Shown here piece by piece: positions 1 through 64,000 of a stretch of DNA of 64,000 bases. The stretch is from Sphingomonas sp. (GTDB lineage Bacteria; Pseudomonadota; Alphaproteobacteria; Sphingomonadales; Sphingomonadaceae), in assembly GCF_024508665.1 (NCBI RefSeq), contig NZ_JANINP010000006.1, forward strand, positions 1,230,001 to 1,294,000, given 5' to 3'. Under the pieces are notes generated by a model. The model was not told the origin of the DNA. It searched no databases and saw only the letters and a list, made by a program, of their open reading frames with translations. Made by a program: the position numbers and the translations under genes. Positions within the stretch are counted from its first letter, which is position 1. Every line of letters begins with the position of its first letter.

Positions 1-2
1 AG

Positions 3-1073
3 CATTATGGCGATCTGCGCGTTCTGGAACGTGCCTATCCGAGCATGAAGCGCTGGGTCCAGTATATCGATCGCCGCGTCGGGCCGGACCTCATCTGGGC
101 GCGCGACTTCCAGTTCGGCGATTGGCTCGACTATCTCTCCGTAACCCAGAACGAAGCGTTCGGAGCAACCCCGCCGCCTCTGGTCGCAACAGCCTATTAC
201 GCGCGTTCGACCAACATCCTCGCCAGGTCGGCGGTGTTGCTCGGGCGCGACGCGGATGCCGCTCATTATGCGGCGTCATTCGAGCGCATCCGTGAGGCGT
301 TCGTCGCGCGGTTCGTGGGCGAGGATGCGACTGTCCGGGGCAGCTCCGAGCGTGCGCCGTCCCAGGCAGGCTATGTCGTGGCGCTTGACTTCGATCTTCT
401 CCCCGAGGCCTTGCGGCCTCCTGCGGCGGCAAAGCTTGCCGCCGAGGTGCGCGCATCCGGCCATCTGACCACCGGCTTTCTCGGCACGCCGCGTCTGCTC
501 CCGGTGCTCAGTCGGTTCGGCTATAACGACGAGGCGTATGCGCTGCTCGAGCGGCGTGACGTGCCGTCATGGCTATATCCCGTTACCAAAGGGGCGACGA
601 CCATCTGGGAGCGCTGGGATGGGCTCTTGCCGGACGGCTCGCCCAAGCCAGACACCGACATGAACTCGTTCAACCACTATCTCTACGGCTCGGTCGGCGC
701 CTGGCTGTACGAAACGGTCGCGGGGTTGGGGCTCGATCCAGAACGGCCCGGTTACAAGCATATCCGCTTCGCGCCGCAGCCGGGCGGTAGCATTACGAGG
801 GCCAGCGCTCGTCATCTTGGTCCCTATGGACCGATTGCGATAGCATGGGAGCGGTACGACGAGCATTTCTCTTGTAGCGTCGACGTGCCTCCCAACAGCA
901 GTGCGACGCTGCGTTTTCCCTCGGCGGATCCAGCGCGCATCCGCGAGGGCGGCCGGCCGATCGCATCGTCACGAGACATCAGGGCGATCGTGCCGGGCGT
1001 CGATCACGTCCTGATCGAGTTCGGGTCGGGGAGCTTCGCATTCGACAATGAGCCGGGCAACGACCAGCAATGA
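3..1073 (+). CDS. alpha-L-rhamnosidase-like (GH78) C-terminal part, 5' truncated by window edge
   Basis: Frame is open from nt 3 (HYGDLRVLERAYPSMKRWVQYI...); DWLDY..., TTIWERWDG, SFNHYLYGSVGAWLY and GYKHIRFAPQPGG are typical of GH78 catalytic/C-terminal regions. Confidence 0.85.
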   Translation, partial: HYGDLRVLERAYPSMKRWVQYIDRRVGPDLIWARDFQFGDWLDYLSVTQNEAFGATPPPLVATAYYARSTNILARSAVLLGRDADAAHYAASFERIREAFVARFVGEDATVRGSSERAPSQAGYVVALDFDLLPEALRPPAAAKLAAEVRASGHLTTGFLGTPRLLPVLSRFGYNDEAYALLERRDVPSWLYPVTKGATTIWERWDGLLPDGSPKPDTDMNSFNHYLYGSVGAWLYETVAGLGLDPERPGYKHIRFAPQPGGSITRASARHLGPYGPIAIAWERYDEHFSCSVDVPPNSSATLRFPSADPARIREGGRPIASSRDIRAIVPGVDHVLIEFGSGSFAFDNEPGNDQQ

Positions 1074-1287
1074 TGGCCGATGCGCTGCCCAATGCGCCAC
1101 GTTCGTCGCCGGGAGCGACGGCCGAGCGATACGCGTGACGAGGGCGGGTGGCCGCCTCGGTCAAATTTGAAAGGCGTGCCGCCATGCCTATCTTCACCTG
1201 TTCGGCCTTGCCTTGGCTTGCGTGTGTCGTATTTTTTGACGGCAATGATTGATGCGCAATCATTGATGGAGGCGCTTTTCGGCCCGC

Positions 1288-1524
1288 ATGACGATCCGCA
1301 ATCTCGATAACGCACTCAAGGTGCGGCTATGCGTGCGGGCGGCCGTTCATGGCCGCTCGATGGAAGACGAGGCGCGGGATATCCTGCGCTCGGCTCTCGT
1401 GACCGAGGAAAGGGCTCAGGGGCTGATCAGTTCGATCCGAGCGCGGCTCGGGGCCGTGGGCGGCGGAATCGACTTGGCCTTGCCGAAGCGAGAGGCAATG
1501 CGTGAGCCGATCGAGTTTGATTGA
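1288..1524 (+). CDS. FitA-like ribbon-helix-helix antitoxin
   Basis: MTIRNLDNALKVRLCVRAAVHGRSMEDEARDIL is a FitA-type RHH signature; overlaps the start of a PIN gene. Confidence 0.75.
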   Translation: MTIRNLDNALKVRLCVRAAVHGRSMEDEARDILRSALVTEERAQGLISSIRARLGAVGGGIDLALPKREAMREPIEFD

Positions 1525-1950
1525 TGATCGTGCTCGACACCAATGCCCTGTCCGAATTGTTGCGCGTTCGGCCAGATTCGCGGGTAGCCTCTTGGGTCGA
1601 GGCACAACCTGCAGCATCGATGTTCACTACGGCCATCACCGGCGCAGAATTGCGGTTGGGCGTAGCGATATTGCCTGATGGCGCGACGCCAGGCGTTGGA
1701 GAAGGCTATTACCGGCCTTCTGCGGGAGTATCTTGCCGGCCGGGTTCTTGCATTCGACGACGACGCGCCCGATCACTATGCAAACATCGCCGCGGCCAGG
1801 CGCGAAAGCGGACAGTCGATCAGCCAGATCGCCGCGATCGCGCGTTTGCGTGGCGCCCGCCTCGCCACCCGGAAACGTTCGCGACTTCATCGGTTGCGGT
1901 CTTGAGATCGTCGGCCCTTGGCTTGTTTTCCCCGCTTTGGCGCCACAGGT
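1521..1950 (+). pseudogene. FitB/VapC-like PIN toxin, disrupted by two frameshifts
   Basis: MIVLDTNALSELLR...FTTAITGAELRLGVAILPDG (frame 3) continues as RRQALEKAITGLLREYLAGRVLAFDDDAPDHYANIAAARR (frame 1) and NVRDFIGCGLEIVGPW (frame 2). Confidence 0.8.
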
Positions 1951-2242
1951 GGTCAAGAGCCCGTGCTTTGCCTCGACTGTCCGTGTCATCGGGATAATGC
2001 GGTTCTCGCTATCGGCTGATGATGTCGATCTCGAAAGGCGCCGCGGATAACAGGCTCGCGTGGTTGGCCAGAACCCGGCCCGGGCATGGTCCAAAACCCA
2101 ATGTCAGGATCGAGGCGGCGATCGGGGCACTGCCCGGCGCGCCGGGACCGCTCAGCTCGGTGCAGGATGGCTATGAACGTCGCTCGATAGTGCGACATTT
2201 GCCGACATGCGCCGTTCGATTCCATTTAAGGATCGAGCTCCC

Positions 2243-3214
2243 ATGACCGCCATGATTCCCCAACTGACGATGCCCTGGCCGCAGGCTCGCCAGATCGTCG
2301 ATCCGCAAGCCATTCCGAGGCGACCCGATGCGCATCCGGATCAACGGCTCGGGGTCAACGATTTTTGCCTGGTGCAGGATCGCCAATCGCGCTGGCACTG
2401 CATGGGTATACTGAGCGACGAGGGAAACCGGACCTTGTTCCATGCCGTGAGCGATACGCTCCAGGGAGATTATCGCTTTCTCGAACGCATCGGCTCCGGA
2501 GCAGCTGACGACGGGCCGGCAGACATGTGGGCGCCCTTCGTCACCTGGGCTGGACAGGACGAGGCTTTCCTCTTCTACGCGCATCTGCCGCGCCGGGAGG
2601 ACGGATCGGCGCCCGACGTCACCTTGCGCCGCTTGTCGAGTGACGGAAATCTTGCGCGTTGGGCCCCGCATCTTTTCGCAGGCGAGAAGGACAATATCGT
2701 CTTTCGCGAACCGCACGTCCGCGATCCGCAGGTCTTCTGGGACGACGCGTTGGCCTGCTATCTCCTCTATTATGTGATCGGTGACGGCTGGGTCGATCCC
2801 GAAGCCGGTAATGTCGTTCGCGTGCGGACCTCCACCGATCTACGGACGTGGAGCGCGCCGCGGACCGTGCTGGCCCCGCCGCCCGGCTATCGCGCCGCGG
2901 AATCGATCTTCGTCCAGGTTCGCGACGGGCTCTACTACATGTGGGTATGCGGGTTCGATTACGGGCGGATGTCGCTCTACGTCTCCGATAATCCGTTTTG
3001 TTTCGGTGATCCCGTTGACAACAGGATGGTCGAAACGACCGGTCACGCGCCCGAGATCGTAACGATCGACGGCGTGGATTGGATGGCGTGCGTCTCGATT
3101 TCGAGCCAGGCGGGCTTGCCGCCGGCGATGCACGATTTGCCAGGTGTCTGGATCCAGCCATTGGAGTGGCGGCCGATGTCCGACGATGAGACGCAGCGCG
3201 TTTATCGCGGTTGA
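2243..3214 (+). CDS. GH43/GH32-like five-bladed beta-propeller glycosidase
   Basis: NDFCLVQD...WHCMGI, DMWAPFVTW, VRDPQVFWDD..YLLYYV, STDLRTWSAPRTVL; propeller-type blade motifs. Confidence 0.65.
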   Translation: MTAMIPQLTMPWPQARQIVDPQAIPRRPDAHPDQRLGVNDFCLVQDRQSRWHCMGILSDEGNRTLFHAVSDTLQGDYRFLERIGSGAADDGPADMWAPFVTWAGQDEAFLFYAHLPRREDGSAPDVTLRRLSSDGNLARWAPHLFAGEKDNIVFREPHVRDPQVFWDDALACYLLYYVIGDGWVDPEAGNVVRVRTSTDLRTWSAPRTVLAPPPGYRAAESIFVQVRDGLYYMWVCGFDYGRMSLYVSDNPFCFGDPVDNRMVETTGHAPEIVTIDGVDWMACVSISSQAGLPPAMHDLPGVWIQPLEWRPMSDDETQRVYRG

Positions 3215-3334
3215 GCAATTGCCGGCCGGGGCTCGGTCTGGCGGCTTTGGCGCGTCGGTCAGGAGCGCTCGATCGAGCGCCAGGGCAACCATTATTTTGG
3301 CGTGCCGCCGCTACGCATGTGCCTTGTTGACTTA

Positions 3335-3354
3335 TGATATCAATATTGATATCA
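3335..3354. promoter_or_regulatory. Perfect 20-bp palindrome TGATATCAATATTGATATCA, probable TA operator
   Basis: Self-complementary 20-mer directly after TTGACT (3327-3332) and 25 bp upstream of the toxin ATG. Confidence 0.7.
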
Positions 3355-3378
3355 GCCTTGGAAAGGAGCCACATCAAG

Positions 3379-3747
3379 ATGGACAACAAGAAGGTCGAGT
3401 TTCTCGGGTCATCCTATAAGGATCTCCTGAGCATGCCCGAGGAGATAATTGATCAATTCGGTTATGAGCTCGGTCTCGTCCAGAATGACATGACGCCCGA
3501 CGGCGCCAAGCATCTTACCAGGACGTTCGAGAATGGCGTGTGGGAATTGCGGGATAGCTACGACGGTGATGCTTATCGGGCCGTCTACTACCTTAAGCAT
3601 GAGGAGGTCGTTTTCATCCTGCATTGCTTCAAGAAGAAGTCGACAAAGGGTGGAGAGATTCCCGCAGCCGACAAGACCACGATCGATGCACGGCTGGCGG
3701 CGGCCAAGCTCAGGATCGTGCAGATGAAAAAGGATCACGGAAAATGA
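3379..3747 (+). CDS. HigB/Gp49-like RelE-superfamily toxin
   Basis: VEFLGSSYKDLLSMPEE..DQFGYELGLVQ...GVWELRDSYDGDAYRAVYYLKHEEVVFILHCFKKKSTKGGEIP; typical phage Gp49-like toxin. Confidence 0.85.
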   Translation: MDNKKVEFLGSSYKDLLSMPEEIIDQFGYELGLVQNDMTPDGAKHLTRTFENGVWELRDSYDGDAYRAVYYLKHEEVVFILHCFKKKSTKGGEIPAADKTTIDARLAAAKLRIVQMKKDHGK

Positions 3748-4088
3748 CCACCAACATTGGATATACCGTACCTGCTGGCGAGAGCGTTCTCGATCATCTT
3801 GGTCGTAGCCCCTCCTTTGCCGCCAAGGCGAAACTCGCGGTCATCATTACCAAGACCATCCAGGAGCTTGGGTTGACCCAACGTCAAGTGCAGCAACGCA
3901 CCGGCATCCCCCAAGCCAGAATTTCGGAGATCTGTCGGGGAAAGCTGAAGGACATTTCCCGTGAACGTCTGGAGGATTGTCTACAGCAGCTTGGGCATGA
4001 CGTGATCATCACCGTCGCCACAGACCGTCACGACGGCGTCGGTGAACTTCGCGTAGAGCGATCCGATCGTATTCCGGAGCTTGCATAA
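3744..4088 (+). CDS. XRE-family HTH antitoxin (HigA-like)
   Basis: ATGA overlap with toxin; LTQRQVQQRTGIPQARISEICRGKLKDIS HTH. Confidence 0.85.
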   Translation: MTTNIGYTVPAGESVLDHLGRSPSFAAKAKLAVIITKTIQELGLTQRQVQQRTGIPQARISEICRGKLKDISRERLEDCLQQLGHDVIITVATDRHDGVGELRVERSDRIPELA

Positions 4089-4193
4089 GCGAAACCCCCG
4101 CCGAGTTCTTGGTGCGTCAGGATGATCGCCCTGGTACCGGCCGCGAAAACGTGGCCGCTCGGTGGCGCAGGCCAAACTCGATTGAGGCGGCTC

Positions 4194-4520
4194 TTATCCT
4201 GATGGGAAGGACAGCCCGGGCGGGATCGTTGACCATAGGTGCCGTTCCACATCCTGCCTGCCGTGCAGGACGCGCATGATCTCCAATCGGTCGCCGTAGT
4301 CACGGGAATAGATCATGTGCTAACCACTGGAAAGTTTCCAATATTCGGCCCGCTCATCGGCCACCATCCCTTGTCGCTGTCCAGCAGCCACCGCACGGGA
4401 GGCGTTGGGAATTTCATCGGTGTAACGGTCGGCCTGATCCGGTCCCCAATTGTCGGCGCTATAATCCCAGATACCTTCGACATCGGCTTGCGCCGCTGGC
4501 GAAAAGGCGAGGGTCTTCAC
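4194..4520 (-). pseudogene. ParE-like toxin with in-frame TAG
   Basis: MKTLAFSPAAQADVEGIWDYSADNWGPDQADRYTDEI...EYWKLSSG*HMIYSRDYGDRLEIMRVLHGRQDVERHL; homology continues in the same frame past the TAG at 4320-4322. Confidence 0.75.
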
Positions 4521-4755
4521 CTGCCTTCATACCCTGCCCGCTTGCGGGCCTTGAATGCCTCGAAATCAAAGGGGCGGGGTTCTCCGGATTGCTCCCCGGC
4601 GATCAGGGCATCGCGCAACGTCGTCACCTTCGCTTCGAGCTCTTCCAAAAGCCGCAGCCCGGCCCGCACGACATCGCTCGCCGAGCCATAGCGCCCTGCT
4701 CGCTGATGAAGCTGGTGAAGTGATCTCCGATCGTCACCGACGTGCTGCGGGGCAT
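4517..4755 (-). pseudogene. ParD-like antitoxin with frameshift
   Basis: [20 protein letters not shown] in one frame, [53 protein letters not shown] in another. Confidence 0.75.
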
Positions 4756-4909
4756 TGCCACTTTCCATTTTTCGGTACGGCGCAGTGTATGCCAAAAAAG
4801 TATCACTTTGCAGTCGCCTTCCACTTTTCTGTACGTCCTAAAGATGTACCGAGTTGACGAGCTGAATGCGCTGGCGTACATTTTCAATGCGTACAAGAAG
4901 GAGCTTGCG

Positions 4910-5188
4910 ATGCCGCGTGCCACTGTGGAAGACAACAAGCGGATGAGCTTGCGGGTGACGCCGGAGGCGAAGTCGATGCTCGTCCGCGCCGCGGCGCTTC
5001 GCAGCGCGGACCTCACCTCGTTCGTGACGCAAGCTGCACTTCGCGAGGCGGAAACTGTATTGAGGGAAGCCGACAGGATAGAGGTTTCGCAGCGCGATCA
5101 TGCGCGTGTCCTCGCGTTGCTCGAGAATCCTCCGAAGCCGAATGCCAGACTCAAGGCCGCCATCACGGCACTGCCTGACACGCTGTGA
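4910..5188 (+). CDS. DUF1778/TacA-like RHH antitoxin
   Basis: NKRMSLRVTPEAKSMLVRAAALRSADLTSFVTQAALREAETVL; overlaps GNAT gene. Confidence 0.85.
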   Translation: MPRATVEDNKRMSLRVTPEAKSMLVRAAALRSADLTSFVTQAALREAETVLREADRIEVSQRDHARVLALLENPPKPNARLKAAITALPDTL

Positions 5189-5712
5189 CCATCCTGCCTT
5201 GGCGTGAAGAGCCGATCAGCAAGAAGCATGATCGGCAAGCGTTCGACTGTGGCGACCGGGATATGAACGCGTTTCTGCTACGCTATGCGCGCCAGAGTCA
5301 TGAACAAAATGCGTCGAAGACATTCTGCGCGATCGATGCTGCCGTTCCCGGCAAGGTGTTAGGATTCTATACAATCACACCGTCTTGCGTCGCGCATGAA
5401 GATGTTCCGGCGGGAATGGTCAAAGGACTCGCACAGCACGAGGTGCCTTGCTTCAAGCTGGCCCGTATCGCAACCCATCTCGATCTCGCCGGACAGGGGC
5501 TTGGCGGTCAGCTCCTTGTTGCCGCGGCACTGCGTTGTCTGCGTATCGCGGCAGAGGGCGGCGGCGTACTCCTCGTCATTGATGCCAAGAATGAGCGCGC
5601 GGCCAAATGGTACGCAAGCTATGGAGCGGAGCCGTTGCGCGACAAACCTTTGACCCTAGTCATGCCGTTGGCGACTTTCGCCGCCGACCTCAAGGCTAAG
5701 GGGATGCTCTGA
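5185..5712 (+). CDS. GNAT-family acetyltransferase toxin (TacT-like)
   Basis: HDRQAFDCGDRDMNAFLLRYARQSHEQNASKTFCAID..GFYTITP...LARIATHLDLAGQGLGGQLLVAAA; GTG start overlapping antitoxin stop. Confidence 0.9.
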   Translation: MTILPWREEPISKKHDRQAFDCGDRDMNAFLLRYARQSHEQNASKTFCAIDAAVPGKVLGFYTITPSCVAHEDVPAGMVKGLAQHEVPCFKLARIATHLDLAGQGLGGQLLVAAALRCLRIAAEGGGVLLVIDAKNERAAKWYASYGAEPLRDKPLTLVMPLATFAADLKAKGML

Positions 5713-5777
5713 AAGCGTCACCAGCCCTGGCCGGCGCGATCGGTGGAGCCAGCTCTCTCGGTGCGTCTTGACGCCCT

Positions 5778-5990
5778 TCAATACAGAAACGTCGGCCCGG
5801 CCCGTAACGTCACGCTCTGCGCGCCGAGTGTCTGGTCGATAATGCGGATCGCGCCATCGGAGTCATTGGTCTTGAACACGCCTGTTACGATGTGCTCGCC
5901 GAGCTTGCGATCCACGATGTAGATCGAGGCGGAACGGGGCCGGTTGAGTTCGTGGACAACCATGCGGAGCGTGGCGCGTAAAACGACCTC
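5778..5990 (-). pseudogene. FecR C-terminal remnant
   Basis: VVHELNRPRSASIYIVDRKLGEHIVTGVFKTNDSDGAIRIIDQTLGAQSVTLRAGPTFLY aligns to the C-terminus of the FecR at 10776-11810; N-terminal domain absent. Confidence 0.75.
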
Positions 5991-6226
5991 GTTGCCGTTA
6001 GTCGAGATGCAAGCCATGCCGAACCGGGAGTGGCTTGGTTTGGCCCACGCTCGCATGGCGAACGCGCATCCATGCCGCCCGAGGCCGGCCCAAGTTGGTA
6101 TCTCTGGTAAATCGGCGTCTCCGCCTCCTTCTCTCAGCGCCCGCGCGCCGGCCAGTGCGGGAATTCAGTCGCTCAGGCGTTCAAATTCCCGAAAGCCTGC
6201 GCGGGCAGGGATTCGGGGAGCGGCTT

Positions 6227-6736
6227 ATGAACGGCGTCGATGGCGCAGGGCTGTTGGACTGGACCGACATACGCCCGGGCCTTGTCCGCTTCCTGACCAG
6301 GCGCACCGGCTGTCCGGCGGCCGCCGAGGACCTGACCCAGGATCTCTGGCTTCGCCTGCAGCGCTCGAGCGACCGTGTCGCCAATCCGGTCGCCTATCTG
6401 TTCACCGCCGCGGCCAATGCGGCGTTTGACTGGCGCCAACGCGAACTGCGTTCCCATTTGTGCGACGCAATCGAAAGCCACGAGGCAGTCCGCGATGAGG
6501 CGCCGTCACCCGAGCGCATCGCCAGCAGTCGCCAGACGGCTGACCTGCTTACCTCGGCGATCGCCGAGCTGCCGCCCAAATGCCGGACCGCCTTCAGGCT
6601 CTGCCGGATGGAAGGCCTGACCATGCGCGAGGCCGGCAAGCGCATGGGCGTTTCCGAGCGAACGATCGAGAACCACCTCGCCAAGGCAACGGTGCATTGC
6701 CGCAACCGGCTGCTCGATGCGGGCGCCTGGCCCTGA
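6227..6736 (+). CDS. FecI-like ECF sigma factor
   Basis: LVRFLTRRTGCPAAAEDLTQDLWLRLQ...LPPKCRTAFRLCRMEGLTMREAGKRMGVSERTIENHLAKA. Confidence 0.9.
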   Translation: MNGVDGAGLLDWTDIRPGLVRFLTRRTGCPAAAEDLTQDLWLRLQRSSDRVANPVAYLFTAAANAAFDWRQRELRSHLCDAIESHEAVRDEAPSPERIASSRQTADLLTSAIAELPPKCRTAFRLCRMEGLTMREAGKRMGVSERTIENHLAKATVHCRNRLLDAGAWP

Positions 6737-6786
6737 GGGTGCGAGGGTGGCGGGGCAGCGGATATGACCGGCGATCGTTATCGTTT

Positions 6787-7716
6787 ATGACCCGGCCGGT
6801 GGACGATTCCCCGATGCCGGTCAGCGACGCGTTGCTCGAGCAGGCCACGCGTTGGCATGCGCGCCTCGCCGACGCGCCGGACGATGCGGGTCTGCTCCGC
6901 GCTGTCGAAGACTGGAAGGGTGAGCATCCCGATCATGTCGCGGCGTTCCTGGAAGCTGGCAAGCTCTGGGCCTTGCTGGGGCCGGTGCCCCGAACGCGCC
7001 GGCCGCCGTCGCGTCGCGCGATAGGGTTGGGAATGGCGGCGGCCGCCGTCTTAGCGGTATTCCTCGTGCCTGGCTTCGGCCATGCCCTCGAGAATTGGCG
7101 CAGCGACGTCGCGACGCCCGTGGGGCAGGTTCGTACGGTCGATCTGCCCGACGGTAGCCACGTCACCTTGAGCAGCGATACCGCACTTGCGTACGAGGCC
7201 GGGCCCGGAGGGCGCACGGTGCGTATCCTTCGCGGAGAAGCGTTTTTCGCGGTCGAGCATGACGAGGCTCGCCCGTTCCGGGTCGATGCCGGCAATGCCC
7301 AAGTGACCGTGCTCGGGACGCGCTTCGACGTCGACCTCGCCGGCGATCGGACGCGCGTCACGGTCGAAAGCGGCAAGGTGCGTCTGGACGGACCGAGCGG
7401 CCGGGCGTTCCTGTCCGCCGACGAGCAAGGTGTCGCCGATGCGGTGCAAACCGTCAGCAGATCGGTCAACGCCGCCGACGCCACCGCGTGGCGATCGGGA
7501 CGGGCGGTCTTCTTCGACGCACCCTTGACCGAAGTGGCCCGCGTGCTGTCGCGCTATCGTGCCGCCGGCATATACGTCCTGGGCGCGAAATTGCGCGCGC
7601 AACACGTAACCGCCTCGTTCCGGACCGATGACGACCAGGGCATGATCGCGGCGCTCCAGGTCGGTACCCGGGCGCATGTCACGACGCTCCCCGGCGGGAT
7701 CGTCTTGCTGTATTGA
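6787..7716 (+). CDS. FecR-like anti-sigma factor
   Basis: WKGEHPDHVAAFLEAGKLWALLG, TM segment, TVDLPDGSHVTLSSDTALAYE...GEAFFAVEHDEARPFRVDAGNAQVTVLGTRFDV. Confidence 0.9.
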   Translation: MTRPVDDSPMPVSDALLEQATRWHARLADAPDDAGLLRAVEDWKGEHPDHVAAFLEAGKLWALLGPVPRTRRPPSRRAIGLGMAAAAVLAVFLVPGFGHALENWRSDVATPVGQVRTVDLPDGSHVTLSSDTALAYEAGPGGRTVRILRGEAFFAVEHDEARPFRVDAGNAQVTVLGTRFDVDLAGDRTRVTVESGKVRLDGPSGRAFLSADEQGVADAVQTVSRSVNAADATAWRSGRAVFFDAPLTEVARVLSRYRAAGIYVLGAKLRAQHVTASFRTDDDQGMIAALQVGTRAHVTTLPGGIVLLY

Positions 7717-7838
7717 CCTTGGCGGGCATTCGGCCATGCAGGGTCGGAAATATTTCCGGGCGGACTAGGGGACGAGCCGCCTGAATCGAGTCACCCCCAT
7801 GGCGGCCCAACGAATGGCCGTGCCATTTTGAGGGGGTT

Positions 7839-10640
7839 TTGATGTACAAGACGAGCCGTGCCACGCAATTCAAGCTGGCCTTGCTCTCCATGAGTGCGCT
7901 CGGCGCGCTCGCATTGCCTGGCGCCGCCTGGGGCCAGGCTGCCGCTTCGGCGTCGCAATCGACCTACGACTTCAACATTCCAAGCCAGTCGCTCGCGCGC
8001 TCCCTGAGCGCGATCGCCGAACGCGCGAACATCCAGGTCATCTATCCTGACAAGCAGCCGAACGATATCGTCGCGCCAGCCGTCAAGGGCACGATGACCG
8101 TCGAGCAGGCGCTGGCAACGGCTCTGGCCGGCTCGCCTTATACGTTCAGCTTTCCTCGGCCGGGCGTGGTGACGCTGGTTGCCGCCGGTGGTGATGGTGC
8201 CTCCGGCGAGCGTGTCCTCGGAGCGGTGCGCGTCCAGGGATCTCAGGTTGCCGGCGGCAGCCTGGCGGGATCGACGCCGGTCAATGGGATCAACGGATCG
8301 CGTGACGTGACGGCGACCGAAGGAACGGGGAGCTATACGTCCAACGCTTTGACGGTGGGATCGAAAACCGCAGCGTCGATCAAGGACACGCCTATGTCGG
8401 TGTCGGTTCTCACGAGCCAGCGCTTGCAGGACCAGAACATCACCGACCTCAATTCGGCGATGCGTAACATGCCGGGCATCACCGTCTACAACCAAGGCTC
8501 TACCGACAATTTGGGCTTTTACTCGCGCGGCTTTCGGATCACGCAGTTCCAATTCGATGGCGGCGCGCCGATGAACATCAATCCGAGTGGCGCCGGCTAT
8601 AGGCCGGTCATCGACCTGTCGCTCTACGACCACATCGAGCTCGTTCGCGGAGCAACGGGAACCTTCAATGCCTATGGTGACCCCGGAGGCGTGGTCAATC
8701 TGGTGCACAAGAAGCCGCTCGATCACCAGCAATTCACCCTCGATATGCAAATCGGCAGCTGGGATTGGCATCGGATCAGTGCGGATTTGACCGGTCCGCT
8801 CGCCTTTGGCGGCAAGCTGCGTGGTCGATTGATAGCAACGCACCAGGACAATAATTTTTTCTACAAGGTAGCCAACTCAAACCGTAACGTGGTGTCTGGA
8901 GGCCTCGAATATGACCTCACGTCTTCGACGTTGATTAGTGTTGGGTTAAATTATCAGAAGAACAACGAGCTACCATTTATCGGCGGGTTAATGCGATATA
9001 GCACCGGAGAGCCGCTCGGCCTGCCGCGCTCAACCTGTTTGTGCTTCAACTTCGCCAAGACAGATACCGAAAATAAGGAATTGTTCGGCCAGATCGAGCA
9101 GCGAATCGGCGCAAAATGGACAGCAAGGCTCAAGGCAACTCGAATCAAACAGGACGCTATCTCGATTTATCCGACAGTTACCGGGGAGCTCAATCCGAAT
9201 ACGCGCGACGATCCGAATGCTCTAACCGGCATCTATGCTGGCACAGATCAGTATTATTATTTACATGATCGGCAGACCATGCTCGAGGCGACATTGGATG
9301 GTTCATTCCGCATGTTCGGACGAGGCCAGAAGATAGTAGTTGGCGCGAACTATTCCATGGAAAACCCTGCGGGATCCGCCAAGGGCATCGGCTACGATAT
9401 TTACACCGGCGATTTCATTCCCTTTCCAGGAAAGCAGCCGTACGCCGGATCAGATGTTGATGTGTTTCATTTCGACCCAAATGAGTGGTTGGAGCCTACA
9501 TTCCCAGCAGGATTTTCTGGCAAAACAATCTATGGCGATTATCGCTATCTGAATGTCTATGCGAATTTAGAGCTAACACCGATAAAGAGACTACATGTTT
9601 CAACCGGTGTGCGCTATTCTGCTTATCGGCAACGCGGGCTCAAGCAATTTGTCTGCGATTTATATTCAGTGCAAGACTCGTCTGGCCCCTGCTTTGGCAA
9701 GCAAATCGGTGAGCTGACGTTCTTCAAATACGGTGAGTCGATTGGATCCCAATATAAGGGTCACTCCTTTTCCTGGCCGCCATCGGTGCAATGGCATTAT
9801 GATATCACCGACAACCTGAGTGGTTCTGCGATCTACACCGACATCTATATCGACCAGTCGAGCAAGCTCGACAAATCAGGCGCACCTATGCCGCCGGTCA
9901 CGGGCAAGAATTTCGAGGGTTCTCTTCGATGGGCTTCGCCAAGCGCCAAGCTCAATGCGGGCTTATCGGTATATTATACCAAGCAAATCGGATATGCCGC
10001 TGACGATCCAATTTGCCAGGGCGACCAGCGCGATCGCCGTTGCACCAATGGGTCGACACGGAACTCCGGGCAGTTGAACGACCAGAAGAGCTGTTGTTAT
10101 ATTTTCAATCCTAATCAGCAAAACATTAGCTATGGCGCTGATTTCGAGATTTCGGGCGAAATCAGTCGTGGATGGCAACTTTCGACAAGCTATAACTATA
10201 ATTACACTTATGTTAAGAACAGCCAGCTACCTGACGGCCGGCCCGCGCCGCTCCTGTCTTTCGCACCGCGGCATCGGTTCCAGCTATGGACGAGCTACAA
10301 TTTTTCCGAGACCTCACGGTTTAATGGCCTGTATTTTGGCTTCGGAGTTCAGGCGCAAAGCGAAACCTTTCAAACCGGTAGCTATTGCGCATCATATGTT
10401 GTCGATCCCAGCAACGGCTATTCCAATTGCACCGCGTGGGTGGATTATGCATTCACGGATCCGGGCCGGGTCGTCCTTAGCGGGGCGGTGGGGTATAAAG
10501 TCAATAATGTGCTGCGGCTCGACCTGCAGATGGAGAACCTGCTCGACAAGACCTACTATGAGCAAGTTGGAGGTACGACCGGGGGTAACTGGTATGGTAG
10601 TCCTCGCAGTTTCAAGCTGAGCTTGCACGGTAAATGGTAG
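7839..10640 (+). CDS. TonB-dependent receptor with N-terminal STN domain
   Basis: Signal peptide, STN (YDFNIPSQSLARSLSAIAERANIQVIY), plug, C-terminal YYEQVGGTTGGNWYGSPRSFKLSLHGKW. Confidence 0.95.
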   Translation: MMYKTSRATQFKLALLSMSALGALALPGAAWGQAAASASQSTYDFNIPSQSLARSLSAIAERANIQVIYPDKQPNDIVAPAVKGTMTVEQALATALAGSPYTFSFPRPGVVTLVAAGGDGASGERVLGAVRVQGSQVAGGSLAGSTPVNGINGSRDVTATEGTGSYTSNALTVGSKTAASIKDTPMSVSVLTSQRLQDQNITDLNSAMRNMPGITVYNQGSTDNLGFYSRGFRITQFQFDGGAPMNINPSGAGYRPVIDLSLYDHIELVRGATGTFNAYGDPGGVVNLVHKKPLDHQQFTLDMQIGSWDWHRISADLTGPLAFGGKLRGRLIATHQDNNFFYKVANSNRNVVSGGLEYDLTSSTLISVGLNYQKNNELPFIGGLMRYSTGEPLGLPRSTCLCFNFAKTDTENKELFGQIEQRIGAKWTARLKATRIKQDAISIYPTVTGELNPNTRDDPNALTGIYAGTDQYYYLHDRQTMLEATLDGSFRMFGRGQKIVVGANYSMENPAGSAKGIGYDIYTGDFIPFPGKQPYAGSDVDVFHFDPNEWLEPTFPAGFSGKTIYGDYRYLNVYANLELTPIKRLHVSTGVRYSAYRQRGLKQFVCDLYSVQDSSGPCFGKQIGELTFFKYGESIGSQYKGHSFSWPPSVQWHYDITDNLSGSAIYTDIYIDQSSKLDKSGAPMPPVTGKNFEGSLRWASPSAKLNAGLSVYYTKQIGYAADDPICQGDQRDRRCTNGSTRNSGQLNDQKSCCYIFNPNQQNISYGADFEISGEISRGWQLSTSYNYNYTYVKNSQLPDGRPAPLLSFAPRHRFQLWTSYNFSETSRFNGLYFGFGVQAQSETFQTGSYCASYVVDPSNGYSNCTAWVDYAFTDPGRVVLSGAVGYKVNNVLRLDLQMENLLDKTYYEQVGGTTGGNWYGSPRSFKLSLHGKW

Positions 10641-10676
10641 TCAGCTTCCCTCGCGCCAATTCTTAGACGCGGTCAG

Positions 10677-10712
10677 GAGTCCCGGCGTTGAGGCGCCGGG
10701 GCTCTTTCTCAT
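10677..10712. terminator. Hairpin terminator between convergent tonB-receptor and fecR genes
   Basis: agtCCCGGCGttgaggCGCCGGGgctctttctc. Confidence 0.55.
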
Positions 10713-10775
10713 GTGTGATCCTCGTCTATGGACGACTCTTGCATTCTTCCAAATGCCCAGCGCCTCTCACTCTGT

Positions 10776-11810
10776 TCAGTAAAGAAATGTATGGCCCGTC
10801 GGCAGCGTTACGCTTCGCGCGCCCAATGTCCGGTCTATGATGCGCACTGCCCCTTCGGGATCGTCGGTCGCGAAGACGGCGGTGACGATGCGATCGCCAA
10901 GCGTGTTGCTCATCAGGTAGATCGGAGTGCCACGATAGCGATTGAGCTCGGCGACCACTTGGCGGAGCGGGGTTCGGCGAAACACGATCCGGTGCTGCCG
11001 CCAGCTGTCGTTGATCAGCGCGTCCGCGGGCAATTGCTGTAGCTTGCCATTGGCCACCACCGCTTCCTGGCCGGCGCCAAGCACCACCGCGGCGGCAGGC
11101 TTGCCCGCTGGCGTAACGCGGACATGCCCTTCGGTCACCGAAACGACCGACTGCGCGTCGTTGAGGCGGATGTTGAACTTGGTGCCGAGCACCCGAACCG
11201 TGGCATCGCCCGCCCGGATCGTGAACGGCCGGTTCGAGTCATGGGCGATCTCGAAATAGGCCTCCCCATCGACCAGGCGCGCGCTCCTGCCCATCCGGTT
11301 GATCGTGAAGTCGAACGCCGTTCGGCTGTTGAGCGTTACCAGCGAGCCGTCCGCCAATCGGATCTTGCGCATCGCGCCCGCGCCCGTGACCTCGTCGACG
11401 CCCAAATAACGGATCCACTGCATGGTCGGGGGGGCGAGCGCCAGCAACAGGCTGGCTGCGATCGCATAGCCGATCCAGCGCCGGGACCGGGTCTGGCCGG
11501 GCAGGTTCCAGCGGCGATGATAGTGACTGGACGCTTCCTGCGCCGGGCCGGCCGACGCTGCGAACATCGCCTCGGCCTCCGCGAAGGCGAACTCGTGCGC
11601 CGGGTGCTGCCGTTTCCATTCCTCGAATGCGGGGTTCGTATCCTTCTCGGCCTCGCGCAGGCGCATCAGCCAACCGATCGCGGCTTCATAATGCGCCGGC
11701 GTCGGTTCGAACCGCTCGGGCCCCATCAGCCAATCCACGTCGGGCGAGGCATCGCCCGGCCCTAGGGGGAGGGGGCCAGCTCCCTGTCGATCGTCACCGT
11801 TCATGGCCAT
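10776..11810 (-). CDS. FecR-like anti-sigma factor
   Basis: FEEWKRQHPAHEFAFAEAEAMFA...IRLADGSLVTLNSRTAFDF...GEAYFEIAHDSNRPFTIRAGDATVRVLGTKFNIRL. Confidence 0.9.
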   Translation of the reverse strand: MAMNGDDRQGAGPLPLGPGDASPDVDWLMGPERFEPTPAHYEAAIGWLMRLREAEKDTNPAFEEWKRQHPAHEFAFAEAEAMFAASAGPAQEASSHYHRRWNLPGQTRSRRWIGYAIAASLLLALAPPTMQWIRYLGVDEVTGAGAMRKIRLADGSLVTLNSRTAFDFTINRMGRSARLVDGEAYFEIAHDSNRPFTIRAGDATVRVLGTKFNIRLNDAQSVVSVTEGHVRVTPAGKPAAAVVLGAGQEAVVANGKLQQLPADALINDSWRQHRIVFRRTPLRQVVAELNRYRGTPIYLMSNTLGDRIVTAVFATDDPEGAVRIIDRTLGARSVTLPTGHTFLY

Positions 11811-12427
11811 AAGCCAGCTTCGCCCATCCGGTCGCGCAGAAACAAGAGGGCAGCGGCGATCTGCTTCTTGGCGGTCGAACTGCTCACACCCATCCGTTTG
11901 GCGGTTTCACCGAGCGACAATCCTTCGCCACGATAGAGGAGGAAGGCCGTACGGCGCCGTGGCGGCAATTCATCGATCAGCTCGCGCAAGTAAGCGAGAC
12001 TCTGCCGCGACTGGACGAGGCGGTCATGATCGGGGGTGTCGTCATGCGCGTCGTGCTCGTCGCCGCCGGCGATCATGTAGCGCGCCTGGAAGCGATGCTG
12101 GCGCAGCCAATTGAGCGCGAGATTGACGACGATACGCTGGAGCCAGGCATCTGGGTTGTCGAAATCGCCTTCGTCCGCGCTCTTGGCGATGCGCAGCCAG
12201 ACTTCCTGCGTCAGGTCGTCGGCGGCTTCCTGACTGCCGGTCCGCCGCCAGAAGAACGCCCGGATGCGGGCGCGGCGCCGGTCATAGGCTTCGGCCAGGG
12301 TTCGGGATGAGGGAGCTGTATCGGAGGGGCATTCCCGCGGAATCGGCGCCCGCGCGACATTGCTGCGCGCAGGCGCACCAGGGAACAGGATGAGGTTTTT
12401 GGCCGGCTCTCCCATCTCGTAAGCCAA
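11801..12427 (-). CDS. FecI-like ECF sigma factor
   Basis: RIRAFFWRRTGSQEAADDLTQEVWLR...LPPRRRTAFLLYRGEGLSLGETAKRMGVSSSTAKKQIAAAL. Confidence 0.9.
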   Translation of the reverse strand: MAYEMGEPAKNLILFPGAPARSNVARAPIPRECPSDTAPSSRTLAEAYDRRRARIRAFFWRRTGSQEAADDLTQEVWLRIAKSADEGDFDNPDAWLQRIVVNLALNWLRQHRFQARYMIAGGDEHDAHDDTPDHDRLVQSRQSLAYLRELIDELPPRRRTAFLLYRGEGLSLGETAKRMGVSSSTAKKQIAAALLFLRDRMGEAGLWP

Positions 12428-12510
12428 GAACGCGTTCCGATTGGATCGACCGCAATGGGGTGAGGCATTGCCGCCGGGGAGGCTGGGTTCGATCGAGGGG
12501 CAAGAGGGGA

Positions 12511-12537
12511 GGGAGCCGCGGACAGGCCGCGGCTCCC
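12511..12537 (-). terminator. Hairpin terminator after minus-strand TonB receptor
   Basis: GGGAGCCGCGG-acagg-CCGCGGCTCCC, 11-bp perfect arms. Confidence 0.65.
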
Positions 12538-12568
12538 GACGTCAGCACTCATAAAGATGGCGAATGGC

Positions 12569-15352
12569 CTACCACTTCCCATGCAGCGACAGCTTGAAGC
12601 TGCGCGGGCTGCCGTAAAAGTTGCCGCCGCCGATGCCGCCGACGGTTTCGTAATAGGTCTTGTCGAGGAGATTCTCCATCTGAAGGTCGAGGCGCAGCGT
12701 GTCGTTGACCTTGTAGCCGATCGAACCGCTCAGGATGACACGGCCTGGATCGGTGAAGTTGACCGGCACCGACGCGTTATCGGCGCACCTCTGGGCGCCT
12801 GGGATATCTGAATTCGGGTCTGGAACGTAGGCAGTGCAATAGCTGTCGGTGACGAAAGTCTTGCTCTGCGCCTGCGCGCCGAAGCCCAGATAAAGCCCCT
12901 TGAAGCGCGAACCCTCGTCGAAAGTATAACTGGTCCAGAACTGGAAGCGATGCCTAGGGGCGAAGGCCGTCAATGGCTGCCGCTGCCCGTCGAACAGCTT
13001 GCCGCCCTTCACGTAATTGTAATTGAAATTGTAGCTCGCCGATAGCTGCCAGCCCTTTCGAATTTCGCCTTGCACTTCAAGATCGGTTCCATAGCTGATG
13101 TTCGCCCGCGTCGGATCGAAAACGAAGCAGCACGACGTAGGGTGATCGAGCTCCCCCGGTGTTGTGGTCGTCGAGCTGTCTGTGCACCTAGGGTCTCTCG
13201 TTGAGCCGGAGCAGGCGGGATCAACATATAGATAGCCATTTTGCTTCGTATAGTAGCCGGATAAAGTGGCATTCAACTTCCGACTGGACGGTTGCCATTT
13301 AATCATCCCTTCGAAATTACCCCCCGTAATGGGTGGGGTCGGATTCCCATGGATGTCTAGTTGGCTCGACTGATTGATATATATGTCGGTATAAATTGCT
13401 GAAACGGTAACATTGTCGGACAGATCGTAACGCCACTGAACGGAAGGGGGCCACGAGAAATTTCCACCGCCAATCTGAGTGCCGACCCGGGACACGACAA
13501 GATCGCCCGTCTTTTTAGTACCGCACCCATTTCTATTCAGCGTCACAAAAATCGCATAACACACAGAAGATCCCAGACCTCTGTTACGGTATTCAGAATA
13601 GCGTATGCTCGTAGATAAATGTAGGTGCTTGATTGGGGTTAGTTCAAGGCTAACGTAGGTATTAAGATATCGATTGTCTCCGTAAAGTATTTTGCTACTA
13701 TACCCGCCAGGAATTATGGGATCTCCCCATTCATTGGCGTTAAAATGAAATGCGTCAAATTCTGCACTATTTCTGCGAGTGAACTGAAGCGGCTGTAAGG
13801 TGTACAGATCGGCGTAGAGTCCATTGGTTGTTCCGGCAGGATTCTCCATGGAGTAATTTCCTCCGATAACGATTTTTTGATCTTGTCCAAATAGCCTGAA
13901 TTTTCCGTCGATAGTTGCCTCGAATAGCGTTTGCCGTTCATGTCCGTAGTAAAATGACGACGGATACGCACCAGCGCCTAGCAGTGTATAGGGGTTTACG
14001 GAACCTGTTACGCCTGGACGTATCGTAACTTGAGTTTGGGTAATGCGCGTGCCCTTAAGTTTTAGAGTCCATTGATTCCCTAATCGCTGTTCGATTTGAC
14101 CAAACCATTCCTTGTTTTCTGTATCGGCCTTCGCGAAGTAAAAACAGAAGCAGGTCGAACGTGGTAAGCCAAGCGGTTCGCCATTCTCATAGCGCATCAG
14201 CCCGTTTGAGAATGGCAAATCGTGGCTATCCTGATAGTTGAAGCCCGCGCTAACAAGCGTCGTCGACGTTAGGTCATATTCGAGCGTTCCGGACAGTACA
14301 TTGCGATTGGCCTTGGCAATTTTGTAGAAGAAATTGTTGTCCTGATGCGTCGCGATGAACCGTCCACGCAACTTGCCGTCAAAGGCAAGCGGGCCGGTAA
14401 GGTCGACGCTGATTCGGTGCCAGTCCCAACTCCCGATCTGCATGTCGAGCAGGAATTGCTGGTGATCGAGCGGCTTCTTGCGCACCAGGTTGATCACGCC
14501 CCCCGGGTCGCCGTAGGCGTTAAACGTACCAGACGCACCACGTACCAGTTCGATATGATCGAACAGCGAAAGGTCGATGATCGGCGTGTAATTGGTGGAA
14601 TATCCGCCGGCCAGCATCGGCGCGCCACCGTCAAACTGAATCTGAGTGATTTGAAACCCACGGGAAAAGAATCTCAGCTCATCGGCGGAGTTGCCGGTTG
14701 TGATCGTTACGCCCGGCAAGTTGCGCATCGCACCGTTGAGATCGGTGATATTCTGATCCTGCATCTGTTGATTGGTCAGCACCGATACCGACATCGGCGT
14801 GTCCTTGATGCTCGCCGCGGTCTTCGAGCCGACCGTCAGCGCATTCGAGGTATAGCTGCCAGTGCCTTCGGTCGCGGTCACGTCTCGCGAGCCATTGATG
14901 CCGTTCACCGGTGACGAGCCTGGAAGCTCGCTTGCGCCACCCTGCGCCCCTTGCACGCGTACGGCGCCGAGGACGCGTTCACCACCTCTGCTGGCATCGG
15001 CTGGCAGTTTGACGAGTGTGACGACGCTGGCCGCGGTGAAACGATAGGTGAAGCCGGTTCCCGCCGTCAGTCGCGCGAGGGCTTCGTCGATCGTCATTCG
15101 GCCCTTCAACGCGGGAACGTTCACGGCAAGGGGCTCATTGTCGGTGTAGACGACCTGAAGACCCGTGGCCGACGACAATGCGGTCAGTGACGTCGCCAGC
15201 GATTGCGCGGGAATGTCGAGATCATAGGTGCGATCGGGAGCGGATTGCGCGAGCGCCGGGGTCGCTACGATCAAGCCGGGCGTCAGCGCGGTAAGGGCGA
15301 GCGCCGCAATTCGGATGGCGCGGCGCGACTGGCCGCGGGTCGAGGTTATCAT
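12569..15352 (-). CDS. TonB-dependent receptor with STN domain
   Basis: YDLDIPAQSLATSLTALSSATGLQVVY STN; plug and barrel; close paralogue of 7839-10640. Confidence 0.95.
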   Translation of the reverse strand: MITSTRGQSRRAIRIAALALTALTPGLIVATPALAQSAPDRTYDLDIPAQSLATSLTALSSATGLQVVYTDNEPLAVNVPALKGRMTIDEALARLTAGTGFTYRFTAASVVTLVKLPADASRGGERVLGAVRVQGAQGGASELPGSSPVNGINGSRDVTATEGTGSYTSNALTVGSKTAASIKDTPMSVSVLTNQQMQDQNITDLNGAMRNLPGVTITTGNSADELRFFSRGFQITQIQFDGGAPMLAGGYSTNYTPIIDLSLFDHIELVRGASGTFNAYGDPGGVINLVRKKPLDHQQFLLDMQIGSWDWHRISVDLTGPLAFDGKLRGRFIATHQDNNFFYKIAKANRNVLSGTLEYDLTSTTLVSAGFNYQDSHDLPFSNGLMRYENGEPLGLPRSTCFCFYFAKADTENKEWFGQIEQRLGNQWTLKLKGTRITQTQVTIRPGVTGSVNPYTLLGAGAYPSSFYYGHERQTLFEATIDGKFRLFGQDQKIVIGGNYSMENPAGTTNGLYADLYTLQPLQFTRRNSAEFDAFHFNANEWGDPIIPGGYSSKILYGDNRYLNTYVSLELTPIKHLHLSTSIRYSEYRNRGLGSSVCYAIFVTLNRNGCGTKKTGDLVVSRVGTQIGGGNFSWPPSVQWRYDLSDNVTVSAIYTDIYINQSSQLDIHGNPTPPITGGNFEGMIKWQPSSRKLNATLSGYYTKQNGYLYVDPACSGSTRDPRCTDSSTTTTPGELDHPTSCCFVFDPTRANISYGTDLEVQGEIRKGWQLSASYNFNYNYVKGGKLFDGQRQPLTAFAPRHRFQFWTSYTFDEGSRFKGLYLGFGAQAQSKTFVTDSYCTAYVPDPNSDIPGAQRCADNASVPVNFTDPGRVILSGSIGYKVNDTLRLDLQMENLLDKTYYETVGGIGGGNFYGSPRSFKLSLHGKW

Positions 15353-15455
15353 TGTAATCCCCCCAAGATGGTCGATTGGTATGGGAGCCGCCGGTTCGCG
15401 GTTGCTCCGATACGATCGACGTTCGAGAGGGGCAGGGGGCCTATCGGGTCACCTG

Positions 15456-16499
15456 TCAGTCATAGATGATCGTGATACCGCCGGGTAGATCGAGAACGCG
15501 GGCGCCGATGGTCCTCGCCACATTGGTCAGGGCAAGATCCGGCGTCCTCGTACTGAATGTGCCGGAGATCGTGCGGGCGCCCAATCCGGAGCTCAGCACC
15601 AGCACATTGCCCGAACGGTAACGCGCGATCTCGGCGATCACATCGCGGACCGGCTTGCGGTAGAAGATCATGCGGCCGCGGCGCCACGCCAGGGCTTCGT
15701 TCTGATCATAGACAGGCTGGCGTTGCGATGACGTTCCTTCCGAAAAGGCTTGCTGGCCGTCGGTCAGCAGAATTTGGGCCGCAGGGTTGGAGATCGGGCC
15801 GAAACTTACCCGCCCATGTGCGACCGTTACCGTCGTGCGCGCTCCATCCATTCGCACGTTGAAGTGCGTGCCTAGGACGCGGATGCGTGAATCACCCGCT
15901 GTGATGACGAAAGGACGCGAGGGGTCCCGGGCCACGTCGAAAAAAGCCTCGCCCTTCAACAAGCGGACTTCCCGCTTGCCGGATGCGAAACTCGTGCTGA
16001 TCGCCGATCCCGTGTTGAGTGCGATCCGCGAGCCATCGACGAGACTGACCTGCTCCATGTCGCCGGGCCGCGTCATGGCGTCCGCTTGCATGCGCAGCGC
16101 GAGATCAGGGCCCCAGGCGAGGCCAAGACCAAGTACGGCGGCGGTCGCCGCTACCGTGTCGATCCGGCGGCGCACCCTTTGACGGCGAAGCGCGGTTTCC
16201 TGTCGCTCGCGAGTCGCGGTCATTTGCGCGGTCGGGGCGACCGCCTCGCGCAAGGAGCGCATTTCGGCATAGGCATATTCGTGTGCGGGACGTTCGGCGA
16301 GCCAGGCATCGAACGCCGCGCGCTTCTCCAGCGCGTGCGGTCCGGAGAGGTGTTCGATCCATTCCGCCGCGCGCTCAAGCGTGTCGAAATCGGGTTCCTC
16401 GAATTCAGGGACGATCGCTGCCGTCATGCCATCTCGACGCGCGGATTCTTCACCAGGCCCATCGTCATTTGCCCCATTTCGGATGTTATCGTCGATCAC
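15456..16499 (-). CDS. FecR-like anti-sigma factor
   Basis: FDAWLAERPAHEYAYAEMRSL...VSLVDGSRIALNTGSAISTSF...GEAFFDVARDPSRPFVITAGDSRIRVLGTHFNVRM. Confidence 0.9.
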   Translation of the reverse strand: MIDDNIRNGANDDGPGEESARRDGMTAAIVPEFEEPDFDTLERAAEWIEHLSGPHALEKRAAFDAWLAERPAHEYAYAEMRSLREAVAPTAQMTATRERQETALRRQRVRRRIDTVAATAAVLGLGLAWGPDLALRMQADAMTRPGDMEQVSLVDGSRIALNTGSAISTSFASGKREVRLLKGEAFFDVARDPSRPFVITAGDSRIRVLGTHFNVRMDGARTTVTVAHGRVSFGPISNPAAQILLTDGQQAFSEGTSSQRQPVYDQNEALAWRRGRMIFYRKPVRDVIAEIARYRSGNVLVLSSGLGARTISGTFSTRTPDLALTNVARTIGARVLDLPGGITIIYD

Positions 16500-17086
16500 G
16501 GCCAGAGTCCTGCTTGTACCAGGCGCTCGCGAATATGCGCCATCGCCGATGCGAGCTGATGTTTGACGGTCTTCTCAGCGATCCCCAGGCGCTTGCCAGC
16601 TTCCTTGGCGGTCAGCCCTTCGCCGCGGCACAGCAGGAAGACCTTGCGGCGTCCTTCCGGCAACTCGTCGACCACAATCCGCAGATAATCGATAGCGCGC
16701 CGGGCGTTGTAGATACGTTCGGCGTCGGGCGCCGGGGTCGCGACGGCCGTCGCGTCGGCTTCGGCATCGTAGAAGGTCGAGCGGAAGCGGTTGCGGCGTA
16801 GCCAGTCGAGCGCAAGATTGCCGGTGACGCGCTGCAGGAACGCATCGGGATTGTCGATCGAGCGGTCGTCGGCGGCATGGGCAACGCGCAGCCACACATC
16901 CTGAAGCAGATCCTGCGCCGCCTGGTCGCATCCGGTGCGGCGCTTCAGGAAGGACGCAAGTGCGGGACTGAGGCGTATATACGCCTCATAAAGCGGTCCG
17001 CCGGGGTCGCCGCTCGCCAACGCGCGCGCCGCCCGCGCCCGCGCGATAGGGACCAGCCTTTCAGGATCGTCTGCCTGACCCACCAC
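16496..17086 (-). CDS. FecI-like ECF sigma factor
   Basis: LASFLKRRTGCDQAAQDLLQDVWLRVA...LPEGRRKVFLLCRGEGLTAKEAGKRLGIAEKTVKHQL; 4-nt overlap with fecR. Confidence 0.9.
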   Translation of the reverse strand: MVGQADDPERLVPIARARAARALASGDPGGPLYEAYIRLSPALASFLKRRTGCDQAAQDLLQDVWLRVAHAADDRSIDNPDAFLQRVTGNLALDWLRRNRFRSTFYDAEADATAVATPAPDAERIYNARRAIDYLRIVVDELPEGRRKVFLLCRGEGLTAKEAGKRLGIAEKTVKHQLASAMAHIRERLVQAGLWP

Positions 17087-17234
17087 GTGTTCAACCCCGG
17101 TTCGGGGCCATTCTACACGAAAATGCCAGTCGGCCCCTTTCTTCGACGCGCGGGGAGGGGAAAGGGCCTATCGGGAGAGGAGATTTTTCTCGAACGCGGC
17201 TGGCTATCCGAAGAGGCAATCGCAATTGGAGAAG

Positions 17235-17260
17235 CTGCCCGGGGATTGTTACCCGGGCAG
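17235..17260 (-). terminator. Hairpin terminator after minus-strand TonB receptor
   Basis: CTGCCCGGG-gattgtta-CCCGGGCAG. Confidence 0.6.
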
Positions 17261-17278
17261 TTCCCCATGCGGCGCTGC

Positions 17279-20047
17279 TTACAGCTTGACGCGCATGCTC
17301 AGTTTGAAGCTGCGCGGCGAGCCGTAAAAATTGCCCCCCCCTATACCGCCGACCGTCTCGTAATATGTCTTGTCGAGCAGATTCTCCATCTGCAGGTCAA
17401 ACTGCAGCTGGCTGTTGATTTTGTAGCCGATCGCGCCGCTTAGGACGACATGACCTGGATCGGTGAACGAGACTGCTTGCCGTGCTACGCAGCGGGGAAG
17501 TCCGGTTACCGGATGGGGCGCAAAGGTGGTGCAGTAGCTGTCAACCCTGAAGGTCTTGGTTTGCGCTTGCGCACCGAAGCTGACGCTCAACCCCTTGAAG
17601 CGCGAATTTTCGCCGGCCGTGTAGCTAGTCCACAATTGCAGCCGGTGTCGTGGCGCGAAAGCGGTGAGCGGCTGGGCGCTCCCGTCGAAAATCTTGGCAT
17701 TCTTTACGTAATTATAGTTAAAGTTGTAGCTCGCAGAAAGCTGCCAACCCCTTCGGATTTCGCCGGAAATTTCAATATCCGTGCCATAGCTGATATTCTC
17801 GCGCGTTGGATCGAAGATGTAGCAGCAGCTCTTCAATACCGCTACTTGGCCTGGGTTTGATGTCGAAGTGCTCGTGCAGCGCGCATCGGGAATGTCGCCG
17901 GAGCAAATCGGATCGCCGGCGGCATAACCTAGCTGCTTGGTGTAATAGACCGACAGTCCCGCATTAAGCTTGCGGCTTGGCGACGTCCATTTGAGCTCGC
18001 CCTCGAAATTTTTGCCGGTAATCGGTGGCATGGGATTGCCATTTCGATCGAGGCTATTTGATTGGTCAATATAGATATCGTTATATACGGCCGATCCGGT
18101 TAAATTATTTGTGATGTCGTAGCTCCATGAAATGGAAGGTGGCCATGAGAAATCTGATCCCTTAACTACGATATTTGATCTTGTTGGGAGCTGGTCGCCA
18201 ACGGAATGATTAAAGCAAACGCTATTATTGTCAATTATGTCCCACAAATAGCAAGTTCTATTAATGAGATCTCTATTTCTATATCCAGAATATCTAAGGC
18301 CAGTATTGATATGTAAATGCTTTATAATATTTAGAGATAAATTTAAGTACGAATTCAAGTACCTATAGTCACCGTAAATGACTTTGGATGAATATCCAGG
18401 TGGAAATGGCGGCTCAATAAACTGGCTAGAATTGAATGTTAATATGTTGACAGTGGGATACAAATCCATTCCGGGAAAGGTCGAGGTGGCTCCAGTGTAT
18501 GGGTCGCTGGTCTGTCCGGCCAGCGTGCCGGCCGGATCGCTCATTGAGTAATTGGCGCCGAAGACTATTTTTTGATCTCGGCCAAATAGCCGAAAGCTTC
18601 CGTCTAGCGTCACTTCGAGCATTGTCGCCCGAATGTGATTAAACAGGTAGCCGCCGGTGTCAGCGCGTGACCCGAGAAGAGTATATGGGTTAACTGATCC
18701 GAATATGCTTGGGCCTATGGATGCTTGCCGCTGTTGAATGCGGGTGCCCTTGATCTTTAGCGTCCATTTGTCACCGATCCGCTGATCGATCTGGCCAAAG
18801 AATTCCCTATTTTCGGCGTTGTTCTTGGCATAATCGAAGCAGAAGCAGGTCGAGCGTGGCAGCCCGAGGGAGCGCCCGTCCTGATAACGAACGAAGCCGT
18901 TGACGAATGGAAGGTCGTGGCTGTCCTGGTAGTTGAAACCGATGCTGACCAGCGTCGAGGGCGTCAGATCATATTCCAGCGACGCGGAGAGAACGTTGCG
19001 ATTGGCTTTCGCGATCTTGTAGAAGAAGTTGTTGTCCTGATGTGTAGCGATGAAGCGACCGCGCAATTTCCCGCCGAAAGCGAGCGGGCCGGTGACATCG
19101 ACACTGACCCGGTGCCAGTCCCAGCTGCCGATCTGCATGTCGAGCAGGAATTGCTGGTGATCGAGCGGCTTCTTGCGGACCAGGTTGATGATGCCGCCGG
19201 GATCGCCGAAGCCAGTGAACGTACCAGCCGCTCCACGCACCAGTTCGATGTGATCGTAAAGCGATAGGTCGATGACTCGGTTGTATGCGGTCCCGGCAGT
19301 ATTCATCGGAGCGCCGCCATCGAACTGGAATTGGGTGATCTCGAAGCCGCGCGAATAGAATTTCAGCTCGTCCGCGCTGCTGCCCTGCGTCACCGTGACG
19401 CCGGGGAGGTTGCGCATCGCGAGATTGAGGTCGGTGATGTTCTGGTCCTGGAGCCGCTGGCTGGTCAGCACCGATACCGACATCGGCGTGTCCTTGATGC
19501 TGGCGGCCGTCTTCGAGCCGACCGTCAGTGCATTCGACGTATAGCTGCCTGTGCCCTCGGTTGCGGTCACATCCCGCGACCCGTTGATGCCATTGACCGG
19601 TGACGAGCCCGGAAGCGCGCTCGATCCACCTTGCGAGCCTTGCACTCGGACAGCGCCCAGCACGCGCTCACCGTCGGGGCTGCCAGCCGGCGTTGCCGCG
19701 ATGATCGTGATGACGCCGGGCTGCGTGTAGCGGAAGGTGTAGCCGGTGCCGCTGAGCAGCCGCGCGAGCGCCTCGTCGACGCTCATGCGTCCTGACAAGG
19801 CCGGTGCCTGGACGCTGGGTGGCAGTTCGTCGCTATAGAGAACCTGGATGTTGGCCGTGCTGGCTACCGCGACGATCGATTGCGAAAGCGGTTGGGCCGG
19901 AACCTGGAAGTCATGGCCGGTGTCGGCAGTCGATTTTTCCTGGGCGGCCGCGTTCGTGCTCGCGCACGCTACGGCGATCGCGCTCAAGGCGGTCAGGGCC
20001 ATCAGGCTCGATTTCAACCGCGTCCCGAATTGCGTTCGATAGTACAT
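17279..20047 (-). CDS. TonB-dependent receptor with STN domain
   Basis: HDFQVPAQPLSQSIVAVASTANIQVLYSDE STN; plug/barrel paralogous to the other receptors; no fecIR directly upstream. Confidence 0.95.
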   Translation of the reverse strand: MYYRTQFGTRLKSSLMALTALSAIAVACASTNAAAQEKSTADTGHDFQVPAQPLSQSIVAVASTANIQVLYSDELPPSVQAPALSGRMSVDEALARLLSGTGYTFRYTQPGVITIIAATPAGSPDGERVLGAVRVQGSQGGSSALPGSSPVNGINGSRDVTATEGTGSYTSNALTVGSKTAASIKDTPMSVSVLTSQRLQDQNITDLNLAMRNLPGVTVTQGSSADELKFYSRGFEITQFQFDGGAPMNTAGTAYNRVIDLSLYDHIELVRGAAGTFTGFGDPGGIINLVRKKPLDHQQFLLDMQIGSWDWHRVSVDVTGPLAFGGKLRGRFIATHQDNNFFYKIAKANRNVLSASLEYDLTPSTLVSIGFNYQDSHDLPFVNGFVRYQDGRSLGLPRSTCFCFDYAKNNAENREFFGQIDQRIGDKWTLKIKGTRIQQRQASIGPSIFGSVNPYTLLGSRADTGGYLFNHIRATMLEVTLDGSFRLFGRDQKIVFGANYSMSDPAGTLAGQTSDPYTGATSTFPGMDLYPTVNILTFNSSQFIEPPFPPGYSSKVIYGDYRYLNSYLNLSLNIIKHLHINTGLRYSGYRNRDLINRTCYLWDIIDNNSVCFNHSVGDQLPTRSNIVVKGSDFSWPPSISWSYDITNNLTGSAVYNDIYIDQSNSLDRNGNPMPPITGKNFEGELKWTSPSRKLNAGLSVYYTKQLGYAAGDPICSGDIPDARCTSTSTSNPGQVAVLKSCCYIFDPTRENISYGTDIEISGEIRRGWQLSASYNFNYNYVKNAKIFDGSAQPLTAFAPRHRLQLWTSYTAGENSRFKGLSVSFGAQAQTKTFRVDSYCTTFAPHPVTGLPRCVARQAVSFTDPGHVVLSGAIGYKINSQLQFDLQMENLLDKTYYETVGGIGGGNFYGSPRSFKLSMRVKL

Positions 20048-20347
20048 TTTCCCCCCTCATTCTTGGCGAAGGCAGGGTGCACTTGAGTGTGCACCCGATA
20101 CCTTCCACCCGCGAGGTCCCCGAACGGACCATCGGCCGAACCAAAAAAACTTTGCAAGCCTGTTGGCGGATCGGGTGGAGCGCGATGCTTTGCGGTGTGC
20201 GTCGGCGACGCGCGTTTCTTCCCGGCAGCCTCGCTTGGGCGAAGGCTGGGTCGGCCCGCCGTCTCTCCACTCCTTTGGCGGGCCGATCGTCTCTCGCAAT
20301 CAGGTGGCCCGCTTCGTGCCCGGCGCCTCTCCAGCTAGGAGCTTGGA

Positions 20348-22117
20348 ATGAAGACACGTTGGTCGGACGAGGCGTTGGTCGACGTGCCTCTTCCCGAATA
20401 TCCCCGCCCCCAATTGCGGCGCGAGGCCTGGACCAACCTGAATGGCGCCTGGGACTATGCGATCCAGCCGCGCGCGGCTGCGGCTCCTTCTGAATTCGAG
20501 GGCAAGATCCTCGTACCCTTCGCCGTCGAATCCGCTTTGTCCGGCGTCGAGCGCCGCGTCGGGCCCGATCAGCGGCTCTGGTACCGCCGGACCTTCGCGG
20601 CGCCTGACCTGGAAGAAGGCGGTCGTCTCTGGCTCCATTTTGGCGCGGTCGATTGGGAAGCCGAGGTCTGGCTCAACGGCAAGCCGCTCGGCATCCATCG
20701 CGGCGGCTATGACCCGTTCCGCTTCGACATCACCACCTCACTCGTCGAAGGCGAGCAGGAACTGGTCGTGGCCGTCTGGGATCCCAATGACGCCGGCGCC
20801 CAGCCGCGCGGCAAGCAGATCAACGACCCGCATGGCATCTGGTACACGCCGGTCACCGGCATATGGCAGACCGTTTGGCTCGAAGCCGTGCCCGCCAGCT
20901 ATATCGAGAAGCTGCGGATCCAGCCCGACTATGATGCCGGAAGCTTCAACGTCTCGGTGTATCTCAACTGGACGCGCGCCGATGCCGCGTTGAAGATCCG
21001 CGTGCTGGCCGATGGCGAAGAGGTCGCCCAAACCGTCATCGACCGCTTCGATTGCATGACCGATTATTGCAGCCCGGTCGAAATCGCCATTCCCCATCCT
21101 CGTGCCTGGTCGCCCGCCGACCCGTTCCTCTACGATTTCGAACTTATCTATTCGGCCCCCGGCATCGAGGATCGCGTCACCAGCTATGCCGGCCTTCGCA
21201 AGGTCGAGGTGCGGCGCGCGACCGACGGGCGCGACCGCATCTGGCTCAACAACAAGCCGATCTTCCTCTACGGCCCGCTCGACCAGGGGTGGTGGCCCGA
21301 TGGCCTCTATACCGCGCCCACCGATGAGGCTTTGCGCTGGGATATCGAGACGACCAAGGCGATGGGGTTCAACATGACCCGCAAGCACGTCAAGGTCGAG
21401 CCGGCGCGCTGGTATCATCATTGCGACAGGATCGGTCTCATCGTCTGGCAGGACATGCCGTCCGCCATCAAGACTGGTGAACCCGGGCATCTGCCGCAAC
21501 GGCTTCAGCCGCTCGACGGCGTCTTCAATCCCGAGGACGCGGCGCAATGGCGTGCCGAGCTGTTTGCCATGATCGATGCGCTGGAACATTTCCCCTGCAT
21601 CACGTCCTGGATTCCCTTCAACGAATGCTGGGGGCAGCATAACACCAATGCGACGCTGGCCGCGGTCAAGCAGCGCGATCCGTCGCGCCTCGCCAACGGA
21701 CCCAGCGGCTGGAACGATCTCGGTTATGGCGAGACGTTCGATCAGCATATCTATCCCGGACCCGGCATGTGGGACCCGCAGCCGGGGCGGGCCTCCGTGC
21801 TCGGCGAATTCGGTGGCCTCGGCGCCCGGCTCGAGGATCACAAATGGCAGGAGACCGGCAATTGGAGCTATCGTGACAGCGCCAATCTCGAGGAACTCGC
21901 TGTCCATTATCACTCGATGATGCTGCAACTCGCCCAGCTGATCCCCGACGGCCTCTCGGCCGCCGTCTATACCCAGTTCACCGATGTCGAAGGCGAAGTG
22001 AACGGGCTCGTCAGCTACGATCGCGATGTCGTCAAAATTCCCGCTGAGCGGCTTGCGGCAATGCACGCGCCGTTGACGACGGCGCTTGGTGCCAGGGCAG
22101 CGCGCGTTTCGGGATAA
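20348..22117 (+). CDS. GH2-family beta-galactosidase/beta-glucuronidase-like hydrolase
   Basis: REAWTNLNGAWDYAI, LWYRRTF, LHFGAVDWEAEVWLNGKPLGIHRGGYDPFRFDIT, SWIPFNECWGQ, VLGEFGG. Confidence 0.9.
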   Translation: MKTRWSDEALVDVPLPEYPRPQLRREAWTNLNGAWDYAIQPRAAAAPSEFEGKILVPFAVESALSGVERRVGPDQRLWYRRTFAAPDLEEGGRLWLHFGAVDWEAEVWLNGKPLGIHRGGYDPFRFDITTSLVEGEQELVVAVWDPNDAGAQPRGKQINDPHGIWYTPVTGIWQTVWLEAVPASYIEKLRIQPDYDAGSFNVSVYLNWTRADAALKIRVLADGEEVAQTVIDRFDCMTDYCSPVEIAIPHPRAWSPADPFLYDFELIYSAPGIEDRVTSYAGLRKVEVRRATDGRDRIWLNNKPIFLYGPLDQGWWPDGLYTAPTDEALRWDIETTKAMGFNMTRKHVKVEPARWYHHCDRIGLIVWQDMPSAIKTGEPGHLPQRLQPLDGVFNPEDAAQWRAELFAMIDALEHFPCITSWIPFNECWGQHNTNATLAAVKQRDPSRLANGPSGWNDLGYGETFDQHIYPGPGMWDPQPGRASVLGEFGGLGARLEDHKWQETGNWSYRDSANLEELAVHYHSMMLQLAQLIPDGLSAAVYTQFTDVEGEVNGLVSYDRDVVKIPAERLAAMHAPLTTALGARAARVSG

Positions 22118-22170
22118 TATTCTCGACAATGCGCAAAGGCAGCTGCGGGGCCTTGCGCCAGTTCGAGACA

Positions 22171-22235
22171 GAAAGGCCGTTATCCGACTCGTAACGGCCT
22201 TTCCCGCCCGGCCGGACGGATGTCTGGCCGGGCGG
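22171..22235 (+). terminator. Two consecutive hairpins downstream of GH2 gene
   Basis: GAAAGGCCGTTA-N9-TAACGGCCTTTC (22171-22203) followed by CCGCCCGGCC-N12-GGCCGGGCGG (22204-22235). Confidence 0.65.
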
Positions 22236-22759
22236 TTACCCGCTACTGAACCGTCCATCATTCTGTACCGCGGTGACTTCGAGCCGCACCCTCCTTATGA
22301 TCTGTTGGCGGTTTGTTTATCGAAGGTCGTCTTCTGTCGACCGACACGCCGCGGAATGCTCGCAATCCGAAATGTCGCACCGCTGCTCTGACGCTGCAAA
22401 GAAGGGGCGTGCCATCCCGTTTGGCGAGCCCGCCGTGACCACCTCGACGAGACTGCCGTGTTGCCGGCCGGCGTTCTGGAGATTGTGATTGCGGCTTCGA
22501 TCCCGCCCGGTCGTTCAGGTCCGAGGTCACTTGGTATCGCCATCCGCGCGCTTACGCGTGGCGCTGGATGAAAGGCCGTCCACTTGGCCGTGACGGTCTT
22601 TCCCGCCCGGCGGGTCTCTGGGAGGAGAAGGCAACCCGCCGGGCGGACTTGGCACGGACCCGCTCCAAAGGAACGGATGTATAGGCGCCCTCGAGCTGGC
22701 CATTTCTTGGCCCAAGAACCTGCTGGCTGCCCTGATCGGTCACCGGGCCGATAGCATCC

Positions 22760-23791
22760 TCAGCCGATCAAGTCCGCCACGCGCTCCTTGACGCCGACCG
22801 GTTTCCATAAAGGCTGAAGGGCGCCGCGTTCATACCAGAAAGCGGCTGCCGACCAGTCGTCGGCGCGCTCGTAAAGCATGCCGCTGTCGATCCCGATCTG
22901 CTGGATTGTTACCCGGATCGATTCTGCACAGACGATCGGGTCCGCCAGATGCCAGCGATAGAGCGAGACGCGTCCGGTATCCTCGTCATGCTCCTGCTCG
23001 CGAAAGTTGAGGCCGTGATGGAGAAAGGCCTGGTCCTGAACTCCATAAGCGCAGCCGACATAATCCTCGGCACCCGTCCCGCAGATGGTCGGGAAGGCTT
23101 GGTCGCCGTCGATATAGACCTTGACCTCGCCTTCGCCCCACCAGCGGGGTTCGCTGGGGCCTATCCCGAGGATCGCGCCGAGATAGCGGATCGCGCCGGT
23201 CCGCCGGGGCAGGATCTCGAAGTCGGTCCCGATCCGGGTCGGGCTTTCGCGCCTGAAACCCGCATGCAGTCGTCCGAGATCGGCGGGATGGTCGTCGCCC
23301 AGTGTATAGTCGATCTGATAGAAGAGCGCGAAGCGCCAGTCGGTCTCGTTGACGAGCTCGACCCGTGCATGACGCAGGAAGGGCATGGGGAGCCAGCAAT
23401 TCATGCCATAAGCGGATGTGACGCTGTGCATGGCGGATTGGAACGCTTGGCAGCGGCCTTGGGCGAAGCCGAAGAATTCGCCCAAGGGAAGCTCGACCGA
23501 GGGAAAGGCGCTGTCTTCCCAATAGATCCGGATCATCACGCCACGGGCCAGGCCGGGATGCAATCTGGTCGTCATCCACCAATGCCTCAAGCTCCCGGGA
23601 CCGGTGATATCGGCAAGGGTTACGGCTGATTGCGGCTCGACGAAACGCCAGGCCGATCCCTTGCGCCCCGGCCCGAGCGGCGACGCCGCCTGGCCGCCCA
23701 TCCCGGGCGTACCGGTCGGATTTTCGAACGATATCGCGCGCGACACGAGCTTGGGGTTCCAGAGATAGGGCTCAAGACTATCGCCGTGCAT
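22760..23791 (-). CDS. DUF2961 / GH172-family protein
   Basis: SRAISFENPTGTPGMGGQAAS, GPGSLRHWWMTT, WEDSAFPSVELPLGEFFGFAQG, GEGEVKVYIDGDQAFPTICGTGAEDYVGCAYG. Confidence 0.85.
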   Translation of the reverse strand: MHGDSLEPYLWNPKLVSRAISFENPTGTPGMGGQAASPLGPGRKGSAWRFVEPQSAVTLADITGPGSLRHWWMTTRLHPGLARGVMIRIYWEDSAFPSVELPLGEFFGFAQGRCQAFQSAMHSVTSAYGMNCWLPMPFLRHARVELVNETDWRFALFYQIDYTLGDDHPADLGRLHAGFRRESPTRIGTDFEILPRRTGAIRYLGAILGIGPSEPRWWGEGEVKVYIDGDQAFPTICGTGAEDYVGCAYGVQDQAFLHHGLNFREQEHDEDTGRVSLYRWHLADPIVCAESIRVTIQQIGIDSGMLYERADDWSAAAFWYERGALQPLWKPVGVKERVADLIG

Positions 23792-23968
23792 GAAGTCGCT
23801 TCCGATTGCTTGGTTGGGCGCGTCGGATGACGCGGGTCGATGAAAAAACGGGCTGGCTGTGCCGGGCCCGCAACGAAAAGGCCGCCACGCTGATGCGTGA
23901 CGGCCTTCCCCCGTCCGAGAGGGCGGGCTTGGGAGGAGGACAGCTCCGTCGCGCCCGGACGGCTCGCG

Positions 23969-26900
23969 TCAGCGGGAGGCAGCGATCGCGCTGCTCGCCT
24001 GGTTGCCCACCGCCGTTGCTGCGAGCTGATTGCCGGTGATCGCGACGGTGCTCGCTTGCAGGGCTCCCGTCGCCATCCGGTAGCCGCCCGAGATTTGCGC
24101 GCTCACCGAACCGGTATTGACCTGACGGCTGGCAAGGCCGAGCACGTCGCTTGTCGCCGCAATGCTGTTGGTCGCGCTGTTGCCATAAGCAGTGGCCGAC
24201 TTGACCGCAGCTTTTTCGGTAAGGACTGAATTCGTCACGATGCCGTTGAGCGGGGCGGCAAGTCCCGTGACCGACGCCGCGATGGCGGCGCCATTATACT
24301 GCGCACTCGCCAGCGCGACATCGCCTGTGACCGTATCGTTCGCGATTCCGCCCGGTACGGTGGCAGCGGTCCCTGCATCGATGCTGTTCTCCGCCGTGTT
24401 GCCGCGCGCCAAGGCCGTCGTGCCATTGCCTTCCATATCGATCATTGAACCCGTCACCTCTGTCGCGGTCGCAGGGTTTGGAGCCGAAGCCGAAGCGGTC
24501 ACCGTCGCAAGATTGGATTGGCTGTTGGCCAGCGCCAGGCTGGCGCGCGTGATGGCCGATCCTGCCTCCAGCGTGTTGAGCGCGCGATTGCCGGCGGCTT
24601 CGGCGGCCTCGCGATTGTCACTGATGGTCAGCATCGAGCCCGCGATCCGGCCATCGCTGCCGGCAGCGCCGAGGCTCGAGCCGCTATCGGCCTCGACTCG
24701 CCCTTCGGCGAATTGCTGGTTGGCAAGGGCTGCATCCGCCTGCGCGAGTGGAGCGACCAAGGGAGCTGCCGAAGCGCTCGCGGATGCGGCAGTGGCCGGT
24801 TGCGCGCCGACGCCGGTCAGGATGTTGGTGGCGTCGTTCATGACCGCGAGCGCGCGATTGTCGTTGCCGGTGATGGTAATATTGGCATCCGCGGCATTGG
24901 CCGGGAGCACGGTCGCCGCCTCCGAAGATGCCGCGACCAAGGCATTGCCATATTGGAAGGACGACAGTGCAGCGCCGCTGGTGCCGCCGGCATCGAGCGC
25001 GTTCGCGGTCATGTTGCCGAGCGCCTGGGCGCCCTGGTTGTTGCCGGTTATGGCCAGCGTGGATTGGGCGGTGTCCGGTGCGTCGATGCCGCTTCGCGTC
25101 GCGACATCGGCCGACACCGCCGTCCTGATCACGCCTGACGGGTCGGGTTCCCCCAATGTCTGGTGGTTGCCGATCACGAGATCGCCTTCGGCGCCATAAG
25201 AGTCGCCGGTCGGGCCTGCCAATGCGGGATGTGAGGCGCCTAGCATCGGAATGGCATCCGCCGATGGGGCCGGGTTGCCTTTTGCGGCCAGCGCGTTGGT
25301 GGCCATATTGCCGGTCACATAGCCTGCCACCACATTATCGCCGATCGTAAGCACCGATCCGGTCACGGTATCCCCCGCCGTCACTCGTTCGCCGGCGGGC
25401 AGGCCTGGCGCGCCGAGTGCTATTGTCACATAGCCGTTGCCCGACTGAAGATTGGCCAGCGCAGCGCTGGGCGCCGTGCCTGCCGAGGTCAGGGTCAGCG
25501 CATTGTCGGTGTCGTTGCCCACGCCGCTTGCGACCGTGCTGTTGCCGGTCAAGGTCGCAACCCCGTCCGAAAGACCTTGGCCGAGCGAGATTTGTTCGCC
25601 GGCAGCGGCGATCGAGGCAGCGATGGTGCTGCCATCAAAGCTTTGAGCAGCCTGGATCACCGCCTGGCCATCGGCATACGCGTTCTCGTCCGCCGAGACG
25701 AGGGCGGACGCTGGACGTGCGCTGCCCGACCCCGTTGCCGTCTCGAGGTCGAGCCGGCTTTCGGCCCTGTTCGCCGCCGCGGTAGCGGCAACGCTGTTGT
25801 CGGCAAGCGAAAGGCGCGAATCCGTCGCCGCGCCCCCTATGTCGATCCCGACGCCTCCCAGCGTGTCGGCCCGGATCTGGGCGCCGCCCGCATGCTGGAC
25901 CTGGGTCAAGGCGGCCCCGGGCCCGTCGCCTTCGAGCGCCGCAGCGGTCAGATCGAGCGCTGCGGCTGCGCGGTTGCCCGTGGCCGCCGCCGTCAAGCTG
26001 TTGGTATTTGCCACGATGTCGCTTGTTGTCGCGCTGCTGGACGAAATTCCGAAAGTGGGACCCGCGACCTGACCATCCTCGGTCATGTTGCCGGTTCGCG
26101 CCTTGATGAGACCGGTTGCCTGCTGGACGCCGAGCATGGCGAAACCTGCAGTGCTCGAAGCCGATCCGTCCGCCGTTCCTACCATGCTGGCTGTTACGCC
26201 GCTCGTGGCAGAAGGCGCCAGGACTGCACCTTGGACAGATAGCGTCAGGGTCGCATCATTGCCCAAGGCCTCGCCGGCAATGGCGTTATCGGCGAGCGAG
26301 ACCGATGAGTCCGTCAGGGCACCGGTGCCGATCGTCATGTCCTCGAAGATCCGTGCCGCGGTCACCGCAACGTTGGAAAGCGGGGCCGCGGACTGGGTCG
26401 AGACCATGCCGGCGCTCGCGGATGATGCGGCACCCGAAAGATCGAGCGAGGCGCTCGCCGCATTGGCGATCGCCGATGCCGTCGTGTCGTTGGACTGAAG
26501 GGCGAGGCTGCTGGCCGTCACGTCGCTTGCAGCAATTGCGATGGGCGTATCGAACGCGTCCGCGGCAAGGCTTCCGGCCATTCGTTGGGCGTTGGCGACG
26601 AGCATATCCGCTTTTGCGTCAACGGAAGCGGGTGTCGCGGCGAGGCCGGCCGGGCCGAGCGCAGCGTCGCTGGTGCCGCCGGTCTCCAGCGATTGCCCCG
26701 CGTCATTGCCGCCTATGGCGGCCTTGATGTCGTTTCGTGCGACCGTGACGGTCGATCCCGTTACCTCTCCATGGTCGCTCGCGACGGGCGCGCCGTCGAT
26801 GTCGGCAAGCGAGAGCGCGGTCGACAGCCTCTGGTCGTTGCGGAGCATCTGTTGGCCGCTCGTCAACGTCGTGGTCTGCCCATGAGCCGGTGTCACCGCG

Positions 26901-26977
26901 AGGATGCCGGCCAGGGTGAACCCCGCCTGGGCCGAAAGCCGGCGGCGCATCTTCGAGAAGGGGCGTGTGTAATTCAT
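23969..26977 (-). CDS. hfaD: Large repetitive secreted protein, HfaD-like holdfast anchor / curli-like beta-strand-repeat protein
   Basis: Signal peptide; about 13 copies of (S)xLxIxxNxxxAxAxGNxAxNxLxA; third gene of hfaA-hfaB-hfaD-like order, 4-nt overlap with CsgG-like gene. Confidence 0.65.
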   Translation of the reverse strand: MNYTRPFSKMRRRLSAQAGFTLAGILAVTPAHGQTTTLTSGQQMLRNDQRLSTALSLADIDGAPVASDHGEVTGSTVTVARNDIKAAIGGNDAGQSLETGGTSDAALGPAGLAATPASVDAKADMLVANAQRMAGSLAADAFDTPIAIAASDVTASSLALQSNDTTASAIANAASASLDLSGAASSASAGMVSTQSAAPLSNVAVTAARIFEDMTIGTGALTDSSVSLADNAIAGEALGNDATLTLSVQGAVLAPSATSGVTASMVGTADGSASSTAGFAMLGVQQATGLIKARTGNMTEDGQVAGPTFGISSSSATTSDIVANTNSLTAAATGNRAAAALDLTAAALEGDGPGAALTQVQHAGGAQIRADTLGGVGIDIGGAATDSRLSLADNSVAATAAANRAESRLDLETATGSGSARPASALVSADENAYADGQAVIQAAQSFDGSTIAASIAAAGEQISLGQGLSDGVATLTGNSTVASGVGNDTDNALTLTSAGTAPSAALANLQSGNGYVTIALGAPGLPAGERVTAGDTVTGSVLTIGDNVVAGYVTGNMATNALAAKGNPAPSADAIPMLGASHPALAGPTGDSYGAEGDLVIGNHQTLGEPDPSGVIRTAVSADVATRSGIDAPDTAQSTLAITGNNQGAQALGNMTANALDAGGTSGAALSSFQYGNALVAASSEAATVLPANAADANITITGNDNRALAVMNDATNILTGVGAQPATAASASASAAPLVAPLAQADAALANQQFAEGRVEADSGSSLGAAGSDGRIAGSMLTISDNREAAEAAGNRALNTLEAGSAITRASLALANSQSNLATVTASASAPNPATATEVTGSMIDMEGNGTTALARGNTAENSIDAGTAATVPGGIANDTVTGDVALASAQYNGAAIAASVTGLAAPLNGIVTNSVLTEKAAVKSATAYGNSATNSIAATSDVLGLASRQVNTGSVSAQISGGYRMATGALQASTVAITGNQLAATAVGNQASSAIAASR

Positions 26978-27972
26978 CGGATTTCTCCAGTCGTGAGGGG
27001 AGGATGAGGAGTGCCATTCGAACCCGCCAGCAGGAGGTTTGACGGTTCCGGCCGACGGGCAGGCTTATTGGAGGCCGGGGCAGGGGCCCTGTCCCACCAG
27101 TCCTGCCGCGCAAGGCAAGGCGCGGGGTCGCTCTGGGTCGCGGCCGCCACCAGCTGGAGCGTCGCTTCCTCGAGCGCGGTGCGAATGCCGAGCTGGAGCG
27201 GTTCCTGGCCCTTGGCCCCGAGATTGATGTCGAAATGCGTCGAGCCGAAGAAGCGGAACAGGTCGAACCCGACTTCATAGCCGGTGAATTGCTTGGTCAG
27301 GCTCACCGTCTTCACGACGAGCAGCGAGCGCGTGTCGACGATCCTGAGGTCGATCGCGACCGACTGGGTATAGGTGCGTGCCTTGGGACCGATCTGTCCG
27401 GCCCGCGCCTCGGCACCCTTGGAACGAATGTCGTAATTGAGCTCGGTGATGCCGCCGACGATGAAATAGTCAGAGGCTGCGATACTGCCGCCATAATAAG
27501 GCAGCCAGGCAACCGGCGCCGCGCCTGGACCGGGTGTGTGCCTGGCCCCGTCGCCCAATTGGCGATGGTCCATATAGGCGAGTTCGCGCTCGGCGACCGC
27601 GGGATCGAACCGCTCGGCGATCCGGATGCCGGGCGCAAGCTTGCCGAGCGCCGAGCTCACCATCAAGGCGCCGCCCTGGGTGATCGCAGCACCCTCGTCG
27701 ATCGCATATTTGCCGGTATAGTCGCGCACGTCGCCCACCGCGATGACCGGCGGCCTTACCGAGCGGGCGGCAAGCCGGCTCGCCAGGCAATCGAGTGCCG
27801 GATCCATCGGTGTGCGATTGTCGCGCGCAGGTCGCCCGATCGGGGTCGGCGCCTCGCCGGGCGCCAGCCGTACCTCGTGAAGGCCCGAGCAACCCGGGGC
27901 GATCGCGCAGACGATGAGTGCACCGACGGCGCGCGCAACGCGCGCCCTCGGCATCGAGCGGGGCGCCATCAA
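26974..27972 (-). CDS. hfaB: CsgG/HfaB-family outer-membrane lipoprotein
   Basis: Lipobox-like IAPGC; VAVGDVRDYTGKYAIDEGAAITQGGALMVSSALGKL..IRIAERFDPAVAERELAYMDHR; ADYFIVGGITELNYDI; SVAIDLRIVDTRSLLVVKTVSLTKQFTGYEVG; CsgG-like. Confidence 0.85.
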   Translation of the reverse strand: MMAPRSMPRARVARAVGALIVCAIAPGCSGLHEVRLAPGEAPTPIGRPARDNRTPMDPALDCLASRLAARSVRPPVIAVGDVRDYTGKYAIDEGAAITQGGALMVSSALGKLAPGIRIAERFDPAVAERELAYMDHRQLGDGARHTPGPGAAPVAWLPYYGGSIAASDYFIVGGITELNYDIRSKGAEARAGQIGPKARTYTQSVAIDLRIVDTRSLLVVKTVSLTKQFTGYEVGFDLFRFFGSTHFDINLGAKGQEPLQLGIRTALEEATLQLVAAATQSDPAPCLARQDWWDRAPAPASNKPARRPEPSNLLLAGSNGTPHPPLTTGEIR

Positions 27973-28538
27973 TTGAGCACCCCAAAGGCGCAGGCGCTGG
28001 CATTCTCGACCCGCGATTGCTGGTCGCCTTCATTGGCTTGCTCGGAATTGAGCGCTTGCCAGGCGGTGCCCGTCACCGACGTCCTGGTCGATCCGGCAAG
28101 CGTGGACGAGACGGCGCCCAAATTGTGCTGGGCGCTTCCCATCGAACTCCCGGTCGTGCCGCCGTCGATAGTGGCCGCGTTCGCATTGCCCGTCGCGGTC
28201 GCTGTGGCGCCGGTCGTGCTCGGCGAATTGGCGAGCGCTGTCTGGCTTCCCTGATTGCCGGTCGCCGTCGCGCTCAGCGAGCAGACATATTGGCGATCGA
28301 TATTGGTCGTGTAGCTGGGCGTCGCATAGGCGCCGCCGCGCTTGCGCTCGATGAGGTCACTGAGCGCCGCCTTGGCGGCAAGCTCGCTCGCGGTCGCGAA
28401 CTGCCAGGCCCTGTTCTCGTTGAGATTGTTCGCCGATGCGGTGCGCGGAAGCGTCGCGACCGCAAGCGCGACGATGATCGTGAAGGCGAGGGGGCGGGAT
28501 CGGACATAGCCGGTCGCCGGCATGAGATAAGAGCGCAT
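27969..28538 (-). CDS. hfaA: HfaA-like secreted curlin-related protein
   Basis: Signal peptide then NNLNENRAWQFATASELAAKAALSDLIERKRGG...; ATATGN-type motifs; first gene upstream of CsgG-like gene with 4-nt overlap. Confidence 0.65.
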   Translation of the reverse strand: MRSYLMPATGYVRSRPLAFTIIVALAVATLPRTASANNLNENRAWQFATASELAAKAALSDLIERKRGGAYATPSYTTNIDRQYVCSLSATATGNQGSQTALANSPSTTGATATATGNANAATIDGGTTGSSMGSAQHNLGAVSSTLAGSTRTSVTGTAWQALNSEQANEGDQQSRVENASACAFGVLN

Positions 28539-28734
28539 GATCGTACAAAAGCCCTTCTAGCTGCGAGACCGGTCTTGGCCTCGACCGGCTGCGGCTTCTG
28601 CTCGAGCTTGGTGGATCGCGGCACTGGCCCTTGATCGACGGACGCCGCCATGCGCCGCCTTTCCGCCGTGCTGCTGCTGCTGGCTTGCGCGCGGCAGGGC
28701 CGCACCGGCCCGGTCAATACCTCCAATCGGTCGA

Positions 28735-29502
28735 ATGGCGGGCGAGCCGCCCAAGTGCTCCTTTGCGCGCATCCATTATCGATGCGGGGAACAGGAATTG
28801 ATCAGGGTCTTGCCCTTCGAGGATCGCGCGCGTGCGCCGCGCACTTTCGACACGATGTTCGAGGATCGCAAGCGGCTGTTCGTCGACTTGCTCGGTTGGG
28901 ACGTGCCGGTCGTCGACGGCCGCCTCGAACTCGATGCCTTCGACACGGACGGTGCGCTTTATGTGATGGCGCTCGATGCCGACGGGCGCCACCAGGGATC
29001 GCTGCGCCTTTTGCCGAGCGACCGGCCGCATCTCCTCGGCACTGTCTTCGCGCACCTGTGTCCGCTCGGCGTGCCGCAAGGATCCGGCATTTATGAGATC
29101 ACCCGGCTGTGCCTGCCTTCGCGCCTCGGCGCCCGCTGCCGGCTGGCGGTTCGCAATGCCCTCATCTCGGCGATGGTCGACCACGCCCTTCGTGCCGGCG
29201 TCACGCGATTGACCGGCCTGGTGGAAGAATCGTTTCGCAAGCATGTTCTGACCATGGGCTGGCTTGCCGAACCCCTGGGCCCGGCGATCGCCTCGGACGG
29301 TCAGCTGCTCGGCGCCTTCCAGCTCCACCTCGATGACGACACGCCCACACGGCTCGGTTGGACAGGTATCTATCGTGAGGGCGAGGGGCCGCATTTCGCC
29401 CCTCTGCCTGACGGTTCGGGCATGATCGGGCTGCTTCCCGAAGAGGGCGACGATGGGCCCGAACACTCGGGGGGCCAGGGCGCCGACGAGGATGCGAGGT
29501 GA
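28735..29502 (+). CDS. LuxI-family acyl-homoserine-lactone synthase (start may be TTG at 28797, MIRVLPFEDR...)
   Basis: MFEDRKRLFVDLLGWDVP, ELDAFDTDGALYVMALD, GSLRLLPSDRPHLLGTVFAHLCPLG, YEITRLCLPSR; canonical LuxI residues. Confidence 0.93.
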   Translation: MAGEPPKCSFARIHYRCGEQELIRVLPFEDRARAPRTFDTMFEDRKRLFVDLLGWDVPVVDGRLELDAFDTDGALYVMALDADGRHQGSLRLLPSDRPHLLGTVFAHLCPLGVPQGSGIYEITRLCLPSRLGARCRLAVRNALISAMVDHALRAGVTRLTGLVEESFRKHVLTMGWLAEPLGPAIASDGQLLGAFQLHLDDDTPTRLGWTGIYREGEGPHFAPLPDGSGMIGLLPEEGDDGPEHSGGQGADEDAR

Positions 29503-30273
29503 GCGCGCCTGCTTTCGACTGGCGCGATCCCCGGCCCTATCGTGCGCTGCTCGCCTGCGGTCGCCCCGGGCTCGCCTGGGAAGTCCTGCGCCGCGATCCG
29601 GCCTATCGCGATGCGGTACTCGGGTTGGCGCGACCGGGTTCGCGTACCGAATTGCGGCTGGTCCGGGCAGCAGCACCCGACTTCGTCGCGCGCTGGGGGC
29701 TTCATTTTCGCCGAGGACCCACTTTGTCCCGCCTGGGGCGCACTGCCGCTCTGGTCGGCAGCTGCCGATCCGGCGGTGCTCCAGGCGACAACCACGCGCC
29801 CGACCGGGAATACGGCGCTCTCGGCAGAACTTCTCCGGCACCACGATTGGCGGATCGCACGCGGAACGAACGACCATCTGGTGCTCGATGTCGGAAGCTT
29901 CGCGCTGCGGATCGATATTGCTGGCGGCAATGTTTTGGCCGCACCGCGGGATCTCTCTTTCCACCTGGGGCCGGCCAGAGGCTGGCGCGATCGGCTGCCG
30001 AGAATCCGCTCGATCCTGTCGGCTGCCGAGGCGGGGCGCGCCATTCTCCCGCCGCCACCCGAGCCAGGGCTTTGGCGCGCCATCATGGCGCTGCGCACGC
30101 TCGATGCACTGGCTGCGGGTGCGAGCCTCCAGACGATCGCCCGCGACCTGCTCGAAATCGACGATTGGCCAGGCCCCGGCGAGTCCGCCAAGTCGCGCGC
30201 CAGGCGACTGGTGTCGCGCGCCGGGCGCTTGCGCGACGGCGGAAGCTTGGCGGTTCTTGCCGGACGGCTGTGA
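29499..30273 (+). CDS. FseA-like DUF6499+DUF2285 regulator, expressed as a fusion only by +1 frameshift at TTT-C (29706-29709)
   Basis: GTGA overlap with luxI. Frame 0: AFDWRDPRPYRALLACGRPGLAWEVLRRDPAYRDAV...ARWGLHF; +1 frame: AEDPLCPAWGALPLWS...LRIDIAGGNVL...LWRAIMALRTLDALAAGASLQTIARDLLEIDDWPGPGESAKSRARRLVSRAGRLRDGGSLAVLAGRL (DUF2285). Confidence 0.8.
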
Positions 30274-30483
30274 CGAAGCGGGGCGTCCGGGAGCGGAGTT
30301 GGGAAATTATGCTGACGAGAACTATTTCAAGGACAGAATTATAGAAAAATGAACCAATAATAACGCCAATTTGGCTTAATATTTGAAATTTTCGCCGAGC
30401 GAAAAATATTAACTATTGGGATTGCGGGAAAAGAAAAGTTGGATCGTTTCTGGCATGACTTAATTTATCGGGGATTATTTGAA

Positions 30484-30837
30484 ATGCGTTACCTGATCGG
30501 GTTCGTTATTGCTTCCTGCGCCCTTGCGGCGTCGGGGCCTGCCGTGGCCAATGCGGCCGACGATGTTCTCACTCGCTCCACGACGGTCAAGGTGAGCGAT
30601 CTCGACCTGACCAAGCCTGAAGGCGTGGCGATGCTCGATGGGCGGATCAAGATTGCCGTGCACAAGGTCTGCATGGAAGTCGATTCGAGCCTGCACGCGC
30701 GGGCGCTGTCGTCCCGTTGCATGCGTGAGGCCAAAGTCATGGCATTCCGGCAGCGGGATCTCGCCATTGCCCGCGCCGAAAATGGCGCGGGCGCGACCAA
30801 GCTTGCCTCGGCGAACGGCAGCGCAGCGTCGCGCTGA
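30484..30837 (+). CDS. UrcA-family protein
   Basis: Signal peptide; STTVKVSDLDLTKPEGVAMLDGRIKIAVHKVC...RCMREA. Confidence 0.8.
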   Translation: MRYLIGFVIASCALAASGPAVANAADDVLTRSTTVKVSDLDLTKPEGVAMLDGRIKIAVHKVCMEVDSSLHARALSSRCMREAKVMAFRQRDLAIARAENGAGATKLASANGSAASR

Positions 30838-30947
30838 CGATAAGCGGACAAGCAGCCGGCCGGACAGCATCAAACCGGCCGCTTGCCGTTTTTCCCTGGC
30901 GTCCGCACCGGCTGGGTGCGGGCGCCAATTTTTGCCGATTGCGTCGT

Positions 30948-31154
30948 TCACAAACCCAGCTTGCCGTTCATTTCGTCAGCCGCTCTATTCGCTGCGTCTT
31001 CGCTCTCGAAGTGATCGGCCAGGATATCGCGGCGCCAAACGCTGCCATTCCTATGGTGATGCACGATAAACCAGTCGTTCATCGCTTTGTTGGACCTGAC
31101 TTCAAATCGTTCGCGTTCCTCGGTCATCGCAAATCCTTGGCCAGCCAGCGTCAT
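30948..31154 (-). CDS. Small hypothetical protein
   Basis: 68-aa ORF overlapping next ORF by 4 nt; DWFIVHHHRNGSVWRRDILADHFESEDAANRAADEMNGKLG. Confidence 0.5.
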   Translation of the reverse strand: MTLAGQGFAMTEERERFEVRSNKAMNDWFIVHHHRNGSVWRRDILADHFESEDAANRAADEMNGKLGL

Positions 31155-31447
31155 CCGTTCGTCAGAACAGCAATCAAGGTCGATGCCGCTCCAGCAACCA
31201 CAGACAATGCTGTCCAGACAGCGGCGCGCCGGTTCAAGGCGCTCGACTGTTGCATGGTTTGGTACGTGGCGATGATCAGGTGTTGAGACGCGCGCGTCGG
31301 ATCGATCGGCTCGATCTGCCCGTCATGCTCCCAAATGGGAGCGACATTCACCTTGCTCGCCCGGTACCACAGAATGGCGGCTCGCATGCCGGCCACGAAC
31401 GACACGATAGCGACCCATAAAGCGGGGCTATCCGCCATGTGCACCAC
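31151..31447 (-). CDS. Small membrane hypothetical protein
   Basis: 98-aa ORF with N- and C-terminal hydrophobic segments. Confidence 0.5.
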   Translation of the reverse strand: MVHMADSPALWVAIVSFVAGMRAAILWYRASKVNVAPIWEHDGQIEPIDPTRASQHLIIATYQTMQQSSALNRRAAVWTALSVVAGAASTLIAVLTNG

Positions 31448-31706
31448 TCATATCCAGAACGCGCTTGTGCTCCACCAGGCCCCCTTCGAAGCGTTCCGGG
31501 CTCTTGTCCGTCTCTGCTTCGCGAAGAACTTCCTCGAACTTGTCGAGCTGCGATTTGGCATAAGTCATCTTCGTCGTCATCCAACATCCGGCGTTGCGCG
31601 CAGCGGCCCTTATCAGTTTTTCCTGTGTCCATGACATCCATCTCCCTCGTGCCGCTTGGCCAGTTTCGAGCAGTTCGACTTGGTGGTTCGACAGAGTTGC
31701 GGCCAT
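31428..31706 (-). CDS. Hypothetical protein
   Basis: ORF MAATLSNHQVELLETG...; overlaps downstream ORF. Confidence 0.35.
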   Translation of the reverse strand: MAATLSNHQVELLETGQAARGRWMSWTQEKLIRAAARNAGCWMTTKMTYAKSQLDKFEEVLREAETDKSPERFEGGLVEHKRVLDMSGAHGG

Positions 31707-31782
31707 CGGCCGCCGCGCCCGTTTCCCGTGCGTCGAAATGCGGTGCCGGACGCGGCCTCGCCCAGCGAACGAGGACCCGACC

Positions 31783-32634
31783 ATGGCAACAAGCACCGCG
31801 GCCATCTCCCAGGTCATCGCCTTCGGCGACAGCCTGAGCGATATCGGCCAGGGCTATGTCGACGGTAACGGCCCAACCGCCATCGCGTGCATGGCCGACC
31901 GGCTCGGCATCGACCTCTTGCCCGGCCGCATGGCATCGAGCGATTGTCGGGCCAGCCGCTGTTATGCCGTGAGCGGCGCGGGGTCCGGAAGCGGCGAGGG
32001 CACGGCCATCAAGTCAGCGCTGTTCGGGCGGGGACTTCTCGCGCAGATCGGCGATTTCGAGGAGGCCTTGCGTTCGGCAACCCTTGCGATCGACGCTGGC
32101 ACGCTGTTCTTCATCGCGATCGGGCTCAATGATCGCCAGTTATCCTCCGAGCAGATCATCGCTCATTTCGAGATCGCGCTTGCCCGGCTTCATGCCTGTG
32201 GCGCTCGCCGCTTCGCCATTGCCCGCCTGCCGGAGATCAGCGCCGGCTATGTCGACGTGGCGCGGCGCATGAATGCGTTGCTGCCGCAGATCGTCGCAAA
32301 CGCGGTCGCCGCTTATCCCGACGCCCGCATCCATCTGAGCGACTTCGGCAGCTATTTCGACGAAATCCGGCGCAATTCCATCGAATTGGGGATCGACAAC
32401 GCAGACGAACCCTGCGCGCCGGGGCGCGCCTTGTTCGGCGAAAACCCCGAGCGAAACGGAGATCCCGCGCGCTATTTCTATTATCATCCCGACCATCCTT
32501 CCGCGGCTGTCCACGCGATTGTCGGTACGGTGCTCGCAGTCGAGATGCGTGAGGCGTTCGATGTGCCTTCGCAGCCGATCGAAGCCGGTAAAGGGTGGAT
32601 GCGCCCGCCTGCCCCTCGCTCGGCCCACGGCTGA
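31783..32634 (+). CDS. SGNH/GDSL-family hydrolase
   Basis: VIAFGDSLSDIGQGYVDGNGPT, FIAIGLNDRQ, YFYYHPDHPSAAVH. Confidence 0.9.
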   Translation: MATSTAAISQVIAFGDSLSDIGQGYVDGNGPTAIACMADRLGIDLLPGRMASSDCRASRCYAVSGAGSGSGEGTAIKSALFGRGLLAQIGDFEEALRSATLAIDAGTLFFIAIGLNDRQLSSEQIIAHFEIALARLHACGARRFAIARLPEISAGYVDVARRMNALLPQIVANAVAAYPDARIHLSDFGSYFDEIRRNSIELGIDNADEPCAPGRALFGENPERNGDPARYFYYHPDHPSAAVHAIVGTVLAVEMREAFDVPSQPIEAGKGWMRPPAPRSAHG

Positions 32635-32756
32635 GGGTCGAGCCGCATCGGCAAACGGTTCGAGAAGAAAGCTGGTTTGCCCGGGGCGAGGGGGGACGTC
32701 CTAGCGGCGCTCGTCCAGTAACCCCCTCGGCAGGATATGTGGTGCGCCCCGGTCGC

Positions 32757-34544
32757 TTAGGCAGCCTTTCCGCGCCGCTCTTGCTGATGGTCGGACAGCG
32801 CTCGATAGCGTCCTCCCGGAATGGCCATCAGTTCTTCGTGCGTTCCATCCTCGACGATGCGGCCGCGATCGAACACCAGGATCCGGTCGAGCGCGCGTAT
32901 GGTCGACAATCGGTGTGCGATCACGATCGCCGTGCGTCCCTGCATCAGGCGTTCGGTCGCCTTCTGGATGAGAAGCTCGGACTCGGAATCGAGGCTCGAC
33001 GTCGCCTCGTCGAGGATCAGGATCGGCGCATTGGCGAGGAACGCCCGGGCGAGCGCGATACGCTGGCGCTCGCCGCCCGACAATTTGATCCCGCGTTCGC
33101 CGACAAGCGTGCCATAGCCAAGCGGCAGGCGCGTGATGAAGTCGTGGGCATTGGCAAGCGTCGCCGCCAGCTCGACCTCCGCCCGCGTCGCGCCGGGCCG
33201 GCTATAGGCGATATTCTCGGCCACGCTGCGGTGGAACAGGATAGGCTCCTGGGCAACGACGGCGATCTGCTTCCTCAGGCTCGCCTGCGATACGTCGCGA
33301 ATGTCCTCGCCATCGATCGTGATCCGCCCCTGGGTCACATCATAGAGACGCTGCACCAGCTTCACGAAGGTCGTCTTGCCCGAGCCCGAGCTGCCGACGA
33401 GCGCGATCCGCTGTCCCGCCGGGATCGTGACGTCGAGCTTGTCGTAAAGCGGCGTCCGGTGTCCGCCATAGTGAAACCCGACCCGCTCGAACCGGATCTC
33501 GCCCGACGTGATCGCGATCGGCCGCGCATCGTGCGCGTCGACGATACCAAGCGGCTCGTCGTTCAGTCGCACCATTTCCTCCATATCGTTGAGCGAGCGT
33601 TGCAGCTGGTTGATGTGAAAGCCGATGTCGCGAAGATAGCCCTGGATGACGAGATAGGTGGTAAGCACGTAGAGGACATCGCCTGTCGTGGCCTTGCCGC
33701 TTGCCCAGAGCCAGATGGCCGCGCCCGTCACCAGCGACCGTACCACCCAGAGCAGCGCCAGCTGCGCGATGTTGCCGAGCGCGCTATAGCCCCAGGTCCG
33801 GCGGATACGACGCTTCCATTTGACCACCAGACGCTCGACACGACGGTCCTCGCGCTCTTCGCCGGCAAAGCCCTTGACCACGCTGATCGCGCTGATCGCA
33901 TCGGCGATCGCACCACCCATCGCGGTGTCCCAGCGGTTTGAGCGCCGTGCCGCGGGAACGACGATCTTCGCCGAAATATAGACCGCAAGCACGATGTAGA
34001 GCGCAGCACCAATCGTCATGGCGATGCCGAGGACCGGCCAGTGCGCGGTCAGAAGCACGATCGTGCCTCCCAGGACGAGCATCGCCGGCAGCACGCCGAG
34101 CAGGGCAGAAGCGGCGAGCGCATCCAACGCCCACATGCCGCGCGTGATCTTGCGGACGACCGAGCCCGCGAAATTATTGGCATGCCAGTCGGTCGAGAAG
34201 CGCTGCAGGCGATAGAAGGAATCGCGCACCACATCCTGCATCACGCGGATGGTGAGTTCATTGATGCAAATGAGCGCCGGACGGCCGAGGAGGAACGGAG
34301 CCACGGTCAACGCGGTAATGGCGCCGAACGCGGTGAGCGCGGCATGCTTGCCCGCCGTGCCGAGCTGCAAGGCGTCCGTGAGCTTGCCGACGAAAAGGGG
34401 CACGAGGACCTCGGCGGCCGTGCTCGCCAGCACCATCGCGATCGAGATGATGAGCCAATGCTTGTAGCGGCCCCAGCGGGTGAACGTGAAGCCCAGCCCG
34501 AGCCGCATCGCGTCGCGCCTGTTGAGCGATCGATCTTCCTTCAT
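32757..34544 (-). CDS. ABC transporter, fused permease-ATPase (MsbA/Atm1-like)
   Basis: GSSGSGKTTFVKLVQRLYD, LSGGERQRIALARAFL, ILILDEATSSLD; N-terminal TM region. Confidence 0.93.
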   Translation of the reverse strand: MKEDRSLNRRDAMRLGLGFTFTRWGRYKHWLIISIAMVLASTAAEVLVPLFVGKLTDALQLGTAGKHAALTAFGAITALTVAPFLLGRPALICINELTIRVMQDVVRDSFYRLQRFSTDWHANNFAGSVVRKITRGMWALDALAASALLGVLPAMLVLGGTIVLLTAHWPVLGIAMTIGAALYIVLAVYISAKIVVPAARRSNRWDTAMGGAIADAISAISVVKGFAGEEREDRRVERLVVKWKRRIRRTWGYSALGNIAQLALLWVVRSLVTGAAIWLWASGKATTGDVLYVLTTYLVIQGYLRDIGFHINQLQRSLNDMEEMVRLNDEPLGIVDAHDARPIAITSGEIRFERVGFHYGGHRTPLYDKLDVTIPAGQRIALVGSSGSGKTTFVKLVQRLYDVTQGRITIDGEDIRDVSQASLRKQIAVVAQEPILFHRSVAENIAYSRPGATRAEVELAATLANAHDFITRLPLGYGTLVGERGIKLSGGERQRIALARAFLANAPILILDEATSSLDSESELLIQKATERLMQGRTAIVIAHRLSTIRALDRILVFDRGRIVEDGTHEELMAIPGGRYRALSDHQQERRGKAA

Positions 34545-34811
34545 GGTAACGCGTGCCGCACCGCGCTTGCGCGCGATGTCTCCCCTGTTCGATGGTATGA
34601 ATTGCGCTGGACCTCGAGGTTGCTCGCTTGTCCGCTGCTCTTGTGAAACGTCCGGATCGATGCTGCACCGCAACGAAGGCCGGAAAACTTCCAGGTGCGC
34701 CGCGTAGGGATTGATAATCGGGCGCCGTCAGGAGGGCGCGGCGAATACTCCCTCAACCGTCAAACGGGGGCCGCCTGCGGTGGTGCAGGCTCTTGCGCGT
34801 TCTCTTTTAAA

Positions 34812-35390
34812 ATGCCTCGCTGTTGGGAGCCCGAAGTGGGTTGGACGGTCGCTGAAGAGATATCGGCAAAAGGCGCGCGAGCCGACGGCGTGGAATACCG
34901 CTCGTCGCTGCTGCGCTTCCTGACCAGCCGCGTCGGCTGCCGGGCAACCGCGGAAGACCTCACCCAAGAAGCGTTCCTGCGTTTCGCGCGCACAGAGACC
35001 GTGCGCAATCCCAAGGCGTTTCTGTTCCAGACCGCGGTCAATCTCGTGCGGACCGCGGCGCGTTCGGAAAGCAGGCGAGCGAGGCTGTCCGATTACGCCC
35101 ACCTCGTCATGCCCGACGATATCGACATGCTGACGCCGGAACGGGCGCTTCTCGCGTCCGACGAATTGGCGCGCATCCGGATGGCGATCGAGAGCCTGCC
35201 GCCGGTGTGCGCGCAGGTCTTTCATCTCCATCGCAACGAGGGCCTGACCCAGCGCGAGATAGCGGCACGCCTCGAGATCTCGACAACGGCGGTCGAGAAA
35301 TCGATGCGGCGCGCGCTCTCACGGCTGGCCGCCGCGGCCAATGGTGCGGTCGAGCAACGTCATTCTGGTCAAGCGGCGCCAGAAGAGTAA
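34812..35390 (+). CDS. FecI-like ECF sigma factor
   Basis: LLRFLTSRVGCRATAEDLTQEAFLRFA...LPPVCAQVFHLHRNEGLTQREIAARLEISTTAVEKSMRRAL. Confidence 0.9.
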   Translation: MPRCWEPEVGWTVAEEISAKGARADGVEYRSSLLRFLTSRVGCRATAEDLTQEAFLRFARTETVRNPKAFLFQTAVNLVRTAARSESRRARLSDYAHLVMPDDIDMLTPERALLASDELARIRMAIESLPPVCAQVFHLHRNEGLTQREIAARLEISTTAVEKSMRRALSRLAAAANGAVEQRHSGQAAPEE

Positions 35391-35403
35391 GTCTCGGCTC
35401 GTC

Positions 35404-36345
35404 ATGAGCGATCTGCCGTCAACCGATGCCGAAGACGTGGAGGAAGCCGCGCGCGGCTGGTATCTTCGCCTGGTCGGCGGAGATGCCCGTCGTGGCGAAT
35501 TGGCGGCACTCGAAAAGTGGCTCGCTGAACGCCCGGACCATCGCGCGGCCTTTGCGCGTGCGCGCGCTATCTACACCTCAGCGGTCGCCGACCCGCTCGC
35601 GGTCGCGCGCAAGGTCGAGCGCCGGTCGCGTGATCGGCGCCGCTATGCCATGGCGGGTGCGGCGTGCGCGGGCGCCTTGGCACTGGCCGTCCTTCCCAAT
35701 CTGCCTTGGTTGACGGCGGATCAGGCAACCGCGACCGGCGAGATCAGGCGCCTGGCCTTGCCCGATGGCACAATCGCCTATCTCGATACCGGCAGTGCGC
35801 TCGACATGAGTTTTCAGGCCGATGGACGTACCATCGAGCTGAGACGCGGCCGCGCCTGGTTCAAGGTCGCGCATGAAAGCCGGCCATTTCGCGTCCGTGC
35901 CGCTGGCGCGGATATCTCCGATGTCGGTACGGCATTTTCGGTCGAATTGCGGGACAAGGGCGGCGTCGAGGTCAGCGTCGAGGACGGCCTGGTCGATGTC
36001 CGCATCGACGGTGTGACCCGGCGCCTCGCCCGGGGTTCGCAAGGGACGTTCGTGCCCGGCGCGCCGGTACGCATGGCCAACGTCGACCATGACGTCTTCA
36101 GGTGGCGCGAGGGACGGCTGTCGTTCGACAATCGTCCACTGGGCGACGTGCTCGCGGAGATCGGTCGCTATCGTCACGGATATATCTACGTGACCGATCG
36201 CGAGGTTGCCGCCCGGCGCGTGTCGGCAATGCTGTCGGTCGACGCCTTGGACAGCGGTCTGGCGGCGTTGGCCGAAAGCCAGCATCTGCGCATTCGCCAT
36301 GTCACGCCATGGCTGCTCGTGGTCTCAGCCGGCGAGGCGCAATAG
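35404..36345 (+). CDS. FecR-like anti-sigma factor
   Basis: LEKWLAERPDHRAAFARARAI...LALPDGTIAYLDTGSALDMSF...RGRAWFKVAHESRPFRVRAAGADISDVGTAFSV. Confidence 0.9.
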   Translation: MSDLPSTDAEDVEEAARGWYLRLVGGDARRGELAALEKWLAERPDHRAAFARARAIYTSAVADPLAVARKVERRSRDRRRYAMAGAACAGALALAVLPNLPWLTADQATATGEIRRLALPDGTIAYLDTGSALDMSFQADGRTIELRRGRAWFKVAHESRPFRVRAAGADISDVGTAFSVELRDKGGVEVSVEDGLVDVRIDGVTRRLARGSQGTFVPGAPVRMANVDHDVFRWREGRLSFDNRPLGDVLAEIGRYRHGYIYVTDREVAARRVSAMLSVDALDSGLAALAESQHLRIRHVTPWLLVVSAGEAQ

Positions 36346-36501
36346 CTGCTATTGGCGACGCGACGGCGCGCCATCGAAATTTTTTTGTAGTGCCGGGTTA
36401 GGTAGGCGGCACGTCCTGAGTCTCACCCCCAGCGCATGGTGATGCGGCGAGAAGCTGCACGCGGTTGCGTTTTGGTTCATATGATCTTGGGGGGAATATA
36501 G

Positions 36502-39270
36502 ATGCACCCGCATTCGGCGCTCAAAAGGGCTGTTTCGCATACGGCATTGAAGATCGCTCTTGCCGCGATCGCCGGCGGCATGGTCGCCGTGCCCAATCTG
36601 GCCCAGGCGCAAGCCGTAGCTGCTACCGAAACATTCCAGATCCCGGCTGGCAGCCTTGCCGCCGCGTTACGCGCCTTCTCCGACCAGACCGGACTCCAGA
36701 TGGTCTACGGTGCCGGTATCGTCGAAGGGAAGGCGAGCGGTGGCGCGTCCGGCACCATGTCGCGGAGCGAGGCGCTTGCGCGTATTCTTTCCGGGACGGG
36801 CCTCACGTTCCGGTTCAATGATGCAAAGACGGTGATCATCGAGGCGGCTGCTTCGGGAGATGACGGGGAGCGTGTATTGGGCGCAGTGCGGGTGCAGGGT
36901 TCACAAGATGCGGGCAGCGCCTTGCCAGGGGCGACGCCGGTCAACGGGATCAACGGGTCCCGAGATGTGACGGCGACCGAAGGGACGGGTAGCTATACGT
37001 CCAACGCCTTGACGGTGGGTTCGAAGACGGCGGCGAGCATCAAGGACACGCCGATGTCGGTGTCGGTGCTGACCAGCCAGCGGCTGCAGGACCAGAATAT
37101 TACCGACCTCAATACCGCGATGCGCAATCTGCCGGGGGTGACAATCCAATATAATGGCAACCCAAACGATCTGGCCTTTTATTCGCGCGGGTTCCGGATC
37201 ACGCAATTCCAATTCGATGGCGGTGCGCCGCTCAACGTGAACCCCGGCGGTGTTGTTGGCTACCGCCCCATCATCGACCTGTCCCTCTACGATCATGTCG
37301 AACTGGTGCGCGGTGCCGCGGGGACGTTCAACGCCTATGGCAATCCCGGCGGTGTGGTCAATCTGGTCCGCAAGAAGCCGCTCGATCATACGCAGATGCT
37401 CCTCGACATGCAGATCGGCAGCTGGGATTGGCATCGGATCACGGCTGACGTCACCGGTCCGCTTGGCTTTGGTGGCAGATTACGTGGGCGGTTTATCGCG
37501 ACGCATCAGGACAACAATTTTTTCTACAAGATTGCGAAGTCGACGCGCGACGTGTTGTCGGCCTCGCTCGAATATGATCTCACGCCCACCACCTTGGTCA
37601 GTATCGGCTTCAATTATCAGAACGAGCGCGATCTGCCGTTCAACGGTGGCCTGATGCGGTATGAGAATGGCGATCCGCTTGGTCTGCCGCGTTCGACGTG
37701 CCTGTGCTTCAATTTTGCTAAATCCAATAGTGAGAACAAGGAATTTTTCGGACAGATAGAACAGGAGATCGGCGACGACTGGACGATCAAGATCAAAGGA
37801 ACGCGTATTAGGCAGGAAGGGGTAACTCTCACGCCATCATTTGGTGGCACCGTCAACCCTACGACATTGACAGGTGCCTACGCTGTAAACTCTGGCTATG
37901 GGTATGTGCACGATCGACAAACGATGGCAGAGGCCACGTTAGATGGCGGCTTTTCCGTATTTGGTCTGAAGCAGCGTATAATACTGGGTGCCAATTATTC
38001 TATGGAGGATCCTACAGGATCCGGTACCGGCATCCAATACGATATCTATACTGGGCAAAATATACCTTTTCCCGGATTGGGTTACTATGATGACTTCCCA
38101 GATATATTTCATTTTGATTCTAACAGATATCTTGAGGCGGTGTATCCGCCGGGGCGTCAAAATTTATATCTATATGCCGATTTCAGATATCTGAACGCCT
38201 ACGCAAACCTCGATTTAGAGCCGGTAAGGGGGCTGCACGTTACGACGAGCCTGCGATATTCGTCGTACAGACAGCGCTCTCTTCAGCAGAATGTTTGCAC
38301 GTACCGGACCGTTATTCGACCAAACGACGCCTGCTTTGGCAAGCAAATAGGAGATTTGGCGTTCACCGGCTTTGGTCTGATCCGCGGTCAGCTGAACAAG
38401 GGCAGTAGTTTTTCTTGGCCTCCTTCCATTCAGTGGCGCTACGATGTTACGAAGTATATTTCCGTGTCCGCTATTTACACGGATATCTATATAGACCAAT
38501 CAAACAATATCGATAAGAACGAGGTGTCTCTTCCTCCGATAACTGGCGGAAATTTTGAGGGAGAGTTAAAGTGGGCGTCCCCTAACCAAAAGACGAACGC
38601 TTCGCTTTCGATCTTTTACACGAGACAGCTTGGATACGCTGGCACCGATCCGATCTGTGAAGGCGCAACGCCGGACGTCAAGTGCACAAATCGATCGACC
38701 AATGACGTGGGGAAGCTCAACCTGCAAAGGGCGTGTTGCTTCATATGGAATCCTGACCAAGAGAATATCAGCTACGGCTTCGATACTGAATTTGCCGGGC
38801 AAGTGGCGCGGGGTTGGCAACTGTCGGCGAGCTACAATTTCAACTACAATTTCATCCGAAATCAGAAACAGTTTGATGGATCTCGTACCCCTCTGACATC
38901 CTTTGCGCCAAGGCATCGCTTTCAGTTGTGGACCAGCTATATCGTACCTGATTCCTCGATCATTTCTGGAGCTAATTTTTCATTGGGTATCCAGGCGCAG
39001 TCGAAAACATATGTTGCGGGACTTTATTGCAAGACCTTCAACGATACTGGGGATCGCTGCTTAGAAAATGTCGATTACGCGTACGTGGGTCCAGCGCGGG
39101 TGATCTTGAGCGGTGGGATCGGATACAAATCGAAGAGCGGCTTGAGCTTCGATTTGCAGGTCGAAAATATCCTCGATAAAAATTATTATGAGCAGTTTTC
39201 TAGTACGACTGGTGGAAATTGGTATGGAGCTCCACGAAGCTTCAAGCTGACGCTCCACGGAAAATGGTGA
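36502..39270 (+). CDS. TonB-dependent receptor with STN domain
   Basis: TFQIPAGSLAAALRAFSDQTGLQMVY STN; plug/barrel; C-terminal GNWYGAPRSFKLTLHGKW. Confidence 0.95.
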   Translation: MHPHSALKRAVSHTALKIALAAIAGGMVAVPNLAQAQAVAATETFQIPAGSLAAALRAFSDQTGLQMVYGAGIVEGKASGGASGTMSRSEALARILSGTGLTFRFNDAKTVIIEAAASGDDGERVLGAVRVQGSQDAGSALPGATPVNGINGSRDVTATEGTGSYTSNALTVGSKTAASIKDTPMSVSVLTSQRLQDQNITDLNTAMRNLPGVTIQYNGNPNDLAFYSRGFRITQFQFDGGAPLNVNPGGVVGYRPIIDLSLYDHVELVRGAAGTFNAYGNPGGVVNLVRKKPLDHTQMLLDMQIGSWDWHRITADVTGPLGFGGRLRGRFIATHQDNNFFYKIAKSTRDVLSASLEYDLTPTTLVSIGFNYQNERDLPFNGGLMRYENGDPLGLPRSTCLCFNFAKSNSENKEFFGQIEQEIGDDWTIKIKGTRIRQEGVTLTPSFGGTVNPTTLTGAYAVNSGYGYVHDRQTMAEATLDGGFSVFGLKQRIILGANYSMEDPTGSGTGIQYDIYTGQNIPFPGLGYYDDFPDIFHFDSNRYLEAVYPPGRQNLYLYADFRYLNAYANLDLEPVRGLHVTTSLRYSSYRQRSLQQNVCTYRTVIRPNDACFGKQIGDLAFTGFGLIRGQLNKGSSFSWPPSIQWRYDVTKYISVSAIYTDIYIDQSNNIDKNEVSLPPITGGNFEGELKWASPNQKTNASLSIFYTRQLGYAGTDPICEGATPDVKCTNRSTNDVGKLNLQRACCFIWNPDQENISYGFDTEFAGQVARGWQLSASYNFNYNFIRNQKQFDGSRTPLTSFAPRHRFQLWTSYIVPDSSIISGANFSLGIQAQSKTYVAGLYCKTFNDTGDRCLENVDYAYVGPARVILSGGIGYKSKSGLSFDLQVENILDKNYYEQFSSTTGGNWYGAPRSFKLTLHGKW

Positions 39271-39280
39271 CCGTTGCGCC

Positions 39281-39305
39281 TGGGCCGGACCTTGCGTCCG
39301 GCCCC
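39281..39305 (+). terminator. Hairpin terminator after TonB receptor
   Basis: GGGCCGGAC-cttgc-GTCCGGCCC. Confidence 0.6.
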
Positions 39306-39534
39306 GCTTAGCTAGCTAGCGCCGTATGGCCGTGAGGGGACCGTCGATCGATCATGCCAACGCCTGGAATCCTCGCTTTGACAGGCGGAGTTCGGCTATG
39401 TTGTGACCTCGCAATATCCTTCCGGTTGTCCTCTATTTCGTCTAAATATCGGATGAGACATGGGACGTGAGTAAATCTGGGCATAATGCTAAGGAACACG
39501 GAGGGCCCGGCGCGCGCAGACGCGCCTAACCGAA

Positions 39535-39717
39535 ATGCTGGAGATCATCAGCCGCATTCGCGACTGGGCCGGCGGCGAGGCGCAGGTGATGGCCTGGTAT
39601 CGTTCGCAGCCGATTCCGGCGCTCGATGGCCGTACGTCCGAGGTCCTCGTCAAGTCCGGACAGGTCGACGCTATGCGCGACTATCTCGATCACCTGGCAC
39701 TTGGCGGCTTCGCTTGA
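39535..39717 (+). pseudogene. MbcA/ParS (DUF2384) antitoxin, C-terminal domain only
   Basis: GGEAQVMAWYRSQPIPALDGRTSEVLVKSGQVDAMRDYLDHLALGGFA; normal N-terminal HTH region absent. Confidence 0.7.
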
Positions 39718-39722
39718 GATAT

Positions 39723-40230
39723 ATGGGCCGTTGCTATCGCGGTCACAATCCCGTCTGTTCCTTTTCGCCGATCTCCGGCGAGGGCTCGGCAATCACGGGC
39801 GGGCGGTTCAACCGCAACGGCGAGGCGACGCTCTATCTGTCGCTCGACATATGACCCCGATCGCAGAATGTACTCAAGGGCTCAGCAATCGGCTGAGCCG
39901 CTGACCATGTGCGAATATGACGTCGATTGCGATCCAATCGCGGATCTTCGAGACGATGCCGGTCGGGCGCACCATGGAATGGTTATGGGCGAGCTCGACT
40001 GTGCTTGGCTCACCGCCCTGCGAGAAGGGCGGGATCCGCCATCCTGGCTTGTTGCCGATCGCCTGCGAGGTGAGGGTAGTGCAGGCATTCTGGTGCCGAG
40101 CTTTGCGCCACAGGCTACCGCTCACGGCTTTAACCTCGTGTTGTGGCGTTGGGGTCCCGATCTGCCCCACCGGGTCATTGCTTACGATCCCGCCGGGCGC
40201 TTGCCGAAGAATCAGCTGTCTTGGTCTTAA
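39723..40230 (+). pseudogene. RES-domain toxin disrupted by two frameshifts
   Basis: MGRCYRGHNPVCSFSPISGEGSAITGGRFNRNGEATLYLSLDI / MTPIAECTQGLSNRLS / PLTMCEYDVDCDPIADLRDDAGRAHHG... lie in three successive frames. Confidence 0.8.
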
Positions 40231-40242
40231 CCGCGATACGCG

Positions 40243-40437
40243 TTGATGCTGGGAGTGGGGCCGATGACGATCGAGGAAGTCTCCCGACGCACAGGCGTGT
40301 CCTTGGGGCTGATCGTCCAGCGGCTACGCAGTCTGCCGGGTTCAACCGAACAGGCCGGCAGAGCATCGGCTCGCTCTGATCCAACGTTATGCCGTTGCGG
40401 TTTCTATCGTCGGTGTTCGTTGATCGAGGGGAGGTGA
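40243..40437 (+). CDS. Small HTH-like ORF, possibly non-functional
   Basis: MTIEEVSRRTGVSLGLIVQRLRSLPG then low-confidence tail. Confidence 0.25.
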   Translation: MMLGVGPMTIEEVSRRTGVSLGLIVQRLRSLPGSTEQAGRASARSDPTLCRCGFYRRCSLIEGR

Positions 40438-40518
40438 AGGTTGGCAAGGAACGCCGGTTGCGCGGCCGACCTATATTGACCAGCCGCATGTCGCCTCGGA
40501 CAGGCGGGTCGGCTTATC

Positions 40519-41031
40519 GTGCAACAGGGTTTGAACCTCGAAGGCAAGAACGCACGGATGGCGCTGGCGTGCGGCTATTCGGGCGAGTTGTTGCGCTTCT
40601 TGCGGCATCGTGTCGGATCCCCCGACGATGCGAGCGACCTGCATCAGGAGACGTTCGTGCGGCTCGCAGGCGGGGATGCCACGCCTATTCGTGACTTTCG
40701 CGCCTATGTGTTTCGGGTCGCGCGTAACCTTTCGGCTGACTTTCTCCGCGCCGAACGCCGCCGGCGCGACCGCTTCGTTGCGGAAATCCCCGAGAATCTC
40801 GCGGCAGACCAGGTCAGCCCCGAGCGCGCCTTGCTCGACAAGGCGGAACTCAACCATCTCCTTGGTGCCCTGTCGACGCTGCCCGAGCGCCAGCGCGTGG
40901 CCTTGTTGCTCTACCGCCTCGAAGGACTGTCGCTGAAGGAAATCGGGGTGCGGCTCGGTGTGTCGGAAAGCATGGCCTGCCGCTATGTCGCCGCAGCCTT
41001 GGGGCATTGCGCCGGAGTGCTGGAGCGTTAG
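40519..41031 (+). CDS. FecI-like ECF sigma factor
   Basis: LLRFLRHRVGSPDDASDLHQETFVRLA...LPERQRVALLLYRLEGLSLKEIGVRLGVSESMACRYVAAAL. Confidence 0.9.
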   Translation: MQQGLNLEGKNARMALACGYSGELLRFLRHRVGSPDDASDLHQETFVRLAGGDATPIRDFRAYVFRVARNLSADFLRAERRRRDRFVAEIPENLAADQVSPERALLDKAELNHLLGALSTLPERQRVALLLYRLEGLSLKEIGVRLGVSESMACRYVAAALGHCAGVLER

Positions 41032-41112
41032 CGTCTCGGATCATGGCCTGGGTATAGACCGCCAGGTAAATGGAACGGCAAGCGCGCCTGGTCGTGTCGA
41101 AAGCGGAAATCG

Positions 41113-42060
41113 ATGACGGACATCCTGCTCGAGCAAGCGAATGAATGGCTCGTCCGCCTGCACGACAATCCCGTGGCCGAGGATTGGGTGGAGCATGCCG
41201 CCTGGCTCGAACGCAGCCCGGAGCATCGCCAGGCCTGGGATCGGGCCGAGCGCAACTGGTCGCTCTTGGGGGCGCTTGGGGCGGATGCGGACGGGGCCAA
41301 TGCCAGGGTGAAATCCTATGTCCGCCGCCGGCGGGCGGTCCGCACGGCCAGCGTGACCGCGGTGCTGGCCGCATTGCTGGCCGGCAACTGGGCGTATCGT
41401 GTCGTCTCGCCTGCGGATCTTCTGGCCGACGCGAGCACGCGGCCGGGGACGGTCCGCGCCTTGAACCTCGAGGACGGTAGCCGCGTCACGATGAACGGGG
41501 CGACGCGGCTCGACTGGAAGTTGCTCGCCGACCGGCGTGAGGTGGCGCTGGGGAGCGGCGAGGCCTTTTTTGAAGTGGCCCATGACACCGCCCGGCCCTT
41601 TTATGTCAGGGCAGGCGACGCGCAAATCCGCGTCACGGGCACGCGTTTCTCGGTGCGGCGCACCGGCAACCGGGTCTGGCTCGAGCTTGAACAGGGCAGG
41701 GTCCAGGCTTCGTCGGTGTCGGCGACCTCCGGGCAGGGCATACTGGAAGTCTTGCCCGGTGAAAGTGTGATCTGGGACGATACCGGCAAGATGTCGAGTG
41801 CACCTGTCAGGGTCGAGGAAATCGCCTCCTGGCGCCGGAATTTGGTGACATTCCGCTCCAAGCCTCTCGGCGACGTACTGGATGAGCTGAACCTTTCCTG
41901 GGGCGCGCATATCATCGTACGGGGCGAGGCGGCGAAGCAACGAGTGACCGGCGTATTCCGGCCATCGGACGAGGCGCGCGCGCTTCGGGACCTCGAACAA
42001 TCCTTGCCGATCCACATCACTCGGATCGGGCCGTTGATCATCGTTACCAAGCGCGAGTGA
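41113..42060 (+). CDS. FecR-like anti-sigma factor
   Basis: HAAWLERSPEHRQAWDRAERNWSLLG...LNLEDGSRVTMNGATRLDW...GEAFFEVAHDTARPFYVRAGDAQIRVTGTRFSVR. Confidence 0.9.
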   Translation: MTDILLEQANEWLVRLHDNPVAEDWVEHAAWLERSPEHRQAWDRAERNWSLLGALGADADGANARVKSYVRRRRAVRTASVTAVLAALLAGNWAYRVVSPADLLADASTRPGTVRALNLEDGSRVTMNGATRLDWKLLADRREVALGSGEAFFEVAHDTARPFYVRAGDAQIRVTGTRFSVRRTGNRVWLELEQGRVQASSVSATSGQGILEVLPGESVIWDDTGKMSSAPVRVEEIASWRRNLVTFRSKPLGDVLDELNLSWGAHIIVRGEAAKQRVTGVFRPSDEARALRDLEQSLPIHITRIGPLIIVTKRE

Positions 42061-42141
42061 AAATTTTTCGGGCCGTCGGTTCAGAATTGCATTCCCCCAT
42101 CGTCTCCAATTGTGCCAGCCCCATGACGGGCGGCCTCAGAA

Positions 42142-44949
42142 TTGGGGGAATCCATGCAAGTCCTTTCCTGTCGAACGAAGCGTGCCGCCCGCCTGTTGTC
42201 GATCGCGTCGGTCGGTGCGATGGCGGTCTGCTATTGCGCGCCTGCCGCGGCGCAGACCGCCGCTGCCACTTATTCGTTCGATATCCCTGCCCAGTCGCTC
42301 GAAAATGCCCTTCTGCAGTTCAACAAGGCGACGGGCCTGCAATTGGTCTATTCGGCCGCGCTGACGCAGGGGCTTTCCAGTCCCGGCGTGCACGGAACCA
42401 TGTCCGCGGATGAGGCTCTCGTGCGGATACTGTCGGGCACCGGGCTGACTTTCCGGAGGCTGGGGTCGGGATCGATTACGATCGAAGCGGTCTCCAGCGA
42501 TAGCGGCGAACGTGTATTGGGCGCGGTGCGCGTGCAGGGCTCGCAGGATGCGGGCAGCACCTTGCCTGGCTCTTCGCCTGTCAATGGCATCAACGGGTCG
42601 CGGGACGTGACGGCCACCGAAGGCACGGGCAGCTATACCTCGAATGCGCTGACGGCGGGTTCCAAGACGGCCGCCAGTATCAAGGATACGTCCATGGCGG
42701 TGTCGGTCCTGACAAGTCAGCGACTGCAGGATCAGAATATCACCGATCTGAACACGGCGATGCGCAACCTGCCGGGCGTTACCGTTTACAACCAGGGAAG
42801 CACGACCGATCTTGGCTTCTATTCCCGCGGATTCCGGATAACGCAGTTCCAGTTCGACGGCGGGGCGCCGATGAATATTAACCCCGGAGGCGCTGGCTAC
42901 AAGCCGGTGATCGATCTCTCGTTGTACGACCACATCGAATTGGTGCGCGGGGCGACGGGTACGTTCAACGCCTATGGTGATCCGGGCGGGGTGGTCAACC
43001 TCGTGCGCAAGAAGCCGCTGGACCATACCCAGTTCCTGCTCGACATGCAGATCGGCAGCTGGGACTGGCACCGGATCAGCGTCGATGTAACAGGACCGCT
43101 CGCTTTCGACGGCAAACTGCGTGGCCGGTTCATCGCAACGCACCAGGACAACGAGTTTTTCTACCGGATTGCCAACGCCAACAAGAACCTGCTGTCCGGC
43201 ACGCTCGAATATGACGTGACGCCGACCACACTTCTCAGCGTGGGCTTCAACTATCAAAAGAGCCACGAACTTCCCTTCACGAACGGCTTAATGCGCTACC
43301 AGAATGGCGATCCGCTTGGTGTGCCGCGTTCAACCTGCCTCTGCTTCAATTTTGCGAAGTCCGATACCGAGAACAACGAATTCTTCGGGCAGATCGAGCA
43401 GAAGCTTGGGCAGCGTTGGATCGCAAAGCTCAAGTTCACCAAAGTCAAGCAGGACGCAACGACTTACACTCCCTCCTTGGGCGGGTCGCTTAATCCAGAT
43501 TATGCAGTTGATCCCGCCAATGCAATAGGAGTTGTTGCTGATCCCGCTGCACCATATTATTTGCACGACCGCCAGACAATGGTAGAAGCAACATTGGAGG
43601 GATCATTCCGTTTTTTGGGGCATGATCAAAAGATAGTATTTGGCGCTAACCATACGATGGAAGATCCCGCGGGCACTGGGGTTCGGCTTGGTTTTGACCC
43701 TGTTACACGGCAGCGTGTCAATTTTACCGGAAATGCTCCGGCCGGCAACAATGTAAATCCGCTTTTTTTTAACACAAATGATTGGGGTGAACCGAATTTC
43801 GATTCCTTGCCAAAAAAATATCAGATTCTAACAGTTGAAGGAAGTTACAAGTACAATAATATTTACGCAAATATTGAATTGACTCCCTTTAAAAGGTTGC
43901 ACCTTACCACCGGGCTGCGTTACTCCCAATATGAAAAGAAGACCTTGCAGAAGCGGATTTGTGACTCATTTTATTCCATGTTCGGCCTGTGTGGCACAGA
44001 TCAAATCGGACAAGAGGTTTATTTAACTAACTTCGGCCCCGCGATTGGCAATCTTTACAAGGGGCACGCCTTTTCCTGGCCACCATCGGTTCAGTGGCGA
44101 TATGACATCACCGACAGACTGACAGGGTCGGCGGTGTACACCGATATCTATGTCGATCAGTCGCAGTATGTCGATAAATCCGGCAATCCCATGCCGCCAA
44201 TTACGGGCAAGAACTTCGAAAGCTCTCTCAAGTGGCTTTCGCCAAATTCGAAGCTCAATGCCAACCTCTCGGTGTACTACATCAAGAAAGTCGGCGCTGA
44301 CCTAACCGACCCGATCTGTCAGGGAGATAGCCCGGACCCGATTTGCACCAATCAGTCGACCCAGACAACGGGCGTACTTAATCTTCAAAAATACTGCTGC
44401 TATGTTTTCAGTCCCGATCAGCAGAACATGAGCTATGGCGCTGACTTTGAAATCTCCGGAGAAATCCGCAAGGGATGGCAGATTTCATTCAGCTATAATT
44501 TCAACTACACCAAATACAAAAATGCAACAGATTTTGACGGTCGGCCCATCCCACTGCTTTCCTTCGCACCACGGCACCGGATGAATCTGTGGACAAGCTA
44601 TAATTTCGAGGATGGTTCGCGTTTCAAGGGCCTATATCTGGCATTCGGGGCGCAGGCTCAATCCGAGACCTACCAGGTCGGGAATTATTGTAAGGAGTTC
44701 ATTTTAGACCCCAATAGCGATCAACATACTTGCGCGCCGGACGCTAACATTCCTTACGCCTTCACCGACCCCGGCCATGTGGTTTTCAGCGGTGCCGTGG
44801 GCTACAAGCTCAACGATACGCTGCGGCTCGATGTCCAGTTGGAGAACCTGCTCGACAAGACCTACTACGATCAGGTGGGCAGCATTTATGGCGGAAACTG
44901 GTATGGCGCACCGCGCAGCTTCAAGCTGTCGTTACACGGCAAATGGTAG
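42142..44949 (+). CDS. TonB-dependent receptor with STN domain
   Basis: YSFDIPAQSLENALLQFNKATGLQLVYSAAL STN; plug/barrel; C-terminal GNWYGAPRSFKLSLHGKW. Confidence 0.95.
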   Translation: MGESMQVLSCRTKRAARLLSIASVGAMAVCYCAPAAAQTAAATYSFDIPAQSLENALLQFNKATGLQLVYSAALTQGLSSPGVHGTMSADEALVRILSGTGLTFRRLGSGSITIEAVSSDSGERVLGAVRVQGSQDAGSTLPGSSPVNGINGSRDVTATEGTGSYTSNALTAGSKTAASIKDTSMAVSVLTSQRLQDQNITDLNTAMRNLPGVTVYNQGSTTDLGFYSRGFRITQFQFDGGAPMNINPGGAGYKPVIDLSLYDHIELVRGATGTFNAYGDPGGVVNLVRKKPLDHTQFLLDMQIGSWDWHRISVDVTGPLAFDGKLRGRFIATHQDNEFFYRIANANKNLLSGTLEYDVTPTTLLSVGFNYQKSHELPFTNGLMRYQNGDPLGVPRSTCLCFNFAKSDTENNEFFGQIEQKLGQRWIAKLKFTKVKQDATTYTPSLGGSLNPDYAVDPANAIGVVADPAAPYYLHDRQTMVEATLEGSFRFLGHDQKIVFGANHTMEDPAGTGVRLGFDPVTRQRVNFTGNAPAGNNVNPLFFNTNDWGEPNFDSLPKKYQILTVEGSYKYNNIYANIELTPFKRLHLTTGLRYSQYEKKTLQKRICDSFYSMFGLCGTDQIGQEVYLTNFGPAIGNLYKGHAFSWPPSVQWRYDITDRLTGSAVYTDIYVDQSQYVDKSGNPMPPITGKNFESSLKWLSPNSKLNANLSVYYIKKVGADLTDPICQGDSPDPICTNQSTQTTGVLNLQKYCCYVFSPDQQNMSYGADFEISGEIRKGWQISFSYNFNYTKYKNATDFDGRPIPLLSFAPRHRMNLWTSYNFEDGSRFKGLYLAFGAQAQSETYQVGNYCKEFILDPNSDQHTCAPDANIPYAFTDPGHVVFSGAVGYKLNDTLRLDVQLENLLDKTYYDQVGSIYGGNWYGAPRSFKLSLHGKW

Positions 44950-44982
44950 TCTGACGTTTCCGTCGGATTAACCTGCCGCATG

Positions 44983-45012
44983 AAGAGCCGCGAGCCAAGG
45001 GCTCGCGGCTCT
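44983..45012 (+). terminator. Hairpin terminator after TonB receptor
   Basis: AAGAGCCGCGAGCC-aa-GGCTCGCGGCTCTT, 14-bp perfect arms. Confidence 0.7.
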
Positions 45013-45372
45013 TGCAGTTGAGCCGCCGCGAAATCGCTGTGGATCAAACGTGTGCCACGCAGGATTAGTCTGACGCGAGTCTTCACATCCAAATTTATAT
45101 ATTATCGGTGACCTGTTCTCCCGACTGTTGCCGTTCAACTTATGCCGCCCCTGAATCCGCAAAACCACCACTCTAGGAATCCCATTCATGGTTCACGGCG
45201 TATTTCAACGTCGGTCCTGAAACGGCCTCCACACGGGACCCAAAACCGAATGCTTTGGCCGTGTCGACACGGCGTGCGGCATTATCGGTCGGTGCCGCTC
45301 AACTCGCGCCTGGTCAGCTGGAGGAAGGTTCGGTCGCGCCATCGTGCCAGACGTCGAGTGTCAATCTGACGG

Positions 45373-45939
45373 TCACGCGATGAAACCGATCTTGATGCCC
45401 GCAGCTTGGCAGACGGCAAGGACGCGACCGATCTCGAGCGTCGGCTTGCCTTTCTCGAGTTCGATGAGGAAGCGGCGTCCGACCCCAGCGAGATCGGCGA
45501 AACGCTGTTGCGTCATGCCCATCGCGCGGCGTGCCCCGCGTACCTGGCGGCCGATATCGGCCGCCGAGCCGATCACCTTGGCCGAGCTGCTTTTCTCAGC
45601 CGGCTTGGTCACCGCTCGCTCGCGGTTGACCGGTTTGAGATCGCGGGGCGCTGCGCCGATCTGGTCGAGAACATCGCGCGCCGGTGAGCGATAGGCCGGG
45701 TTGAGTTCCGGCATGCTCAATTGCCGCTTGGTCTCGGCTGCCAGCCCCGCGGTAGCCGATGAGTTTTCAGTCAAGTTGGTCAAGCCCCGGGAGCTTGCGG
45801 CATTCGCGCGTGCCGCCGGTGCGTCGCCGACTATCGCACTAGGCGCGGTGAGACCGAGCGCCTTTTGAGCCTGGACGAGCGGATCCCTGGCCATGGCATC
45901 TGCCAGACGATCAAGAGGGGACTGAGGAGCGCGTGTCAC
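45373..45939 (-). CDS. XRE/HipB-like HTH protein with long N-terminal extension
   Basis: C-terminal IGRQVRGARRAMGMTQQRFADLAGVGRRFLIELEKGKPTLEIGRVLAVCQAAGIKIGFI is HipB-like; no hipA alongside. Confidence 0.75.
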   Translation of the reverse strand: MTRAPQSPLDRLADAMARDPLVQAQKALGLTAPSAIVGDAPAARANAASSRGLTNLTENSSATAGLAAETKRQLSMPELNPAYRSPARDVLDQIGAAPRDLKPVNRERAVTKPAEKSSSAKVIGSAADIGRQVRGARRAMGMTQQRFADLAGVGRRFLIELEKGKPTLEIGRVLAVCQAAGIKIGFIA

Positions 45940-46205
45940 TTAAGTTGTTCCCGTTCGGGCACTTTTAGAAGTGGCCGCCAGTAAAGAAATCAAGAATGTT
46001 CCTGATCGGGATCATTGCAGGGATAAACCAGCAATAGAGTTGAGTAGTCCCCGTTCGGGAACATCGAATTGGAGGCGCTCGGCAACCGCCATTGGTCAGC
46101 AACCGTCCGTTCGCCCCTGCTTGGTCATCGACAATGACTGGCTGAGACTTGGCGGTGCTTGGGAATTCTCTTTCGCCTGACTCATCGGTCACCGGCCTCT
46201 TGGCA

Positions 46206-47327
46206 CTATGCCGGGTCCGCTTTGACTAGCGAATAGCTCGTGCTGCGCCCGCCGGCCTCGTCTCGTACGAGCACGCCTTTCTTGACTAGATCAACTATGT
46301 CTCGCGAGGCCGTATCCTGGGAAGCCTTGGTGAGCTTGGCCCATTTGCTGCTGGTCAGTTTTCCCTCAAACCCGTTCAGCACGCGATTGAGGACTTTGCG
46401 TTGCCGGTCGTTCATCACGACTTGGGCGTGCTTTTCCCAGAAGTGCGCTTTCTCGAGCACGCCGCCGAGCAATTGGTCGGCCTGAGCGATGGCGCGAGCG
46501 AGGCAGTCAAGGAACCAGTCGAGCCATGTGGTGATGTCGAGATCGCTCTTCTGGGTGCGTTCCAGCATGTGATAATAATCGGCGCGCTCAGTCCGGATTT
46601 GTGCGGACATGCTATAGAAGCGCTGCGCGCTATTCTCCGACCGCGCGAGTGCCATGTCGGTGATGGCACGCGCGATGCGCCCATTTCCATCCTCGAACGG
46701 ATGGATTGTGACGAACCATAAGTGCGCGATGCCCGCCTTGAGCACTTGGTCGATCCCCTGGTCTGCTTCGAACCAGGCAAGAAATGAGGCCATTTCCGCC
46801 GGGATCAGACCTGCAGCAGGCGCCTCGAAATGGATTTTTTCCCGGCCAAAGGGGCCCGAGACGACTTGCATCGGGCCGCCTGCGTCCTCGCGCCATGTTC
46901 CGACGACAATCTTGTTGAGGCCGCTGCGTCCTGTTGGAAACAGCGCTGCATGCCAGCTGAGCAATCGTTCCTCGGTCAAAGGCTCGGCATAACGCTGGGT
47001 TGCGTCAAGCATCATGTCGACGACGCCCTCTACGTCGCGATCGGCCGGGACCAGGCCCACCACGTCCATTCCCAGCCGCCGGGCAATGGACGATCGGACT
47101 TGGTCAAGATTGAGATGCTCGCCTTCGATTTCGGAGGATTTGAGCACGTCCGCAGTCAGTGTTTCCAGGACGGCTTCGCTGCGCAACTGGAAGCCGAGCG
47201 ATTCCATTCGGCCGAGTAGACGACCCTGGCTATGACGCACCCCGGCCAGGCGCGCGGCAAGCATGTTGAGGTTCCACCGCAGGTCGGGCCAGGCACCTAG
47301 TTCATGGATATAGGTCATTCTCCGCAT
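46206..47327 (-). CDS. Fic-family protein (Fic/DOC with C-terminal winged-helix region)
   Basis: HPFEDGNGRIARA Fic motif; SSEIEGE inhibitory-helix motif; C-terminal ASRDIVDLVKKGVLVRDEAGGRSTSYSL. Confidence 0.92.
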   Translation of the reverse strand: MRRMTYIHELGAWPDLRWNLNMLAARLAGVRHSQGRLLGRMESLGFQLRSEAVLETLTADVLKSSEIEGEHLNLDQVRSSIARRLGMDVVGLVPADRDVEGVVDMMLDATQRYAEPLTEERLLSWHAALFPTGRSGLNKIVVGTWREDAGGPMQVVSGPFGREKIHFEAPAAGLIPAEMASFLAWFEADQGIDQVLKAGIAHLWFVTIHPFEDGNGRIARAITDMALARSENSAQRFYSMSAQIRTERADYYHMLERTQKSDLDITTWLDWFLDCLARAIAQADQLLGGVLEKAHFWEKHAQVVMNDRQRKVLNRVLNGFEGKLTSSKWAKLTKASQDTASRDIVDLVKKGVLVRDEAGGRSTSYSLVKADPA

Positions 47328-47415
47328 CCTTTGCGGAGAATATAGTCAATATTCTCCGCATGAAAAGCGATATTCACCGCAAAATCTGCGGCGATAATTC
47401 CTTATATTCTCCGCA
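47319..47415. promoter_or_regulatory. Array of ATATTCTCCGCA operator-like repeats upstream of and overlapping the fic start
   Basis: ATTCTCCGCAT 47318-47327, TGCGGAGAATAT 47332-47343, ATATTCTCCGCA 47349-47360, ATATTCACCGCA 47370-47381, ATATTCTCCGCA 47404-47415. Confidence 0.7.
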
Positions 47416-47539
47416 TGACACGATCGGGCCTCGCTTGTCGCGCGCCGGGGCATCGGCGAAGCCGGCTGGCGGCGCAGGCTATCATGTTGGGACCAGAGAT
47501 CACGGCCCGAGCTGCACGGCTTGAGGGGGGGCGAGCTTT

Positions 47540-47865
47540 CCGCAACCAGGAACAGAGCGGGTGAGTAGTCCGCGCTCGGCGAGATTAGCCGTCAATTGCA
47601 TGATGCCCAACGTCCATCGCAATGCTACGGCCGAGCTGGTCACGCGACTTCCCAACGTGCCGAGCTTGAGTCTTGCGATCCGGGCGAAGTGGCGTTCCTT
47701 GGGGGTGAAGCCTTTGCCAGGCGCGTTCCTATCCTTAGTGGGCACGAACAACCTGCCCAGGAAATGCTGCGACGCCATCGGGATAATCGAGCTCGCTCAT
47801 TGTCTGGCGGACCGGTCTTGGGGCGACCGGCTGATCGCATGCATCGAACCCGTCCGCTCGCCCAA
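47540..47865 (-). pseudogene. C-terminal remnant of XylX-like FAH-family dehydratase, frameshifted
   Basis: RQTMSELDYPDG / FLGRLFVPTKDRNAPGKGFTPKERHFARIARLKLGTLGSRVTSSAVALRWTLGIMQLTANLAERGLL aligns with the C-terminus of 51622-52782. Confidence 0.75.
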
Positions 47866-48246
47866 TAATCTTTTATCTACGATGTCTTGCTGGGGTTCGG
47901 CGGCGCTCGGGCGTCTTTCGGTCGGAAGTGAGAGCCGAAGTGACATGACGGACATATCACCGCGGCCGAGCTACTGGCTATTCTCGCGCAGCCAAATCGG
48001 AAAAAAGCAAATCGCATCGCATAGTCGGGAAACCGAATTTTTCAGCTCGCGATCATCGATTCCGGGCTTACATCGTCATTTGAATTCGGGCCCTGAAACG
48101 CCACTCAGATCGAACGCAAAAAATGCCGATTGCGAAAAAGGAAATTTTCCGCGAAAAAATGAGGGCATTTTAAACGCCCGTTCAGGCGCATCCCGATAGT
48201 GCGATCGTGCGTTGGAAAAATGCTACGGCAAAAGGAGGCCGGAAAA

Positions 48247-48426
48247 ATGACGCTCGCGCAGCGCAACGCAGAAATCCTCAAGCTCCTTGAGGAACAGACG
48301 AAGCGCAATTCCGCTTCGCCGGCCGCCGCGCGCGCGTCGCTGATCGCCGAAGGCATCTATACCAAGAAGGGCAAGCTGCGCGTCGAATATGGCGGCAAGT
48401 CGAAGAAGGGCGCCGTCGCGGCTTGA
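48247..48426 (+). CDS. Small 59-aa protein, possible antitoxin
   Basis: AAAGGAGG RBS-like sequence upstream; MTLAQRNAEILKLLEEQTKRNSASPAAARASLIAEGIYTKKGKLRVEYGG; overlaps downstream gene. Confidence 0.6.
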   Translation: MTLAQRNAEILKLLEEQTKRNSASPAAARASLIAEGIYTKKGKLRVEYGGKSKKGAVAA

Positions 48427-49028
48427 GCCGTCTCGCCACGTCGTTCGTCCTCGCTTATCATGGCTGCGACGCTCGCGTCGCCGACAAAGCGGTTTCTGGC
48501 GACATCGATATCCTCAAAAGCGAAAAGGCCTATGACTGGCTCGGACCGGGTGCCTATTTTTGGGAATCCGATCCCCAGCGCGCGCTGGAATGGGCGAAGG
48601 AAAAAGCCGCGCGCGGCGATTACCGCAAGCCGGCGGTGATCGGGGCGGTGGTCGATCTCGGGCATTGTCTCGATCTCGTTGCCCGCGAAAATCTCGAACT
48701 GGTGCGAGGCGCGTTCAAGGCCTTCAAGGCCGAGCAGAAAGCATCCGGCCTCCAGCTCCCCGAAAATAAGAGCATCAAGGGGAAACGAGACGACGACCGC
48801 ATCCTGCGTTTTCTCGACTGCGCCGTGATCCGCCACCTGCATTCGGCTATTGAACGCGTGGAAGAGGATAAGCGTATCGTCCAACCGTTCGATACGGTGC
48901 GCGGCATGTTCACCGAAGGACGGCGCCTTTATCCGGGCTGCGGATATCGGGAGAAGACACACGTCCAGATCGCGGTTCGTAACCAGGCCTGTATCAAGGG
49001 CATCTTCTATCCGCGCAATTCGATGTGA
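48423..49028 (+). CDS. Uncharacterised ~200-aa protein with ADP-ribosyltransferase-like N-terminus
   Basis: FVLAYHGCDARVADKAVSGD...WLGPGAYFWESDPQRALEWAKEKA; TTG start overlapping stop of 48247-48426. Confidence 0.65.
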   Translation: MSRLATSFVLAYHGCDARVADKAVSGDIDILKSEKAYDWLGPGAYFWESDPQRALEWAKEKAARGDYRKPAVIGAVVDLGHCLDLVARENLELVRGAFKAFKAEQKASGLQLPENKSIKGKRDDDRILRFLDCAVIRHLHSAIERVEEDKRIVQPFDTVRGMFTEGRRLYPGCGYREKTHVQIAVRNQACIKGIFYPRNSM

Positions 49029-49206
49029 GCCTTGCCTCGGTTGCGAGGCGTGAGGTGAAATCGCAGGCGCGCGATCCGTTGTCCTTATCTCAGGGCATAT
49101 CTGCGAGGGACCCTGGCGAGTCGATTCTAACTCTGCCGACCTGATTGCCGCACCAAGCGACGCAAAATTGCGGAACTATGTAGCAAATGCACCGACGCGC
49201 AGATGG

Positions 49207-50307
49207 TTATCCGTCTGCGCGCTGGTCGTTGCCATCGTTCGTTGGGTGCTCCTCGTGAACAAGATTGGCACGATACGTCTGGGTGCACAGGCGATCTTCT
49301 TCCCAACGCCGCTCGCTTTTGCTGAGGGACGGGGTCCGCGTTCCATCATCGGCATAGCTCTGCAAGAACCACGATCGCCAACTAAACTGCACGATATCAT
49401 CTCTGTTGATCGTCCTATAAGTTACGGCAGCAAGCAAAATAGGATGACAGAATTCAGGGTGTTGCGGCGCGCTCCACCAAGAAAGCTCTTTAGCGTTGAA
49501 CGTTTCGTCGAAGGTCTCGATTTCTATATCAGCGGGCAGCAGTACGTTTGTAGGCTGCATGGGTGCCTCGTTCCGCCATTCCTCGATGATTTTGTTTACC
49601 CGCGCGCGAATCTCCTCGTAGGGTTCGTCTTGCTTCCAGAATAGGACACGGTAATGCAACTCGAAATGGGTCGCTGGAGTTTGGCCAATGTTCTCAGCGG
49701 AGAACTCGATGTTGAAGCGCAGGGATCCCTCACGAGGCTGAGTAACCAGGATTGGTTTGACCGTCAGCCTAACCCAAGCGCGTTGTGCGGCGCTAAATTG
49801 GGCAGCTTGCGCGGTCGCAGCCTGTGCATTGCGCTCAGCTATCCCGAGCGCTCGAGCCTGATCAGCATCGGCTTTTCGGGCTTCGCGACGCGATCGGCGT
49901 TCAAACAGCAGGTTCAGGCGATTTCCGCGACGCGCCTCGCCGAGCGCGCCATTCGTCTGCCAGATAGTGACGATAAGTCCGCCAACGGTAATCAGGCTAA
50001 GGACGGTCCCGACGATCGCTGCTATCGTTGCAAGTCTGGCTTCGTCCGCCGCTTTCTCCGCGGCGATGGCGGCGCGCCATTGGGCGCACAGGTCGGCAGT
50101 ATCGTGGTTCTGTGCGGAATAGCAGCCGTCGGAATATCGATCGCGATACGGCCGATAAGGGGGCGACTCTGAGGGTGCGGGTCGTGGCGCTGAGACAGTA
50201 TTCTGAGTGCCGCTGGGGCTACCGGGCTGCTCGGCTGGTCGTTGAGCACCGCATAGCGCTAGCCATCCGACAACCGCAAAGACGATGCTCCGATAGCCTC
50301 TAGGCAT
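49207..50307 (-). CDS. Hypothetical membrane-anchored protein
   Basis: Signal/TM segments (LATIAAIVGTVLSLITVGGLIVTIWQ), coiled region, globular C-terminus. Confidence 0.65.
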   Translation of the reverse strand: MPRGYRSIVFAVVGWLALCGAQRPAEQPGSPSGTQNTVSAPRPAPSESPPYRPYRDRYSDGCYSAQNHDTADLCAQWRAAIAAEKAADEARLATIAAIVGTVLSLITVGGLIVTIWQTNGALGEARRGNRLNLLFERRSRREARKADADQARALGIAERNAQAATAQAAQFSAAQRAWVRLTVKPILVTQPREGSLRFNIEFSAENIGQTPATHFELHYRVLFWKQDEPYEEIRARVNKIIEEWRNEAPMQPTNVLLPADIEIETFDETFNAKELSWWSAPQHPEFCHPILLAAVTYRTINRDDIVQFSWRSWFLQSYADDGTRTPSLSKSERRWEEDRLCTQTYRANLVHEEHPTNDGNDQRADG

Positions 50308-50645
50308 TGGATCAAGAATACCGCTGTCAATTTGCCCCGGCTGGCCTTGTTGCGCACGTTGGGTTCGGAGTCCATCATGCCAATGTTCGCGAGCTTTGCG
50401 ACCAAGTCGGCATTGGCCATCCCATCGCGGGCCAGCTTGGGCCTTGAGGAGCCGTTTGACCTCGACCCGAGCTAATTGGGGTACCCGCGCGGCGTCAATT
50501 CCGCCAATCCGGACGCAAGCGGTTGCATCCGGGGCCGTGGAGGGCTTACACCCTACGCGTGAGAGCATGCTCCTGCGTCCGGCCACACCCCTCCGCTGGC
50601 CGGACGCGGTTGCAGTAACGCACAATACGTCTGGGAGGGGCGCGA

Positions 50646-50966
50646 ATGATCGGCTTGGCAATGTTGCTGGTGGCAACGGCGCCACAGCAAGAACCGGCGA
50701 TGATGTACGGTTTTCCGTCGGCGCAATCCTGTGGAGATTGGATCGCCGAGCGGCGTGGCAGCGGTCAAGCGCTGCAAGCGTGGGTTCTCGGGTTCATGAC
50801 CGGGTTCAACTTCTATGGCCCGGCTGGCTCTGGTGCCAACGATGATATGAGCGCCCAATCGATCATTTCTTATGTCGATGGGTATTGCGACAAGAACCGG
50901 CTAGATTCTGTCCTTCAGGCGACGGTGGCGCTCGTTAAAGACGTGCGTAAGCGCCGCGGACGCTAG
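50646..50966 (+). CDS. Small secreted hypothetical protein (HdeA/Rap1a-like pattern)
   Basis: Signal-like N-terminus; SCGDWIAERR...WVLGFMTGFNFYG...YVDGYCDKNRLDSVLQATVALVKDVRKR. Confidence 0.6.
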   Translation: MIGLAMLLVATAPQQEPAMMYGFPSAQSCGDWIAERRGSGQALQAWVLGFMTGFNFYGPAGSGANDDMSAQSIISYVDGYCDKNRLDSVLQATVALVKDVRKRRGR

Positions 50967-51159
50967 CGCACGATCTCCCAAGGCTGCCAGTATCTGCAAG
51001 GAAATCTGACAGTTTGCATCATGACCTGATACTCTGAAAAGGATCGGCGGGTTTGCAGTCCCGTCCGGTTGGCATCGAACGACGGGCCCTTTCGCGCGGA
51101 TCAAACTACGCGAATTGAGGGCACTTCCGATGAAGAAGCCGGCTACGGCGGCCCGAATC

Positions 51160-51489
51160 CTATAGCTCTTGCGCCCGGTCCGCTTGAGCTTCCAATTCCG
51201 CCACTGAAAATTCTCGAAGTGTCTGAAGAGACACTTCGAGAATGTCTATAGCCGAACTCCGTGCAGTTTCCTGCAATTCGATCATTGTTGCGTCGGGGCG
51301 CTTTGGGACGACCATGTTTAGAACGGCTCGCAAGATTGGACCGCAATCGCCTTCTCGGAATCCGAGAGATAAACTAGCCCATTGCTGGGTAGGGTCATTC
51401 GTGGGTGCGCCAATCCCGGACAACTGCGCTTCGTATAGAGTTAACATTCCCGCTCCCGCCTCATCTAAACAGGCGCAAGGCATACCCAA
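51160..51489 (-). CDS. Hypothetical protein
   Basis: 109-aa ORF; no recognised domain. Confidence 0.4.
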   Translation of the reverse strand: MGMPCACLDEAGAGMLTLYEAQLSGIGAPTNDPTQQWASLSLGFREGDCGPILRAVLNMVVPKRPDATMIELQETARSSAIDILEVSLQTLREFSVAELEAQADRAQEL

Positions 51490-51621
51490 ACGTCTTTCGC
51501 CATCCTAGGCTGGCAAGTTACCTTACGATCTCATTGCAGCAAAGCCGGGCTTCCTCGATAGACCGGACTAGCACCGTGGCGCGCTTGGGCGAGCGTGATA
51601 CCCGCCAGCTATGGGCGATCG

Positions 51622-52782
51622 TCAAATCGCACTGAGAGGAGATGGGGCTGGCGAGGCGAGTAATCCTCGCTCCGCTAGGTTCGCCATCAATTGAGTGATG
51701 CCGAACCGCCATCGGGGGGCTTTCGCAGAACTCGTCACGCGATTTTCGAGCATGCCGAGCCTGGCGCTCGAAATCCGCACGCAATCGCCTTCCTTGTGGG
51801 TGAATCCCATGCCCGGCGCGTCGCGGTCTTGGGTGGGCGCGAACATCGTACCGAGGAACAGGGCAAAGCCGTCGGGATAATCATGCTCGCTCATTGTCTG
51901 GCGAACGAGCTCCCGTGGCGATCGGCTGATCGCACGCATCGAGCCCGTCTCCTCGAGGTAAAAACCGTCCTCGCCGCGAATGGTGAGCGAAAGCTCGGCA
52001 TCCAATAGGTCGTCGAGCGAGAAGTGCTCGTCGAACAGCCTGATGAAGGGGCCGATCGCGCAAGAGGCGTTATTGTCCTTGCCCTTGCCGAGGAGGAGCG
52101 CCGAGCGGCCCTCGAAATCCCGCAGATTCACGTCATTGCCCAAGGTCGCGCCGATGATCGCGCCGGCGGAGTTGCAGACGAGCACGATCTCGGGCTCGGG
52201 ATTGTTCCAATGGGAGTCCGAGCGCACGCCGATCTCCGCGCTATGCCCGACCGAGGCAAGCACCGGCGCCTTGGTGAAGATCTCGGCATCGGGCCCGATC
52301 GCGACTTCGAGATATTGCGACCACAAGCCTTCGGCGATCAGCACATCCTTCAGCCAAAAGGCCGTGTCGCTTCCGGGCACGACAGTACCGAGCTCGCCCC
52401 CGAGTTTGGCGCCGATCCTCGTTTCGATCGTATGGCGCAGTTCAGTCGCCTTGCTCGCGTCGCCGCGCGCACGCTCCTCGATGACACGTTCGATCATCGA
52501 CGCGGCGAAAGTGACGCCCGCCGCCTTGATGCACTGAAGGTCGATCGGTGAGAGAAGCGGTTGGCTCGCGAAATCGAACTCCGAGACCGGGCCGAGCGAG
52601 CGTCCTCTACCCTGGCCAGGATTGACGGGCTCGAGGAGTGCGGAAACCGTCGGTGCGATCCCCGAACAATCGAATACATTTTCTCCGATCACGGCGATCG
52701 GACTAGGACCGGCCTCGGTCAGAATGCGCCCAATCAAGGCGGCACGACCAAGGTCGGTTGGCAGATGATCCATGATGTTCAT
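51622..52782 (-). CDS. FAH-family 2-keto-3-deoxy-sugar-acid dehydratase (XylX-like)
   Basis: GKGKDNNASCAIGPFIRLFDEHF, SPRELVRQTMSEHDYPDGFALFLGTMFAPTQDRDAPGMGFTHKEGDCVRIS. Confidence 0.8.
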   Translation of the reverse strand: MNIMDHLPTDLGRAALIGRILTEAGPSPIAVIGENVFDCSGIAPTVSALLEPVNPGQGRGRSLGPVSEFDFASQPLLSPIDLQCIKAAGVTFAASMIERVIEERARGDASKATELRHTIETRIGAKLGGELGTVVPGSDTAFWLKDVLIAEGLWSQYLEVAIGPDAEIFTKAPVLASVGHSAEIGVRSDSHWNNPEPEIVLVCNSAGAIIGATLGNDVNLRDFEGRSALLLGKGKDNNASCAIGPFIRLFDEHFSLDDLLDAELSLTIRGEDGFYLEETGSMRAISRSPRELVRQTMSEHDYPDGFALFLGTMFAPTQDRDAPGMGFTHKEGDCVRISSARLGMLENRVTSSAKAPRWRFGITQLMANLAERGLLASPAPSPLSAI

Positions 52783-53047
52783 GTGCTGTCGTTCGGCTCC
52801 CTGGTGCCTGGCCCCCCGGAAGGGGAAGCCCCTGCCGTTCAGTGGAGGAAACGTGTCGCGCTGGCGTCGCCCTCAAGCGGCGCGCTGGTCGGGTAAGGGG
52901 CATTAGAAACCGACGGCCGTCAGTCGCGCACCGCACAGACAGGATCGGGCGTCCCAGGCAATCGACCAGCATCTTCGCATGACGAACGTCCAGCAGTTCA
53001 GGGGCAAGCGGAGCCAAGTATCGCCCGCCTGTCACGATGATGCGGTC

Positions 53048-53095
53048 GAGCGGAATTCCGCTCATATAGGCCGTTATGAGCGGAATTCCGCATCA
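53048..53095. promoter_or_regulatory. Tandem palindromes GAGCGGAATTCCGCTC / TGAGCGGAATTCCGCATCA
   Basis: Two GCGGAATTCCGC dyads 30 bp centre to centre, between divergent genes. Confidence 0.65.
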
Positions 53096-53292
53096 CGCGG
53101 CTGGCAAGGAAAATTCTCAAAATCGACCAAAGTACGGTTACCAGGCCCGGCAAACGTTCCTGCCCCAAAGAACAAATCGCAGGAGGGGCGCGTGCCGATC
53201 ATTTCATCCGAGCTTCAAACAGGCCGCCTTGCCGATGGCGGCGGAAGCGTGCTGCATGCCGGCCGCAAGGACGTACCGCGAGCACTGGCGTC

Positions 53293-54507
53293 GTGACGCG
53301 CATCACCGCGATCGAGACGCTGCGTCTCGCCGAACATCCCAACGTCTTGTGGGTGCATGTCGAAAGCGACGACGGCGCCAAGGGCTTGGGCGAGACCTAT
53401 TTCATGCCCAGGGCTGTCGAGGCCTATATCCATGAATGGGCAGCGCCGCGGCTGATCGGTCAGAAGCTGGATTCGATCGAGCGGCTGGTGCGGACCCTGC
53501 GGCCCTATCTCGGCAACCGGTCCGCCGGCGTCGAAATGCGCGGCAACAGTGCGATCGACATCGCCTTGTGGGACTTGATGTCGCGCCTCGACGGCAAGCC
53601 GCTGGTCGACATGCTGGGCGGCCGGATGCGCGATACCCTGCGCATCTACAATACCTGCGCGGGCCCCGCTTACATGCGCGGTGCCACCGGCCAGCGCAGC
53701 GCCAATTGGGGTCTTGGGGCGGGAGGCGATTATGATGACCTCAACGCCTTTTTGACCCGTGCCGGCGATCTTGCCGAAAGCCTGCTCGACGAAGGCATCA
53801 CCGCCATGAAGATCTGGCCGTTCGACCAGGCGGCCGAGGCGCATGACGGGTTCGACATCGCGCCAGACGAATTGCGGGCCGCGCTCGAGCCGTTCGAGGC
53901 GATCCGTGCCCGTGTCGGCGACCGGATCGATATCATGGTCGAGTTCCATTCGCTCTGGACGCTGCCCCCTGCGCTCAAGATCGCGCGCGCGCTCGCCCCT
54001 TTTGCGACCTATTGGCACGAGGATCCCGTCCGGACCGACAATCTTTCGGACCTGCGCCGCTATGCCGAGGCGAGCCCGGCCCCCGTCTGCGCGTCCGAGA
54101 CGTTGGCCGGTGTCGCGGGATTCCGCGATCTGCTCGAGACCGGCGCCGCCGGGATCGTCATGCCCGACCTTTCCTGGTGCGGCGGGCTCGGCGAAGCGCG
54201 CAAGATCGCTATCCTGGCCGATGCCTGGCGACTGCCGATCGCGCCCCATGATTGTACGGGACCCGTCGTCCTTGCCGCCTCGACCCATCTCGGCCTCGCC
54301 AGCCCCAATGCGCTCATCCAGGAGACCGTCAGGGCCTATTATCGCGGCTGGTATCGCGACGTGGTCACCGCCGTTCCTCCAATCGCCGATGGCAGGATCG
54401 GCGTCCCCGACGGACCCGGCCTCGGCCTCGAGCTCGATCCCGATCTGGCCCGCAAATTCACGCTCACGCGCCAGCGCACCGACAAGGAGGGCCACCAATG
54501 CCTGTGA
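53293..54507 (+). CDS. Mandelate racemase/muconate lactonizing (enolase superfamily) sugar-acid dehydratase
   Basis: GNSAIDIALWDLMSRLDGKPLVDMLGG, ITAMKIWPFD, VEFHSLW, HEDP, CASETLAG, MPDLSWCGGLGEARKIA. Confidence 0.9.
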   Translation: MTRITAIETLRLAEHPNVLWVHVESDDGAKGLGETYFMPRAVEAYIHEWAAPRLIGQKLDSIERLVRTLRPYLGNRSAGVEMRGNSAIDIALWDLMSRLDGKPLVDMLGGRMRDTLRIYNTCAGPAYMRGATGQRSANWGLGAGGDYDDLNAFLTRAGDLAESLLDEGITAMKIWPFDQAAEAHDGFDIAPDELRAALEPFEAIRARVGDRIDIMVEFHSLWTLPPALKIARALAPFATYWHEDPVRTDNLSDLRRYAEASPAPVCASETLAGVAGFRDLLETGAAGIVMPDLSWCGGLGEARKIAILADAWRLPIAPHDCTGPVVLAASTHLGLASPNALIQETVRAYYRGWYRDVVTAVPPIADGRIGVPDGPGLGLELDPDLARKFTLTRQRTDKEGHQCL

Positions 54508-55259
54508 CGATCGATCTTGGCGGGCGCGTCGTCCTCCTGACCGGCGCCCTCGGATCGCTGGGCAGGGCCCAGGCCAGGCGCCTCGCCGAAGCGGGCGCAT
54601 CGCTCATCCTTCACGACCATCCCTCGAAGGCGGATCCGTCCTTCGCCAGGGAGCTTGCCGACCGATACGATACGCCATGCGCGTTCGTCGCTTTCGACCT
54701 CGGGGATCTCGCGCGCTCGAAGGACGAGGCCGCGGCGCTTTCCGACGCGCACGGCGGCATCGACATCCTCATCAACAATGCGGCGCTGATCGAGAACCGG
54801 CTGTTCGCCGAAACCACCATCGAGCAATATGAAGAGCAATTGCGCGTCAATGCCGCGGCCGCGTTCGCCTTGGCACAAGGCGTTGCTCCGGGCATGCGTA
54901 CCAAGGGGGGCGGGCGCATCATCAATTTCTGCTCGATCACGCTTAACGGACGCTGGACGGGCTACGCTCCGTACGTGATGTCCAAGGCTGCCCTGCACGG
55001 TCTGACCAAGGCGCTCGCGCGCGAGCTTGGTCCCGACAACATCCGGGTGAACGCGATCGCACCGGGCGCGGTCGTCTCGGATGCAGAAGCCCGCGTGTTC
55101 GGAGACCGCGCCGAGGAATATGCCTCCTGGGTACTCGACAATCAGTGCCTCAAGCGGCGCATCGAGCCGCACCATATCGCCGATGCCATCCTGTTCCTCG
55201 CGTCCGACCTTTCCGAAATGGTGAGCGGCACGATGCTCGACGTGACTGCTGGCTGGTGA
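54498..55259 (+). CDS. Short-chain dehydrogenase/reductase
   Basis: GGRVVLLTGALGSLGRAQARRLAEAGA, INNAA, YVMSKAALHGLTKALARELGPDNIRVNAIAPG. Confidence 0.93.
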   Translation: MPVTIDLGGRVVLLTGALGSLGRAQARRLAEAGASLILHDHPSKADPSFARELADRYDTPCAFVAFDLGDLARSKDEAAALSDAHGGIDILINNAALIENRLFAETTIEQYEEQLRVNAAAAFALAQGVAPGMRTKGGGRIINFCSITLNGRWTGYAPYVMSKAALHGLTKALARELGPDNIRVNAIAPGAVVSDAEARVFGDRAEEYASWVLDNQCLKRRIEPHHIADAILFLASDLSEMVSGTMLDVTAGW

Positions 55260-55534
55260 CGGCACACGAGCTTTAGTGCCGTCCTGGCGGGGTGTGTTCG
55301 ATCGGGTACAAGTTGATCTTTTCTCGCTCGTCTTATGGGTAAGGCAGCGGAGACCGGCTGGCTGCGGTCGTGCGCGCCAGGGCGCGCGTGATCAAATTTC
55401 GCAATTCTCGAAGCAGCGTGATGGATTTTCGCAGTCGGTGAAGGATTTTCACACGATGCGATGCGTGTCTGATGGCGTGGGCAGAGCGTGCTGGCGATGC
55501 GGGCGACGTTGGCTTCTCTCCGGCATCGGCTCGC

Positions 55535-56398
55535 CTATCCGCGTCCGCAGCGGACATAGCCGCCGAGCGCGGCGATAAGGCTGCGGCCGATCCGGTAGCT
55601 TGCCGCAAGATCGCCTTCGGCGGTCATCAGTCCGTCGAAATAGCTGGCGAGGCTTGCGATCTTGAGATCGAATACTTGCCGCAACTGCTTGTCGGGATTG
55701 CTGATCCAGCGGCCGTCATGGTCCTTGGCGACGACATAATAGCCAACGATCATCGCCCCGTAACGAAAGGCGAGGCGATTGACGATGTCGTTCCTGTCTG
55801 CCGTTGCGACCAATGGCGCAAGGCCGGCCGCTTGGGTCAGCTCCTGGGCTAGGTCGAACGCCATCGCGCAGGTCTTGCGCTGCAACGGACCCGACATCGG
55901 ACGCCGGTTCGACACCATGCCGCGCAACTCGCGGCGCTCGCCCGCGGTCAGGATGTCGTCGGCTTGCTTCAACCGCACGATGAGATTGGCGGCCGATCGC
56001 GCTAGCGCGTCGCGCAATTCCCTGGCCTGGACCTCGAGCGGCGCGACGTGATCCACGATCTCGCTGGTCGGCGCGACCTCGATCACCGTGCGGCAATAGG
56101 CCCCGAACTGACGTGTCTCGTCCGGGCTGACCAGCCGGTTGACGAGACCCTTGCCGCGCCCGGTGAGTGCGATCAGCTGGTCGGTGCTGCGCAGGATGAC
56201 GACCTGCCGGCTATATTGGCAGCAGATCCGCAACGCTTGCTGGATGGTCCTGAGCGCATCGCGCCGGTGGAGTTCGATCATCGTCGGATGCGCGATGACC
56301 GCGATGTTGGTCTTTCGCGCCCCGAGCCATCGCGCCAATTCGGGCTTTTCCAGGTAATTGGTGTCGATCACCCGGCGATCGAGATCGCGTTGGCTCAT
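55535..56398 (-). CDS. PIN-like domain protein (uncharacterised)
   Basis: RRVIDTNYL...TMIELHRRDAL...LVATADRNDIVNRLAFRYGAMIVGYYVV; acidic-residue pattern compatible with PIN fold. Confidence 0.55.
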   Translation of the reverse strand: MSQRDLDRRVIDTNYLEKPELARWLGARKTNIAVIAHPTMIELHRRDALRTIQQALRICCQYSRQVVILRSTDQLIALTGRGKGLVNRLVSPDETRQFGAYCRTVIEVAPTSEIVDHVAPLEVQARELRDALARSAANLIVRLKQADDILTAGERRELRGMVSNRRPMSGPLQRKTCAMAFDLAQELTQAAGLAPLVATADRNDIVNRLAFRYGAMIVGYYVVAKDHDGRWISNPDKQLRQVFDLKIASLASYFDGLMTAEGDLAASYRIGRSLIAALGGYVRCGRG

Positions 56399-56443
56399 GC
56401 GCGGCCGCTTTCGCCGATCGAGGCGGCGAGCGCCGGCCTTCCT

Positions 56444-57652
56444 TCAGGGGTTGTAGAATATCGCATCGAGCATGGCCGCGCGGCATTCCCATAACGGGCC
56501 GTCGCCGGTGTCGGGCTTGTCGACATTATACCAGTCGGCGGCGCGGATCGCCCCGACGACAAGGTCCCAATAGTTGTCGAGATCGAGTGCCCGCTTGGCG
56601 AACCCCAATTGCTTGGAGGCGGCCGCGATATTGGGCCCGCATACGCACAGGAATATGTCCGGGCGCTTCATCGCGAGCAGCCTCGACGCCGTCGCGACCC
56701 CGCCCGTCCGCTGCGAATGATCGAATGCCTTGCGGAACAATCGTACGAACCGGTCGTAATGCGCGCGCTCGACCTCGCCGCGTTGCGGGATGCTGTCGAG
56801 CGCACGCGCAAGCGAGCGGTCGTTCACCACTATCCGGTTCTTGAAATCGCCGGCGCCGCGCATCGACCCGAACCATCCCCAGTCGCGGTCGAGCTCGGAA
56901 TCGGTCTTGTCCTTCCTGCCGATGATCCCGGCGATCGCCTTGCGCCGCGCGACCGCAAGATCGTGGAACGACCTGACGCCGGCGAGCCAGGACTGGGCGA
57001 TCGCGAGAAGATCGAGGCTGGCCTCGATATCGTGATGCTCCGAATTGCGGATAGCGTCGGCGTAATCCTTCCATGCCATGGCCGCGAGCGGGAGCGACAG
57101 CGCCTTGATCGTGCCGGCCGGCACATCCGCCAGCGGGTCGCGCGGCAGGCGGGGTTTGGCAGCCGCACGCCGGTGGGCCAGCCTATATCGTGCGGCGAGG
57201 GCAGGGGTGACCGCCTCGCCCAAGGCGGCGCTGCGCTCTGCAAAGGCAAGCGCGTCGGCAAGCGGGCCCTCGTCCGCTTTTCCGGATATAAGGACTGCTG
57301 CCTCATGATTGCTGCCAAGGCCGCCACGCGTGAAGTTCGCGCTCCCGACAAGGGCCGCAGCGCGTTTGCCGGTGCGAAAGCCATAGACTTTGGGGTGATA
57401 GGTGCCGCCCGGAAACGCCGTCACGACACTCGCGCCCTTGATGCCGGTGAGCGCGTCGACCAGGTCCGGATCGGTCTGGGCGAAGGCGAGACCGAACGTC
57501 ACGGCACGAAATTTGGCGCGGTTTGCGAGGAGCAACGGGGTCAGATCGTTGGCCGTGCCCCAGGCAACGGCCCAATGATATTCGTCATGCTCCGCCATCA
57601 GCCGGGCGAGCGTCCGCTCGACCGCCTTTCCGTCCACAAACTCGATTTCCAT
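56444..57652 (-). CDS. PLD-family nuclease-like protein
   Basis: TYHPKVYGFRTGKRAAALVGSANFTRGGLGSNHEAAVL is an HxK...GSxNxTxGG PLD motif. Confidence 0.85.
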   Translation of the reverse strand: MEIEFVDGKAVERTLARLMAEHDEYHWAVAWGTANDLTPLLLANRAKFRAVTFGLAFAQTDPDLVDALTGIKGASVVTAFPGGTYHPKVYGFRTGKRAAALVGSANFTRGGLGSNHEAAVLISGKADEGPLADALAFAERSAALGEAVTPALAARYRLAHRRAAAKPRLPRDPLADVPAGTIKALSLPLAAMAWKDYADAIRNSEHHDIEASLDLLAIAQSWLAGVRSFHDLAVARRKAIAGIIGRKDKTDSELDRDWGWFGSMRGAGDFKNRIVVNDRSLARALDSIPQRGEVERAHYDRFVRLFRKAFDHSQRTGGVATASRLLAMKRPDIFLCVCGPNIAAASKQLGFAKRALDLDNYWDLVVGAIRAADWYNVDKPDTGDGPLWECRAAMLDAIFYNP

Positions 57653-57813
57653 CCGCTCCTGCTCCCCCTTGCATCACTCCCGCCCTATCCCTCTAGACGG
57701 GCGCTCGTGGTTCGCGCGAACTATCTGGTCCGAAACGGATGGAAGCCGGGACCTGTCGCCCGCCGCGTGCGAGCCGCATTCCATTGCCTGCCAGGATGCG
57801 GGCACCGGCCGGC

Positions 57814-58722
57814 TTAGATGCCGGGCAAATCGATGGACGTCTTTTCCGCTTGCTGGCGCAGAAGATCGCAAAATGCCTCGTCCGGGACCGGCTCGGCGAC
57901 CAGCGTGCAGATCGCGACTTCGCTCATGAGCTCGAATGCGAGCGGCCGTATCGCCAGCGAGCGCCGGTATCGGGCGGCGATCGCCTGGTCGACGATCGTG
58001 ATCGCCTTGCAGCCCGAAAGCATCATTTCGCAGGCCGCCAATTGCGTGCGCACCGTCGCCAGGACGCGCAACGGAACGGGCCGCGCTTGCGCCAAGGCAT
58101 TCTGCAATTTCAGCCGATAGGGGCTGTCCGGCGGCAGCGCGATGACGTCATGATCCGCAAGATCGGCGGTCTCGATCGCCGGCCTTTGTGCCAATAAATG
58201 ATCATGGGGCATGACCGCCACCATCGGCGTCGAGCGGAGCGATCGCCAGGCGATCGCCGCATCCGCATGGATCGGGACCGCGATGCCGAGATCGAACCGC
58301 CGGCGGCGCACGCCGTCGATAATGGCGGACGTGTTCAAGACGTCGAACTCGATCCCGGTATTCGGGTTCGCCGCAAGGTAGCGCCCGAGCGCGGGCGCCA
58401 CGATGGTTTCGGCGAAAGCCGGCATCGCTGCCACGCGCAATTGGCCAAAGCGCATGTCGCGCAACATGATCGCTCGTTCGCGGACGGCCGCCATGCCGAG
58501 ATAGACGCGCTCGATCTCGTCATAGAGCAATTGCGCCCGACGCGTCGGACGCACGCCGCGACCCACGCGCTCGAATAATGGAAACCCTATCTCGATCTCG
58601 AGATCGGCGACGAGATGGCTGATCGCCGGCTGGGTGACGCATAATTGCCGTGCCGCAGCCGACATGGATCGCAGCGCAACGGTCGCCCGGAAAGCCTCGA
58701 TCTGCCGATCGTTCAATCGCAT
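57814..58722 (-). CDS. LysR-family transcriptional regulator
   Basis: MRLNDRQIEAFRATVALRSMSAAARQLCVTQPAISHLVADLEIEIGFPLFERVGRGVRPT. Confidence 0.95.
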   Translation of the reverse strand: MRLNDRQIEAFRATVALRSMSAAARQLCVTQPAISHLVADLEIEIGFPLFERVGRGVRPTRRAQLLYDEIERVYLGMAAVRERAIMLRDMRFGQLRVAAMPAFAETIVAPALGRYLAANPNTGIEFDVLNTSAIIDGVRRRRFDLGIAVPIHADAAIAWRSLRSTPMVAVMPHDHLLAQRPAIETADLADHDVIALPPDSPYRLKLQNALAQARPVPLRVLATVRTQLAACEMMLSGCKAITIVDQAIAARYRRSLAIRPLAFELMSEVAICTLVAEPVPDEAFCDLLRQQAEKTSIDLPGI

Positions 58723-58804
58723 AAGCGCTATATGCGAACTTCTTATAATAACATGTCAAGGAATAAATTGTCCTTAGATATTGGTCGGCGCTACCCATGA
58801 GTTC

Positions 58805-59581
58805 ATGGCTGCGCCGCTCTTCCTGCCGCTCCTTGCGATCGCTTTCGCCGGCGCCTTTGCGCAGTCCTCGACCGGCGTCGGGTTCGGCGTGGTTGCAGGC
58901 CCCTTTCTGGTCAGGGCGCATGGCTATGAACGCGCCATCGCCGAAACCGTCCTGTTCAGCCTGCTCGTGGCCCTTATCTCGGCCGCGCGGCAATTCGCGC
59001 ACCGCGACACCCGGGCGACGCGTTCGCTGCTGCTGACCTTGCCGGTGGGCGTGCTGCTCGGCGGCATTGCCCTTCGACTGGTCCCGCAGCGGCTCATCAC
59101 CCTGATCTTCGGACTGATATTGTCCGCGCTTGGCTGCCTCCTGCTGGTGCGTTCGGTGGCTGGCACGCCGCGCGCGGCACTGGACGAGCGTTGTGAGGCG
59201 CGTGGCGCCGGTACCCGGCGGCTCGCGATCGGCGGTGTCGCGGCCGGGGCGGCGGCCTTGCTCTTTGCCGCACCCGGCCCTGCCGCTGCCTGGGGGCTGG
59301 CGGGCAAGGGGCTGCCGGCGGATGCCGTGCGAGGCACGCTTGCCGCCTATTTTGTCGCCGCATACGGCCTCATCCTCGTCACCCTTGCGGCGACCGGCGC
59401 GATGGCGGGGCTGGACTGGATCTTCATCGGCGCGGCCGCTGGCGCGAGCGGCCTCGGCGCGGTCGGCGGTCTCATCACCGGCAAGCGATTTTCCGCCGGC
59501 CTCCTCGATGCCGCGATCGCCCTGGTCGTCGCTGCCTCCGGGCTCATGATGCTCAGTCCCTTGTTGCGGGAGGTCCTATGA
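58805..59581 (+). CDS. TauE/SafE (TSUP) family permease
   Basis: AGAFAQSSTGVGFGVVAGPFLV and multiple TM segments with GGLITGKRFSAGLL. Confidence 0.8.
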   Translation: MAAPLFLPLLAIAFAGAFAQSSTGVGFGVVAGPFLVRAHGYERAIAETVLFSLLVALISAARQFAHRDTRATRSLLLTLPVGVLLGGIALRLVPQRLITLIFGLILSALGCLLLVRSVAGTPRAALDERCEARGAGTRRLAIGGVAAGAAALLFAAPGPAAAWGLAGKGLPADAVRGTLAAYFVAAYGLILVTLAATGAMAGLDWIFIGAAAGASGLGAVGGLITGKRFSAGLLDAAIALVVAASGLMMLSPLLREVL

Positions 59582-60672
59582 CATCCGCGACACTCGAGGC
59601 GCGGCTCGCCGCCCTCCCGCGCGTCCGGTTCCTGCCCTGGGCGACGCCGATCGAACCGCAGCCGGGCCTGAGCCGCCTTCTCGGCATCGATCTCTTGATC
59701 AAGCGCGACGATCTCACCGGCCTCGCCTTTGGCGGCAACAAGGTCAGGCAACTCGAATTCTATTTCGGCAAGGCCATCGCCGAGGGCGCCGATACCGCGC
59801 TCATCACCGGCGCCGTCCAGTCCAATTATGTTCGCGTCGCCGCGGCCTGCGCGGCGCGGCTCGGCATGCATTGCCATATCCAGCTCGAGGAACGCGTAAG
59901 CGGCGTCGACCAGACCTACCGCTCCTCGGGCAATGTCCTGTTGAGCCGGTTGCTGGGAGCTGTCCTCCATAGCTACCCGGCGGGCGAAGACGAGGAAGGC
60001 GCGGATCGCCGGCTTGGCGAGATCGCGGCGGAACTCGAGCGGGAAGGGCGCCGCCCGTTCGTCATCCCGCTCGGCGCCGGGCAGCCGCCGACCGGCGCGC
60101 TCGGCTATGTCTGCTGCGCACTGGAACTGCTCGGCCAGGCGCGCGACTTCGATCGCGTCGTCATCGCCTCTGGCAGTGGCCACAGCCATGCCGGCCTGTT
60201 GTTCGGGTTGCGCTTCCTAGGATGGCGCGGTCCCGTCCATGGGATGTGCGTGAGGCGCGGCGCGGCGCTCCAGCAGGAGCGCATCCTTCGCCATTGCAGC
60301 CAGCTGAGCGTGATCGTCGGTGACGGCGCGACCATCGGGCCCGAGGACGTTCTCCTCCATGACGACGTCCTGTCGCCCGGTTACGGTGTCGTGAACCCCG
60401 AGGTCGAACGCGCCATCCGTGCCTGCGCGTCGCTCGACGGCCTCCTGGTCGACCCGGTCTATACCGGACGCGCGATGGCGGGGCTGATGCATTGCGTCGC
60501 CGATGGCACGATCACGTCCGGCGACCGTGTCCTCTTCGTCCATACAGGGGGTCTCCCGGCCTTGTTCGGCTATGCCCGGGACCTCGGGCCGCTGCTTACG
60601 CCAAGGGATGGCGCCTTCCTCAGCGCCGGACGGTCGGGTCCGCCTCTTCCGATGGGTGCCGCGTCACGATGA
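59578..60672 (+). CDS. D-cysteine desulfhydrase / ACC-deaminase-family PLP enzyme
   Basis: LLIKRDDLTGLAFGGNKVRQLEF, GAVQSNYVRVAAACAARLGM, ASGSGHSHAGLLFG, DPVYTGRAMAGL. Confidence 0.88.
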   Translation: MTSATLEARLAALPRVRFLPWATPIEPQPGLSRLLGIDLLIKRDDLTGLAFGGNKVRQLEFYFGKAIAEGADTALITGAVQSNYVRVAAACAARLGMHCHIQLEERVSGVDQTYRSSGNVLLSRLLGAVLHSYPAGEDEEGADRRLGEIAAELEREGRRPFVIPLGAGQPPTGALGYVCCALELLGQARDFDRVVIASGSGHSHAGLLFGLRFLGWRGPVHGMCVRRGAALQQERILRHCSQLSVIVGDGATIGPEDVLLHDDVLSPGYGVVNPEVERAIRACASLDGLLVDPVYTGRAMAGLMHCVADGTITSGDRVLFVHTGGLPALFGYARDLGPLLTPRDGAFLSAGRSGPPLPMGAASR

Positions 60673-61577
60673 GGCCGCTCCTTCTCGTCCTTCTCTTGTG
60701 CTCGGGTTGTGCGAGCGCGGATGCGGGCGAGACGGCGATCGCCCGCATCCGGCGCACCGGCGTCGTGACCATCGGGTATCGCGAAGCCGCCATTCCCTTT
60801 TCCTTTCGCGACCGCGATGGCCAACCGGCCGGTTATTCGGTCGATCTGTGCCGGCGCGTCGTCGATCGGCTGCGCCACGCGCTCGCCATGCCGGCAATCG
60901 GCATCCGCTACACGCCGGTCACGCCGGCAACGCGGATTCCGCTGGTCGCCAATGGCGGCATCGATCTTGAATGCGGAACCACGACCAACACGCCACAACG
61001 CGCCCGGCAAGTGGCGTTCGCCTATACGCATTTCATCGCCGGCATGACATTCGTCGCGCGTGCCGATGCCGGCCTCGCCTCGCTTGGCGACCTGCGCGGC
61101 AAGATTGTCGCAAGCAACGCGGGCTCGACCAGCATCGAGCGGCTTTACGCGCTCAACCGGACGGCGGGGCTCGGGCTCACCATCCTGACCGCACGGGATG
61201 TCGGCCAGGGCTTTCTCCTCATGACCACCGGACGCGCGGCGGCTTTCTTCAACGATGATGTCGTGCTGGACGCGCTGGTCGCCAATGCGCAGGATGGTCA
61301 TACCTATCGCATCTCGGCCCAATCGCTGTCGGTCGAGCCCTATGCGATCATGCTCCCCAAGGGCGATCCCCAATTCCAGCGCCTGGTCGACGACGCGTTG
61401 CAGCGGGAATTTGCCAGCGGCGCTGCCGCAGCCCTCTATCACCACTGGTTCGAGCGGTTAGTCGGGCCGCGCCGGATCAATCTCGCCATGCCGATGAGCG
61501 CGGCACTGCGCCGCGCCTTTGCCAATCCGGCGGCCGTGTCGCGGCGGTCTGACATGCCTGTCGAACAGCGGCCATAG
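60669..61577 (+). CDS. Amino-acid (cystine-type) ABC transporter substrate-binding protein
   Basis: IRRTGVVTIGYREAAIPFSFRDRDGQPAGYSVDLCRRVVD, ECGTTTNTPQRARQVAF; 4-nt overlap with preceding gene. Confidence 0.88.
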   Translation: MRPLLLVLLLCSGCASADAGETAIARIRRTGVVTIGYREAAIPFSFRDRDGQPAGYSVDLCRRVVDRLRHALAMPAIGIRYTPVTPATRIPLVANGGIDLECGTTTNTPQRARQVAFAYTHFIAGMTFVARADAGLASLGDLRGKIVASNAGSTSIERLYALNRTAGLGLTILTARDVGQGFLLMTTGRAAAFFNDDVVLDALVANAQDGHTYRISAQSLSVEPYAIMLPKGDPQFQRLVDDALQREFASGAAAALYHHWFERLVGPRRINLAMPMSAALRRAFANPAAVSRRSDMPVEQRP

Positions 61578-61580
61578 GCG

Positions 61581-62318
61581 ATGCGATACCAATGGAACTG
61601 GTCGGTCTTCCTCGAAGCCTCTCCCGAAGGCACGCAGACCTATGCCGGCCTCTTGATGTCCGGCCTTGCCTGGACGGTGCTGACAGCGCTCGTCGCCTGG
61701 GCGATCGCCTTCGTCCTGGGGTCGGCGATCGGCGTCGCCCGCTCGCTGCCCCGGCGCCCGATATTGGCGTCGGCGGCTGCCGCCTATGTGGAATTGTTCC
61801 GCAACGTCCCGCTCCTTCTCCAATTGTTCCTCTGGTATTTCGTCCTGCCCGAGCTCTTGCCCGAACCGTTGGCCGGATGGGTCAAGCACCTGCCCTATGG
61901 TTCCTTCTGGACGACGGCTCTGGGCCTCGGTCTCTACATGGCCTCGCGCCTAGCCGAACAGGTACGCGCCGGTCTCGCCGCGGTGGGCGCAGGGCAGTTC
62001 GCGGCAGCGCGCGCGCTCGGGCTTGGCACCGCGCAGATCTACTGGCGCGTCGCCATGCCGCAAGCGTACCGGATCATCTTGCCCACGCTCACGTCCGAGT
62101 TCCTGAACACGATCAAGAACAGTTCGGTGGGGCTCGGCATCGGTCTGCTCGAACTGACCGCGCGCGCCCAATCGATCCAGGAATATTCCTCGCAAGTGTT
62201 CGAGGCCTTTGCCGCGGCCACCATCCTCTATCTCTTGCTCAACGCCCTTGTCACCGCCGCCGGGCGCGCGCTGGAGAAGAGGATCGCCATCCCGGGGATG
62301 GAGGCGGTGCTGCGATGA
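61581..62318 (+). CDS. Polar amino-acid ABC transporter permease
   Basis: AYVELFRNVPLLLQLFLWYF, RALGLGTAQIYWRVAMPQAYRIILP. Confidence 0.93.
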   Translation: MRYQWNWSVFLEASPEGTQTYAGLLMSGLAWTVLTALVAWAIAFVLGSAIGVARSLPRRPILASAAAAYVELFRNVPLLLQLFLWYFVLPELLPEPLAGWVKHLPYGSFWTTALGLGLYMASRLAEQVRAGLAAVGAGQFAAARALGLGTAQIYWRVAMPQAYRIILPTLTSEFLNTIKNSSVGLGIGLLELTARAQSIQEYSSQVFEAFAAATILYLLLNALVTAAGRALEKRIAIPGMEAVLR

Positions 62319-63010
62319 CGCTCGATTTCTCGATCATCGGGGTCTCCTTTCCCTATCTGTTCCTCGACGGGATGCGGCTTACCCTCGAGCTGACGATCGT
62401 CGGCGCCTCGGGCGGGCTGGTGCTCGGCACGCTGGTCGCGCTGCTGCGCGGCTCGCGCCGTCGCCTGGTCCGGTTGGGAGCGACGCTCTACGTCGACGTC
62501 CTTCGGGCACTGCCCCTCATCCTGATCATCTTCTGGTTCTATTTTCTCGCGCCCTTCGTCGCGGCCGCCCTGATGGGCGGCGGCACGCCGCCCGCCATCG
62601 GCGCGTTCACGTCCGCCATCCTCGCCCTAATCCTCTTCGAAGGCGCTTATTTCTGCGAGATCGTGCGGGCCGGCATCCAGGCCGTCCCCAGCGGCCAGGT
62701 CCGGGCCGCGCTCGCGCTTGGGCTGTCGCCGGCAAGAACGATGCTGCTCATCGTCCTTCCCCAGGCCTTTCGCCACGTCGTCCCGATCCTCCTGACCCAG
62801 GTGATCGTGCTGTTCCAGGACACGTCGCTCGTCTCGGTCATTTCCCTCACCGATTTTCTCGGTGCGGCCTCCAATGTCGCCGAGCGTGACGGACATATCG
62901 TCGAACTCTATCTGACGGCAGCGCTCACCTATTTCACGATCTGCCTGTCGCTCTCCCTCGTCGTCAGGCGCCAGCAGCGGCGCCTGGCCGTTCGCGCCCG
63001 CATAGGATGA
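62315..63010 (+). CDS. Polar amino-acid ABC transporter permease
   Basis: [68 protein letters not shown]. Confidence 0.93.
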
Positions 63011-63798
63011 CGCCGATGTCCCGACCGTCCCTGACCTATCCGGGCAAGACAGCCGCCTCGGCAGAACGGCCGATGATAGAATTGGCCGGCGTCGACAAAT
63101 GGTTCGGTACGTTCCAGGTGCTCAAGGGGTGTTCGGCAACCGTGGCGCGCGGCGAGGTCGTCGTCCTGTGCGGCCCTTCGGGCTCCGGCAAATCGACCCT
63201 CATCAAATGTATCAACGCGCTCGAGCCGGTGAGCGGAGGGAACATCACACTGGACGGAGAGCCGGCGACCGGCGCAGGCGACCTGCCCCGGTTGCGCGCG
63301 CGCGTCGGCATGGTCTTTCAGCAATTCGAACTCTTCTCCCACCTGCGGATCATCGACAATCTCTGCCTCGCCCAGCAGAAAGTGTTGAAGCGCAGCCGCG
63401 CGGAAGCGGAAGCGCGGTCGGACGACCTCCTCCAAAGGTTCGGTCTCCTCGATCATCGCCGCAAATATCCCGCCCAGCTTTCCGGAGGGCAGCAGCAGCG
63501 CGTCGCCATCGCCAGGGCGCTCGCCATGGATCCCGTCGCCATGCTGTTCGATGAGCCCACCTCCGCGCTCGATCCCGAAATGGTCGGTGAGGTGCTCGAT
63601 GTCATGGTCGGCCTCGCCACGAGCGGCATGACGATGATGGTCGTGACTCACGAAATGGGGTTCGCTCGCAAGGTCGCCGACAGGATCCTCTTCATGGACC
63701 GGGGCGAGATCGTCGAGGAGGCAACCGCGCAGGACTTCTTCGAACGGCCCAAAAGCCTCCGGGCGGCGGAATTCATCAAGAGCATCGGGGCGGGATGA
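63007..63798 (+). CDS. Polar amino-acid ABC transporter ATPase
   Basis: [52 protein letters not shown]. Confidence 0.96.
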
Positions 63799-64000
63799 TG
63801 GGCGGGCCCTGGCAGGACGATGCGGCTTTCGCGTTTGGCGATCTCGTGGCCGCGGGCGCCATCGCCGAGCAATGGCGGCGGAGCGGCACGTTCCTTCTTG
63901 CGGGGCTGTGCGGCCCCCAGGGGTCGGGCAAATCCACGACCGCCGCGCGGCTGGTGGAGCGTCTTGGCGGACACGGCCTGCGTGCGATCGTATGCGCACT
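63795..64000 (+). CDS. P-loop kinase-like protein (glycerate-kinase-like), 3' truncated by window edge
   Basis: [26 protein letters not shown]-loop; frame open to end. Confidence 0.55.

Follow-up and report, generated by a model that had tools for sequence, protein, structure and literature searches.

FseA of ICEMlSymR7A is tied to quorum sensing through activation by TraR, and the AHL synthase gene traI1 lies upstream of it. Programmed +1 frameshifting within the FseA family is already a known phenomenon (Jowsey et al. 2023), and with 4709 homologues reported, about 61% of which carry a +1 site (PMC10359603), the mechanism is evidently widespread. In sphingomonads, by comparison, the gene beside luxR-luxI-phyH has hitherto been called hypothetical, and neither DUF2285 nor frameshifting is mentioned in the papers that describe such loci (PMC4288048, PMC3704786). 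Here we analysed a 64,000-nucleotide stretch of Sphingomonas DNA (the window) containing a luxI gene followed by a two-frame fseA. Our survey ties the frameshifted FseA switch, known from one Mesorhizobium ICE, to sphingomonad luxR-luxI-phyH loci and yields a candidate binding site that can be tested.

A two-frame fseA gene behind luxI

The two halves of the window fseA lie in different reading frames immediately downstream of luxI (Table 1), and the luxI stop codon overlaps the GTG start of fseA within the GTGA at 29499-29502. Judging from the usual length of LuxI N termini, the real luxI start is likely TTG 28795; on inspection, the R/F/W residues and later LuxI residues are intact. At the junction, frame 0 reads ctt (29700-29702), cat (29703-29705) and TTT (29706-29708); C follows at 29709, and the +1 frame resumes with GCC (29710-29712) and ends at TGA 30271-30273. 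Decoding TTTC as a single Phe gives one protein of 257 aa.

Table 1 Features of the luxI–fseA locus and the adjacent hfa-like operon.
Feature	Position	Strand	Evidence
Large repetitive protein, hfaD position	23969..26977	-	Position; gene order with hfaB conserved across most related hfa loci
hfaB-like (CsgG fold), divergent hfaABD-like operon	26974..27972	-	NF037935 HfaB E 2.5e-63 (214 bits, under the cut-off of 300); PF03783 E 3.4e-15
Small secreted protein, hfaA position, first gene divergent to luxI	27969..28538	-	Position and homologues beside hfaB
luxI (AHL synthase)	28735..29502	+	PF00765 E 2e-18
fseA 5' half, DUF6499 (AWEVLRRDP motif), GTG start	29499..29708	+	PF20109 E 3.8e-15
TGGGGG, Shine-Dalgarno-like, codes W-G ahead of slip	29694..29699	+	Same place in 57/76 shifted relatives
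TTTC, predicted +1 slip site (tRNA-Phe UUU to UUC)	29706..29709	+	TTT then C/T in shifted luxI-linked relatives
Frame-0 tail of unshifted product, Arg-rich, unconserved	29709..30344	+	ORF list
fseA 3' half, +1 frame: middle domain and DUF2285	29710..30273	+	PF10074 E 1.9e-8

Both halves carry recognizable domains, and AWEVLRRD in the window corresponds to the AWEFLRRN-like motif that marks the DUF6499 part of the family. Residues of 29499-29708 match positions 1-59 of the 60 in PF20109 (DUF6499), so this domain ends exactly at the slip, and the +1 half (29710-30270) matches PF10074 (DUF2285/RovC) above the cut-off. In alignments, the invariant W, E, R and R columns are retained in the 5' half and the invariant R199, D202, R235 and R236 columns in the 3' half; overall, the window FseA keeps every column that is invariant among ten aligned relatives, and the residues described as important in FseA (PMC10359603) are retained. 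We assessed the fold on a continuous relative, L079, as a proxy for the window protein. Its AlphaFold model (pLDDT 91.6) had RovC (6xz5) as the best and sole significant match in the PDB (E 5.4e-7, TM 0.59/0.69), with QseM (7uqt) as a weak structural match. A phmmer search of the sequence against the PDB returned nothing useful, RovC being too distant to be matched.

We then compared the slip site among luxI-linked relatives drawn from two sources, 101 genomes belonging to the same genus and 80 named loci in GTDB genomes. Both halves were present in 102 distinct genes, of which 88 are luxI-linked. The offset between the halves is +1 in 76 of the 88, 0 in 12 and +2 in none. All +1 shifts fall at the WGxxF codon (W-G-x-x-TTT), and the slip tetramer is TTTC in 72 relatives and TTTT in 4; in L145 the site was assigned by eye (WGLHF), the automatic pick being a wrong upstream TTTC. 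Among non-slip Phe codons, the share of TTT is 24% in a subset of the relatives' genes and 18% in the genes of the window. The conserved TGGGGG ahead of the slip has also been noted before (PMC10359603). Because the relatives are partly non-independent, we attach no exact probability to this pattern. Conservation of the site rules out random decay of the fseA frame, and the existence of continuous relatives shows that the fused product is the natural, working protein.

Frame-0 tails are unconserved, varying from 1 to over 400 codons. In L043, L082, L121, L133, L171-L173 and L175, the frame-0 stop comes one codon on (TTT CGC TGA or TTT CCC TGA), and L038 carries a tandem fseA pair, one member with a +1 site and one continuous.

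The original prediction, made from the window alone, withstood these comparisons in most respects. Its two-frame fseA, with halves joined by skipping one base at TTT-C, proved correct to the base; its direct linkage to luxI is borne out by the overlap and the PF00765 match; and the profile search placed DUF6499 before the slip and DUF2285 after it, which together with the conserved +1 site upholds the FseA-like identity. The proposed slip at UUU-C agrees with the offset shared at the same codon by 76 of 88 luxI-linked relatives, whose alignment conserves TTTC, and the scattered frameshifts that would have spoken for a decayed gene were not seen, with 0 of 88 relatives showing another offset. 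Frame 0 is open to 30344, as described, but the range of tail lengths among relatives means that this does not set the window apart. Judged by its sequence, the window gene is an FseA-family activator, predicted to be made via +1 programmed frameshifting.

Relatives of the window unit and its solo position

The FseA tree establishes the ancestry of the window unit, which groups with Sphingopyxis luxR-luxI-phyH-fseA loci (99/88). In this nearest Sphingopyxis clade, an rdfS-like HTH gene lies downstream in 5 of 6 cases and traF with a transglycosylase gene in 6 of 6, the same set that forms the FseA-controlled operon in R7A (PMC11963761). The window LuxI shares 54-61% identity with its counterparts in codirectional luxR-luxI-phyH-fseA loci, which also hold its nearest LuxI relatives. 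The window FseA itself sits on a long branch (0.99) with a best identity of 42%, which would also fit relaxed constraint; relatives carried by known plasmids share only about 30-34% identity, and no close orthologue was found among 295 genomes of the genus.

Most relatives reside in element-like regions that also encode ArdC, DUF2958 and ParB; frequently, rdfS, traF and transglycosylase genes follow at a greater distance. One layout is a codirectional luxR-luxI-phyH-fseA, often followed by ArdC-DUF2958-ParB; in the other, fseA-ArdC-DUF2958-ParB is divergent from luxR-luxI-phyH, which is followed by lasso-peptide-like genes. Such a cluster, comprising GntR, Transglut_core3, Asn synthase and S9 isopeptidase-like genes, adjoins luxR-luxI-phyH, divergent from a mostly frameshifted fseA, in L041, L042 and L066 as well as in many of L095-L155; searching the literature for lasso peptides together with luxI in sphingomonads turned up no paper. 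In most codirectional loci, fseA is also followed by the gene of a conserved protein only about 85-95 aa long (for example, L080 about 7600-7865; L058), which has no Pfam or NCBIfam match and could be a regulator.

The window unit is set apart from this company. No luxR, phyH or transfer genes are adjacent to it, nor are ArdC, DUF2958, ParB or rdfS; no proteins of an ICE of its own occur in the window plus 40 kb of flank on each side, and the nearest integrase is about 113 kb away. The window fseA is thus not on an ICE or conjugative element and has no element in cis. Within the window there is no rdfS and no FseA-box-like site, and a strict-palindrome search for a lux box gave no shared motif and no convincing candidate. 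Downstream of fseA lies a UrcA-family small secreted protein (30463-30834), and elsewhere in the window (45373-47327) a Y4mF-type antitoxin-like HTH gene stands beside a Fic/DUF4172 gene. The original suggestion that attachment to an ICE had been lost holds for this copy; the genome's second luxR-luxI-phyH-fseA unit, however, does lie on an ICE. This solo position is unusual, and the surprise is the separation of regulator from element more than the frameshift itself.

We favour, at a probability of about 0.88, the reading that the window holds luxI and a two-frame fseA of an ICE-type module, now solo, making an FseA-family activator; the absence of an adjacent luxR counts against it. The unit descends from a regulatory module, luxR-luxI-phyH-fseA, that belongs to ICE-type elements. 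Under this reading, luxI and fseA would form one transcription unit, putatively under quorum control. Having read the DUF6499 half, ribosomes would pause near UGGGGG, and in some of them tRNA-Phe would slip in vivo from UUU to UUC (+1), giving an FseA-family activator of transcription, 257 aa long, with DUF6499 and DUF2285. Ribosomes that stay in frame would instead add an unconserved tail to DUF6499, and this product is presumably inactive. The shifted product would presumably activate transcription at a target, with activation of excision as its candidate role.

Candidate targets and alternative readings

Exactly two DUF2285 matches occur genome-wide, both FseA-type, and a separate small DUF2285 protein of the kind that would serve QseM antiactivation was not found in the genome. 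The second copy belongs to the ICE on contig C6 (about 733-776 kb), which has TraG and trb genes, with its integrase next to tRNA-Leu. There are also two rdfS-like genes in the genome. An element on contig C7 carries rdfS, traF, TraG and trb genes together with an FseA-box-like site. We recognized this site as an inverted repeat, GTGTCGRAA...TTYCGACAC, which precedes rdfS at 17 of the 43 loci with a hexamer spacing of 16, 19 or 20; in the R7A FseA box, 16 bp separate two hexamers in inverted orientation (PMC10359603). Background matches to the loose pattern number about 0.4 per genome, and we trust only the RA...TY form. Across 101 genomes this strict form has 13 matches; 8 of these lie no more than 9 kb from a DUF2285 gene, and 2 are in genomes lacking DUF2285. 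The genome studied here has exactly two candidate boxes, both situated about 110 bp or less ahead of an rdfS, with a spacing of 16 on the C6 ICE and 20 on the C7 element.

This pairing of two DUF2285 genes, two rdfS-like genes and two box-like sites raises the possibility that the window FseA targets the fseA-less C7 conjugative element in trans. In keeping with this, luxI, luxR, fseA, ArdC and ParB are absent from C7:1-80000, and the C7 spacing of 20 fits the Sphingopyxis elements nearest the window FseA (19-20), whereas a spacing of 16 goes with the ICE copy and its close relatives. Yet spacing 20 is present in other clades too, the ICE FseA could serve both boxes, and C6 and C7 could be joined, which would shorten the apparent distance, although their ends have no sequence in common with each other or with other sampled ends. 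The argument is circumstantial, the box itself coming from this analysis, and we consider such targeting less likely than not. The fuller proposal, that a quorum-sensing and frameshift regulator split from its element controls the excision of an fseA-less element in trans, is more doubtful still. With two FseAs facing two rdfS promoters on different elements, inter-element cross-talk is directly testable in this genome.

Other accounts dispense with an active regulator or give it another task. One extra T read into an ordinary continuous gene would find a precedent in the 12 continuous relatives, but these reflect four changes on the FseA tree, in few clades and none in the window's own, and 76 relatives from many genomes share the shift at the same codon; slip-site conservation leads us to reject sequencing error as exceedingly improbable. 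A decaying element remnant, with its sequence intact and its function gone, would accord with the solo position, the long branch and the lack of a close orthologue in 295 genomes. Because both halves remain open with all columns invariant among ten aligned relatives kept, the slip site is exact and the LuxI residues are intact, we consider such a remnant unlikely. Domestication would have luxI-fseA control the hfaABD-like adhesion operon that lies divergent from and adjacent to luxI, tying holdfast-type anchoring to cell density. The proteins at the hfaD and hfaA positions have no family match, and in L206, L211, L212, L213, L215 and L216 the neighbours of an hfaABD-like operon are type IV secretion genes of the trb set; holdfast-anchor genes thus appear to travel with conjugative elements, and the whole neighbourhood of luxI-fseA may be island-derived. 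That association weakens the case for recruitment, since proximity may reflect shared island ancestry. There is no box-like site between hfa and luxI, and only one other retrieved locus has hfa near luxI, leaving domestication distinctly improbable.

Comparison with known systems

RovC of Yersinia (6xz5) shares the fold and the DUF2285 domain, although it regulates a type VI secretion system and its sequence lies beyond the reach of phmmer. The sphingomonad luxR-luxI-phyH-X loci (topology T, PMC4288048; phyH linkage, PMC3704786) represent the same luxI lineage and locus type, and their published hypothetical gene X beyond phyH probably lies where fseA sits here; the window differs from them in having no adjacent luxR or phyH. 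Another close counterpart is FseA (msi172-msi171) of ICEMlSymR7A in Mesorhizobium japonicum. In the window, the copy is off an ICE and without an adjacent luxR, rdfS or QseM-like gene, and the luxI stop overlaps the fseA start. Both systems nevertheless share an upstream AHL synthase gene, the DUF6499 and DUF2285 domains, and a +1 frameshift, predicted in the window, after a UGGGGG-coded WGL.
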